Below, one piece after another: positions 1 to 64,000 of a stretch of DNA of 64,000 nt. The position numbers were made by a program, and so were the translations under genes. Source of the DNA: Ischnura elegans (lineage: Eukaryota; Arthropoda; Insecta; Odonata; Coenagrionidae); contig NC_060258.1 in the NCBI RefSeq assembly GCF_921293095.1, forward strand, positions 3,162,001 through 3,226,000, given 5' to 3'. The number at the start of each line of letters is the position of its first letter. Positions within the stretch are counted from its first letter, which is position 1. Under the pieces are notes generated by a model. That model was not told the DNA's origin. It searched no databases and worked only from the letters and a program-made list of their open reading frames with translations.

Positions 1-552
1 CAGCACGACGGCCCTGATGATTTCTGTACAAAATAATGTATGTATTTTCTCGTTGTCTGTTCTGTAGGGTGTTGGTCCTTGTTCCTTGTCCGGGTGACCG
101 CAGTCCGGCAACTGTTGGTAGGTTGTAAATTGGAACCATTTGTCTGTTTCATGTCTGTGAGAAGAGTTTTACTTGTCTATTATCTCCCCGTTGTGGGAAA
201 CTGCATTCTCTGTTCTTTCCTTATTGGACCACAGAAAGGGAACAGGTTGGAGACTGTGCACTGATAGTTTGCTGCTTGTTTATTAGGCTGTAAGTCCGTG
301 TTGTGTTATCCAGGTAGTAATATGCAGGCGACTGCTGACGGAATCCAAATTGGATCGTCTTGTCTGTTTCATGCCTGAGAGATGGTGCTCGCTTGCTGGA
401 TACACCCTCAGTGCTGCGAATTGTGGAAAGTTTGGAAGCACCGTACTCCATCATGCATCCACATCAGCATGGCTCTGCCTGTTTATATCCACACATGGAG
501 CACGAGACATGGGGGAAACAAATTTATGCTCCAAAGGCACATGTCTTCATGG
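1..552. other. No gene seen; weak imperfect repeat
   Basis: No convincing coding sequence. Two stretches about 220 bp apart (around 129 and 349) share an AATTGGA-then-TTGTCTGTTTCATG block and look like decayed copies of one repeat. Short open frames here lack any recognisable motif. Confidence 0.3.
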
Positions 553-853
553 CAGTGGCACAGCGAGGAGGGGGTTTTGGAGGATAAACCCCCCACCCCA
601 GATCTCAGAGAAATTTTTAGTTTTAACCAACGTCACTTGATTGGATTAATATTACTTCTAGAATAGTGTAAATATTAATAAAATATCCGTCAGAAGGCGT
701 TAAAACTCACCATTTTGAAACAATTATCTGAGTAATTTCCTAAGGGAGAGCCCGCGCACCTCCCACCTACCCTGGTGGGTATTCCACACCCTCAGAAGCC
801 CAGTGTTTCACACCCAAAACCCCCCCTAGCCTTAATTCCTAGCTGCGCCCCTG
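553..853 (+). mobile_element. hAT-type MITE, copy 1, intact with target duplication
   Basis: A 301-bp non-autonomous element. Its ends form imperfect inverted repeats of the type CAGKGGCRCAGCKAGG (left CAGTGGCACAGCGAGG; right end reads AGCTGCGCCCCTG on the plus strand). It is bracketed by a perfect 8-bp direct repeat CTTCATGG at 545-552 and 854-861, the target-site size of hAT transposons. It has no coding capacity. Related copies lie at 1713-2012 and, inverted and truncated, at 2505-2710. Confidence 0.8.
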
Positions 854-1392
854 CTTCATGGTGTATGGTGGGTACCTTTGCCCCTTCATTTAAGCCAATT
901 AGGCTGGGAGCCACTGGCAACTCAGAGGTTGCACACTAGGCTTAGATTGCTTGAACAGTAGGGTAGTTTCTTTCATCCAAGAAAACGAGAGGCATTTATT
1001 GCGATTCGCTACTGAAAACTAGTGTATTCACAATATACAAAATATTTGATTTATCGCAAGGGATGTATTATTTAAACTATTGATTTAAAACCTGCAGAAA
1101 TAACTTAAATCGAACCTTATGAACCGGAATTATTACTTTTGAAATGAATATTTGACAAAACTAACTTTATGCACTAATGCATTAAAAAATAAGTACAACG
1201 TGAACAACCATAGCTCGCCTCCCCCTAGTTTTGATCCTGGGTACGCCCCTTCGTCTGGTACTAAATTACATACAGCAAACAGGCAATGAACAAAATGGGC
1301 TGCTAGAGTGAACAGGCAAGTAACCATTGATTTGATTTATTTCTTAAATCAAAACTTGAAGCATTTACGTGGTGGAAGGGTTCCATATTAAC
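854..1392. other. No gene seen
   Basis: AT-rich non-coding sequence. No motif, repeat or open frame that I can support. Confidence 0.4.
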
Positions 1393-1563
1393 AATGAAAA
1401 TACTTTGTTACTTCCACAAAATACAGTTTCTATTTATTACCGGTTTCGGCTATTACACCATTTTCAAATATTTGAAGTGTTAGCCGAATAGTTGAAGTAA
1501 TAGCCGAAACCGGTAATAAATAGAAATTGTGTATTTTGTGGAAGTAACAAAGTATTTTCATTG
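1393..1563. repeat. Inverted repeat from Penelope-like element ends
   Basis: Two arms of about 64 bp (roughly 1393-1456 and 1499-1563) are near-perfect reverse complements around a 40-bp centre. The right arm contains AATAGCCGAAACCGG, which resembles the second half of the hammerhead-ribozyme cores carried by PLE termini. I read it as two PLE ends joined head to head with the coding part lost. No protein fragment remains. Confidence 0.55.
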
Positions 1564-1712
1564 TTGATTTATTTCTTTTACCTGTCCCAAAATGAGGCCA
1601 CAATCCGGTCCCCTCTTCCCCTGGGCCAGGGCTCTCTTGAAATAGTTTTCAATACAGAAATAAAGGAATACAGGCATCAGTAAAAAATTGATATGATAGT
1701 AGATAGTAGAAT

Positions 1713-2012
1713 CAGTGGCGCAGCGAGGGGGGTTATGGGGGATAAAACCCCCTCCAGAGCTCGGAGGATTTAAAAAAAGTTTAATCCATTTTACCTAATT
1801 GGATTGATATTACTAATAAAATAGTGTAAGCATGAATAAAATATCATTCAGAAAGCCGTAAAACTCAACATTTTGAACCATATATCTTTAAAAATCCGCA
1901 ATTTATTAATGTCGCATCTACCGCTTATTCTGGTTGGTATACTATACCCCCACACACTCCGGTATTAGTTGTATCTAATCCCCCCCAGCCTTAATTCCTA
2001 GCTAAGCCCGTG
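1713..2012 (+). mobile_element. hAT-type MITE, copy 2
   Basis: Same family and orientation as 553-853: starts CAGTGGCGCAGCGAGG, carries the same AAAATATC-NTTCAGAA-G core, and ends CCTAGCTAAGCCCGTG. The flanking 8 bases no longer match clearly, so this copy looks older. Confidence 0.65.
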
Positions 2013-2504
2013 GATAAAGTTACCCTATAACTGTGGTTAGGCCACTCACTTGGTCTGCACCACTTCCTCTTGTTGCAGAAGGAGAAGCACCTTTCTCCTG
2101 TCTTCTCTCTTGTTGTGTCTTATAGGTTAAGCCCAGGTTAGTTTAAGGTATAAAATTTGGACTTTTCTCCCATTCGTCATCATCAGGTACATTACCACTA
2201 TTGCTCAATAAATGGAAATGAATGGATTTTTTCTATGGTATAAGGCAGCAATTAAAAACAGCACGAAAATTCGAAGCTTAACTAACACGAATATGTATAG
2301 TGAGTACGTTAACATATTAAAAAATGCGCTCAAGAATAATGCTATACAAAAACTAAAAATAGCTTGGGATTTTGGCAATTGTCCAACACGTTGTAATTTT
2401 GAGCAATGGGTGTCAGATGATCTTTATCCTTGACCAGTCGTGTCTCTGGTCATCCAACAGGGCATTAAATGAGAGGGCAAAGGTACTGACCATATCCCAT
2501 GAAG
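2013..2504. other. No gene seen
   Basis: A 73-codon open frame at 2212-2433 has no recognisable motif. Nothing else supportable. Confidence 0.3.
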
Positions 2505-2710
2505 CAGGGGCGCAGCTAGGATTTAAGGGTAGGGGGGGTTTCCGCTGTATAACACTGGGCTTCTGAGGGTGTGTAACACCCGCCAGGGTAGGCGGGAGGT
2601 GCGTGGGCCCTCCCTTACAAAATTACTCACATATATGGTTCAAATTGGCGAGTTTTACGGCCTTTTGACGGATATTTTATTAATTTTTACACTATTCTAT
2701 AAGTAAGTAC
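2505..2710 (-). mobile_element. hAT-type MITE, copy 3, inverted and truncated
   Basis: Begins CAGGGGCGCAGCTAGG and aligns in reverse orientation with the right two thirds of the 553-853 element (AGGGTGTG and GACGGATATTTTATTAAT blocks). It loses similarity near 2710, so the distal end is missing. Confidence 0.6.
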
Positions 2711-4703
2711 CCATGTATTTATTGCTCAAATTTAAAATGGGAATATTTATTCATACATTCATTACTTCAGGAAGTCAAAGCTACAGTTAATAAGTGATAC
2801 TTAATGTTCTTAGGTATCTAGCCTTTTCCATTATTCATTTCATACTCTGGATTTTAAAGGAAAAATCATTAAGATGTGGCTCTTATTTGCCATTTTCATA
2901 GACTGACACTATTTCAATACTGGGGAGATCCCACCATTTTATTGTTAGTACTCATTCAATGCTCTAGTTTCCATACTTAGCCTTCCATTCTATTAAGACA
3001 TCAATTAAACATAGCAGGGGCTTCATTCACATTCAGTTTCTGACCTATAATTCCATTATTGAAGCAGATTGTCACCATAACAGAGGAAAATACCACTCTC
3101 CCCCATCTACGGAATGCTGGAAAAATTGATAAGATGATGATCCTTTCCTTATGGTTCGTATTTCACCACAATATGTAACAATATTTAAAAATAAATGCAT
3201 GAGGCCAGTCGTCTCCCCATATCAGACTTAGATGCACTATCACAACTAAGCATAATATACTATCCTGTGATTTAAATGCAGCCAATCAAAATGAGTTTAA
3301 TCCTCCTTGCATTACAGGGAAATACCTTTTTATTACAATAATCGTGTGTTGTGCCCGATAATTATTATTTTTACTCTTAAATTTTATTTATATCTTATGT
3401 ATACATAATTGAAAACTATAGCATTTGCTATATATTATTGCTAGTCAAACAATAAAGTTACAAAAATAAACGAGTAACAATTAAAATTGCTAGAGTTAAA
3501 AAAAATGCTGTAAAATCGTGAAACAAAAAATAATAAAAAATCCCAAATCCTCCTTGGATTATAATTCTGTAATGAATGACTTGAATAAACAGCCAGAATA
3601 AACAATAGGCCCTGCTATTACAAGGAATCCCAAAGAATGATGGCTTCACAAATGCCTAAAACAAAAATTGCTACATTTCATATAAAGTGAACACGTAAAA
3701 TGTTTTACCATTATATTTGCTTTACTCCTTGAAAACCAAGTCTGCAATCATGAGGATAATGTGACATTTACTGTTGCTGCAAAATAAGCAAATGCCCACT
3801 ATTTCGAGTCAACTGAATATTATACAAAGGATACATGAACGTTGAAAATGTATACGTGCATGAATGAAGGCAATGATCTTCTATTACACCATGGAAAATT
3901 TTAGAACGTCCAAATAGCATAAAAATGGAATAAGGTCACAAACATGTATGAAAATGAATTAAAGAACTTTTTAAATTACACAAGTATGACATTTCTCAAA
4001 TGTCTTCAAATATGTAAAAAATTGTGACAAAAGAAATATCATCTAATTATTTATAAGAGTATGACTGAAAAATGCTAAATTAAAATCTACATCACAATTA
4101 AAGTATCCACCATATCAATGAAATTAATAATCTTTGACAAATATACTGCTCTACACAATATTACGCCCATATCATTATAGTTGCAAACTACAGGGAAATG
4201 TCTCTCGCCCGCATGGGCCAAAAAAGGCCAGATCAATTAACCAAAACAAAACAATGTTCACCAAAGGGCTATACAAACATGAGTACATCCAGAAAAATAT
4301 TATTCTAGCAATTAGGAAAGAGCAGCCTATGTTGCAAATAGATTTCTGGGCACGATAGCTTTAAGCTAAATAAATGGTAGGATTACATTTCTATGCCAAA
4401 ATGGTACGTTCCTTCCATATACTTATAGTATACATAAGATGTAAATTAATTTTTTATCATAAATACAAACACCCCAGCAGCAAAAGTAAGAAAAGACTGA
4501 TTAAATTATCAGTCCACAAAATTATAACAAAATGCACCTAAAAATGTGATCACCAACCTAATGAAAAAAGTGCCATGTAACAAGCATGAAATCAATAAAT
4601 TGACCGAGTACAGTCATAAGATATGTGTAATCATGGCACGAAATACAAGACTGAATAAGTTAACCCAACAAAAACTGAGAGGCTATATAAAACTAAGATT
4701 TTA
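2711..4703. other. Non-coding, AT-rich; nothing recognised
   Basis: About 2 kb of AT-rich sequence with only short random open frames. No repeat termini or RNA motifs found by eye. Confidence 0.4.
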
Positions 4704-4772
4704 AACGGAATTTTCCTCTTCAGGACTGGCTTCATCACAAACTCCGAAGTACATCTGGCCAATTTCATCTCT
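4704..4772 (-). other. Possible terminal coding exon
   Basis: On the minus strand a TTTTTGTTTCAG acceptor is followed by an acidic 22-codon open frame (contains IGQMYFGVCDEASPEEE) ending in TAA. It could be the last exon of the 5453-6814 gene or of ZAD gene copy A. It needs a phase-2 donor upstream, and none of the donors I can see gives that phase, so the link is unproven. Confidence 0.2.
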
Positions 4773-5393
4773 GAAACAAAAAATAAAAAATTAATGGAAT
4801 GAAAAATAATGCAATCACAAACAAAATACGATGTCAATATTAGGTCAATATTCATAGTGAGATAAAATGTTACCTACACTTACAAATTGCAATGGCAGTA
4901 ATCATAAGCAACAATTATTAAATATCTTCCAAGAAACATGTGTTCCAGAAGAATCATTTCTGAGCAAAAATATTGCAAGACTTACACTATTGAGTAGAAT
5001 GTACATATGAATCAATGGATTGATACATCATGGATTTGAATACAGACTCTTCAAATTTCTTTCATTATTTCTTCTTTAACTTTGATATTTACCCAGAGTT
5101 TGATAGTTTTGAATAGTTACCTTCTTAAACTTATGACATATAAGAGTATATCATACCTATAACACACGTTACCTTATGAAAAGAAATTTGCATCTCAGAA
5201 TATGAAGAAGTACAATGTGTGACTTCCAATGAATGATTGAGGATCCAATGTCCCAGAAGTTCCATTTCACCTCTACACACAAAACTTATCTCCAATGAGT
5301 AGCCCACTTTTGGGAAACTTTGTGAAATTAATTTACGAACAAATCTTTCAATTATCCAAAACTGTTTTGATATTTAAATTTATAAATTCATGA

Positions 5394-5399
5394 TTTATT
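5394..5399 (-). promoter_or_regulatory. Polyadenylation signal AATAAA
   Basis: AATAAA on the minus strand, about 55 bp beyond the stop codon of the 5453-6814 gene; position and spacing suit its 3' end. Confidence 0.5.
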
Positions 5400-5452
5400 T
5401 GCTTGTAAATCTTCGAATAATAATTTGAATAATTTTTTAATTAAGACCATAA

Positions 5453-6814
5453 TTAAATGATAAATGCCTGAGAAATAGATATATGACCAACCTTTGCCTT
5501 GGCTAGCAGTGTTCCCATCACATAGTTAGAATACAGAGAGAAGAGGAGAGGTGCTTGCCACTGCAAAATAGCTCCTCCTCTTGTGGATCCATCATAAGTG
5601 ATGATACCAGGGACAGCTGCAGCAAGCCAACATAACTTTGCATTCAGTGTCTTCCCATTCAATGCACAAGCGATATGCCCATCTAATACCTCTCCCTCCT
5701 TCCTCCTCTCCTCCAACTCCTCTATAGCCCTCATCCACTCACGCTCTCGTTCCACATCTCCCTTGCTGTAAGGCCTCCCATCATTATCAAAAACTAATTT
5801 TAGGGATAATTGTGAGAGGGCCCAAGCTAACCTAGAACATGCGAATTCATCCGTATCACCAGAACAATCCTTTGCACCCAAATAGACAGTCTCACTCTCA
5901 GCATCACAAAATGATATCCAATCACTCCCACTGTCCTGAGTCCCTTCCAAACTCACAACCTTCTTCTTCATCCTTCCAATGTTTACAGAATCAAAGTCTA
6001 CGATCACCTTCACCTGATCAACACCACACAAATACTTAATAATGCACACAATTAATTCATCTCCATCATACAGTCTGTCATATATCTTACGCATTTTATC
6101 AACTCCATTTCCATACACTATCAGCGTCTTTTGCATCATGGCGTCCACACACTCCTGCCTTGATCTGGGCGGATCGGATGTAGGTTGACTTAAAGATGCC
6201 TCCCCACTAAGACCACACTTGATTAATGTCACATCCTCCGCTGTTGACATCACTGACTCATCCAGACAATTCAACAGTGTGTCATGGCCACACACTTGTG
6301 CCTTTAGTTCCTCCAATGATGAGCTCAACTGATTTACAAGAGATTTCATCTCTCGCCTCAATGAGTCCACCGAGGACTTGAGAGATGCAATATCACATTC
6401 TGGGCTAGCCACGGGTGTTACATGATCAGTGCTTCTACTCGAAGATGCTTGCAGACGATGCAAAATAACTTGGTCTCTCCTGTGAACCAACGTCACCAAA
6501 TTCAGAACTTTTGAGCGTTCTACATCGTCAGGGAACTTCCGCACCATCTCCTCGGCTGAAGACAATGCATTCTGTTGACTGTCATCTGTTATGTCTGTGT
6601 CGGCCCCTCTCGCCAATAGTTCCTCCACCCAGTCAGTTTTTCCAAGTCCCACACCAACGTGCAAGAGCGTTTTTTGTCGCTTGTACCGAACATCAACATC
6701 TTCCATCATGTCTAGGAGCTCTTTATGCTGAAGCAATGAGCCAGTCAGCAATCCAGCAATGAGCCTCTCCTCAACAAATTGCTCTGCAATGCTAGCAGAA
6801 ATGTTGCTTGCCAT
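5453..6814 (-). CDS. Ankyrin-like, coiled-coil protein of unknown function, intronless
   Basis: A single 453-codon open frame, much longer than any other host frame in the window. Residues about 45-90 read as one or two ankyrin-type units (KTLLHVGVGLGKTDWVEELL, then RGADTDITD). Residues about 140-190 are a leucine-rich, probably coiled-coil stretch (SLRREMKSLVNQL). A C-terminal domain of about 200 residues follows a low-complexity linker. In that domain, around residue 330, LAWALSQLSLKLVFDN lies where I recall a HELTH-type zinc-protease motif in similar ankyrin proteins; the histidines and glutamate are absent here, so a peptidase function would be lost. That comparison is from memory. The ATG at 6814 is the first in frame, and no splice acceptor precedes it. 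AATAAA lies downstream at 5399-5394. The last dozen residues may be intronic if a GTTGGT donor near 5490 is used. Cellular role unknown; it could be one member of a multicopy family. Confidence 0.7.
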   Translation of the reverse strand: MASNISASIAEQFVEERLIAGLLTGSLLQHKELLDMMEDVDVRYKRQKTLLHVGVGLGKTDWVEELLARGADTDITDDSQQNALSSAEEMVRKFPDDVERSKVLNLVTLVHRRDQVILHRLQASSSRSTDHVTPVASPECDIASLKSSVDSLRREMKSLVNQLSSSLEELKAQVCGHDTLLNCLDESVMSTAEDVTLIKCGLSGEASLSQPTSDPPRSRQECVDAMMQKTLIVYGNGVDKMRKIYDRLYDGDELIVCIIKYLCGVDQVKVIVDFDSVNIGRMKKKVVSLEGTQDSGSDWISFCDAESETVYLGAKDCSGDTDEFACSRLAWALSQLSLKLVFDNDGRPYSKGDVEREREWMRAIEELEERRKEGEVLDGHIACALNGKTLNAKLCWLAAAVPGIITYDGSTRGGAILQWQAPLLFSLYSNYVMGTLLAKAKVGHISISQAFII

Positions 6815-7438
6815 TGTTGGGAAAAAAATAATGTATTTCAGCGGGTGTTGGATTCAGCAGAAGTTAGCAGTGGGAACCAGACGTGTTGACAATGGTCAGC
6901 AAGGAGTAATGCACTATCTCAGCGTTAGTTTGAAAAGATTAAATATTGGCTGCAATATAAAAGAAGAAACATCAAATTACTGTCTTAAAATTTGTCAATA
7001 GCAGAGTAGGAACATAACAACTAGGATATGAGTGACTCGAGAAAAAAATATGTCGCTCACTATGCAACCCAGAATAAAAAGGAACATGCTCTGGAATGGC
7101 ATTTCTGAAATTCAATCACTCACAACCATCGTTTATATGAGGAAATATCAATTCCGATGTTGACAAAAATAGATAGCTACGCTACAAGATGCTGGAGACT
7201 GTCTTCAACATGCAACCAAGCAGGAGTATAAACATTTATTAGAGAACCTAGAAGGAGGGAAGTGAGGTTAGAATGAAAATCGAGAACATGTATACGAAAA
7301 TGTATGATCTGACATGATAAAATTGGAAAATAGGCTGCTGAAATAGAGTAGATAAAAAAAAAGAATTTAGAACATTAGAATAAATTCAACAGATGCAGGT
7401 GGTAACGGGTGTAACTTCGAAATATTTAAATTTAAGAT
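6815..7438. other. Upstream of the ankyrin-like gene; no feature recognised
   Basis: AT-rich sequence that should contain the promoter of the 5453-6814 gene. I see no clear TATA box or repeat. Confidence 0.3.
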
Positions 7439-7543
7439 GGTAACACTTTTCCACAACATTTAATATGTAAGTTTTGCACCAGATGATGGTTCTGCAGGCC
7501 GAAACGCATCATACACATTGCAATGTTGTGGAAAATTGCTACC
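7439..7543. repeat. Short inverted repeat with hammerhead-like core (PLE end)
   Basis: Arms of about 22 bp (7439-7460 and 7522-7543; GGTAACACTTTTCCACAACA against its reverse complement, one or two mismatches). Between them lies CAGATGATGG...GGCCGAAACG, close to the CUGANGA...GAAA core of PLE hammerhead ribozymes. Probably a PLE terminal remnant. Confidence 0.45.
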
Positions 7544-8160
7544 TTCTCGTTTTCAAATAGAAGAAATGTTCCTGAGTAACAACTTAATAGCAGATGCCAT
7601 AAAGGGTGATAATGCATCATAAAATTATCAATAATTGTTTGGTTACTTTCTGGAGGGCAATTCAAGTGTAATATTTCATTCCGTCAATTGAAGCAGTCTT
7701 TCTCCTCTTGGTGCCATAAATTGAAATAATGGGTACGCCAGATTTTCCTCCTCATTTCCTTATATCCTCAAAGAAATGTAAATTACCTTAGCTTACGATT
7801 GCCTTCCCCATATACACCATCACTTATATTATGTTACTTTACTTCACCATTGGACTACCAAATTGACTGCATAACCATGAAATAAGTTGAAAATGGACAA
7901 TAGCTATTTTCATCTGATATCCATTACTACTTTATTTATGATACTACTTTATCTTATGAAATTGTAATTTTCCATAAACTTATATCCTGTCATTGAAAGC
8001 AGAATGGTGTCAAAATCCATTACCATGCAAGGGATTTCTTAAATATTCCAAGGCAGGTAATATGGGCCCCATCTTGAGCCCTAGCCACGGGCACCAATAT
8101 CCCCACACCACCCCTGCTTATCCTCCTTACATAATCCTCACACAGCTAACCGTCATAACA

Positions 8161-8297
8161 GGGGGAGAGGTAAACAGTGTATATATACGGCTTTCGTAGT
8201 CTTGGTCACGTAAATCTCACACAAAAATACACGACTTCCGCCTCCCGGGTCAAGAAACGTCCACACGTACATTTAAGTATTTAGTAGGGAAAAGGTT
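8161..8297 (-). mobile_element. piggyBac-like terminal sequence
   Basis: Reading the minus strand from 8297: TTAACCTTTTCCCTAC, then CCCGGGAGGCGGAAG, GTGTGAGATTT and CCGTATATATAC. The same ordered blocks recur in the opposite orientation from 8523. The TTAA plus CCYTTT start fits piggyBac-type ends. The far end was not found. Confidence 0.35.
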
Positions 8298-8522
8298 AAT
8301 ACTTGTACTTGAAATATTTAAAAAAATATTGCTAGGTAGAGTGGTTACAAAAGTTTCTTTTGACATAGAGTGGTCTGCCCTCAGGGAATGTGATTCTCAC
8401 TTGCTGCTATTGTTGTCATTGGTTACCCACTACAAATATTTTGTTTTGTATTTGCTGTCCTAGAAGGTAATATCTGAAAATTTACCTCATTATTGCCCAT
8501 TTATCTTTCTCCAAATATTTTA

Positions 8523-9828
8523 TTAACCTTTTCCTTACCCGGGAGACGACGGCCATATACTCACGTGTGAGATTTTCCCGGCCGCGACAACGGAAGCCGC
8601 ATATATACGTTTTCTAGCTCTCCCCCTTTTAGGACGGTCGTGGGTTTAGGTCGTCTTTGTCTCGGGACCCAACGCTTCAGGGTTTAGGATTTACCCTCGG
8701 TATCTGGGAGCAGTTACCCGGACCCCTCCTGTTTTATAACAACTCTTAGCGATAAGGGACAGCGGTCATACCATTGTTTATACAGTCAGGTATCGAAATA
8801 AATATTAGTTCATTTCTCAAGAAAAATAAAATAAGAATTGAATTCTTTGTCTTTTGAGCTGCGTTTACAATTTTTAAACGAAATTCTACGATAAATATCA
8901 ACTTATATACCTCAAATTCTGTATCAAAATCGACATGGAAATTGTCGCTCCATTAAATGCATTAAAATTGACCTTAGAACTTCGTTTAAAAGGGTCTAAT
9001 AATTGCGATAATTCTAAGAGTTTTGGGCATTTTTCATGTTAATTATTAATCAATAATATAAGAAATTGATCAACAATCGTTGCTATCGACAATAAAATCA
9101 AATATCCTTCTGGAATACATAGATGCAAATGGCAGAAAGCAGTTATTCCTGTTTTTGTAAATAACATATCAAATTTTTATTTAATTTTTATAATTTCAAA
9201 CGTATGTAAAAGTTGTTTTCGGTTCAAAATCAAAAAAAAATAAGAATGGTAGACCATAATAGTATACACGTTGTTAAATCAAGAAAACGATTTTACAAAA
9301 ATAAAAACTAGATATGTGGTTAAAAAAACTAAAAATCGTATTTCAATTTTTTTCTGGGGTTGTTTTCCATTGTTGAGGCCTGAAACTTTGGGTAAACGCA
9401 TAATTTTGGATACGCTGTAAGTGTATATTTTTTATTTCCTCAAAATATTGGGGGACACTTTTCACAATCTTAACCTGCTAGACCCTTTGACAATGCTCAG
9501 AAAAAAATGAGGAATTCAATTCAAAGTCTGCAATTTACGTGCAGGCGACAATTATCCACGTGCTAAATACATATAAGCAATACATAAGTTGACCGCAAAC
9601 CAATGCCGCAGGTATGGTCGTTAACCCGGAAAGGAGGGAGCACAACTACTCTCGGAGTCCGAGATAATGTGAAGTCCCTGCGTGGAGGGGTCGAAAAAGG
9701 TTCTGCGAGACCCTTCTTAACGAATGTCCTCCAAAAATGCTCCCTACCATGAGAAAGAAAGGTCTCTTGGGACTCAGTACCGCAGTCAGGCTAAGACGTA
9801 AACTCCGCCGCCTTGAAAGGGTTAATGA
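8523..9828 (+). mobile_element. Candidate piggyBac-like non-autonomous element
   Basis: Starts TTAACCTTTTCCTTACCC and could end at the TTAA near 9824 preceded by GAAAGGG. Beyond the first few bases the two ends match poorly, so the right boundary is uncertain. The interior is non-coding apart from short random frames. Confidence 0.3.
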
Positions 9829-11472
9829 TCTCATACCTAGGTTAACATTCAGGATGGTAAGATCCGATGCCTCATATCAAAATATCCGCAGATATTGCCC
9901 TTTAGCGGATACATCGGATCCGAAGCCACAGAAGACATTAGATCTAGATCCGAGTTTTTAAATCATAGCTTCAGTGAATGCGTTAGGAATAAGAGAAGAG
10001 TCGAAAGAGTTCTGGTTCTCTCTTTGAATGTGCCCTTGCAGTGCCGCCGCCATCACTTTCTGCAAGTCTTTTTTTGAGAGCATGGATGGTTCAGGATGGA
10101 TTGGTTTCAAAAGCAATTAAAACAGATCAGTTATACAGAATGTTAAAATGACGAAATGCATAATGCTTCCACCATTTAAATATAATGCTTTGCATGCAAA
10201 GACGAACGGAATTGGCAGACTGTAAAATTTGTAACACATAACTAGCCTTCCCCAACACCACTTCCCTAATCCATCTTAAGTCCACCTAAAATCGTCAACT
10301 TTCACTGGCGGACCCTGTAATTAGGATTGAATTCCCCATAGATTAAATCTAGTAAGTAATCACAGTAAAGTCTGATTCATGAGTAACTCTGTAAGAATGT
10401 CTATTTCAATTCCTCGCTTTGTCCATTTGTAGACTTCATTTGAAAAAGCTAAAAATGGCAAAGATACCTGAATCCCAGGTTGTCCACATGCATTCAATTT
10501 GGAAATACCTAACTTGGACCTTATAGTTTACCTATTTTCTGAAGCAATGGCCACAATTCAAAACATTATTCTCATTTAGAATATGCCCAGAATGAATTAT
10601 CACAACACTTGAAGTACTTAAAATTTGAAGCAATGAACGAAATGCACTAGGGCATCGCAATGAAAAAAATAGACCAAGCAATAATAAGTTAAATTACCAT
10701 CCTAATAATTCAAACTTCTCATATTCACCCTCAATGAGGATAATGCCCTGTACTTCTTTCAAATATTTTCGATGAAGCCGTGAGGTAATAAAATTAAGCT
10801 AAGCCCATTTATAACCAAATCAGATTATTCCATATTTCACTTCTTCCATGATTACCTGTTACACCTACTAATGCACAGTTGCCAAAAGAACAAAACAGTG
10901 AATTGGATAGGTTGTGTATCAAGCAAAATTTTCCCATTACCGCATAACTAAACCAAACCATTTTCACTCATTTCAACAAGTTCCATGTTAATTTTGTCTA
11001 TGGACATAGCAATTGACATAGGAACAGGAATCATATGCTAAGTATTCTTCACAATTAATTAATTGGGAATTATTTTCAATTAATCAGTCTTAATGGCAAA
11101 ATTGTTTAGTGAAGTATGCTGGAATCCCCATATGAATGCACACGACTGCAAATATTGGTTTATATCACTGAAGCATGATGAAAATTTTACTAGACATTAG
11201 CCGACCTGATAATATTCTCCAGAAGAACTATTAACATAAACTAAAGAGATTATGTATGGAAGACAAATTCAGAGGCTACATCCTTCAAAGGGGAGTGTCC
11301 AAAAACCGAATCTCAGAATTCAATCACATTTTACTGTTATATATAGTCCAATGGAAGCTGTCCTTGAATCAGCCACAATTTGGGGTCATATAACCAAATT
11401 TTTTAAACTGAAATGCAGTTAAACATTTACAGGTCAATTGTATTCATGCATAAGAGTCACTCTGCAGAAAAT
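9829..11472. other. Non-coding; nothing recognised
   Basis: No zinc-finger or other conserved coding block was found here although ZAD gene copy A must continue leftward. Either its fingers lie beyond the window or this copy has lost them. Confidence 0.35.
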
Positions 11473-11535
11473 GAGCATTAGCGCAGTGGTTAAGGTGCCC
11501 ATTTGTCACTCAAAGGATTTAGGGTCGAGACAAAC
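11473..11535 (+). mobile_element. tRNA-derived SINE fragment
   Basis: TTAGCGCAGTGGTTAAGG resembles a tRNA A box and GGGTCGAGACA a B box, 44 bp apart. No full tRNA cloverleaf can be drawn. Confidence 0.45.
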
Positions 11536-11738
11536 ATAAAAAATATCGGTGAAATTTATTGAAATATTAATGAACTCCTCTGTAACATAGACAATAGAAA
11601 CAATGTATGAAAAAATTTCATGGGAGGTTGGCAAAATTTGATTGAATACTGAAATTTGGTGTTTTAATATTCCCTTGTCAGAATTAGTTACAAGTCTTTT
11701 CTGTGAAGAGTCAATTTCAAGCACTGAAGAGCACTCAC

Positions 11739-11811
11739 CCACAGCCTCCGTCACAGACTCCATGGCCATTGTCCCATTCTGAACCAGCTCTCCACTCCCC
11801 TTATCAGTTGG
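11739..11811 (-). CDS. ZAD gene copy A, exon after the last shared exon (probable)
   Basis: TTTACTTTCAG acceptor, 73-bp open frame in the phase left by the 13048-13179 exon, then donor GTGAGTGC. Encodes an acidic linker (TDKGSGELVQNG). Copy B cannot be compared because the window ends first. An alternative donor four bases earlier (GTGGGT) would keep phase 0 like all other introns. Confidence 0.5.
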
Positions 11812-13047
11812 CTGAAAGTAAACATATTTCAGATTTACCATACACAAGTGATATCTCTATAATAATTTCTTTAAATGAAACAAGAACATTAACTTCGAGT
11901 GAATCTCTGGCACGAATACAAAAACAAATGAGGTGACAACACCAACAATTAACCTAAACACTATCCAATAATACACTCTGTCCTAAATACTGAAATATAC
12001 AGTCCTTCATGGGGAAAACAGGAGGGCAAAATAGTAAAAAAGCAAGGAACAATTAATATGGGGCAACACGTTTTCTTCACAGCTAGCTCTTCCATTCTTG
12101 ATTGGGGGATATAGAGGACTTCTTCGTGAATCTTCTAACCGTAGGGGGGATGTATTGGGGGATAACTGTTTTATTTATTGATTCTCAGTCATGGATGCGG
12201 ATGACCTCCTCGGCTGGCTGCTGTCGGGGTCATTGTGTCTTCCTTAATCATGACCTGAGAAAATATTTTATTTGAGGCATCGTGGGTTTACGTTATTCCT
12301 CTTGGCATGGGAAATCTACCATTCTGTTCTCCTATTTCCCCTTCTTCACCACTCTTCACGTCTTAGTCAATCCTCCAAGATTCTCTTCTCTCTCTACTTC
12401 TCCTTCACATGACAGGCACACACCTTCAGCTGACCGGCATAGCCTTTGGCAATAAAATGAAGCCAGGGTCCATGTGTAACCATGAGCTGAAATTCGTCCA
12501 GATGTTATAACCCACTGAGGCTTAGTTTTCTGGGGCAGGTGGGGGAAACCCGGAAAGAAGCAAGTTTTCTTAGAATCCCCAATATGGGGAGGGGGGTTTG
12601 TCAAAGCATGTTCTCATTTTGTAGAGGGAGGGGGTATTAATTATGTCACCCTCTATTCCCTGCTCATAGGTCCTGTTTGGATGGAGGGGTTGGGGAAAAA
12701 TGGTGACATTTCACCGGTCACATACCCAACATGGAAAAACCACGATATCAGAAAATTGGGAAATCGTAGGGGGAGGGCGAAACACTTTACAATCGAGCCC
12801 ATTCATGCTTCACTATGCACACAAAGATGATGATGATATTGCACGAGCTACCTTTCTGTCATGAACAGTGATATTAGGTTACCCATAAACCATGTCAAGT
12901 GGCATCGGTCACAGAAAATTGTGCCCAATTTTGAAAATAATGATCAAGGTTTCAAAATATCCCATGTGTACAGAACTTGAATTTCAGCATTACCCCCAGA
13001 TATCACATTCATCCATTAATTTAAATGAATGTGAATTTCATGCATAC

Positions 13048-13179
13048 CTCACTGGCATCAGTCTCCTTGGGAGATAGTTCTCTCTTGGCTAAAACCTGCA
13101 TAGATCCAAGGTCTTCCACATTGACTCCTATGCCTTTAGCATCCGCCTCTTCTCCTTGGGTAGATATTGACGCCTGTGC
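13048..13179 (-). CDS. ZAD gene copy A, linker exon
   Basis: 132-bp phase-0 exon with acceptor CAG and donor GTATGC. Matches the copy B exon 63857-63988 in length and both splice sites. Conserved blocks are QAS, GEEADAKG and VLAKRELSPKET. It encodes acidic linker sequence between the ZAD and whatever follows; no zinc-finger cysteines. Confidence 0.8.
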
Positions 13180-14217
13180 CTGCTTATGAGTCCACAATCA
13201 GCATCATTAAAGACAAGGACATGGAAATATAGAAATAGTATTGTGAGTTCGCCAAAAATATGATTCCCATTACCTAATAGCATTGATATATATGTACACA
13301 CCACCCCAAAAAATTCACCAGTGTAATTTGTTAACAGCTTGTGCGTCACAATTATATGCACTTAATTGTACAATAATGTATCATAGTTTTTGAAAAAAAT
13401 TAATTAAACATTAATTAAAAAGAACATTAATTTTATCAAGAAAAGGTAGAATAAGCATCAAGTACAAAATCGCTACTAATGTGTGAATAAATATATTTCC
13501 AATGCTTGAATGTGTGACTGAGACTTGAGTCTAACTTGAATTCCTTCAAAATACTGTTGTCACTGTTTATTTTGACTTGTACTCATGCAAAAAGTGGTTG
13601 TATTCTATAAATTACATTTGCTACATGAAAGAGGTGAGTGATGATGATTTACATATTGGTAAGTCAAAGTTTTTCCATTTGCAGCATGCAGCAACGATGA
13701 TTGATTTATTAAATGCCACTGTTCGGTGGTGAGGTATAACAAGTTTTTCATTTCCCCTCATACTTGAGTTGTGTACTCTACTAACTATATACCTACAACA
13801 AGCTACATCAAAATCACCTCACGATGGTAAACGACAAATCCTGAGTCCCCATCATAATTTCCCCTTTACAGTTCACACAATATCCAAATCTGATATAGTA
13901 AGAATACGCCTTACATAAATTCTTTTTTGGGAACAAGTTTTCTTTGGCAGGAACAGCTAGAAACTGCATCATCAACTGATTTTGTGGAAAGGCAACCAAC
14001 CACAACCAACGTAACCCAATTCCATTTCAAATTTATCATTCATCACAAATGATTTTTTTTTCATTTTCAACAATTTACCAAGGAATGACTCAAATCATTT
14101 GGTGTATTCAGCCGCACTATACTTGGTGATCAGTTGATCATCACAACACAATCACTGAGTGTGAGTGTACCGAATGCAACAATAGGTAACATGAATTTCA
14201 CTTGTTTTCCTTCCAAA

Positions 14218-14632
14218 TGGAGTATGTCTCTTTATGGAAGTGAGGCTTGGACGTTGACAGCAGCAGAGATGTCGAGAGGAGGAAGCATATCAAATGTAGT
14301 ACTACCAATGAATGATGAAGATTAAGGGTATCGACCATGTACGTAACAAGGAAGTGCTAAGAAGAGTGGGAGAAAAGATAAATCTTCTAAAAACCCTTAG
14401 CAGAATATGGAATTGTGCAATTGGCCACATTATGAGACACGATGGTGCAATGAGCACAATTGTAAACGGACAGGTGGAAGGAAATAAGGGCAAGGAAGGG
14501 CCTTGAATGAGTTTCATAGCACAGGTCTTTGAGGATGTAAAAGAGAAGAAATATGTTGGCTAAAAAATGTCCAGCAGATGGAAGAGCTGCATCAAACCAA
14601 TCTTATGATTGTTTACTAGTGACGATGATCCT
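14218..14632 (+). mobile_element. LINE 3' fragment (reverse transcriptase C-terminus)
   Basis: Translated pieces in shifted frames: LYGSEAWTLTAAEM, then KIKGIDHVRNKEVLRRVGEK, IGHIMRHDGAM and VEGNKGKEG, the usual C-terminal run of arthropod LINE reverse transcriptases. It is broken by stops and a frameshift and ends with AAACCAATCTTATGATTG plus TGATGATG, the same 3' tail as the fragment at 26160-26385. It lies in an intron of ZAD copy A, same time-worn state as its neighbours. Confidence 0.65.
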
Positions 14633-15240
14633 TCCTTCTGCTTTGTGGCCATTGGAAGTGAGCATAGTACATATATCTACGCTCACAAAAGTGGGAAGTG
14701 CCGTGACGTCAAAGCCCTCACTTGGTCAGCAAGAAAAAGGTGAGTGATCATAGCAGCTGTATGCCCCCAACCTGTTCAGTGCAGTGATTCACTCAATTTG
14801 AAAGATTATTTTCAAGAACGACACACAGGGTTCCCACTTTAACCTAATAATAAAATTCAGTTTTTTCCAGGCATTCATGGTCATAATGCTGTCAAATTCA
14901 TGGTCAGCTGATACACCATTTTATGATGAATCATTGATCAAGTAGCAATCACAGGCCTTACAGCAATTAAAAATGTAACGAATGACAGATTTAGTGAATG
15001 CAAACACAGATATAAAAACTCTTTTTCTTATGACATCACCAATGGTTAGAAAAATTCAGTGCTGGCTATAGGTTGTGAGTGGGAAAATAGAAGGAGAAGG
15101 GTAGCACGGAAGTTAGGTAGTGTCTGAAATTTCACCAGGGTTAATGAACATCTAAGTTAGTGGTTATCCAGATTTGGTGAAGTCTTATGGCCAATCAGCT
15201 TAAGGTTGGATGGCGATATTTGGTGGAACTTGTTCGCAGG

Positions 15241-15857
15241 AAACATAATGAAATACACTTTTGTATGTTCCACAAGAGTTTTTTTTGAAATTTATTGACA
15301 AGGACCAAAGCGGTGTGTATAAATTGTATTGCAATAAGCCTAATTGTAATTCTGTGTATATTGGTCAGACCGGACATGCCATAAAAACTAGGACAAATGA
15401 ACATATGAAGTGTTGGGTAAGAGGCGATTCAACCTCTAATTTTGCCAAACATCTGTTAGACTGCAACCATAGCAGTGATTTCAATGTCAAGGTTCTCCAC
15501 AATGTGTGTAAAGGTAAAAAGGTGGCTTTTCTTGAGCAGTTGGAAATTTTAAGAGCATGCCGAAACAAAAATGTAAGGGTGGTTAACGACCTTTTGTACC
15601 CCTCCAACTCCTCCCCTTTATTATCAGTTCTGCTGGACTCGGCAAGTAAACCCACTGACCTTGAGGAAACTATTCCTCGTTAGCTTTCCCCTCCCACCAT
15701 CACCACCTCCTCCCTGCCTTAACCCCCCTCTCCCTAAGCTATATAAGCTCGCAAAATGTTTGTATATTCACCTTGATAATGACAGTGTGTACTGCCGAAA
15801 CCTGGGTCGGGATTAAAAACTCTTGTGGAACATACAAAAGTGTATTTCATTATGTTT
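15241..15857 (+). mobile_element. Truncated Penelope-like element with GIY-YIG domain
   Basis: The frame 15261-15683 encodes a GIY-YIG endonuclease domain: SGVYKLYCN, then SVYIGQTGHAIKTR, a downstream NEH and CNHSSDF. This is the C-terminal part of Penelope proteins. The reverse transcriptase is missing. The fragment is bounded by perfect 43-bp inverted arms at 15241-15283 and 15815-15857. Just before the right arm, TGATAATGACAG...CTGCCGAAACC resembles a hammerhead core. The frame is open to its TAG, so the loss is recent or recombinational rather than slow decay. Confidence 0.8.
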
Positions 15858-16837
15858 CTTATGGACAATGTGTTTTCATGGAACACGGACCAATATATGC
15901 GCTTTGTACATATGTGTGCAGATAAATGAGTGGTTGACCTTGAAATATGATAGTCATATTGATTCTTTTTGATCCATCAAACAAAGTTTTACAATTATCT
16001 TTCAGAAATTTTTCAGGTTAAATGACTAAATTAATGGCATATTTACGATTTTAAGGATTTAATGGTTATGCGGGAGCCTCGGACAAGCCTCTTTTTTAGT
16101 CAGAAATAAAAAACTTTGGGAATTCAATTCCCTTGATCTCCCTTACAAAAGTGGTCAGAATCTGTTTGGATATATATGAGTAAACTTCAAAATATGAATA
16201 GCAATACAGCCCAAAAGTTTTTTCAGTAATTTACATGACAAGAGCCAATGAAAGTTCTAATGAAGAATTATGACACACATTAAGTTTACTTATTCAAAAT
16301 TTGGGAAGTTAACATAAAGCTTTTGTTTTTTCTGGTGAAGCCTGAATCATAGAATTATTTGTTTTGTCCCTCTCTGATCACTCGAGTGATCCCTTTTCCG
16401 GATCGGATAAGTATCCACTTGAAATATCATTTTTCTGAATCACATGGTCCTTCCCACTGTCCCTTCTCCCATCATTTCCAATATCACAGCTCTATGATGT
16501 TCTCATGATTGTCAAACGCTGTGCTGAAATCTCTCCATACAAGTAAGCATTCCGATAGGCTGACATGAGGTTTCAGCAACGGAAAAAGTGACCAGTTGAG
16601 GGATGGAAAAAGTGATGAATCCTCAGCATTATAGTGATCATAAAAAAACAATTGCGCTCGATGCTCAAGTTAGAGTCATCTCTCAATTAAACAAACAAGA
16701 GTGATCGCTGAAGCGATTATTTGGAAATGACAAAAAATGATCGTGTGAGTGAGTCTTCAGTGATATTGGAATATACCATGGAGGACTGAAGTTATGTAGT
16801 AGCAAAACTGAACCAAACAAAGCAAAAATACACGCAC
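15858..16837. other. Intron sequence of ZAD copy A; nothing recognised
   Basis: No counterpart of copy B exons 60911-61039 or 61575-61625 was found between 13180 and 16837. Short palindromes such as GATCACTCGAGTGATC (16376) are present. Confidence 0.3.
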
Positions 16838-16957
16838 CCAGTCATCCGTTGCCAATGGCTCTGAGACATCATTCGAAATTATGGCTGGATCTGTTGTGTG
16901 CATCAGAGTATAATTACCTTCACTGAGAGGGTCTTCATTCTCCTCTTTCAGATTTAA
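16838..16957 (-). CDS. ZAD gene copy A, exon 4
   Basis: 120-bp phase-0 exon; acceptor CTTCTAG, donor GTGCGT. Conserved with copy B exon 59874-59993 (LKEENEDPLSE, TDPA, EPLATDDW against VKEENKDPLSE, QDPA, DPLAIDDL). Acidic linker. Confidence 0.85.
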
Positions 16958-17159
16958 CTAGAAGACAATGCTGAGTGTCAATCAAAAAAGGCAAAATAAT
17001 AATACATGACAATAATAATGCTAATGTTTATAACTAATAGCAATAAAACCTCATTTACTAGAAAGCCAAAAGTGTTTTTTGCACAACATTTTAGAGACCA
17101 ACTTGTTTAAAATGGCTAGTTTATTCTGCACACATTGGTGTGGAATGCTTCTGCATTTG

Positions 17160-17232
17160 CCTGCCCAAGTAGAAGCAGCTTAAGTATTCACCTTCCAGAG
17201 GATGCAGGTTTGCATCCCAACTGGGTGGCTTT
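17160..17232 (+). mobile_element. Old SINE shared by both ZAD gene copies (copy A site)
   Basis: Contains GATGCAGGTTTGCATCCCAA, a decayed tRNA B box, at the same intron position as 59588-59676 in copy B. Flanks such as AAGTCCTCTCCTACGATCAA and GGATGGGGGAA also align between the copies. Confidence 0.45.
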
Positions 17233-17936
17233 CCCCCATCCAGGTTTTACATAAGACTCCAGATATATGCCTCTCCCTCAACTTGATCGTAGGAGAGGAC
17301 TTAAAAAGTCCTGAATTTTATCGATCAATACAGATGAAAACATTCTCACCATTTGTTTAAGTTTACCTTAGAATAAGGACCATATGCTCAGTCGACACTA
17401 TAGGGTCAACCACCCCTTGATAGGTCATCAGCCCCAACATAAATGGATCACGCCCTAAATGTGCCCTAATTATGCTAAACAAGCCCTAATTATGGTAAAT
17501 TTTGAAATAAATGGCCCCAACATGATATAAGGTACCTGAACCAGACCTTTACCCAGGGATGCCGACTTATAAAATTATTGGGGGGGGGGAAAACCTGGGA
17601 TCTTTCCCCAGGAAATTTTATGAGTAGTGAGTTTAAAGTAATTTAAGCATTTTTGAAGAGTCATATGATCAACATTAGAATCCTGATAATTCATATCTCG
17701 ATATCTGGACACCCCAGGGAAAATCGACAAGCCTGAAACATTTATCCTTACATCCATAACGAAATTTTGAGGGGGCTCAGGCCCCTCGTTTGTTAAAATT
17801 TGTTAAGTGATGGTGACATCCTGTAGAAATGACTACAGTTACAGTGGACAAAAGCAATTTCACTATACAACATAGTAATACCTACAAATTAAGTTCATTT
17901 AACTAGAGTTTCACTGCGGATGAGAATATAGCTTAC

Positions 17937-18104
17937 CAACATATTAGCTCCGGATTGATGGGAGTCTGGCAAAGGAATGTATATTTCAGTCCTTTGGACT
18001 GAGCCAGTGAGATGTGAGGTGCCTTGCATCACATCTTGAATGCAGTCTTTTGTCTCAGTAGAAGACCCCAACTTGTCAACAGTAGCCTCATCCCCTTGGA
18101 TACT
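17937..18104 (-). CDS. ZAD gene copy A, exon 3
   Basis: 168-bp phase-0 exon; acceptor CTTCACAG, donor GTAAGC. About 80 percent identical in protein to copy B exon 39613-39780 (SIQGDEATVDKLGSS, QRTEIYIPLPDSHQS). Polar linker with no known domain. Confidence 0.85.
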
Positions 18105-18109
18105 CTGTG

Positions 18110-18560
18110 AAGATAGTAACAGTGATAAACAATTCACCTCCTTCATTGTCAACAAATGAAGCATATTTCTAATCATGATGAAAAGGGATTTTTAATGTGT
18201 CATTTAAGCTATTACGTAAAAATTGAGAGGTGTCTGTTAATCAATAACTCAAAAGCTTAACAGCTACTGAAACCAAAATTATGCAGGAAGATACTCGGTA
18301 TACTGACTCATATCTTGGCCATATTACAACATTCTTGGGACCATGGAATCAGAAAATAAATGTTTTCAGCAGTGGTGTCTTAAATATGAATTTTTTATGT
18401 GGAATATGCTTTTGATGCATATCTATTGTTATTGACATCTTGCTTATACATACTCTAATATGAAATCTAGGAGAAAAGAGGTAAATCTCATATGTTGGCC
18501 ACTTTTTGAGGCAAAGAAGTATGAATTCCTCATCTTGATCTAGGAAGAGATTTGTAGGAA
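18110..18560 (-). repeat. Intron 2 sequence homologous to copy B intron 2
   Basis: On the minus strand AAAGTGGCCAACATATGAGA, GCATATTCCAC and TTTTGAGTTATTGATTA appear in the same order as at 39170-39612. This shows that the duplication copied genomic DNA including introns. Confidence 0.7.
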
Positions 18561-18799
18561 AGTGCCCAAGAGGAGAATAAAATGTCCACGGGCACGAAAC
18601 GTCATAGATGGGGCAGCAGTTATATATACTTGGGACCAATTAAAATGTTCAAGAGAGTATTTCTTGAGCAGCCAATACACTGGATTTTAAGTAGCACAAA
18701 AAAGAAGAAACATAAGATCCTAAGAAATTCTGACAGGTCCACATTAATAGTCTCGTGGGTGAAACCTATTCATTCGGCAGATTTTTTTAATTATTAAAC

Positions 18800-20466
18800 C
18801 TCATCCCTGAAAAAGTAAAAAGTAAACGCAGCTAACATGCTTTTTCAGCTCTAAATTTGGATGAAAAAGTTCTTCACCAAAGAAATCTGCATAAAGTTGA
18901 ATTATTTAAGAAAAAATCTTTAAAAAAATATTTCATTGCATTATCAAAGAGGCAATTTCTGACCTCATACTCAAAATATGAATAACTAAATTAATTTTTA
19001 AAATGTAAAACCATTCTATTCCCAAACTAAAAAATTACTTTAAAATGAAAATACCCAGTGCATATTTTACTAAGAACAATTTCTTCTACAACCCCAACAA
19101 AATGGAGCATATCTTATGGCTAGCCACGCCTCTGAAGACTATATCATAGCATAATCATCTCAATTAATAAGAAAAGGTAATTTAACACATAAGCCATCTT
19201 TTAAGTCAAATAAACAGTCCAGTACACATCTTAGCCAAGCATTCATAAAAACACAACCTAGGAATTCCATAACACCAAAATTTGAAAAACAATATAATTT
19301 TAACTACAAGATTCATTAAAAAAACTATTTTTTAGCAGCATAAAGAAAAAACTTGTAATTGCTACTGTGATATAGATGGGTCTACCAAATATAGCGTACT
19401 GAAATCACACAAAATTGGTGCACAAATAAAAGTGAAATTATACATTTTGTAATTAAGAAACTGACAAACAAAATAAACGGATTGGTACATAAAAGATAAT
19501 TCACATCCGTTTTCTTATTTTTTTTTAATTTACACTTTGATTTTTAAAATGTTTTAGTACTTTTTTGCAACTAGATGTTTTAAAGTGTCAAAATAATTTT
19601 CAACACTGGGCCATTAAAAAATTTATTTTACCTCTCATATTTTAATAAAATATGCCTTGAGAATGGAAAATAAATGTCATAACCGTTAGCAGGTATGTTA
19701 TTGCAAATAAGTTAAACCTCAAGAAATCATATGGAAATATAAACAAGAATTCAAGTAAAACAATATTTCTCATGCGTTATTATCCACCGATGAAGAAAAT
19801 AATCTACAGAGCTATCACAACTCACGCATTGCAGGAAAAATTTGTAGGAGATATCCTTGAACATTTTAACATACTCTGGTTACCCAAGCGAGGATTTTAT
19901 AATAGAATATGTCATAGCCTAGAGGGTAGATTGCCTTTTGAGTGGATCATTTGCGACTTGAATTCCTCACTTTGTTAGCAAGATTGTTTAACAAACAAGT
20001 ATTTGAACCAAGCAAAAAAAAGGTCTACACTTATCACCACTGAAACCTCAACTGCAAGGCAAAAACATTTCGCGGAGATTCAGAAACACAGCCTCCGGGC
20101 AACTGGGCTAGATTCACTATTCCGTCAACCATGTACGACGGCTTTTAAAGTTCCCTCTTATTATCAATTATCCAATAGAATGCTTCTTTTACTTTTTATC
20201 TCTGATATAAATACTTTTAAAAATAAAGTTGAATTTACCACCTTCAAGCTGTCATACAACATTGTATTTCTCAAGTTGTGGCATCAAGTCAATAATCAAT
20301 CATAATTTTGTGTTTTATCAAATTACTGCTATAGGAAGACGATTCCGCATATAATTATCTACCTGGATTACTCACTGCTGTCGGCACAAACCAAAGACTC
20401 CAACTTCACGTTCTGGGAAACAATGCATGCACCAGTCTTCAAATAAGAAAAAAAGTAAGTACTCAC
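18800..20466. other. Intron 2 of ZAD copy A; nothing recognised
   Basis: Very AT-rich; short open frames at 19772-19978 and 20003-20305 show no motif. Confidence 0.3.
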
Positions 20467-20604
20467 CCTAAAGTAATCACTCCCAGAAAATTTTCTCAGT
20501 TTTTCGTCCGATTCTAAACATATCTTTTTGAAAACACTGAATTCCGTGAGCCTCTTCAGACATGCTGGACACAGGACGGTAGGCAGTCCATCTCCCACAG
20601 CAAC
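20467..20604 (-). CDS. ZAD gene copy A, exon 2 (second half of ZAD)
   Basis: 138-bp phase-0 exon; acceptor TCTTAG, donor GTGAGTACTTA. Encodes VGDGLPTVLCPACLKRLTEF, the second zinc-binding C-x2-C pair and first helix of the ZAD, then SVFKKICLES. Same length and donor context as copy B exon 24856-24993. Confidence 0.9.
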
Positions 20605-20718
20605 CTAAGATAGCAATCAACACGCTATACATTAAAAGAATCTGAAATTATACTCATAACACAGAATAGAGAAATCAATATGAAATCGAAAATTGATAAC
20701 AGGTATCGTGCTCCTTAC

Positions 20719-20886
20719 TTCCAAACCGAGCAAACCATGCATGGTATCCTTAACAGTTACTCTGCAAGCCACGTTTGAAGTGAATATGTTGTAATAATAA
20801 TAATTTTTCTTCATGCAAAGTCTGCACTGGGTGTCCTCGGAACTCCTTTCAGAAGACTCCGAATAATTCCCTGGTAAAGCACTCAT
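20719..20886 (-). CDS. ZAD-domain protein gene copy A, exon 1
   Basis: Start of a gene running leftward through exons 20604-20467, 18104-17937, 16957-16838, 13179-13048 and 11811-11739. The ZAD (PF07776) binds one zinc through two C-x2-C pairs and serves as a dimerisation module in arthropod C2H2 zinc-finger transcription factors. Pair one is CRLC here; the YYNIFTSNVAC and DTMHGLLGLE blocks follow; pair two is in exon 2. I chose the ATG at 20886 over 20907 because the GAAAACATGAGT context is shared with copy B. The later exons are acidic linker. No C2H2 finger occurs in the window, so a DNA-binding role is inferred from the family. Head-to-head paralogue of the gene at 24580. Confidence 0.88.
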
Positions 20887-21388
20887 GTTTTCACAGCAAT
20901 AACTCATACAATCTTTAAATCAGTTCAATCATCAAAGATATCATCCACTAACCACGCTTAAAAATTTCCAAATGCCTAATACATTATTATCATTTCCATG
21001 GCGTGCGGCAATGGAAACACTTTGGACTACTCACGGAAAAGGGAAGAAAAAAGCTGTCATTGAAATATGACCTGAAGAAGAAATCATATTGACACAGAAG
21101 ACAGAAAATATTTTAAATGAATATCCTGTCAATAGGGAAATTGCATACTTTTTATAAACAGTATGCTGATATACTACAGTAAACACTTAGTACCGCAATA
21201 TACTTTTTTCCACTTAAAATTCAGTTTTTACCCTAGAAAATGACTCCCAAAAGTCTCCCGAGTTTCGCGGGCTAAAAAATACCGCCCCCACTAATCTTTG
21301 GCCGTGACGTCATAGTTCAGTACGAGTCCAAGATCCAAGCCCAGTAACTGCAGGTTTGGAAGAGCCACGTTGCGTTTAAAGGAGAACA
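20887..21388. promoter_or_regulatory. Upstream region of ZAD copy A
   Basis: The 50 bp next to the start (GAACTGATTT...GTGAAAACATGAGT on the minus strand) align with the 50 bp before the copy B start. No clear TATA box was seen. Confidence 0.35.
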
Positions 21389-23350
21389 TGGCTGAAATAA
21401 GGAAAAATTACAAGTGGTGCATTGTTCCTCTGTGCAATAACACCCAATAAAAAAATTTTCGTCTGCATTCCCACGGAGGAAATTAGAAGAAAAGCCTCGA
21501 TGCATGCCGTCTGTCGGGATGAGCGTTACGGAAAAATAAGAGTATAATAAACGGAATGATAAACCCGTGTGCTATGTGAGCGAAGATAACTTTAATATTA
21601 ATAATATATCCATATTTCATCGACTGAATAACTTGAAACTGAGATTTTTCAATAATTCGGCCGCCGTAGAATAAAAACTCAACTTCACAACAAAAATCGA
21701 GATAGGTGTTTCTCGATGGTTATGATGGACTCAAATTATTTATGGCACTTGTTCAATTTCAGTTACGGAAGGACATAGAAAATTCCATGATGTTTAAAAT
21801 CAAGAGAGGAAATATGAAAATACAGAGCAACGTTGATCCTCATGCATTCGAGTGCCAGCCAAGAAGACAGCGTTTTCTTCTACTGTCGGCGTCAAAATGA
21901 TGTGCCGCAGTACTTTGCAAATTTATACCCTGGCTTCACTGCATGCTATAATAATGAACTATATGTCATTTTAAAGGAAATTTTATCCTAAATTCTGATT
22001 TATTTTATTACAAAAAAATTGAAAAATGTATAGACACGGCCAGTGCAATATAAATTACTCCGCGCACCGATAAATTAGCCGTTTTGTCAACTTCATGAAC
22101 TTTGCAACTCAACCTAAGGAAAACTACTACGTCTACAGCATTCATCTTCCACATTAATTTACACTCGTCAGTGCGGATTAATAAAATGGCTTTTGGGTAT
22201 TTTTAGAACTTATATTTTGTTATAAATTAATGAAAATATTTAAACATCGTCTTGTCCCAAAGATAAAGGAAGTTGTAGATGGAAAAAGAATGGAATCCAG
22301 AGGTGGTCACAAAAAATGAATCGCAGCATTCTTTGATTTTATTCTACGCCGGCTTGCTTTTCAGAAAAAGTTGAGTCACAATGAGGAATGTTCCGCGGCC
22401 CTTGATTTGGAAACTGTGGAGATAGAGGAAGACGTGTGGATCAGCAATTTCCATTTAGTTGGTTGTCAGGATAAACCAAGGATCCATTTAAAGGTTGTTA
22501 GGCTATCGTATAAAGATAGGACTGATGTGCACCACAGGGGAAATGGGATGTTTGAGGGAAAGTCAAACCCAAAGTTGTCCAAAGAATGTGCAGTTCTATG
22601 TTGCTCTTTCCCAGTTAAAACCAAATAGAAATTGGATTGGGATGATATTTTCACCACGGGTTCCAGTGATAGTGAGAGTGCAGGTGATCATGGTCATCGT
22701 CGAAGGTCATCCCTCTAGGATTTCCGATACGGAATTTTTAAGTGACAACCGATCGCAATGACGATGAGCTCGCCTTTAGAGTAGGTTTCAGATATATCGT
22801 GAGAAAGCTCCCAAAATGTATTAAAGACTCTGTTTGGAAAATATTAAAATTTTAATGTTACTTTAGGAAGGCCTTCTAATTACAAAAGTAACTTATTAAC
22901 ACCTGAAGACGTTGTATTTATTATATTAATCGAAATGCGATTGACCGATTCTTTCTGCAGAATAGGAAGTGGTTTCGGGGTTTTGAGTTACAAGATGGTA
23001 GATTGTGTTGGAAGTTCGTCTATATTATCGCTACTAAATTGAAACATTAATAGTCTGGCTTCCTCAGAGCTTCCTGTCGCCCTCCAGGCATGGTATTTTT
23101 AAGTTGAAAGTATCATCGACAGCTTCGAGGTGGAAATAAGTTCACCGTAAGACTCTCTACCAGACTGCCAAAAGAATACACATTTCACACGAGTATACGC
23201 TTTCGCCAATGTTATACGCAAGTCTCACTTTGTTATGAACTATAAAACATTTCAGATGCACATCGGTTGGATCCTTTAATTGCGACGATGTTGCCCGGGC
23301 GACCACCATATCGAATTCCCATCGTAAAAAATGCCCCAGATATGATACGC
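21389..23350 (+). pseudogene. Fossil THAP plus DDE_Tnp_4 transposase
   Basis: Three decayed blocks in order. 21389-21675: a THAP-like zinc-finger start (KWCIVPLCNNT, then after a frameshift KIFVCIPTEEIRRK and MHAVCRDERYGK, then PVCYVSEDNFN). 21755-21895: NVDPHAFECQPRRQR, a motif that follows THAP domains in insect transposon proteins. 22885-23350: LTPEDVVFIILIEMRLTD, then GFGVLSYKMVDC, LPVALQAWYF and ESIIDSFEVEISS, which matches the helix-turn-helix (HTH_Tnp_4) and first catalytic-Asp strand of DDE_Tnp_4 transposases. Stops and frameshifts interrupt all blocks. THAP joined to DDE_Tnp_4 is known from ISL2EU-type transposons; that family name is my inference. No terminal repeats identified. Confidence 0.6.
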
Positions 23351-23399
23351 TAAATTTTTTTCGCGTATAGAAGCCGATATTCACTTTTAACATTGTTTC

Positions 23400-24579
23400 T
23401 TATGGGATATATGTTTCGATTAACGTCATTTCGTTTATCGTCACATTTTTCAGGAACGTTAAACGAGGACTCACTGTACTGGAACTAAGAAATGCCTCAC
23501 AACCAAGCCGTCGCTTGTGTCCAAATGCCTATGCTGCTTCCTTCGCTTCCTCGTACTGAACTATGACGTCAATTTGCCGCTAGCCAATCATCGGGCGTTT
23601 TCGAGTCCCACTCGTATTTGAAAATTCTCTTGAACTTTAATGAATAAAATATCGCTAACGACATCAAAAAGTAATAAAACCTTTTCACTGTGAAACGCAA
23701 ACATGTATATCTACATGATTTTGGAAATCACAACTGTTTCTGAAATGTATGCAAGTTCCCTATTGACACCAAAGCTTACACCAGAACAGGCAAGGAAAGG
23801 TTACCATAGATTTCGCTCTTTAGTTGCGTATTCTACCACGAGAGTACCACATATACAACAGGCTTACCTTCGAAAAATGACGAAAACCTGCATTCGCAGG
23901 ATAAAATGATATATCATTGAGCTTCATTGCATCAGCCGTTGAATGGCTCTATTTAAAACCTCTATTTTAATTATTGAATAAAGACGTTTTGGAATCCATT
24001 TTTTGACAAAATTGTAAATGCATAATAACCGTGCGGGAGCCACATTGGGCTTATTCCTTTCTGAGCTATTAATTATACATTTAGCATCAAATACTTTTTA
24101 TTCCACCATAAATATAACAATCCTTGGTGAAGTTTAAATCAGATTTTCATACATATTATCAAATGGCAATAAATTAGTCTTCGAACGCGGATATTTGGCC
24201 TGTACTTCAGGTACGCGCTCCGCGGATGAAATGGCAACTAGATTATCATAATTCTACACCAATCTTTGCTTGCAATGTCTTATATTGACTAGTAACGCTG
24301 TGTACCCGGATGTAACTTTGTAATCGTGTCAAAGGGCCTGAAAGTTGTTTATAGTATTTTCAGCCCACGCTGTTCCGTATTGATATATCTGGAGATAAGT
24401 TAGTAATTGTTGGCCTTTTGGGTGCTTCGTTGAATAATCCAAAGTATTTTCATTTTCGCACGATATCGAAGTGAATATAGTTTTCGTGTTGGATTTTGAG
24501 ATCTTTGTCAGTTCTGTGCGGATGATTTATTTGACCATTGAACTGATTTGAAGAATGAATGATACGTTGAAGTGAAAAC
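23400..24579 (+). promoter_or_regulatory. Upstream region of ZAD copy B
   Basis: Non-coding. Only the last 50 bp are clearly shared with the copy A upstream region. Confidence 0.3.
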
Positions 24580-24741
24580 ATGAGTCGTACCACCGGTATT
24601 TTCAAGTCAGAAAGGAGTTCAAAGAGTGACCTTTGCAGACTTTGTAGGAAGAGTAATAGTGTGTATTACAACATATTTACTTCTAATATAGCATGTAAAA
24701 TAACTGTGAAGGAAGCCCTGCATGATTTAGTCGGTTTACAA
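24580..24741 (+). CDS. ZAD-domain protein gene copy B, exon 1
   Basis: Start of a rightward gene with exons at 24856, 39613, 59874, 60911, 61575 and 63857, continuing past the window. The 54 codons hold the first ZAD cysteine pair (CRLC), VYYNIFTSNIACKITVKE and HDLVGLQ, then donor GTAAGT. Two codons shorter than copy A before the CRLC; otherwise collinear. As in copy A, the zinc fingers expected of the family are not yet reached, so the function as a transcription factor is inferred. The gene is stretched to more than 39 kb because introns 2 and 3 hold a 9.8-kb inverted-repeat structure, PLEs and an intact 9.4-kb transposon; whether it is still transcribed through these cannot be told. Confidence 0.88.
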
Positions 24742-24855
24742 GTAAGTGGCACATTACATTTTATCGATTTTGTTGAAATGGAGATTACTTCTTTTCGGGT
24801 TATGCAGGATAATTCCGAATTCCTCTGACGTGTATGTTATTTATTGCTATCTCAG

Positions 24856-24993
24856 GTTGCTGTGGGAGATGGCCTACCCAATACCATGTGTCCACTATGT
24901 TTGAAGAAACTCACGGAATTCAGTGTTTTCAAGAAGATTTGCTTGGAATCAAACACCGTTCTGAGAACATTTTCGCCAAGAAATTACGGCAGG
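24856..24993 (+). CDS. ZAD gene copy B, exon 2 (second half of ZAD)
   Basis: 138-bp phase-0 exon; acceptor ATCTCAG, donor GTGAGTACTTA. Encodes VGDGLPNTMCPLCLKKLTEF with the second C-x2-C pair, then SVFKKICLES. Only a few substitutions from copy A. Confidence 0.9.
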
Positions 24994-24999
24994 GTGAGT

Positions 25000-25665
25000 A
25001 CTTAACGTTTTTTCTCATTTAAAGGCTTCGGAGATTTTAAAGTTACAATATATGGTTTGTGTCGACTGCAGTAAGAAATGTAGAGAGAAAATTATCCGCG
25101 GACTGAATATTAATAACATAAATTTGTAAGTATTAGCTCAATATGGTAATAGATACATCGCTTGGTGACACATTTGGAGTTCACAATACAACACAAGTAT
25201 AGTAGTTCAACAGAATTAGGCCATTAAATCCAGTAAGAACACTGAAGGCACTCATATTAACAATCAAAATTTTATTGAGCATTTGTCAATGTACAGTAAC
25301 AGGGCATGAATGGCTCCGAGTATGGTCTACGGACAAATGTGAGTGTAACGAGTTCATTTTCCAACAAGGGGTTTTTCCTATCTATTAATCCGTGGCAAGG
25401 CACTACTTATGATCCAGTATGTGTTTCAGTGGCGACGACTAAAGAAAATTAGTGTTCTTGTTAACTTCAGTGTGCTCTAAACAATCACATTCTGTAAAGT
25501 CATCAATAAACTCACATATCATATAAAATTACATTCATCATCGATCAACTCAAAATGCAATCTTCCCTCTAAGCTGTCCCACCCTCCCACAGTCCTTCAG
25601 TGTTTGATTCGGTAACCGGAGCATGTTAAATTGACAAACAAATCCTTGCCGATTTGCTGCTAAAG
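25000..25665. other. Intron 2 of copy B; nothing recognised
   Basis: AT-rich non-coding sequence with no repeat termini that I can support. Confidence 0.3.
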
Positions 25666-25862
25666 TTGGGCGCTTTCCATTCATTGACACACGTCGACAC
25701 AAGTCGACTTGCGTCGCGGTTTTCGTGTTCCATTCTGTGTGCGTCGCCGACTGTTGTGACACAAGTCAACGAACGGTAACACACAGGAATAGGAGAGTTA
25801 TAAACAGTTACCGCGAGTCAACACAAGTTGACGTGTGAGCCGCATGAATGGAAAGCACCCAA
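25666..25862. mobile_element. Short palindromic MITE
   Basis: 197 bp with inverted termini TTGGGYGCTTTCCATTCAT and multiple internal palindromes built on GTCGACACAAGTCGAC and GTCAACACAAGTTGAC. No coding sequence and no obvious target duplication, so the superfamily is open. Confidence 0.6.
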
Positions 25863-26108
25863 TGAGACGTGAGAGACCCAGAAATGAGTTTGTTTATCGG
25901 TTGCCAAGCATAGTCGTAAGTGGCTGCCAACATTATATTGCATTGTTGGGGACTCCTTTTTTCTTTGACTATGATCTCATGAGGTGTAGGCCATGTATTA
26001 TACAACATTTTTCTGAAGTTTAAGAAATTGATTGTTCAATTGATAGGCATTTCATATGAAAAGCTGTTGGGTGAAATGAATCAGTATATAATGGGCAAGT
26101 ATTAATAT

Positions 26109-26188
26109 ATGGTCCACATTTGATCACAGCTACTTTGTAGAAAAACTTTGTAGAAAGAAAGTAGCTGTGATCAAAAGTGGACCAAATG
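26109..26188. repeat. Hairpin at the start of a LINE fragment
   Basis: Arms TGGTCCACATTTGATCACAG (from 26110) and the near-exact reverse complement (26158-26187) enclose about 20 bp. The right arm runs straight into LINE coding sequence, so it looks like a 5' inversion of the LINE copy. Confidence 0.55.
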
Positions 26189-26385
26189 AAGTGTACCAAC
26201 CAAGTGAAGGACAAGTGAAAGGGAAAAAGGGCAAGGGACGGCCCCAAATGAGTTATATAGGACAGGTTATAAAGGATGTAAAAGAGAATAAATATGTAGC
26301 TATGAAAAGATTAGCAGATAGGAGAGAGAAATGGAGAGCTGCGTCAAACCAATCTTAGGATTGTTGACTAATGATGATGATGAAG
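26160..26385 (+). mobile_element. LINE 3' fragment
   Basis: Encodes GQVKGKKGKGRPQMSYIGQV, then KDVKENKYVAMKRLADRREK and WRAASNQS, the extreme C-terminus of the same LINE family as 14218-14632, followed by the same AAACCAATCTTANGATTG and TGATGATGATGA tail. Severely 5'-truncated, yet the remaining frame is open. Confidence 0.7.
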
Positions 26386-26389
26386 TATT

Positions 26390-27427
26390 AATAATTAATT
26401 TTAGTCTAAAAAAAACTATCTGAGAAAACATTTTATCAGAATGATGTAAAATTAGAAATCAAAATATTGAAAATTGATATGAAATATATTTTCTGTAGCT
26501 GTTAAGTTTATTTTTTGTTTATTAAATTCCAGTATTTAAATACATTTATGTATTAGTTTCCACTCTTATTAATTTGATCAGAAAATATGTGGTGAAAACC
26601 ATTTGTTTGTTCCTGAGTTAAAATTATTTGTGTGAGTGCTTATAGAAGTCTTAAGAAACTTCTTCCTCTTGGAGTAACTGTGATAAACAACTCATCTCAT
26701 TAAAAATCTGCAAATAAAATATTCTCCAAACCATCATAAAACAAGGCGTTGAACATATTGTTTATGCTTCTTTATAAAATGGAAAATAAAATGGAATTGT
26801 GTCTGCATGTCAGTTATTTAATCACTGAAGAGCTGCAGAGACGACGGAAATTAAATTTGGCACAAAGTCCCTTTATATACCAAGCTTATTCATGCTCCCT
26901 ATTAATGTAGATTAGCGACAGGTATATTCAGTTAACTTTGGATTGTTAATATAAGGGCCTTCATAGTTAATATTAGATTTTTAAGTTTGTAGTAAAAGAA
27001 ATATTTATAAATTCTCTTCTTTTTTTGAAATTACATGATAAAAATGGAAAGTTTTCAATGAATTGTGCGATTCACTAGTTCAAAGATGAACAGTGTTGGG
27101 TAATACAATTTTTAGGTATTTCGATGAATATCCTACGTAACCGTCTTCACAATTTTGGCTAGGTATATGATGTGCTTGCTGTTCAGCGCTCTTAAATGTT
27201 TTAGGGATATTTTCTGAAATAAAGTGTACCTACTAATGTATTTTCAGAGCATTTGTATTCTTATGAATTATTTGAAATCGGTTTTCTGGAAACCTAATTT
27301 GATTTTTTAATAACATTTTGCGTACTCACTGTGTGATATTTGGAATGGGATGCTGCTTTTTTGTTGATCGAATTTGCTAAATCAATTTGGAGTATACAGA
27401 CAGAAATATATATTTTTTGGTTTGTAG
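26390..27427. other. Intron 2 of copy B; nothing recognised
   Basis: AT-rich non-coding sequence without recognisable features. Confidence 0.3.
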
Positions 27428-27709
27428 TTAAATGATTGATGTTGTTAGCCGATTTTTTTCAAGTATATCTTTGACAACATGCATATTTATGTGGTTAAAA
27501 ACTTTTTCACGTACATTTAGAATTTTAAATGTTGGATCGCTAGATGTATTTATTTTGTACTTTAATGGTTTATGGGATTTATAATTTAAAAAACCTGGTT
27601 TGTTGAAGGAAGAGTTCTGCACTTTCCAACCAGGTCCAACGGGTTTTTTTAGCAGCGACATTTCAAGGGCTAAGTCTGCCATCATCTTCAGGGTGAATGC
27701 TTCATCCAC
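27428..27709 (-). pseudogene. Penelope-like reverse transcriptase fragment
   Basis: Open minus-strand frame with KPGFLNYKSHKPLKYKIN, the block that follows the reverse transcriptase fingers in PLEs (compare RFLNFQSHHPLKHKVN at 32609-32845). No catalytic aspartates remain. Confidence 0.55.
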
Positions 27710-27954
27710 GCATCATTCAGCTTAAAGACGACGGCAGGCTTATCCTTCAAAATGTCGGTGCTGAAAAACCTTAGGACCCAGCTGGAAACCCAAGAACTTC
27801 CTTGAGTCAATTCACCAGGAAAACCTTAGAACCTGGTTGGTTAATTAGGTTCTATCTACCAAATAATGTAAGTGGAGTTGTCAGCATTTCTCATGAGTAA
27901 CATGTCAAAGTAAGGAAGTTGTCAATGGCTGAAAATTTCCATATCTTTGTTGCT

Positions 27955-28300
27955 GGGCTCAAATACCGTGATGGTAAAACTTTTCATCTTTAGAGGCTAC
28001 GCATGAATCAAGCCATTTTTTAATGTTTATGTACACACTTAATTCCTGATCTGCCAGACCTTGTGCCATCCAATGGGACAAGTAATAATCAGATGCTGCA
28101 ATGTCTGGGGAATTTGGTGGGTGCATTTGGTCTTCACATGAAAATGTCTCCAGCTTTGTGTCAATGGGTTTTGCTAGTTGAGGTCGAGTATTTTCATGAA
28201 GTAGGATCGCTGTCGAATCGATAGGAAACCAAATTCCTTGCTTTTGAATAATTGACAATGTATGCTATTGCTTGGAAATGACTTATTGGGTTGCTCATAA
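27955..28300 (-). pseudogene. mariner transposase relic
   Basis: Minus-strand frame with LLHENTRPQLAKPIDTKLET, then HPPNSPDIAASDYYL and FYHHGI. This is the second and third catalytic region of mariner transposases (HDNARPH and SPDLAPSDYHLF in the family). The first of these aspartates is changed to Glu and the His to Gln, and upstream blocks are broken by stops, so it is inactive. Confidence 0.75.
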
Positions 28301-28494
28301 CACAAAGCCAGCTCTTCCAGTGTTTGGCATTGCTCTCCTTTGAGCAATGCCTCCAAAAAGCTTATTTGGAGGTTTTTGTTCTTCCTTCACATGGACAGTT
28401 GTCAGTAATGAAATGACCGGCTTTGAAGCAATGGAAACAATCTCAGCTGGTTGTCTTGGGCAGCATATCTGTAAACTTTTTGGAGCTCTCAATG

Positions 28495-29095
28495 CGGGTC
28501 ATTCCATGTGAATTCAACACACCACTCAGCGCGACCTCGTCAGATTTCTTTCAAATTTGGTGTGGTGGAATGGTACTGGTAAGTGATGAAAAATACCAAT
28601 TTGTAAACGTAAATGATGATTGACAAAAGTTACAGGTCTGCAAATGTAGTGAATTTGTCAAAATTTCAGTCTCTCTCTATAAAGGTAAATGACTATAATT
28701 CCGGTTCTATTCAAGGTAGAAAATAAAACTTATGTTTTTGGAAAGGTAATATGTAGGGCTTTAGATTGACATACAACATGGCCTATTTATAATAATTTCA
28801 ATACTTGAGGTCGTTGACCTTGACCTTGAATATCTCAAAACAATTCAATAAAAAAAAAAAAAAAAAATGTTATTGCTCAAACATTTTACTACACGCGTAC
28901 AAAATATTAAGATGGCACACTTAAGGCAACATGACCAATAAATTATTTGTCTACGGAACTACACAAGCAAAATGCAAGAAGTACCACTTAAATATGAAAT
29001 GCCCATTGTTGAATGGTGTAGCACATGGCTATGTCATTGCAGTGCTACAGAAAACAATGTGATGGGAAGCTTAAATGAAAATACAGTAAAACTAG
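28495..29095. repeat. Long inverted repeat, left arm
   Basis: About 600 bp, starting CGGGTCATTCCATGTGAATT, that recurs as the reverse complement at 37730-38322 with roughly 90 percent identity over most of its length. The outermost 14 bases GGGTCATTCCATGT are shared with the ends of the foldback repeat at 41882-43372. Confidence 0.8.
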
Positions 29096-29264
29096 GCTTC
29101 AACTCACCTCATAAGTTTCATATCAAATTTTTGATGTTCACCAGGACTGATCCTGGGAGACCATATATCCTTCCAGTTTGTGTCAAATGATCGAGCCTTT
29201 TGAGAATGTCATGTCTTTTTAGGATATGATTGTCTGGTTTGGTAGGGAAAACAAACGATGGAGA

Positions 29265-31412
29265 TTATACATGTGGGTGCAAGAATCGGGTCTGTACTTC
29301 ATCAGTGTCTTGGTAAGTGTGTTCGACATATGCAACACACCAGGGATTATTGTATAAACAGGCAACAAATCCAGGTATGTCTGTAAACAGCATTTCTCTC
29401 ACCATAGTTGTCACTGACTCTTCTCTACACCCTGATGAGATGGAATATGCCTTAGTCTTCACCATACCTTTTTGTAATAGGTATTACGCAATGAAGTTTA
29501 TGGGTAGCATGAATCGTCCTAGTATTCTCGAAACGTTGCTTTAGCATGGCCATGTCTTCGTCGTGATGGGAAGTCGGTGTATAGTTGAAGGTACATGAGG
29601 GGATATTTACTTTGCTCCACTGAAACAACTCTCGTGCTGTCAATATATCGTTATTAAAAGGTCTCTTGAGGCTTGCAAGTGTGGCTAGTCTTTTTACGGT
29701 CCCTACAACCCCTACACAAAGTCATTTGCCATGAGCCATTGTAAAATGTGCTATTCTGCTGTGACATCAAAGTCTTCCTGACGGTAGCTCAGATTGATGA
29801 AATTCTTTCTATTTTTGTATTGGGCAGCCCATCCATCCGAAAAATAATAAATGTGCTTTGGAGTTGAAAAGTGGCATTTCAGGAAATTGATGAAATTGCT
29901 CTGGAGACAATACACACATATGGCATCATGGTGAAGGCGTCAGATATTTCTACATTTTATTAGATGTAACGTCTCAAAATAAGCCACGAATGGATGAATT
30001 TAGGCCTGTGAGTTATTCCAGTGAAATGAACTTCATCTTGAATGATGAAGGAGTGATTCTCTGCAAAATCACAAACCACAAGATATTCATTCACTTTGAG
30101 TTCTTCTTTCGTAGTTTGAAAGAATTGTGACTGCTGTTGTGTTATGAATGAGTGTGGTATTAGCTGCTTTAAACTGGATGAAAATGCTTCTAGTAAATCA
30201 TCCATTGATTTTGTTAATGTCTCTAAAACTGCCCTGCCAGTGGTTAAGCAACAATTATACAAAACTTCATGTAAGCAATTTCTACTAAACAGTTCAAAGT
30301 TAATCATTCAGTTTATCTACACTTGGACAATAGGGACATGCACCTAAGAATCATGCTGAATGAGCGTGATTGCAATTAACAACTGCTAAACAGTGCTCGT
30401 ATGATGGTAACATATGTTCTTCTTGCTTGGTTAGCTCCTTTTATTTACATCCTTCAAACATTAACTAAAAATTTCTTGTGGGAGATGCAAACAAACAGAA
30501 TGGGTTCCACTAGCATCTGCAAGAACACAGATCTTCGGCCGCAATTCACAAAATTTGGAGATTCCAATTTTTAAATGTCGAAATGTTTCCTTGAAATATC
30601 TGTAAATTTCCTTAAGACTGTGCAGCACTAGCTGCTTCTGCTTATGCAGTCTAACCCCATTTTCTTTCACCGCAACAGTCCTTTTTTCCTGGCATCATAC
30701 GGCTCATGTTATAGTCACAGTAAAAGTCACATACGCATTAAACTGTTTTCTCTCGTAATGTCTTACCTGGCTTTGGATTTGGTATTACTAAAATACCATG
30801 TTCTGCCACTAATTGTTTGGCTCTCCGTACCATGTAATCTGAGGCAATAATTCACTCATGGTTTTCCTAACGCTCCAGATCTTCGGAAGCACAGTCATAA
30901 TCTGTACCTTGTCACATACACTATCTAAACTATGAAACTTATCTTTGAGCTGGGCTATGATTTCACTTTCTGCATGTTTTACACGCTCTTCTTTTTCAGG
31001 TTGCACCAAATAAGTATGCTCCAAAACTGAGGCTACCTTTTTCAATTTTTCTTTTGGGTAAATTTTCTCATTTTGAAGTCTATTTTTCACAGGAGATTCA
31101 CCTAAACACGTAAGGCTACTATTTAAATAATCCAGGGCAATAGCAGGTGCTATTTCATCTTCACTTACATCTTCTTTGGAAATCCCTGGCATAGCAGAGG
31201 CTACTTTAGCATGTTCTGTCAACTTCTGTGATAATTTTTTTAGGGGATTTACGGCAAATTTTCCCACCTATCAATACATTACGTGATTCATTTGCCATCC
31301 ACTCCTGATGTATGTCTCGAATTTTTCTGTACTCTTGCATGTCTTCTTTTTTTAAATGGATTGCAACTAAATTTTTGACTTGAAAGCCATGTTTCACAAA
31401 CCACCGTTTCAC
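29265..31412 (-). pseudogene. Decayed repeat-borne protein gene (family A)
   Basis: Pieces in shifted minus-strand frames, in order: VKNLVAIHLKKEDMQEYRKI (31206-31412); NPLKKLSQKLTEHAKVASAM (30809-31267); LHKQKQLVLHSLKEIYRYFK, IGISKFCELRPK and SGTHSVCLH (30461-30670); FSSSLKQLIPHSFITQQQSQ and LVVCDFAENHSFIIQDEV (29960-30307); TARELFQWSKVNIPS (29452-29643). I know this order of motifs from proteins found in many copies in arthropod genomes and treated as transposon-encoded; their biochemical role is not established to my knowledge. The copy has several frameshifts and stops. It lies inside the long inverted repeats, same strand as the decayed gene at 33367-36400. Confidence 0.6.
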
Positions 31413-31445
31413 TTGAAAGAAATAGTGCTAAAAATCACTTATGAA

Positions 31446-31607
31446 CTTCACTGTAGTTCCAACTGAAGTCACATCCTGGGACAAGCAACAGATAATTAGC
31501 GTAAATGACTGTCTGATTCTCACTCATACACTTCACTGTAGTTCCAATTGAAGTGACATTTATGGGACAAGCAACAGATAATTAGCGTAAATGACTGTCT
31601 GATTACA
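31446..31607. repeat. Two-copy tandem repeat, 85-bp unit
   Basis: CTTCACTGTAGTTCCAAYTG starts at 31446 and again at 31531, and both copies end in GCGTAAATGACTGTCTGATT. Confidence 0.75.
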
Positions 31608-31699
31608 CTTATCAATTATTATTATTATTATTTTTTCTCCTTTTTCTTGACCTTATTTTAATATATAAAATGATGTTTCCTGGAGTTTAGGTCAATAAA

Positions 31700-32930
31700 T
31701 TAAAAGTTAGCAGGCAACGTTTCGTTTTATTTTAAAAACATCTTCAGGGCTATGTTAGAAAAAAAATTGTGATACAATATAAAATGCAGAGAATTAGGCA
31801 ATATACAATATATATACATAAAAAAGGAGCAATGGGTTTTTTTATAAACAATATGATCTATAGAAATATATATATATATAAACATATATATATATGAACA
31901 GAATGGATAATGCAAAAAATTTTTACATACCTCTAAACTTTGAATACATTTATTGATATTTGGTTTCTACGGTATTGCCACAACCTAGGTTACCATTAAT
32001 TTTGATGTATTAAATAAAAATAAATTTTGCTGAGGTTATCGATGTCTGTTTTTTTTGTTACAACAATTTTTTGTTTTTGAAATATAAACCATTTCTTTAA
32101 AAAGTCTTTTTTTCAATATAATTTCATGATCCAAAATTTCGGCGTTCTCAAAATCAAAAATATGGCCATTGTTTATGTTATGGCTAGCAAGAGCACATAG
32201 AGTTATTCCACCTTTTATTGTTGATTTGTGTTGTGAAATTCTATTTTTTAAATATTGCGATGTTTGTCCTATATAACAAGTGTCACAATCGAGGCAAGAA
32301 ATTTTATATATTATATTACTGTTTAGATTTTTAGGGGTTTCAGATTTTATTTTTGTGTATAGGAGCTTGTTTTTAGAGTGTTATGATTCTTGTGTGCAAT
32401 TTTATTATTTATTTTTTTGAATACGTTCGTAATTTGTTCAGATAATTTACCAATATAGATGGTTCCACGGTATGGGGATGTTGTATTTGCTGAATCATTT
32501 TTGTTTAGTGAATTTTGAATACGTGAAAATCTAGTGTTGTTTTTGTGAAGTATAGAATGAACAAGTTTTTTTGGAAAATGGTTTTTCTTTAGAATATCCT
32601 CAATTATTTTAATGTTTTTTTTCGTGAAATATATTATCGCTCAAATTCAGAGCTCTAAATTTTAGTGCAAGCGCTACATTTACTTTATGTTTAAGAGGGT
32701 GATGTGATTGGAAATTTAGAAATCTGTCCGATTTGTGTGGTTTCTTCCACCAATCTACATGAATCGAACCATCATGATCTCTAATAGTTAGCATATTAAG
32801 AAATGGTAGAGTATTATTTTTTTCATATTCTATTGTAAATTGCAATTTAGGGTGGAAACTATTAAAATAATTTAAAATGATGTCTTCCTTGATGTCATTG
32901 GGAAGTGCTAAATATAAGTCATCAACCTAT
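31700..32930 (-). mobile_element. Penelope-like element, 3' half
   Basis: Minus strand. Near 32930 comes the end of the reverse transcriptase palm (VDDLYLALPNDIKED), then 32609-32845 with FEY-type thumb sequence and RFLNFQSHHPLKHKVN. A GIY-YIG domain follows at about 32100-32330 (CLDCDTCYIGQTSQYLKNRI, SQHKSTIKG) with some frameshifts. Close to the 3' end, CTGAAGATGTTTT...AAAACGAAACG at 31747-31713 looks like a hammerhead core. It is inserted between two fossil genes of the inverted-repeat structure. Confidence 0.75.
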
Positions 32931-33034
32931 TAAACAATATTATTATAGAAAATTGGCTTTTAATATCTGATCATACAATATTAAACAAGGAAGAATTCTT
33001 TGAATAGTATGGTATTACTGTCAATGAAGGATAT

Positions 33035-33307
33035 ATGCAATATAAGGACCGTCAATATCAAATAAAAAATGGAGTCCCCATGGGTTCCCCAGTAGCGACC
33101 ATTTTAGCTGATTTGACGATGAACCATCTCTTAGACAATGTAATCACTAGTTTACCTTTCAAAATTCCTTTCATTTACAAGTTCGTTGATGACTTATATT
33201 TAGCACTTCCCAATGACATCAAGGAAGACACCAATATAAATTATTTTAATATTTTCCACCCAAAATTGCAATTTACTAACATTAGGAGCATATTACATTC
33301 AATTTGA
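33035..33307 (+). mobile_element. Penelope-like RT fragment, inverted relative to its neighbour
   Basis: Plus-strand frame with NGVPMGSPVA, IYKFVDDLYLALPNDIKED and FHPKLQFT: reverse transcriptase motifs including the catalytic VDD. The block from FVDD to KLQFT is also present in reverse orientation at 32835-32930, so two partial copies meet 5' to 5'. Confidence 0.75.
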
Positions 33308-33366
33308 CGAAATGAAGTAATTAACCTGCCCACCAAGGTTTTGGTTATCAGGTGACTTATGATTCC

Positions 33367-33713
33367 TTAGAAAGTTACTGCACACTTCTCGAATGGCCTC
33401 TCGAAAGCCTCATTTTCTTTTTCAATAAGCTTAGAAGCAAATGTATCCTTAAACAAGTCTCTCATTTGAGGTCTCGTAAAAACGGCTTCTTTCTCCTTGG
33501 CCTCGCTGAGTCTTGGGAATAGTTTTCTGAGATGATTAAATGCTTCACCATCCCGATTCAGGGCCTTAACGAAGACCTTCATGAGCCCTAATTTGATATG
33601 AAGGGGTGGTGAGAATATTTTCTTCAGATCTGCAAGTCGTTAATGAGCCTCGGTAATCTCCCTTGGGACCAGTTGCTTCCTTGGCGGCCATTTTGCGATG
33701 GTGTACTGACCTT
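33367..33713 (-). pseudogene. Decayed repeat-borne protein gene (family B), 3' part
   Basis: Minus strand: WPPRKQLVPREI, then FSPPLHIKLGLMKVFVKALN, PRLSEAKEKEAVFTRPQMRD and LFKDTFASKLIE. These are consecutive motifs of a large uncharacterised arthropod repeat-protein family. It continues from 35421-36400 and is separated from it by an inserted element. Confidence 0.6.
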
Positions 33714-33819
33714 CCCTGACAAAAATAAACTCCACCATGGTGGGTACAGGAAGGGTACAGGAAGGGTGGCATCCTTCATGGTGGGTAGTTACCCTTGCAC
33801 AACCCACGCCCTACCCACC

Positions 33820-34138
33820 ATTAAGGGTAAGGGAAGGAGAGAAAAATCCTTTGTGTACCCTTCCTTGGAACTCCTTCCCTTACCATCCGTGTACCCTTCC
33901 TCTACCCACCATTAAGGTAAGGGAAGGAGAGAAAAATCCTTCGTGTACCCTTCCTTGGAACTCCTTCCCTTATCATCCGTGTACCCTTCCTCTACCCACC
34001 ATTAAGGGTAAGGGAAGGAGAGAAAAATCCTTCGTGTACCCTTCCTTGCAACTCCTTCCCTTACCATCCGTGTACCCTTCCTCTACCCACCATTGAGGGT
34101 AAGGGAAGGAGAGAAAAATCCTTCGTTTACCCTTCCTT
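33820..34138 (+). repeat. Minisatellite, ~91-bp unit, about 3.5 copies
   Basis: TTAAGGGTAAGGGAAGGAGA recurs near 33821, 33911, 34001 and 34092; units differ by few bases. Built from CCTTCC and GTACCC motifs. Confidence 0.85.
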
Positions 34139-34316
34139 GGGACTTAGCATTTATAACTGAAGAAAACATATCCTGAAAGAGTCTCCTTAGCTACTTTCAC
34201 CTGCTAAAGAGTATTGAGTTCCGTACAAGAACGTAAGCAGTCTTTGAAAGCAAAGATAGACGGGCTACACAACTAATCTTTAAAATTTCCTTAAGGAAAA
34301 TAATAATATACATATT

Positions 34317-34581
34317 CAGTGGCGTATCCAGGGGTGGGGTCCGGAGGGTTCGGACCCTCCGCCCCCCCGAAGTATAAAAACACAATCATTTTCCTTCATA
34401 ATAGAAATCAAAATATTGAAAAATAATGAATTTAAAATAATATTTCTTTGACTATTGAAGTTTTTTCGATTATGAAAAGTGTTTGAATAAGTTGAATTCC
34501 AATACTTACTATCCTGTTTTTCAAAACTTTTCCCACCTGGTTTTGGACCCCCCCCAAACGAAATTCCTGACTACGCCACTG
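34317..34581. mobile_element. hAT-like MITE
   Basis: 265 bp with ends CAGTGGCGTATCCAGG and, inverted, CAGTGGCGTAGTCAGG. Flanking octamers TACATATT and TACACAAT match at six of eight positions. Nested inside the 33714-35420 element. Confidence 0.6.
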
Positions 34582-34834
34582 TACACAATAGTTTCTGTAA
34601 TTGTGTGAAAAAAGCTCATTTAGAAGTTCTTCCATTCACGTTTTAGGATGTAACCTATTTGTGTGGCTGACGATGAGACATCGCTAGAGTGATGTTCAGT
34701 ATTAGAATGCCGATCTTATTTTCTGAAACGAAATAGGTGTGGTAGAAAAAAGTCACAGCTTTCTTCCACATAGGCCCGGGTGCGATTCTCATCTTAAGAT
34801 TTTGTAGTATAAGTTCCGTTGAGAAACCACTCCT

Positions 34835-34915
34835 GACAAGTACCTCGATAGCCGATGTTGTTAAATCTCTAGTCCGTAATTCTGAAATATGTAGGTCCTG
34901 GGTTCAAGACCACGT
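34835..34915 (+). mobile_element. tRNA-derived SINE fragment
   Basis: TACCTCGATAGCCGATG resembles an A box and GGGTTCAAGACC a B box, about 70 bp apart, followed by a T-rich tail. Confidence 0.4.
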
Positions 34916-35052
34916 GAAGGCTAATTTTTTTATGCCCTATAACTTTAGAAAACACTGTTGCAACTCATCCCCATTCGTTTAATTTAGTTTATTAGCGATT
35001 TTTTAAATTTTTGTGTTAATTTATGGATTTTTAGTTTTTATTTTATCCTACC

Positions 35053-35345
35053 CTTCCTGTACCCTTCATTGAGGCTGGCCAAACCCTTCCCGTACCCTCC
35101 AGGAAGGAGAGGGCGTACCCACCAATGTTCTAAAATACCCTTCGTGTACCCTTGCTGGAGGGTGCAGGAAGGGTACACTTATCCTTCCTGTACCCTTGCT
35201 GAAGGGTACAGGAAGGGTACACTTATCCTTCCTGTACCCTTCATCGAGGCTGGCCTAACCCTTCCCGTACCCTCCAGGAAGGAGAGGGCGTACCCACCAA
35301 TGTTCTAAAATACCCTTCGTGTACCCTTGCTGAAGGGTACAGGAA
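35053..35345 (+). repeat. Minisatellite, ~175-bp unit, about two copies
   Basis: CTTCCTGTACCCTTCATYGA starts at 35053 and 35228, followed in both by GAGGCTGGCC and GGAGAGGGCGTACCCACC. Confidence 0.8.
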
Positions 35346-35420
35346 GGGTACACCTATCCTTCCTGTACACTCAATGGAGGGTAAACCTCTCCTCAATGGA
35401 GGAGTTTATTTTTATCAGGG

Positions 35421-36400
35421 TTTGGCTCGACTATCCCAGTGACACAGGAAACAGCAGTGCTTTGTGTAACCTCCTTGTAAACCGGTGAGGATGGCAATAA
35501 CATTAAGATCAGCGCATACAGACCACTGGTACTGTTCGTACTTGATTGGCTGCAGTAGGTATTTCGCATGTTCTCGTATGTTTTTTTCATATTTACAGCA
35601 AGAGTGATAGGGATGGATGGCTTTTCATTACCATTGTGTAGTAACACAGCCTTGAGACTTATCCTAGAGGAATCTACGAATAGCGTCCAATCCTCAGAGT
35701 TGTAGCTCGACTTCAGTTATCCCATTAGCGATGGAATTTCACTGCAAAACACCAAATCACCATCCTTTGTAGAAGTAGGATCTAGGTTCATCTCTCTTTT
35801 CCTCTACATCGATATATTGACATTTTGATTTAGTAGATTCCATTGTTGAAGTCGTGATGCAAGCAACAGAGCATTAGACTTAGGAAGGTCTAAGTCGCTG
35901 ATCAGATCATTCAGCTCTTCCTCACTCATCACAAGTGGTTCATTAATGTCAGGCACTGGAGCGTAATTGGGGTCTGACTGTGCACTCGTAGATTGTGCGA
36001 CATCCTCACAAGCTGCAGGGTCTTCTTCGGATGAAACACCTCGCAGGGTGTATGAGTCTGGTGGTACGGGTACAGGCAGACAAAAATCATATTTCACAAG
36101 TCTCCTCGCGGAATCCAAGTGAGGATACCGTATTATATGCTTCATGTTTTTTGAGAATCATTGGCCAGGCAGATGTAACTGTCTGAAACATGATCATGGG
36201 GCTCGCGCCAAACCATAGGTGCGACAGACGGCATCGATGTACATGTGTGTACCTTTCAACCATCCTGTGAGAGAACGCGCACACGAGTTACAACTTTGTT
36301 TCGGAGCCCAAACGTGATCCTGGTCGCCAAATTTACACCTGAAGTACAGATGGTAGACTGTCTTCAGGAATGGTGACAATGGAACTTTTTACTACTACTT
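35421..36400 (-). pseudogene. Decayed repeat-borne protein gene (family B), 5' part
   Basis: Minus strand, in order: CKFGDQDHVWAPKQSCNSCA and RSLTGWLKGTHM (36194-36379); PMVWREP-like and CYIC-like blocks in another frame; VPVPPDSYTL, SEEELNDLISDLDLPKSNAL and LLASRLQQWNLL (35804-36145); LFVDSS, then KAVLLHNGNEKPSIPITLAV and NMKKTYENM (35430-35720). Frame changes and stops break it. The N-terminal C-x2-C pairs suggest a zinc-binding start. Function of the family is unknown to me. It reads into 33713-33367 when the inserted element is ignored. Confidence 0.6.
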
Positions 36401-37729
36401 TTTCCCTTGAAAATCAATTCCACACATTTATAGTAGAATGAATCTATCAAATTGTTGCAAGATCTTGGTACGTTCGTTTAACACAATATAGGACGTGGCG
36501 TGGTGTTACAATGTGGTGTTGCGACACAGCGTAACACCTTATTGTAACACCAAGATCAACTCGAAACTGAAATATTTGTTTCACTCAACCATGTGGTGTG
36601 TGTCTTGGCGCCTTTTTTTCTTTGTCTGTCATCTAGACAGAAATGAGACGACGAATGATTGAAAGCAGATTACGAAACCTTCATCCGTCAATAATGCCTA
36701 GGTGTTAGTGCATGCAGTGTAGAACGACAGTAAATATGTGCTACCCAAGAGGAGGGGGTACGTTTCCGGGGTTTTCAGCTAGAGAAAAGAATGTTACTGG
36801 GATGTAGCCAAGTTACAGTTCTTGGATTAAGATAAAAATTCAGAATTATGCCCTCCAAACACGGAAAACACATTAAATACCAAAAATACGTCTGTCAAAA
36901 AATTTTCAATCGCTTATGGAAACACCACCCTGCCAAAAAAAGCCTTACGTGCTGGAACTTTCTTAATGAGATATTCGCAATCAACATCTGGAAATCTAAC
37001 CGGTACACCCTCGTGGGAGGATTTTTATGCCGACCAGTGTCATCACTCTTAATTAAACTCTCTGAATCTAATCAGATTAGTCTCTCACAGCTTGATTCAA
37101 TTATGAAAATGTGTAATTAGGTTAACTGCAAATTAGTATAATTATATTAACCCCTCAAGTGTGACTATAAATGCCCCTGGTCCCTCTCTCAGCGTGTGCA
37201 ACGCACTGTATGCGTCTTCTAAATGCCATGACTAAAGCCTGCGCGATAGACCAAAGGCATCCGAATCTTTCATTAAGAATTTCTATCTCTTAAGCTTCCA
37301 TATATGTACTTTTAGTGAGTATATATGAGACATATCTGCCTGCTTTCGTTCTGTGCCTCTTTGCCTTCGTTTGTGTGCTCGTATTTTTTAATAATATTCT
37401 TTCAGCTTATGCTTCCTCTAGGAGCAGCATCTGGTGGACCCTCACAGATGATATTCTTCCACTCACGCTCCGATTTATGTGTTTTCTTAGCGATTGTGTG
37501 TTCTGCGTAGGGGCGCTGATTGCTTTCCTCAGTGGTTCATTATCATCTGCTTTCCTGCCTTATCCTTTCCTCTCTCTTTCATCGTGGCAATAATAGTGAA
37601 GGCATGAACCTGAATCTTGCAGCAGCAGAGGGGGTCCGAAAAAATTACCATTTTATCTAGTGTAAATTGGAAACCCCAAGGGGGATTAGCCCCTCTTTGG
37701 AACCACCCCTGGTTTTTACCAGTTTTAAC
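36401..37729. other. Inside the long inverted repeats; no gene recognised
   Basis: Open frames at 36848-37120 and 37315-37593 lack motifs. GGTGTTACAATGTGGTGTTG...CAACACC-type short palindromes occur at 36490-36560. Confidence 0.3.
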
Positions 37730-38322
37730 TGTATTTTCATTTATGCTACCCATCACATTGTTTTCTGTAACACTGAAATGATATAGCCATGACCTATACC
37801 GTTCAACAATGGGTATTTCAAATTTAAGTGGCACTACTTGCATTTTGCTAGTGTAGTTCTGTAGACAAATAATTTTATGGGCATGATGCCTTAAGTGTGC
37901 CATCTTGATATTTTGTATGCGTGTAGTAAAATGTATGAGCAATAACATATATTTTTATAAAAAAATTGAATTGTTTTGAGATATTCAAGGTCAAGGTCAA
38001 CGACCTCGAGTATTGAAATTATTATAAATAGGCCATGTTGTATGTCAATGTAAAGCCCTAAATATTACCTTTCCAAATGCATTAGTTCCGTTTTTCTACC
38101 ATCAGTAGAACCGCAATTATAGTCATTTACCTTTAGAGAGACACGCTGAAATTTCTACATATTCACAACATTTGTGGACCTGTAGCTTTTGTCAAATCAT
38201 CATTTACGTTTACAAATTGGTATTTTTCCATCACTTACCATTACCATTCTACCACACCAAATTTGAAAGAAATCTGACGTGGTCGCGTTGAGCGGTATGT
38301 TGAATTCACATGGAATGACCCG
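37730..38322. repeat. Long inverted repeat, right arm
   Basis: Reverse complement of 28495-29095, ending in the same CGGGTCATTCCATGTGAATT (minus strand from 38322). The pair bounds about 9.8 kb that includes both fossil genes. Confidence 0.8.
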
Positions 38323-38339
38323 TGTTTCAAATTTTGGTG

Positions 38340-39010
38340 TTATGAAGTTCCTAGGTTTTTTTTATGAATACCAGCTAAGATATGCACTGAATGTGATGTG
38401 CACTGTTTATTTGATTTTAAAGATGGCTTATGTGGTGAAATACCATATTTTATTAACTGAGATGATTAACCTATGTAACAGTTGTCACAATCGTGGCTTG
38501 CCATATGATATCCTGCATTTTTAGGGGTTGTTGAGGAAATTGTTTTTTTGTGTAGAATTGACACTGGGTATTAAAATAATTATGAAAAATTTTGAGGTCT
38601 GTTTTTTTAACGTAAATATTTTTTCAGATGGGTAATTTTGTTAGATGTTTACCTTTTCAGGAAAGGTTTTTGTAAGTGCTTGCACAGGGAATCGATTAGT
38701 ATTCCACTTTGTAAGTAAATTTTGTTGAATGAATTTTGAGTATGTTGTCAGAAATCAGGTATCTTTTGAGGACAGAATGTAATAAATTTGTTTTGTTAAT
38801 GTTTTAGATTTTTTTAGTTTTACTCTCAAATTTTTGCAGAATTCTTTGCCAAAAAACCTTTCCACATAAATCTAGAGCTGAAAAAGCGTGTTAACTGTAT
38901 TTACTTTTCTGGGTGATGTGATTTGAAAATTAAACAATCTCCTAAATTATTAGGTGTCATCCACCTATTGATGTGGAGCTGTTAGAAATTCTTAGATTCT
39001 TGTTTATCTT
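38340..39010 (-). mobile_element. Old Penelope-like element remnant
   Basis: Minus strand: RLFNFQITSPRKVNTVNTLF and ERFFGKEF near 38870-38960 (thumb region), then SHDCDNCYIG and SPHKPSLKSNKQCT near 38400-38510 (GIY-YIG). Many stops. Confidence 0.5.
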
Positions 39011-39169
39011 CTTTGTTTTGCCGTACACTATTCAGTGCATTGGCTGTTCAGGCATTGCTCTCTTGCCCGTTGAAATTGGTCCCATGTATCTCTAACTGCT
39101 GTCTCTTGTATTATGTTCTGTGACTTTGAACATTGTTTCCTCCTCTTTAGGGCTTTTCTAAAACTCTCC

Positions 39170-39612
39170 CATCCAGGATCAGGCTGATGATTTCATACTC
39201 TTCCACCTCAGAAAGTGGCCAACATATGAGATGTACCTTTTCTATCCCCGAGTTTGTTTTTGAGCACATATAAAAAGTAGGTCAATTACTATAGAAATGA
39301 ATCAAAAACATATTCCACGTCAAAGATTCACATTTTAAGACAACACTGTTGAAAGCATTTATTTTCTTTCTTTCTTTGCCCCATGTATGTTGTTATATGG
39401 CCACAATGTGAACTGATTATACCAAGTATTCTCCTGCCTAATTTGGTCTCAGCAGCTATTTAGCTTTTGAGTTATTGATTATGAGACACATGTCAATTAG
39501 TACGCAAATGCTTGAATATCACATTGAAAATCCTTTTTCATTAATATAAGGAGTATGCTTCATTTGTTGACACTAAAGGAAGGTGAGTTTATGGTAGTTA
39601 CTTTCTCCTCAG
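39170..39612 (+). repeat. Intron 2 sequence homologous to copy A intron 2
   Basis: Collinear with 18110-18560 (minus strand); see that entry. It lies immediately before exon 3 of copy B. Confidence 0.7.
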
Positions 39613-39780
39613 GGTATCCAAGGAGATGAGGCAGTTGAAGACGAGTTGGGGTCCTCTGCTGACACAAAAGACTTCATTCAAGATGAGATACAAGGCACCT
39701 CACATCTCACTTGCTCACTCCAAAGGACTGAAATATACATTCCTGTGCCAGACTCCCATCAATCCAGAGCTAATATATTG
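39613..39780 (+). CDS. ZAD gene copy B, exon 3
   Basis: 168-bp phase-0 exon; acceptor CTCCTCAG, donor GTAAGT. GIQGDEAVEDELGSS and QRTEIYIPVPDSHQS match copy A. The intron before it is 14.6 kb, against 2.4 kb in copy A. Confidence 0.87.
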
Positions 39781-40087
39781 GTAAGTTTTATTCTCATCCA
39801 CAGGGAAACCCTGGTTGAATGACCTTAATTTATAGATTTTTCCAAGAACATGACAAAATTGCTTTTCCCCAATGTAACTGAATGCATTTCTATGGTAAGT
39901 CATCCTTGCTTGTGTGCCTATGGAGATCTGATTCCATGAGTTGAAAAAAGAGGACAGCACCCTATAAAAAAGAGATAAGAGGAAAATCAGGCAGAATCAA
40001 AAATAACGCCAATCTTGGCCAACTGATGGGGCTAGACCTAGGGGGATTTGGTTGTTTAAACCCCTGCCGAAAACACTGGAGATTAGA

Positions 40088-40166
40088 TTAGCCTGGAAAG
40101 CTCGGTGGTCTGAGCATCTGCCCGGAAAGCAGAAGGTCCGTGGTTTGATTCCCGGTTCAGGTGAAC
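40088..40166 (+). mobile_element. tRNA-derived SINE
   Basis: AGCTCGGTGGTCTGAGC (A-box-like) and GTGGTTTGATTCCCGG (B-box-like) with tRNA spacing, including an intervening anticodon-arm-like GCCCGGAAAGCAGAAGG. The 5' acceptor arm does not pair, so I do not call a tRNA. Confidence 0.5.
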
Positions 40167-40314
40167 TTTTTTCCATGTGTTTTCGGCCTTCATTCCATCT
40201 CCACACCACAGATTCATCGTCCTGTATTTATGTTTCTATCCCTTTGTTTCAATTTCTATTATATGTTATTATGATTGTATATTCGCCTTTGGCGATCTGT
40301 GTGAATGTGAATTT

Positions 40315-41232
40315 GAGATAGTATGTGGCCGTAAGTATGTGGCCGATCGAGGAGAACGGACAAAAATAACACTAATAAAAACAAAGAAACACATAAAAAA
40401 GGACACTCACAAAGAATCTTTCAGACGTTTCAGCGGGTTGACCCGCTATCTTCAGTGCCGAAGGCAAACTGCTGCAGGCGGATTCCTCCAGTAGCCCTCC
40501 TTGGTGAAGTAGATGGGGGGGAAGGGAGGTTAGGGTTTGCTTTGACTTTTAGTGGGCAATGTTTAGCCCGGGTGTTGCAAACGCCTTTTCAACCCAAATA
40601 TGTGCCATTTCCCTCGTTCTCACCTCGATGATGGCTGCCTTCTCTGGTAGAATTTCAATGATGGTTTCAATGGTCAAAACATTTGTCGAAAGAACTGTTG
40701 TGTGAGGCAGTGTGAACGGGGATGGGTTCATGAAAGGGGGGGTTTTTCAGGAGTGCCTGTGGTTATTCATTCGGATGGATATGTGTGTGGTACATTCTCC
40801 TATGTAGTACGAGGTACCAATCCTACCGGTACCAATCTCCTAATGGCGACAATTGACGTCGTTTCACTATATACTTCTATTCCCCACCACGAAGGTCTCA
40901 ATGCCCTCAACTGCTTTCTTGCCCAATGCCCTCAGCCTCACTCTCCCTCCACCAACTTCATCATCCAATTAGCTGAACTAATTCTCAACAAAAACGCCTT
41001 CAACTTCAACGACACCATCTACCTACAAAAGTGAGGAGTCCCGATGGGAACCAGAATGGCCCCAGCCTATACAAACATGGGTCACCTGGAAAGCTCTTTT
41101 CTAAATTCCCAAACCCTCAAGCCTGTCCTGTGGGTCCGATTCATCGACGACATTTTTTTACTATGGGCCCATGGGCCCGATTTGCTTGACACATTCATTG
41201 CATCCCTCAACTCCACCTCATCTGTTTCTTTC
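40315..41232 (+). mobile_element. Penelope-like element, left part (split by the 9.4-kb transposon)
   Basis: 40315-40816 is an inverted copy of the PLE 3' end (arm 51325-51834), so it carries antisense C-terminal coding sequence and a hammerhead core. From about 40820 the plus strand reads as reverse transcriptase: ATIDVVSLYTSIPHHEGL, ELILNKNAFNF, then a TGA at 41032, then GVPMGTRMAPAYTNMG and VRFIDDIFLLW with the catalytic DD. The 5' part of the RT is missing. The transposon entered after NSTSSVSF and the frame resumes at 50630. Confidence 0.85.
40422..40471 (-). ncRNA. Hammerhead ribozyme candidate in PLE terminus
   Basis: Minus strand reads CAGTT, then a stem TGCC-TTC-GGCA, core CTGAAGA, a six-pair stem II AGCGGG-TCAA-CCCGCT, then GAAAC. 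These are the CUGANGA and GAAA core boxes, stem I, stem II and a GUU cleavage triplet in the right order, with the very short stem III typical of PLE hammerheads. Confidence 0.7.
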
Positions 41233-41550
41233 CCCTGGCGAAAAAGAATGGTAACATTTGTGTAACCTAATGGTAACTTTGGAGTGTACCATTAGTGTAG
41301 GAAAATGGTGAAGGCTGTGTGTAACCATAGTGTACATAGTTATAACTCCAGTGTACAATATGTGTAACTTTGTGGTGAAGTGGCCCAATCTGTGTAGGTT
41401 TTGTGTGTATATTGTGTAACAATTGGCGCTGAATTGTGTACAGTGAGTACAGTCTGCAGTGGTACATGATGTGTACATGATGTACACTATAGTACCATTT
41501 AGTACACAGGTGTACATTAATGGTATAAAGGGTACCATGCAATTAGGATT
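41233..41550 (+). repeat. Left subterminal repeat array
   Basis: About a dozen GTGTA motifs (TGTGTAAC, AGTGTACC, TGTGTACA) plus TGGTAAC and GGTACATG in some 310 bp, with little other complexity. Likely binding sites for one of the two element proteins, as with the subterminal repeats of CACTA elements. Confidence 0.75.
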
Positions 41551-41590
41551 AAACTTAAATACATAAATGCAGAATGTTTAAAAATCAATC

Positions 41591-41596
41591 TTTATT
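41591..41596 (-). promoter_or_regulatory. Polyadenylation signal of the partner gene
   Basis: AATAAA on the minus strand, 53 bp beyond the TAG at 41649. Confidence 0.6.
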
Positions 41597-41648
41597 AGTG
41601 TATGTACATATTTGATGAATTACTATAAATCATCTGTCGTTTCCTCCC

Positions 41649-41677
41649 CTACTCCCTCTTGATGATCTTGATAGTTC
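41649..41677 (-). CDS. Transposon partner gene, exon 7 (terminal)
   Basis: Acceptor TTCAACAG; the phase-1 join from exon 6 gives a short tail ending IKIIKRE and TAG. An alternative phase would give a more acidic tail of about 17 residues, so the exact end is the least certain part of this gene. Confidence 0.5.
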
Positions 41678-41881
41678 CTGTTGAATGAAAAAGTAAAATT
41701 TAAAACATATGTCAAGCAAAATTTTATAACATGATAAAATGGACAATAATTTGGTTTAATGCATAACATTACACTTTTTCTGGCAAAATAATCTTTATTT
41801 TTTCAAAAATGAAATGAAACTGGTTGAGAAGACTTAATGTTTCACAATATTTTCATACATAACAACCCCTTAAGTTACTGC

Positions 41882-43372
41882 AGGGTCATTCCATGTCAAC
41901 TCAACAAGGGTCCCACGCCTGCCATCTGAGATTTTGATCATTTTTTCCCTGTTGTTGTGCTTCTATGATTTTTTAGTGATGGTTGTAAAATGGTGGGCTA
42001 CAGCACTTACATTTCAGGGCTTCCCCAAAAAGGTGAGTTGAATTTGAGTATTGAGATTCCTATAAACCCCTATCATTCTTTAAATTTAGCAGCCAAGCTA
42101 TTTTTAATTTCCAAAGAGTATAAAATGGCAACATTTTAGAAAATATATGAATTTACTAGATATTTGCAATTAGGCAAAAAACTGGTTGAATATGTACCTA
42201 TTTGAAGAATGAATACATACCTCTGACCTCTAAGCCTGATATTAAGCACTCCAGGCCTTCTCAATAGCAGTGACTGTGCAATCTGCCAAGGTGTACTGAC
42301 TTCCTGTAATGGTCTTACGCACAAGAACTCTGATCTTAGATGTCAAACACCTATGGCCTAAATGATGTCTACTCTGTGTTGAGAGCTAAAGCATAGCAAC
42401 ATGAAACATGGGATTCCAATGAAAGTAACTAACACATTGAAAGTGCTCAAACTCAAAAGCAGACTTGAACTCCATATATCTAAATGTCTCCACTTCCCAT
42501 TAATTTTCATCATGCACCTGGATATTACATCGCTGATGTGAATGAAAACAGATGTTACAATGGCTTTATTGTTCAAACAGTTGAGGGTGGTACAATTCTT
42601 GTGAATTTCATGACATTTGATGGTAAGGCTAGGTCAAACACGTGGCCAAAATAAGGATTAGTGCAGGATTACATAAACAAATTTGTGTTAATGCTAGTAA
42701 CAGTGCGTAACACCATTACAGGAAGTCAGTACACCTTGGCAGATTGCACAGTCACTGCTATTGAGAAGGCCTAGAGTGCTTAATATCAGGCTTAGAGGTC
42801 AGAGGTATGTATTCATTCTTCAAATAGGTACATATTCAACCAGTTTTTTGCCTAATTGCAAATATCTAGTAAATTCATATATTTTCTAAAATGTTGCCAT
42901 TTTATACTCTTTGGAAATTAAAAATTTATATATATACATTTAAAGAATGATAGGGGTTTACAGGAACCTCAATACTCAAATTCAACTCACCTCTTGGGGG
43001 AAGCCCTGAAATATAAGTGCTGTAGCCCGCCATTTTATAACCATCACTAAAAAATCATAGAAGCACTATCAATCATGGGAGCAACTTCAGGTTTAATTTT
43101 CCTGCAAGAGGGAGGATAGTGCATGGTTACAGCTACAGGGGCACAAATATGGTAGTTTTGAATAATTTGACTGGTGCGCAGAATTTTTGTGTGTGCCTCA
43201 TTGACTTCAAACACTCATATCTTGGAAATTACTTGCAATGGGTCTTTAATATTTTGGATTTTTCTTAACTAAGGTTGAAACTAACAACAGGGATAAAATG
43301 ATCAAAATCTGAGATGGTGGGCGTGGGACCCCCCAAAAATTGGTTGAGTTGACATGGAATGACCCTGCTCTT
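41882..43372. mobile_element. Foldback (long inverted repeat) element nested in the transposon
   Basis: Left end CAGGGTCATTCCATGTCAAC at 41881 and its reverse complement at 43372. Arms of several hundred bp align inward (for example GGTGTACTGACTTCCTGTAA at 42290 against TTACAGGAAGTCAGTACACC at 42716). It occupies the last intron of the partner gene without touching an exon. The outer GGGTCATTCCATGT is shared with the arms at 28495 and 38322. Confidence 0.75.
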
Positions 43373-43452
43373 ATTTATTTTACCTCATACCATGTTGATT
43401 CAAGCTAACTTATATTAAGCCAATTGGTAAAATAAAATTTGAAGCAACTTAC

Positions 43453-43617
43453 GGAGCCAGGTTCTCTGCAATTTTTTTTTCCCCATGCCAGTGTTCCGTC
43501 GTCCATTCAAGTCTCTGGCCAGCTTTGATAGCATGGTCATCACCTCCGCAGACTTTTGAGACAGTGCTGAGTGATTGCCCTCAAATCCAGTTCTGGTTAA
43601 GAACATTTCGTAGTGAG
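43453..43617 (-). CDS. Transposon partner gene, exon 6
   Basis: 165 bp, phase 1 at both ends; acceptor TTTCCCTGCAG, donor GTAAGT. Encodes AHYEMFLTRTGFEGNHSALS and ARDLNGRRNTGMGKKK, a basic C-terminus. Confidence 0.7.
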
Positions 43618-43693
43618 CTGCAGGGAAACCATAACAAATCAATAAATTATATCTACAGGTGCAACTCAGGAATATCTGTAAATATATATATAC

Positions 43694-43895
43694 CTCTAGC
43701 TGCTGCTTCAAATTGTGTTGCGAATGGCACAAGCTCTCCCTTATTCTGGTCATGGACCCGATACCTCAGTCGCTTGGCCTCTTCTCGACTGTAACAGCCT
43801 AGCAGGAGTGCCCTGCACCATTTCCTGCTATTAGTTTCGCACTCCATCACTCTTAGGGCAGTTGCAGCAATTGGTATTCCTGGTGCAAGAAATGC
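43694..43895 (-). CDS. Transposon partner gene, exon 5
   Basis: 202 bp; acceptor TCATTCAAG, donor GTATAT, joins in phase to exon 6. Encodes AFLAPGIPIAATALRVMECE and NSRKWCRALLLGCYSREEAK, a helical basic region with faint likeness to BEN domains. Confidence 0.7.
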
Positions 43896-43997
43896 CTTGA
43901 ATGAAAAAAAAATGAAAATGAAAAAAAAAGGAGTTATGGGAAGAATGTTAAGATCACGATGTAGGAGACAATCTAGAATCTAGAAATTGGATTTTAC

Positions 43998-44065
43998 CTC
44001 TTGTCCTTGTGCACTGCTGCATGAAGCTAGTTCACTTGCGACACCACTCGTAGGCAATTTAGCAT
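43998..44065 (-). CDS. Transposon partner gene, exon 4
   Basis: 68 bp; acceptor CTTGTTGCAG, donor GTAAAA. Enters in phase 1 and leaves in phase 0; encodes AKLPTSGVASELASSCSSAQ. Confidence 0.65.
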
Positions 44066-44327
44066 CTGCAACAAGCCACAATTATTCAAGACTGGATTTA
44101 GTACAATTTGTAAAATTAAGAGGGGGAAAAAGGCTTCCAAGAAGAGCATAATGCATAGCAGTAGCTGTTGCTGAAATGGAAGCTATTAATCTTTGTTGCA
44201 ATGTCAATTATTTAAAATTTTAAAATGAAATAAAATATCATAGGAAAGATGAATAGGAGGGATTTAACAAGGAAGAGGCACTCATTCAACCATTGACCCA
44301 CTACAGCATGCTTTGAATCACACTTAC

Positions 44328-44727
44328 TTAGAGTAGAGTCGACAGAGGCCAAGCAAAATTTTAAACTTGATACCTCTGAGGTCAAATTGGTAACTTGAGA
44401 GGTGAGGTCATCAAGTCTTGAGATGATCGCATCATCTTTAATCGATTTCGCTTCTAAATCTTTCTTTGCTTCTAGAGCAACACATTTCCAGTGCTCTGCC
44501 TCCTCCTTGTATTTCTTCACTTCAGAATCTTGGTCTAAGCCACAAGGGAAGGCGTTACCAGATGAAGACTTTGAAACACACTCATTGAGGCTGGCAGGCT
44601 TGGACAACTTAGATTTCTTTGAATTCCCAGGTTTGCCTTCACAAGTGATTGCCTTGACAAACTCATGCAGTTTGTCCGTACTACAAGTATTTGCACTCCT
44701 CTTCTTACTTTCATTCTCTGCATTGGA
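44328..44727 (-). CDS. Transposon partner gene, exon 3 (coiled coil)
   Basis: 400 bp; acceptor CCTATTGCAG, donor GTAAGT. Starts with a lysine-rich stretch (NESKKRSANTCSTDKLHEF) and ends in a heptad-like coiled coil (IISRLDDLTSQVTNLTSEVS) that could oligomerise the protein. Confidence 0.75.
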
Positions 44728-45066
44728 CTGCAATAGGAAAAAATGTTATCAGTATGCCATATTCTTGCATATAAATATTGGCCAGTGTTGAATGCTAAAT
44801 TTAATTTTGACAGCGTATGAAATTTTCATTTGAATTCTGAAAATGAGTTAAATCCTGACATTCACCAAAATCCAGATATTCATCCAGGGATTCAATAAAA
44901 TAAGAATGTGAGAACTCTATCGAACCTGAGATTCAAGTGAAGTCTCATGTTCGATTGTTTTGTCATGTAAATCAACACATAATATGCTTCTTATTGGAAA
45001 GACAGGATTCACGACATATGATGTGAAAATAATTAATAACTAATCGTAATAAGAGAGAAAACAAAC

Positions 45067-45197
45067 CTTCTTCGGTTGCACCAATCTTCCTCGCTCTACT
45101 TCACTCTCAGACCCAAGAGCATCAGAATCTGTCGGTCGCAAAACTGGCCACTTCAACCTGGACTTCTGGATGCTTTCGTTCAATGCTTTTTCATTCT
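45067..45197 (-). CDS. Transposon partner gene, exon 2
   Basis: 131 bp; acceptor ATCCACAG, donor GTTTGT. Enters phase 1, leaves phase 0; encodes ENEKALNESIQKSRLKWPVL and an acidic SDALGSESEVERG. Confidence 0.7.
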
Positions 45198-45358
45198 CTG
45201 TGGATACATCCCGTAGATAATAATAATTATAGCAAGTGTATTGTATTTTTTAAGGTTTGAAACTTTGAACACAAACCAAATCGAACTTTCAAAAAATACC
45301 TAAGTCATACCTCGTGACATAATTCAGTAATACAATAGGCGACTTGGATGAAACTTAC

Positions 45359-45605
45359 CGGCAATTCTACAAATGTAAACTTTGAAGAGCTGATATTTGT
45401 CCTTCGCATCACTCCACTCCTTCGACTTTATCAGGTACTTTTGCCCGGGATTAAAGTCTTTATCATGCCTCGGCTTGTGGTGAACGAGTTGATGCACTCT
45501 AACCGTTTCGTCCAGTCCATCCGTGTGCTTACACGCTACAAGCCAATCTTCCGGGATTTTTTCAGCTGCAGCAGCAACACAGTTGTCATTTACTGGATAA
45601 GGCAT
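45359..45605 (-). CDS. Transposon partner gene, exon 1 (413-aa protein)
   Basis: First of seven exons (45605-45359, 45197-45067, 44727-44328, 44065-43998, 43895-43694, 43617-43453, 41677-41649) whose lengths sum to 1,242 bp, exactly 414 codons with stop, and whose phases agree at every join. The N-terminus has PEDWLVACKHTDGLDETVRV and KYLIKSKEWSDAKDKYQLFK, a compact domain I do not recognise. The protein then has an acidic-basic linker, a coiled coil and a basic C-terminal region. By position it is analogous to the TnpA protein of plant CACTA elements, which binds subterminal repeats; that role is inference. It starts 448 bp from the divergent transposase start. Confidence 0.72.
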
Positions 45606-46053
45606 TATTTATCTAAAGCGCAGATTTACCGAATCAAATCTAGAGAAGACCGACGTCAAAACTTAAACAAACAATCCAAACGTACATAAACCGACGCGTA
45701 AGGAAAAATCCAAGCAACGTGGTTACGAATTTCTGCATTCAGTTGTTTGTTTGGATATGTCCTAAGAGTAAAATAATACTTCATGAATTTAAAGTGTAAC
45801 TTTCGATATGTTCTTCACTATGGCGTAATACTGTTATTTATCCTCCGTCTCAATTCCAAATAAATCCGGTATCATGATTTATGCTTGATACTCCGTGTTA
45901 AACTGAAATGTGGCGTGGGGTGTAGATCGAGTTTTTCATACTACATAATATTCCCTGCTTACACCGCGCGGAATTTTTCATACTGTCATGCTGAAAATTA
46001 TGATATGTTACTGATACTAATGAAGAGCACTTTTAGAGGTTAATGTTGAGAAA
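45606..46053. promoter_or_regulatory. Bidirectional promoter of the transposon
   Basis: The only sequence between the divergent ATGs at 45605 (minus) and 46054 (plus). It contains no repeat array and no obvious TATA box. Confidence 0.5.
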
Positions 46054-46146
46054 ATGAAACGATATTTGCATGACGATTCCCCTATCCCAAGACGTACAGC
46101 TTATCGTCGCCGTAAGGAAGCACTTATAGCTGCGAGGCTGCATGTG
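46054..46146 (+). CDS. CMC-like transposase, exon 1 (891-aa protein)
   Basis: Four exons: 46054-46146, 46263-46319, 46397-46529 and 46610-49002. Exon 1 encodes a short basic start (KRYLHDD, PRRTAYRRRKEALIAARLHV) of the kind seen at the N-terminus of Transposase_21 proteins. Donor GTAAGA, phase 0. The protein cuts and joins the transposon ends in the nucleus. See the entry for 46610-49002 for domains. The ATG is the only one opening this frame and lies 448 bp from the divergent partner gene. Confidence 0.75.
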
Positions 46147-46262
46147 GTAAGATTATCTATGCATCTTGGTAGACATCTTTAATGGAAGCATGAAGAATTT
46201 TAGACATATTTATCTAAAAACCTTGGGAAGCATTTCATGAATCAATCGTTTTGTCCACACAG

Positions 46263-46319
46263 AGCCCTGACAGCGAAGCGGAGTCTGAGCACAGCGGCAG
46301 TCGGACGGAGGATGAGAAC
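46263..46319 (+). CDS. CMC-like transposase, exon 2
   Basis: 57 bp, phase 0; acceptor TCCACACAG, donor GTTAGT. Encodes the acidic serine-rich SPDSEAESEHSGSRTEDEN. Confidence 0.7.
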
Positions 46320-46396
46320 GTTAGTGTAAATTACTTATTATTCGATATTACTCGACTATCGCGGAATACGCGCAATAACAGTAAATTGCATTGCAG

Positions 46397-46529
46397 GGCT
46401 ATGAAAATTCCAGTTCTGGCAAGCTACTCCCGGTGCCCTTTCCTATCAAAAATGAAGAGACAGATCTGGGTAGAAATTTATCCGACGGCCATAGTACAAC
46501 TTCCCTTATAGACGTGGGGAACACGAGCG
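46397..46529 (+). CDS. CMC-like transposase, exon 3
   Basis: 133 bp; acceptor TTGCATTGCAG, donor GTGAGT. Enters phase 0, leaves phase 1; encodes SGKLLPVPFPIKNEETDLG. Confidence 0.72.
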
Positions 46530-46609
46530 GTGAGTGTCTGTTGTCAGAAATTTTACCATCATTTAAAGTCTTTGGAACCAGTTATAACTCCTTTCTAAAA
46601 ATTTTTCAG

Positions 46610-49002
46610 AGGCATCTCAGTGTGGAGAGAGTGATCATGATAGTCAGAGTGGGCATGATATTTATGAGAACATATCTAATGACGAGGGCAATGAACTACT
46701 GTATGAGGATGTTGAGAGAGGCCTCGATTCTCCTCCTCCTCTAGATGAAGACATGCCTCGTGAAGCCAACCAATTTCGGGGTGTCCCTCTTTGTCCATGC
46801 ACTACTACTACCGAAGGAGATACTTTCCTGATGTGTTTGGCTCTTGGTATACGTCATGGTTTGTCTTGGGTAGCAATAGTTGATATTTTAAAGTTTGTAA
46901 ACAAACTATTTGGTAGAAAAGTAGTTCAGGATTCTAAGTATTTCCTCTTAAAGCATTTGGACCAAGATAAGAATGTAATTACCGTCCATATGTATTGTCG
47001 CGCTTGTGAAAATTATTTAGGAACCAAGGAGAAAGTGAATGAGGAACAAATTATTCAGTGTAATAATTGTGAGGAAAATGTGCAACCCTTTGCAAAGAAC
47101 TCCTCTTATTTTGTTTCCGTTAAAACAGACAAACAATTTCAAGCTTTAATGGAAAAACCAGATGTGGCGCAGGAAATTATGACTTATCGCTTTGAAAGGT
47201 GCAAACTGAACAATGATGCATACGAAGATATTTATGATGGATACATGTACAAAAAATTGTGTGAACCTGGTGAACCTCTTTCAGACCCAAAAAACGTTTC
47301 AGTTACAATTAACACGGATGGTTTAGCTCTGGGTGAATCTTCTACGCAGTCTGCCTGGCCAATATTTATGCATATCAATGAACTGTCTCCACAAACAAGG
47401 AAGAAATATCTGATTTATGCTGGTATGTGGGTGGGTCGGAAACAGCCGAACATGAATATTTTCTTGAAGCCTTTTGTTAATGATTTGAAAAAACTTGCTG
47501 ATGATGGTTTTGCTTGGAAAGACTCCAATGGTGTGGAGCAACGTAGTAAAGTCATCCCTATCTTGGCGGTATTAGATTCAGGAGCTCGATACAAATTTTT
47601 GAACTTGACATCTTTCTCGGGTTACATGGGATGCACATTCTGTTATCAGAGGGCTGAAAACACACAGCATGGACGTAGATTCACTGTATGTAAAGAGCCT
47701 GCTGCATTGAGGACTCAAGAATCTATGCTTGTAGACATGCAAATTGCTCATGAACGTAGAAATAACAGAAATACCAAAGAGCGAGTTTACAGAGGGTGTA
47801 AAGGCCTTACCCCATTAGTTTATTTACATCCATACTTGAATTTGGGTTCTGGGGTTGTTGTTGATTTTATGCATAATGCACTTTTAGGAGTCACTCGTGC
47901 TCATTTATTTGCACTCCTCAACACAGCTGGTGCTCCATATTACTTAGGTGATCCAGAGAAAAGTTATGTGATGAACCAGCGTCTAATGCAGATCAGGCCT
48001 CCAAGATCAATAACAAGAACACCCAGGGAACTTACGCACATAAAAAAATACACAGCTGGTGAGTGGAGAGCTTTTCTACTTTTTTATTCAATTGCTTGTT
48101 TTGATGGTCATTTAAATGGTAAATATTTTGAACACTTTGCTCTGCTCTCAGCATCTTTTTACATTCTGCTCAAAGGTTCTATAACAGGCAATGAATTAGA
48201 ATTGGCACATGGCTATCTAAGAAAATACGTTTTTCTCACCCAACAGCATTTCAGTGAAACAGCTATGACGTACAATGTTCACCTACTGCTACATGTTACA
48301 AAAGCAGTTTCAGATTGGGGGCCTATTTGGGCCTACAGTACTTTTGTTTTCGAGGGTGAGAACCATTTTTTGAACAAAATGCACACAAGTCCTGGAAGAG
48401 TCGCCTTACAACTCACTCGCAGATACTTAACTTTTAAAGATTATCCAAACCTGTGTGAATGCTTGGCATCTTCAGATGAGCCTCTACTTTTTATTAAAGA
48501 CATCACTGGAAAGAGGTATTCATTCCACGTAGAGTGCAATCAATGTATTCTGATTGGGAAATCAACTACTCATCGTTTGAGTGCAGAGGACTTGGAGTGC
48601 CTAAGAATATTAGGTGTTGATTTCTTGGAGGAGACTGTTTACAGTTATAGTAGAATGCTGCATAGGAAGGTGCGCCTAACAACGAAGGGTTATACTGAGG
48701 GAAAGAAAAATGATGATTCCTGGGTAAGAACTAGGGATGGCAGAAGGGGATGCATAAAATCAATTTTCCACTTTCTAAGTAGAGAAAGAAGTAACATTGT
48801 TGTTATCCTCCAAGAAGTGAAGATTGACAAGGCTCCCATTCTTCAAACTCAAATTCTAATGGTAAACCACGTTAAAAGAATCCTTGGTAAAGGTAGTTCA
48901 ATTGCCATTAAACCCTCAGACATCATTGGCCAATGCATTCACATGGAAACAGACACTGGGAACTTCATAGCTGACGTTCCTTATGGTTGTTATGGAGATT
49001 AG
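46610..49002 (+). CDS. CMC-like transposase, exon 4 (catalytic)
   Basis: 2,393 bp; acceptor TTTTTTCAG, in frame with exon 3. Protein coordinates refer to the spliced 891 residues. 95-142: acidic linker. 224-248: zinc-ribbon-like C-x2-C, 17 residues, C-x2-C (YCRAC, IQCNNC). 325-680: Transposase_21 (tnp2, PF02992) with TINTDGLALGESSTQSAWPI (first Asp, about 331), INELSPQTR, NIFLKPFVNDL, AVLDSGARYKFLNLTSFSGY (second Asp, about 417), CTFC (436-439), VVDFMHNALLGVTR, HIKKYTAGEWRAFLLFYS (candidate Glu, about 579), FEHFALL, TYNVHLLLHV and WGPIWAYSTFVFEGEN. The frame is uninterrupted over the family's full length. AATAAA follows at 49072. Catalytic residue assignment is by motif position only. Confidence 0.92.
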
Positions 49003-49071
49003 ATTCATTATTTATTATTAGTGCTTAAAATCACACAGATATCTGGGCAATTCCATTTTATCACAGTCATA

Positions 49072-49077
49072 AATAAA
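49072..49077 (+). promoter_or_regulatory. Polyadenylation signal of the transposase gene
   Basis: AATAAA 70 bp after the stop codon at 49002. Confidence 0.6.
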
Positions 49078-49099
49078 CACGTGACGGAATTACCAATTG

Positions 49100-50180
49100 C
49101 TTCTTGTTTCAAACTCAAAAAGAATAAGGTCATTTAACTTCAAAACAACTCTGAATCTTTAGTAAACATATTATTACCCGATAAAATTTAAAAAATGTAG
49201 CTTCTATAAAATAAAATTCCCACCTCCTGTTTATTCTGAGCTTCCTGCAGTTTCCCGTATGTGTCAGTCTAACCAGCCCTTCTATCAGCCATAGGTCACA
49301 AGACAGTAGCAGGTTTTTCCAAGACATTGCCCCCTTCTATATGCAGATGTTAATTTTTAAGACATCAAATTTGGACAGTATTACTTCAACCTGAGTTTAT
49401 GGATATTTTATTTTTACTCATGCACATGCACCGTCTGCGTAGTTCATCTTCAACGTGTTCTCGGCCTTCCAAAAATGATTTGTGCCAGCGAAAAACTTGT
49501 GCTATTTATATGTTATGTTCCTCTTAGGTCTTTTTCAACTTTTCAAGAGTCACGCTGCTATGTGGCCTCAATTGAGCATTATTTAGAGAATCTAATTTTA
49601 GACCTTAAAGGGTGTCTGAACCTACCTATCTAGGAGTAAAATAAAATTACTATGTTACACATTTATGATACAATAAAAACAATTTAGAGTTTTTGTGACG
49701 AAATTACCAATTTTTCATGTTCACTTATATCTGTATTTTAAAATCTATGTACATTATGTATTAAAGTTGATATTTGTTTCAAAACGTTGCCAAAGCTATA
49801 CTACACAAGGCCCACAATGCAATAGAACACTACTTATGTTGTTTTTTGATAAATATTACTCTGTAAACAATAATGTAATAGTTCATAACAAATCTCTGTC
49901 AGCCATCATGAATTCAACGATCACCAAATGAGTAACTAAGGTGTTTGAGCAAATCCAATACTGATTTCATAAAATTCGATCATTTAAATGTTGATGTATC
50001 AAGATAAAATATGTCCAGCCTAAAATTTAATTTCAGAGAAAAAGTTGACATTTTCGTGGAAATGCCCATCTATTAGTTTTCTTGACAATGTTTCTAATAA
50101 AGGAAAGTTGATGTACCTCATGGATAAATTGTAATCTGATGTTAATAAAATCTTCTTTTCAAACCTAGTAAGTTATTTTG
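49100..50180. other. Transposon interior, non-coding
   Basis: AT-rich sequence between the transposase 3' end and the right subterminal array; no open frame with a motif. Confidence 0.4.
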
Positions 50181-50184
50181 CAAC

Positions 50185-50627
50185 AAAAGTTCCCTCTAAC
50201 ACTGAGTGTTGATCTACACTTGACAAAAAAATGTGGTACATGACATGCACGAAAAATGGGTACAGTTGGTGAGAATGGCCTGTAAGTACAGAAAAAGTGT
50301 GGGGTAATATCTCTGTACTATGAGTGTAAATTATTGGTATCGCGACACAGTGGTAAAATTGTGATGACATTTGTGTACCCAAAAATGGTGATTGATGTGT
50401 ACAAATTGTGTACACTTCTGGTGTATGAATAGACTGGTAACTTAGTGGTATAATCTGTGTAACATCTTATGCATCACATTGAGTACAGCTGTGGTACCAA
50501 TAATGTACAGGATGTACCAACTGTACGATTTGTGTAACTTTGTGAGTAGAAAAGTGTAGTAAATATGTAATTTTACATAATGTACCATATTTTTACACAT
50601 ATTTGTTACACAGATTTTTCGCCAGGG
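50185..50627 (+). repeat. Right subterminal repeat array and terminus
   Basis: Many GTGTAC, GTGTAAC, GGTAC and TGTAC motifs over about 430 bp (for example TGTGTACAAATTGTGTACAC near 50395). The GTGTA units are mostly on the same strand as in the left array, so the arrays are direct rather than inverted copies. Ends TTTTTCGCCAGGG. Confidence 0.72.
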
Positions 50628-51834
50628 TCACTTCATCAATTTCTGCTTCCTCCCTTACCTTCCTTGACATAAACATCCACCTTGAAAACAATATCTTCAG
50701 CACCTCCATCTTCAAAAAACCCACCAACCATGAACAATACCTACACTACAGCAATTGCCATCCACCTCACACCAAACACGCATTCTCCTACTCCCTCTCA
50801 GTCTGTGCCCATCGCATCTGCAGCAATTCACCATCTCCTCAAAGAGCCACAGTAGCACTGCCACAGTAGTCCACCATGCTCTCCTCAAACGAGAGTATCC
50901 AGAATCTCTGCTTAAAAAGAAAATACTCTCTTCCTCCGAACAGTACACCCCACGCACCAAAAAAGAACAGACTAGCAAACTTAATCTCACCACCACATTC
51001 TTCCCGGGTACTCAAAAAGTTAAAAAAATATAAAAGGTCTGTACCTCATCATCAGCAAAAACAAAACCACAGCTGTTCTTCTTCCATCCTGTCCCTCCAT
51101 TGCCTACAGAGGAGCACCTAACTTATGTAATATTTTAAAAACCACCCGCCCCCTCCTCCGGCACACACTCCCCCCACTTTCCTCCCTGACTCCATGCAAC
51201 CACCCCCGTTGCAAGTGCTGCCCCCTGCTACGCCCCACCACTTCACCTGTCATCAATAGATCCTCCTCCACACCGTCTTGCTCTTCCTTCAACGTTGTCT
51301 ACAGGCTATTTTGTAATTTTTGCCCCTCGTACTATTAGGAGAATGTACCACACCCATATCCATTCGAATGAATAACCACAGGCACTCCTGTAAAACCATC
51401 CCCTTTCATGAACCCATCCCCATTCACACTGCCTCACACAACAGTTCTTTTGACAAATGTTTTTCCCTAACTTTCATTGAAGTTCTGCCAGAGAGGGCAA
51501 CCATCATCGAGGTGAGTACCAGGGAGATTGCCCATATCTGTGTTCAAAAAGCGTTCGAAACGCCTGTGTTAAACATTGCCCATTAACAGCCAAAGCAAAC
51601 CCTATCCTCCCTTCCCCCTCTCCACTTCCCCTTCTTCCACCCCCACTACTTCACCAAGGAGGGCTACTGGAGGAATCTACCTGCAGCAGTTCGCCTTCGG
51701 CACTGAGGATAGCGGGTCAACCCACTGAAATGTCTGAAAGATTCTTTGTGAGTGTCCTTTTTTATATGTTTCAATGTTTTTATTAGTGTTATTTTTGTCC
51801 GTTCTCCTCGATCAGCCACATACTTATACTATCA
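50628..51834 (+). mobile_element. Penelope-like element, right part
   Basis: After the TC duplication the RT frame resumes (TSSISASSLTFLDINIHLEN, FKKPTNHEQYLHY, HPPHTKHAFSYSLS), then frameshifts into a GIY-YIG region that is badly decayed apart from RCKCCPL-like and VYRLFCNFC blocks near 51210-51330. The C-terminal coding end at 51400-51586 includes EVSTREIAHICVQKAFETPV. The last 500 bp are repeated inverted at the left end. Confidence 0.8.
51687..51742 (+). ncRNA. Decayed hammerhead ribozyme candidate
   Basis: Same layout as 40422-40471 but with mismatches: core CTGAGGA, stem II AGCGGG-TCAA-CCCACT with one mispair, GAAA. Lies in the right PLE arm, opposite orientation to the left copy. Confidence 0.55.
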
Positions 51835-51921
51835 CTTAGTGCGCTTTCCTCAAGACTTTATACATATATATAGATCTAATTTTCTCAAGCAATTTATGTA
51901 TTTGTATCCGCTAGCTAGCTA

Positions 51922-52533
51922 TTAACACTTTCAATGCTCGCCTGATGTTCATGAAAGTCATCAGAATCTGTCAATAAAATAAGAAAGAAAAATAGAGGGA
52001 GTTTTCCACGACATTCCTTCCCTTCAAACACTGCTGTTTACAAATGGTACACATGGTTCAAAAGAGGGATCCTTGCTGAAGGTCATAAACAGGATCGAAG
52101 AACTTGGGATTTGATACTAATTACATACGGAAAGGGCTCCAGGCCTGACTGGCAGAGCATGTCAATTGACGTGCTACAATTGACACACACACATGCTGAA
52201 TGTGTTTAAAATGATAAAAAGAAAATAGGCATCTTGAAAAATAGCAGAATTTTGATAATTTAGATAAATAAAAATTGATTAGACCTATGATTTTATGTAT
52301 ATTTCGTGTACCTAATTTTTTCAAGCAATTTTTGCATTTTTTACAGCTAGCAAGGTAGCTGTTAAAAGATTTCCTAAACATATAATCAATATTTTAAATG
52401 AAAAGGACAATTTCCTACTCTTAAAATATCTGCCTTGATACCGGACGAACATCCCAACTGTACCCACTGGCAGCTGTTCTATGAATAAAAATGCCTGTTG
52501 GCTCCATCCGAAATCAAGGTGCGAAAGGGTTAA
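51922..52533. mobile_element. Candidate piggyBac-like MITE
   Basis: About 612 bp from TTAACACTTTCAATGCTCGC to ...GTGCGAAAGGGTTAA. TTAA at both ends, and the first 11 bases of the ends are inverted copies (TTAACMCTTTC). No coding sequence. Confidence 0.45.
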
Positions 52534-53326
52534 AAGGAAAGGATGAATGGAGGAAAAGTGGGACACTTGAAACGTTATTGCAAATTAATAATTTAGAAAA
52601 AAGAAATTATTGGCATTGTGATTTTGTTTTTGTCTGTGGATGTAACTTTTTAAAGAAAGTTTTGTATTTTTGACTGTATTCTGTTTTTAAATTTTTACTG
52701 AGGAAATGTTTATCTTGTTTCTCTCGGTGGTCCACTGGGATGATATTTGAGGAAATGCCCTTTCTGCAGTTGTATTTTACCATGGTAGGAAGAAATATGT
52801 AGAAATTTTGAGAAGATCTGAGTTGCTATTAACAGATTAATATACTTAATATAACATAATTTTCAAAAAGGAGGACAGTTCCCCATACTCAAAAAACCAG
52901 CCCAGGCACTGGATGAGCATCTACAAAGGATGACATGTCTGGACCAACCCAGATGTCTGGTCACATTATATGAAGGTGTCATCAATACATTATTTCATTT
53001 CATTGTTTATGCGATAACCCATGGACGATATTCTTATGCATAACATCACAGATGATAGACCATAGAAAAAAGTAAAAACACATTTAATTAAACCATTAAA
53101 TAATAAAATAAAAAATGTATAAAAATTGCACATCAAGGAACAAAATGTATAGGCAGATACAATAATATAAATGTTAAGTTACATAAGTGTTCTCTTAGTA
53201 GAATTTTTTTAAATTGAGGTCATGTCCGAATTGAAATGTCCAGATTAAGCCTAACGTTTGGTCACCCTATGTGTGACGATCAGTTGCACAACATGAGGCA
53301 AAGTCTGACCACCGTAATATACCTAA
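52534..53326. other. Intron 3 of copy B; nothing recognised
   Basis: AT-rich non-coding DNA. Confidence 0.3.
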
Positions 53327-53330
53327 GTAT

Positions 53331-54606
53331 TGTAACGGTTCGAACCGCGAGAGTCGCCCGCTCGCCTCCCGTCCGATATCTCCCCGAACATGTGATAGTT
53401 AATTCTCCACTTCCCCAAAATATAAAAATGCCCCTACTGAGACTTACCGTTTCAGGGCTCCAAATCAAGTCCCCCAATTGAACGTGCCTGCACGCACACT
53501 CACTCACAAAAGGATTGAAGGCACTCGTGGCAATAGCAAAAAATAGTAAATTCAATGAAATCCCTTTCACAACTAATTTCAATAAATGAAATAACATTGA
53601 TTCAAAAGTTTACACAGAAACCAAAATATTCCCCAAACACAAATAATAAATCCCTTTCCAAAATACAACGGCGTCACCTCCAACGTGAAATTTGAACATC
53701 CGTCTTCTCCTTCAAAATCACAATCTTACTTTATCAATGAATATTATTCAAAGATGATGATCCTTCCCAATAACAAAATACATCAATGCACCTTGGCTAA
53801 TGAACAACATGAATAGTGTTAAGTCAGACTCACAAAAATAACGTGCAAGGCAATTATGAAATTATGCATTAGTCAGTTCAAATGGCCACCCATCTTGAAT
53901 TCGGGCTCAATGATACGCCAAGTACCTCCTAACATTCAGAAATATTGCTCAAGCTCCTCCACGCTAGCACTTTAGTCTTGCAGGGCTGTGACTAAGACCA
54001 GTCAACAGCGAATTCACTAGGGCCTTTTTATGGTGAGTTCACTAGGGACTTTCGGAGGGGGGAACAATCTGGATTCAAAGGACCTTTTAGGGCTTTGGGA
54101 AATTCCAAGCTTACGCCCTTTTTTAGATGTCCACGCCACCCCTTGCCAGCTGTCCACGTGCATGCCACCTCCACGTGCCGTAGCCTTGCTGCCACCGCTT
54201 ATCACTGCACACTCACCATTCGACTTCTTTCGTGACAGAGCGTAGGAGAGAGAGAGAGAGAGAGCGAGACCTCTTGTCTCTCCCTTATATAACCTTTTTC
54301 TTTCCCACAACCACCTCCGATGCACACCAACGCCCTCTTTTTCCAAACCGAGAGGCAGGTTTTCGATAACGTTCCGGGAGAGAACCACAACGTCGCCTCT
54401 CCCGGAAATCTACTTCCACACTATTTCACTTGAATTCACATACATAAAAAAATATATTCTACATTTAAAAAAAATAAACCCTTCACACAGATTTATTGCA
54501 GAAATCTGTTCCAAAATGCCAAAATTGTGAGCGTGCGCACAGACGTAACCCCAGCCGCGATGTTTTAAACTGACGCGTCGGGCCGGCTCCGGACTGCACC
54601 GCTACG
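53331..54606 (+). mobile_element. Possible solo LTR
   Basis: Begins TGTAACGGTT, as many Gypsy-type LTRs do, contains TATATAAC near 54286 and an AATAAA near 54472, and is flanked by GTAT at 53327-53330 and 54607-54610. The expected CA end is CG here, and an 8-bp hairpin (GCTACGGT...ACCGTAGC) spans the right boundary, so the call is weak. A (GA)n run lies at 54246-54266. Confidence 0.3.
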
Positions 54607-54699
54607 GTATATAGGTCGACCGTAGCTTTAATACAGCACCATTATTGTGAAAGAAACGTCACACATCCGAAGGAGGAGTCCAATGGTGGACTGTCTCAA

Positions 54700-57600
54700 T
54701 TCTCCTTCCTAGCCTATTGTCTTTGCTACAGCATGGCTGAATATCAAGAATACTCTCTTTTTCTTCAATCAATCTTTCTACTTTATCTCAACATAGGAAG
54801 TAGCCAGAAGCCTCACATAACTTTTTATAAGGAAGAAAAGTGCAATAAGGAGCAAAATTCAACATATTCATTTAGTAATTGAATCTGCAAAAGATGACAA
54901 TACAAATAATGTAAACATGAAGGAAACATGTTTCCTTTATGTTGGGTGAATGTTTTTCTTTCAACCATAGGAGTTTCCTTTGGGTTGTGTGAGTTCACAT
55001 GTCACAACTGAAAAAACCGTGGCACACTACCTTCATCCATTGCATAGGCTTCCTCTTAGCTGAGTGCTTGTAATGGGTTTTGGGTTGAGATGCTGGGGTT
55101 GGTCACTACTATGTATTCCTCCGTTCCAGCAAACCATCACAGTTTTGTCCTTCCACTTGATCCTTGCATTACGGCCGTAGGAGACTATTTTTTATGTCTC
55201 AGGATTGAAGCTTTTGAGCTCCCTTAACCTGTTCTTTAGCACAAAATGATGTGTGTACGAAGGTGCATTTAAAATTGCATTGTGTATAGGAGTGAAATGC
55301 AAGAACACATGCTAGAATGCGTGAATGTGAGATGGCAAAAAAGCCCCTGTTCCAATTCCATTCATGCATTTGTGCAATTCCTAGCCATATAAGAAATTAA
55401 TGCCATTCTAATTTGAGCAATTCTGTTCCCCGTGTTAAACAGCCCTATAAAAGATTTTGGATGTTTGCAATCTTGAATCACTTGGATTTTTCCGTCATTG
55501 TGCCATGTCAACTACATCAATGCCCATAGATGTAAAACAGCCAGCAAGCAAATCAGTCAATGATACAGAATTTGGAAATTTTACTCCATGAATAGCATTC
55601 GCTTCTTTCCTTTCACAAAATGTCCTTAACATGACATTTTTTAGGAACATATCTATAGTCTTTGGTGAAGGATACCTGTAGTAGATTCAAATATTTGATG
55701 AAAAGAATTTTTTCTTCCATGGAACATCTTGATTTGCTCATAAGAAATTATTACTAGGGTATTGTTTAGAAATTGTTTAGTAACTGACTTAAGGAAACAA
55801 TGTCATCATAGACTCCTGGCAATTCTGTCTATCTCAAGATGGATTCACAGATAATGAGGATTTTACTTCACCCCATTGCTAATAACGAGAAAACACTAAT
55901 CTCCCTGCACCCATTGTTTTGCTGTGGTAATTTTGTAAAACAAATAATAATACACTACAAATGACAATATAAATTAAGATTTTATGGGATGGAATAGTGT
56001 TTCATTTATGTTATCCCTTTCACTAATATGGCCTTTACACTCTCCATTGGTAGCATCCAAGCCTCATTACTTGAGTAAGAATTAAAGTTCAAGTCAGATG
56101 ACGTCACTGCCTTGATTCCAACATACATATAGTTTCTTCGATGATAACATGGTAATTTGTTATTTGACTTGCATTTGATCAGACATTATTACTGTGCATA
56201 TATTTAGGTGCCATAAATCATTCAAGGGTAGCATTCTCCTTGACCTTTTATAGGTAGAGAAAGTTTAAAATAGATACATTTTATGTAATTTTAAAGTGTG
56301 GTGAACTTTACTTCCTAGGCTCACAGATATATAAATTTTCCACCTAACTACACACACGTAATGGTTACTTGTGCCTAACAAAGACCTAGCTAGCAACCTG
56401 CCCTGGTATTTGCTCTAAGTCCTCATTATTTATGCCTACCTTGTACTTACAACTCCCTTCATGCAGTAGCCTTTGGTAAATCGAAATTATTTTTTTTAGT
56501 TTTTGCATTGCAATCATCACTTTTTGATGGCAAAGGTGACGTTTTGTCTGGGTAAACAAAGCTGTCCAAGTTAACGAAGCAAGGAACATAGGAATGCCTT
56601 GTTAGAGTTCAGATGTCATCACTTCAGGCAAAGGGCGTGACATGGGTTCTCAAAATTTGCTACTTGGGCCAGTAATGGTATACAAACACAAGTTTGATGG
56701 GAAAATGATCAATGAATAGACATTTCATCTAAAAAAATTTACAGGGTGATAAAATTGATGTACATAATTCAAACCATGTCAATGCAAATTATTGTGATCC
56801 TTAAACAGCTTTTGCAAATTTCAGTAAAAGAAAATAATGGCTCTGCACTTATCACCCCTTCATCCAAAAAGACATATTTAGCCTTAATTTATCCATAATT
56901 TGAAAAGAGCTGAAATATATTTTGAAATTCAGGTAGAGCAAGAAATAAACCCTACAAATAGGCATGACATAATTTTTGGTCTTTAACATGACTTAACTTG
57001 CTGGTTATTTCATTCTATAAAAACTTTTAAATAATTATGCATTTCAATGCACTATTGTTGTGGTACTTTTGTTTACTGATTAATTTTTAATGTCTCACAT
57101 TCGACATCGCCTAACTTCACAAAAGCCAGTTTACTGAAAAATGAAGCATCAAAGTAATTTTGGATGATACTTAGCGTGAGATTCATGCACCCATGCAGGT
57201 CATTGTTGTTATCAATACGGAGAGTAAGATCTGAACTTGGCTAAATCAACACAAAAGTTGGGGTGTGTTTTTTCTATTTCAATTAATGGGAAATGTGCTG
57301 TATGATTTTGTATTCCTCAGTTTTTTAGCCATACCAGTGTAAATGAAGTGAACGGTATAGACTGAAAAGACTGGTCTCCACAGTGGTCATCTGCAGTTGA
57401 TCTTTCTGGTCTAGAACTGGAAATTTTCACTGCTGTTGAAGTTCATGTTGCGTAAACTTCCATTGCATTCAAAGTTGTAACCAGAATTTTTCAAAACGTT
57501 ATTTTTTGTAATGGAATCTCCTGTTTGCCATTAGTATCATCCATTAATTATTATTAAGCATTTTACTAGTCATTCTTCTTTGATCACTTAATGTGTCTTT

Positions 57601-57736
57601 TTTCTCTGTTTAAATTCCAAAATTATTGTCCATTACACTGATTAAATTTTGGTTAGTAATTTAATTTTTGGAAATATTATTTGATGCTTTCCCAGGAGAT
57701 AATGTGGGAAAACTCTTCTCAGGACACTGATGAGGA
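54700..57736. other. Intron 3 of copy B; nothing recognised
   Basis: 3 kb without coding motifs, terminal repeats or RNA genes that I can support. Confidence 0.35.
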
Positions 57737-57882
57737 TAATTTATCCATATTTGTTTATGTTTCAAGCTCCAACTTTGGGCTCATTCTCAGGGATTTTTTT
57801 TTATGTGACGAAACAATATTCAGCAGCCTTTAGGATGAGACGTGAGTCGGAGCCTGAAACGTTTGCCAGCATGGATAAATTA
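57737..57882. repeat. Inverted repeat, probably PLE-derived
   Basis: ATAATTTATCCAT...GTTTCAAGCTCC (57737-57770) against GGAGCCTGAAAC...ATGGATAAATTAA (57849-57882), preceded by CTGATGAGGATAA, a hammerhead-like core. Confidence 0.4.
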
Positions 57883-57889
57883 ACCTAAT

Positions 57890-59399
57890 GGGAATCCGGA
57901 AAGTAGTTGAGTCAACTCAATTTCTGTCTGCTCTGCCCCTCATTTGATGCTATTCTGAGCTGTGGAAGTACGAATAATAAAGTAATAATGAAAGTAATGA
58001 AGGCATATGAATCAATCAATGAATTCAAAGGTGAGCTTACTCAGTATTTTAAAAGGAATGCTTACTACTCTATTGGTGAATTCATGCAGCAATAAGTATG
58101 TATACTAAAATTGTCTTTGTGTGGCATATTTCTGTACAAAAAAGTGGTGTCCAGATAAATGATCATTATTGTCTTTGTAGCATGCATACAGCCTGCTACA
58201 GCATCCACAGCAGCTACTCAACACACATAATAGCTGCAACAGCTGAAAGTACCCCTGAGAATTTTCTTTTACCAGAGGCCAGTCAAGCCGGCTGCACGGA
58301 TGCACCAATGCAACTGGCTACTTAAGTTATCCTCTTCATTATATTTATTTACCTTCAAATAAAAAGAGGAATTTGATGTGATTGCATTGCATATAAGGTA
58401 TGCAAAGATGTCAGACCATTTCTTGGTTAACAATAGTAACAGAACTATTAAGAATTTGCTCTTGTCCAGCATGTGGCATTTTGAGAAAGCTCTTTTAGGC
58501 CTGCTTTCCTTGGTCACATGACTGACCGGTCAGTTGACCATACACATTTGTCTTTTCATAACAAGACCTCAGTCCTACCTACGTGATTGGTGGGGGTGAT
58601 TCCATTGCCAAGTTCTCTGAAATGACTTAAATGATGGTCCAGCTCCGATATTCTGCTCTGGTTGCATGGTGGGAGCTAACCATAAAACTAAGGAATGATG
58701 TCTGATAACTTCCAAGTGTATTGTCAGGGCAATGACTCAAGTTAAATAAACAATTGTTATTGTCACCCAGGTTGTGTCAGTACATTATCAATCACCAGAA
58801 ATACTTTTATATACAGCGAGAAGTAGAGTCATATTGTCTATAATGACTTCAAAAGCGGTCTGTACCAGTTAGTGGTAGGTACAAGGCAAATACGATCATT
58901 GACATAGGGACTTTTGTTGCGTAAACAAAGTTGGTCATTTATCAAGGTTCTTCGCTCCCTCTGAGGTTCAGTAAATTACCTGCCTAATAGTATCGTGAAA
59001 ATATGTTTTCAATGATTTTAAGTGGGAAATACTGGTTTCTCAAAGCATACCTTGACCTAAACATGTAAATATCGTTATATATTAGCATAAGCAATGAGCA
59101 TGCATGCCACTTTTGTTTATGTATTTTATTTCAAACAATTTTATAATTTATTTCAGTTGATGGATATAATGTGGTCATATTATTACTATTTTGCTGTTGC
59201 TGTATAGAAATTTATGTGAACTATTCTCCCTTTATATGTAGCATAATATAGTTTCCTTAATTGAAATGATCAGTAGATGGCAATTCGCCGCCATGTTTTT
59301 TAGGGTGTAAGGCATGCAAGCTTTAGGAGCTGTTTAGTTAAAAAAAAGAGCATAAGTAGGTTCGACTATGCACATGCAGGCCAAGATCAGTTTATGCTG
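57890..59399. other. Intron 3 of copy B; no supportable gene
   Basis: Small open frames at 57907-58095 and 58098-58325 were considered as exons and not accepted. Confidence 0.3.
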
Positions 59400-59873
59400 G
59401 GGCTGATGATGTTCTAAGGGTCAGGTGGCCCTGCAATGTTGATGAAACAAATGGCCCTTACTCTAAGTAAATGTGAACAAATGATGATAATAGTTCATCT
59501 TATTTAATTGATGGAATTCTGGACTTTGAAGTCCTCTCCTACAATCAAGTTGCGAATACTCAAATATTCCAAGGCCTGGATGGGGGAATGCCACCCATTT
59601 GGGATTCGAACCTGTAACCTCTGAGTTGAAAGGTGTAGAATTTACCTACTTCTACTGTGGCTAGCACACTGAGAAACATTCCACACCAAGGTGTGCAGAG
59701 TGAACTGGTCATGTCTGCCATTTCATTTTAGGTCGTTGCTAAAATCTTGTGCAAACATGATTTCAGCCAACTTGAGTGGTCTCAGGTGAAAGAGGAGGTT
59801 TTATTGTTATTATTTATAATTATTCACATTTTTATTTTGCCCGCATTGATTGGCACCCAGCATTATCTTCTAG
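59400..59873 (+). repeat. Intron 3 end homologous to copy A intron 3
   Basis: Aligns with 16958-17440 on the minus strand (GAAGTCCTCTCCTACAATCA, CCTGGATGGGGGAATGCCAC, ATTCCACACCAAGGTGTGCA). The start of intron 3 (39781 on) also aligns with copy A, so the intervening 19.5 kb is the expanded part. Confidence 0.7.
59588..59676 (-). mobile_element. Old SINE shared by both ZAD gene copies (copy B site)
   Basis: On the minus strand GAGGTTACAGGTTCGAATCC contains a perfect tRNA B box (GGTTCGAATCC). Same intron position and relative orientation as 17160-17232. Confidence 0.5.
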
Positions 59874-59993
59874 GAAACTGTGAAAGAGGAGAACAAAGAC
59901 CCTCTAAGTGAAGACAGTTATCCTGAAATGTACACACAGGATCCAGCCAAAATTTCAAGCAATGCTTTAGACCCATTGGCAATTGACGACTTG
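59874..59993 (+). CDS. ZAD gene copy B, exon 4
   Basis: 120-bp phase-0 exon; acceptor TATCTTCTAG, donor GTAAGT. VKEENKDPLSEDSYPEMY and DPLAIDDL; aligns without gaps to 16957-16838. Confidence 0.87.
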
Positions 59994-60910
59994 GTAAGTT
60001 CATGTTTGCTTTGTTTAGCACAGTTTTGCTGCTACACAAATTCAGTCCTCCATGGAATAATCTAATGCCATTTACCATAATAACAATAAATTTTCCCTTC
60101 CTTTGTCAAATGTGAATAAGTTAACTTGAGGTGTGTTTTAAGTATTCATTAGAACATTCACATTTCCTCATCATGTTGTTTGAAGAAAAGCTTCTCTGCT
60201 ATGTTGACATGCAAATTTTTGGCATTTCCCTACGGTTCCTGAACTACTTTGGCTGCTTTTTCAAGGGAATCACAGTTTCTTACGTTTCGGCCCATCGGCC
60301 CAAAAGTATTTATAACAAACAAAAAGATGTGTTGTTCTTCACGAAATCATTCAAAATGAATGGATCATTGCACTGAACAGAATGGGGACATACAGCTGCT
60401 CTGATAACACACCTTTGCTCACTGAGCAACTGATACCATCTTTGGAGAGGGTATTGGATGTTGGCAAACCAGATTGGTTGCTGAGATGCATCAATTATTT
60501 TCCATGAGCTGATTTTGATGGAACATGTTGTATATTCTACTTTGATTGAAGTATAATGTAATGTTTCCCTTTAATGGATGAAATCAACATTTTTGTCTGG
60601 GCATGTAGACAAAAATTCGTGGTTTCCAATGAATAATGTCATGAGACCTTCATATCTCAAAATATTGCTGATAAATTTGTTCTTTCTTCTTTGGAATATT
60701 TTCTTATGGCTAATTTTAAAGGCAGAGTAACTTGGTGGCCCATATTTTGTTGGTCAAGAAATGTGTATTGCCTTCCTTTCTGAGGTCAGAAAAGCAATTC
60801 AGGGAAATTTTCATTTGTACATGCATTTGATGTTTTGGTGGTGATCTTTTGCTTCTCGTACAAATTGGTGAAAATCCATATCAATGAAGTGTTAATTCTC
60901 TTTCCATCAG

Positions 60911-61039
60911 AGTGGCTTGGGAACATGTGGGTCCCCTTGTGTAAAAGCTGACCAGATCAGTGACGATGGAGGAGGAAATGTGCACAATGATAGCACTGAT
61001 GAGGCCACAGATGACCTTGTGCCCCAAGCCTCTGTTCAG
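60911..61039 (+). CDS. ZAD gene copy B, exon 5
   Basis: 129-bp phase-0 exon; acceptor CTTTCCATCAG, donor GTAATC. Acidic: SGLGTCGSPCVKADQISDDG, then NDSTDEATDDLVP. No counterpart found in copy A, which may have lost it. Confidence 0.65.
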
Positions 61040-61574
61040 GTAATCATCATAATAATAATATTTAAAAAGGTCCAGTGATTTGTTTGGACAAATATAAGAC
61101 ATGCAATTCATTATGTAAGATACAAAAATAGTACGAACGAAGGAAGGAGAAAATGTTTATACGAAGGAATACATCATAATTATAAATATACTTTTTGCAC
61201 AAGCATTATAATCATACTTGAACACACAAGTGTGAGTTAATATAATCAATTTTTTAAGCAGAAGGAGTCATGCTGTTTAAGTAGACATTTTACCTAAGAG
61301 CTGCAGTATCCTCTTTTGATTTTTTAAGATTTTTTTATAATTGAGTCTAGGGCCCCAGATGAGGATTCTAAGCATCAAATTCAGGAAGAATCCACCATAA
61401 TAAATTGACAATAATACATCAATAGCTAATATTTATCTGATAGAAATAAAAACTCGTAGACATCATTTTTCTGCAGAACTTATAAAAATGTTGCTCCAAG
61501 GAGACTTCATTATCAAGTTTTATACCCAGATAAGGAGAACTTAGATTTTGTGGAATAAAAATAAATTTTTACAG

Positions 61575-61625
61575 AGATCAGTTGGTGTGGAGCTGGCTGC
61601 ATTCACTGTTGAGCCACATGCATTG
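61575..61625 (+). CDS. ZAD gene copy B, exon 6 (probable)
   Basis: 51-bp phase-0 exon; acceptor TTTTTACAG, donor GTAAAC. RSVGVELAAFTVEPHAL. Short, and not found in copy A, hence moderate confidence. Confidence 0.45.
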
Positions 61626-61639
61626 GTAAACCTTAAAAT

Positions 61640-63856
61640 GTCTTAAAATTATATATTTAGATTATTACCTCATTAAGTTATATTCGTGTGCTTAAAGTAA
61701 TACACATGTAATACAGTTACTACCTGTGAAGCACCCTTAAAAAACACCAAATATCAAAATGTTATGATAGATGTATGTTCATGATCATTTTAGGCTTACT
61801 TCTTGTACGTGAAGAGGGGTTTTATAGCCACTGTACTTTAGGTTAGATAGGCAGAGGAATGAGTAAAACATACTGTTATTGTTTGCAAACTATGAATTTC
61901 TCCTTCCTACTCCTTAGCTATTTATTGCCTGGCTCACTACAGAATAAAAAACTGCTATAGCGACATATGGAATTACAACCCCTTGGATCAGTGTAGTAAC
62001 CATGGTAGATAAAGGAATGATAGCGTGAATGTCAAAGAAAGCAGGGACTATGATTATCACCTGCAAAACACAGAAGAATTTGGAATGGCTATCATGGGAA
62101 TTCAAGGTTGGTAATGAGTCCAGGCTCTGCGGTAGGATGAGCTAACAATATGATGCACTCTTATCAAGTGAGCAAACACATCTCATCTATCTCTCAGCAC
62201 AGCATGCTTTGTATTCTTTCTGTACTCTTGATTGTGATTTGCCCAAAATTGAATCTTATATCTGTATTTTTAAAGATTAATAAGAATTTTGAGAATGGTA
62301 AAAATATCTAGTAAATATAATCCACCGAATACAAACACTTTTTGCTTGCATTGAATAATAGTCAAAGTAAACAATAATAAAGGCAACAATATCTTGAAGT
62401 GATTCAAATTACACATAAATCACAGTCACATTGAGGCATTAGACAAATATTGGTTCACACAGTAGCATTGATCTTTTAATTGTGACTAATCCTAAACTTT
62501 CTTGATAACATGAGAGTTTTTTTTTTCTTTTTCGAGTGTTATGATAGATTATTGTACAATTTATTGCATGTATATGTATGACACAATCTGTTAAGATGTG
62601 AATATCTTAGAAGAATATATTTTGAGGTGGTGTGTACGTATTTATCAATGCCACAGAGTATACAGAGAGGATAGAGGGCACCCTAAGCTGTGATGGCAAA
62701 ATGCACTTCCGGCCATGTTCTAAGCGTGTCAATGATCTCAAGCATCGAGTCTTTTAGTGTGTTTTAAAGGGTTAAGGCGTGAAATCCAGGATCTTATTCG
62801 TGTTTCAAAGTGAAAATCGCATACAAATTTCCTTATTTGGTGAGCACTAAAAATGATGGCGGATAATGAAATGTGAGGAGGATACACTTGGTGTTCTGCA
62901 ATTGATTGCAATAATAACTCAGGAATGCCCAAAAGCGACCTAAGTTTTTTCCGTTTCCCGAAAGATCTTGCCAGGTAAGTTTGAAATTATTTATGGCATT
63001 AATATTATTTATGTTCCCATAATTGGACAACATCATGAGGTTCGATGCCTTTGCTTATATTTCAGTGCATCATTATTATTATTATTATCGATGCCCATAT
63101 CATCATCAGATGATCATCTAATGCTGCCTTGTAAAAGATTGGTATAATTGAGATATTAACTAACCTATGCTGAGGGATAAGGAGCAGAGTATTAATTTCT
63201 TGATGTTTTACATTGGATTTCTACATTACAACTGAATGATTTGTTATGGATTTCATCATTAGAAGCCAATGTTAAGTATAGTAGAAAAATGGCAGACTTG
63301 GGAAATACAGGCACTACTCATACTTCAAGCCTTATTGGCTTCTTTGTTACATAATTCTGTGAAAAAATGTACTTTGCTTCAAGTCTTCTGCTTACATAAG
63401 ATTTTAAAGTCTGATAAATACTCGCAAGACTACGGCTATTGACGCGTTTGAACCCCTGCCACTTGTGCAAAGGGAAAGGTATATTAATATTGGGGGAATA
63501 ACTTTTCGCAATAGGGTCCAACTCCGAAGGATAGAAGGGTGTGGGAATAACGATTATAATTGGGAAATTAAGCACAGAGGTCCTCACTTTATATTCAGGG
63601 AATCGGGCGTGGACGTGATGGTTGCAAATCATTGAATGGTATATTTGAATATATGGTCTTTTGATGTGCTTAGAACATGGCCGACGCGCGCATTCCACAT
63701 TATAAAATTTAAAGGGAGAAAGTAGCTTTTGTCCTCTCTGTATACTGTGTCAATGCTATAAACAGGAATCATTGTTTTTCTGTGAACTCATAAAGCTTTT
63801 TCTACATTTCTGTACCTCTGTCTTTTATGATGCTGATGTTTTGTACTCATATGCAG
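61640..63856. other. Intron of copy B; nothing recognised
   Basis: Open minus-strand frame 63318-63698 has no motif. No repeat termini seen. Confidence 0.3.
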
Positions 63857-63988
63857 GCACAGGCCTCAACATCTTCCGAAGGCGAAGAGGTGGATGCTGA
63901 AGGCACAAAAGCCGTTGTGATAGACCTTGACACTCTGCTGGTTTTGGCCAAGAAAGAACTATCTCCCAAGGAAACTAATGCCACTGAG
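63857..63988 (+). CDS. ZAD gene copy B, exon 7
   Basis: 132-bp phase-0 exon; acceptor TATGCAG, donor GTATGC, both the same as in copy A exon 13179-13048. QASTSSEGEEVDAEG and VLAKKELSPKET. The gene continues beyond the window. Confidence 0.85.
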
Positions 63989-64000
63989 GTATGCATAAAT

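Follow-up and report, generated by a model that had tools for sequence, protein, structure and literature searches.

The transposon at positions 41233–50627 (9,395 bp) of the window, by which we mean the whole stretch of 64,000 nucleotides analysed, raises the question of whether it represents an undescribed animal lineage of the CMC group, as a preliminary description had proposed, or belongs to a lineage that has already been published. In our view, the most consistent interpretation is that the element belongs to TRC, the animal type of CACTA/EnSpm transposon, as a new family and not as a new lineage, and we put the probability of this at about 0.9. The word 'new' refers to its 13-bp end, CCCTGGCGAAAAA, for which, as for a shortened form of it, a text search of the literature gave no match; the family may already be listed in Repbase.

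The left terminal inverted repeat (41233–41245, forward strand) is reproduced at the right end (50615–50627, reverse strand), with identity at 13 of 13 positions in inverted orientation. The window contains five matches to the 13-mer at two or fewer mismatches, compared with a chance expectation of 1.41; the two termini are exact and the other three carry two mismatches. When the 500 bp on either side of each end were compared, the sole inverted 13-mer that they shared was the terminus at 41233. A blastn comparison of the element with the window revealed no second copy, the only hits being those of the element to itself and to the inverted repeat inside it.

The dinucleotide TC lies directly outside each end (41231–41232 on the left and 50628–50629 on the right). 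The flanks are open pieces of a degraded retroelement, which we take to resemble a Penelope-like reverse transcriptase (WVRFIDDIFLLW). On the forward strand its frame has no stop between 41035 and the insertion site (left flank, 41035–41232) and resumes from 50630 to 50866 in the right flank; stops occur farther out on both sides, in keeping with a degraded target. The flanks were joined in two ways. After removal of one TC a single frame crosses the site, reading SLNSTSSVSF up to it and TSSISASSLTFLDINIHLENN beyond it, whereas with both TC copies retained TSSISASSLTFLDINIHLENN falls in another frame. Since the frame of the interrupted retroelement is restored when one TC is removed, the target duplication is most simply the 2 bp TC. 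A Pfam search of three flank pieces gave RVT_1 for one of them at an E value of 0.23, which is below the cut-off, and no match for the other two, among them the right flank. The transposon sits inside an older, broken retroelement. Two further pairs of retroelement-rich segments in the window match each other in inverted orientation: 38.7–39.9 kb (38501–39892) with 17.8–19.0 kb (17824–19119) at 76%, and 40.3–40.8 kb (40332–40814) with 51.3–51.8 kb (51325–51826) at 85%. We also note a 466-codon open frame on the reverse strand at 5453–6853 with weak ankyrin-like matches (best E value 0.01, below the cut-off).

Both subterminal regions are enriched in the motif GTGTA. The left region (41233–41532, 300 bp counted) contains 13 copies on the forward strand and two on the reverse strand, and the right region (50228–50627, 400 bp counted) contains eight and three, respectively, compared with eight on each strand in the 8,695 bp between them. 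In first-order simulations, 13 copies were reached at the left end in 0 of 2,000 runs and eight at the right end in 21 of 2,000, figures which flatter GTGTA because it was picked by eye after looking, among eight motifs counted. The arrays at the left and right ends have largely the same orientation. Elsewhere in the window, tandem arrays of GTACCCTTCC-type units occupy 33811–35368, with periods of 91, 44 and 175 and matches of 94–96%.

The transposase gene (46054–49002, forward strand) consists of four exons (46054–46146, 46263–46319, 46397–46529 and 46610–49002) separated by GT/AG introns, and its frame is open across 891 codons to the stop. It includes an open stretch of 804 codons; in 200 sequences simulated from the element with a first-order model, the longest open stretch was 211 codons. 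Pfam reports Transposase_21 in the large exon with an E value of 2.1e-11 and a score of 43.9 bits (cut-off 28.6), and in the whole protein with an E value of 2.5e-11. Two rows below the cut-off were set aside: PF09788 (E values of 0.0021–0.0025), which spans a CX2C-rich stretch and perhaps indicates a zinc-ribbon-like resemblance, and PF12978 (E value 0.13). The introns, as predicted, suggest a eukaryote origin for the element. Single-protein queries for relatives of the transposase, which reach close relatives only, gave two pattern stretches in viral contigs and 12 in prokaryote genome contigs, none of which was confirmed, as would be expected for a eukaryote element. A PDB sequence search with this protein and with that of the second gene described below returned chance-level rows only (best E values of 1.9 and 1, respectively), and an AlphaFold prediction of 401 residues of the catalytic region, run without an alignment, had a mean pLDDT of 35.1 and no usable fold.

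Along the transposase the patterns follow one another in the order D331, D417, C436-X2-C439, box A (residues 512–521), H652-X3-H656 and E676. D331, D417 and E676 form a candidate DDE triad, assigned by position without an alignment. The spacing from D331 to D417 is 86, and a spacing of 80 is given for TRC (PMC1636069). The C436/C439 pair and the only HX3-4H in the protein both fall between D417 and E676, and CX2C and HX3-4H between the second D and the E have been reported for the CMC/Transib group (PMC12730594); CX2C is present four times in the transposase, so that one at the right place is weak evidence alone. The box A pattern, [LVI]-D-X-[LM]-H-X3-L-G, is matched exactly by VDFMHNALLG and turns up in three of 20,000 shuffled versions of the transposase. 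Motif I, [ILV]X[ILVF]X[ILVF]X2DGX3[FY]X7-9WP[ILV], is found in most TRC elements (PMC1636069). The stretch VSVTINTDG..WPI at residues 324–346 fits it at all positions but one, where a G replaces F/Y. Owing to this G the strict pattern has no match; relaxed at the F/Y position it has one, compared with none in 20,000 shuffles.

In these respects the preliminary description is borne out: the perfect 13-bp terminal inverted repeats, the TC target duplication, the subterminal repeat arrays (with GTGTA as a post hoc motif, one of eight) and the full-length Transposase_21 protein of 891 residues in four exons are all present. Its placement of the element in the CMC group is likewise supported by the Transposase_21 match and the motif set.

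The picture is less simple for the second gene, which is divergent from the transposase gene and is modelled on the reverse strand (41649–45605) as a protein of 413 residues. The proposed seven exons (45605–45359, 45197–45067, 44727–44328, 44065–43998, 43895–43694, 43617–43453 and 41677–41649) were reproduced by one of the six splice combinations tried, the others not being open to such a length, but the 3' end of the model is ambiguous. The model frame is open throughout exon 6 and ends eight codons into exon 7. An alternative frame has a stop in the first quarter of exon 6, is open from there on and runs into exon 7 as NYQDHQEGVGEETTDDL before stopping, which gives a 17-codon open end. This might reflect a lesion in the frame, an incorrect splice site or gene model, or a natural stop that lies earlier, and in so short a stretch the signal could be chance. 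For the 413-residue protein, Pfam gave no family above the cut-off (the only row was PF04513, with an E value of 0.011) and the PDB gave no credible match (no row better than an E value of 1). A BEN domain that we had suspected was dropped, as Pfam shows none. The polyadenylation signals claimed for both genes are there, with AATAAA about 53 bp past the stop of the second gene (41591–41596, reverse strand) and about 70 bp past that of the transposase (49072, forward strand), but, since each strand of the element contains 11 AATAAA hexamers, their position near the stops is weak evidence.

A nested, foldback-like inverted-repeat element of about 1.49 kb (41881–43367, about 1,487 bp), which was overlooked when the transposon was described as apparently intact, occupies the last intron (41678–43452) in the model of the second gene. 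Its arms are 223 nt long and 99% complementary; outside them lie additional matching segments of 132, 49 and 35 nt. Its 25-bp ends, CAGGGTCATTCCATGTCAACTCAAC, are identical. The window holds no further exact copies of these ends, and no target duplication around the nested element was clear by eye.

The alternative that survives best is that this is a decayed, immobile copy in which the transposase is intact and the second gene is broken. Such a reading would be compatible with membership of TRC, and we consider it a serious but minority possibility. The nested element filling the last intron, the absence of a second copy within 64 kb and the fact that it is the alternative frame of exon 6, not that of the model, which continues to the 17-codon open end are all consistent with decay, but the transposase frame is open over its full 891 codons, the ends are perfect and the exon 6 signal is short enough to have arisen by chance. 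The earlier statement that no disabling mutation was seen is doubtful for the second gene.

The assignment to TRC depends on comparison with published elements. CCC ends were reported by DeMarco 2006 in TRC elements of Schistosoma, Tribolium and Aedes, and 2-bp duplications were found in seven of 14 SmTRC1 copies as well as in the Tribolium and Aedes elements (PMC1636069). On the same two features, Tang 2015 placed an element from Hydra in TRC (PMC4298943). According to PMC1636069, box A is carried by animal TRC proteins and absent from plant proteins, and the proline and the P-L/I motif that plant and fungal proteins have in box II are missing from that of animal TRC. The ends and box A together suggest that the present element is of the animal type, although box A is also common to three of four fungal TRC proteins (PMC1636069). 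Against the assignment to TRC, the G in motif I leaves the strict pattern without a match, and the wider CMC/Transib group has mostly CA..TG ends (PMC12730594), unlike both the element and TRC.

That the element instead belongs to a CMC lineage that is separate from EnSpm/TRC and not yet described now appears very improbable to us. Such a lineage would accommodate a 13-bp end without a match in the literature text search, a 413-residue protein without a Pfam family above the cut-off or a credible PDB match, subterminal repeats with largely the same orientation at the left and right ends and a motif I that deviates at one position. However, the CCC ends, the 2-bp duplication and box A have all been published for TRC (PMC1636069, PMC4298943), and the termini, which had been considered unusual and a sign of novelty, have their like in the CCC ends and 2-bp duplication of the Hydra TRC element (PMC4298943). 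Since the ends of the Tribolium, Aedes and Hydra elements differ from one another after CCC (PMC1636069, PMC4298943), a new 13-mer marks a family and not a lineage. Less probable still is that the element belongs with the Mirage, Plavaka or ESTA types elsewhere in CMC/Transib. These have C(2)C and H(3-4)H in common with ours, and short duplications are known for some of them (2 bp in PlavakaA, 2 or 3 bp in PlavakaB and TA in ESTA; PMC12730594). As described for Plavaka and ESTA (PMC12730594), however, the TGT..ACA ends of PlavakaA, the CATCA..TGATG ends of PlavakaB and the TA duplicated by ESTA differ from the CCC..GGG and TC found here. The element's own transposase also scores well above the cut-off for Transposase_21.

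For a TRC element with the anatomy, target duplication, transposase family and motif set observed here, a cut-and-paste mechanism can be proposed. A spliced four-exon message would yield the transposase, which would bind the GTGTA-rich subterminal arrays and the CCC ends and excise the element by means of a DDE RNase H-like active site; the element would then insert elsewhere with a 2-bp target duplication. At the present locus the insertion would have gone into a retroelement that was already resident. The divergent second gene probably encodes an accessory protein, perhaps a DNA-binding helper. Plant En/Spm has a two-protein system, tnpA/tnpD, and by analogy this could be an animal TRC family that combines mostly same-direction arrays with a divergently transcribed accessory gene that has no known relatives, and that is possibly still mobile, a suggestion that we regard as speculative and rather unlikely. 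The element gives the CACTA superfamily a well-preserved, autonomous-looking new member on its animal side and offers a clean target duplication within a coding frame. Should the second gene prove necessary as a helper, it would be relevant to the question of whether there are two-protein CACTA systems outside plants; if it did not, the finding would be one of ordinary genome annotation.

Plant CACTA elements have subterminal repeat arrays and a 3-bp target duplication. The plant type was considered and rejected for the present element, which has CCCTG ends and a 2-bp duplication as opposed to CACTA ends and 3 bp. The two have Transposase_21 in common, but the plant (En/Spm) elements, as far as they are described in PMC1636069, combine CACTA ends with the lack of box A, in contrast to the CCCTG ends and box A seen here. 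The misfit to classic CACTA that had been pointed out is thus real with respect to the plant elements, whereas the published animal TRC elements fit (PMC1636069). Spongebob (EnSpm-4N1_HM) of Hydra resembles our element in its CCC ends and 2-bp duplication and differs in the sequence of its ends, CCCAGCCAACATTGAC, and in its consensus length of 5,836 bp; its transposase is unreadable through stops or frameshifts (PMC4298943). In comparison with the TRC elements of PMC1636069, the sequence after CCC is different, the fourth base, T, being common to Tribolium (the terminal repeat of which starts CCCT) and not to Aedes (the element of which is 9.2 kb long and has a terminal repeat of 10 bp). The divergent 413-residue second gene modelled here is without a counterpart in the portion of that description available, and spliced transcripts, which are predicted for the present element, have been published for SmTRC1 (PMC1636069). 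With SmTRC1 of Schistosoma mansoni and the Tribolium and Aedes elements the present element shares CCC ends, a 2-bp duplication, Transposase_21 and box A (PMC1636069).
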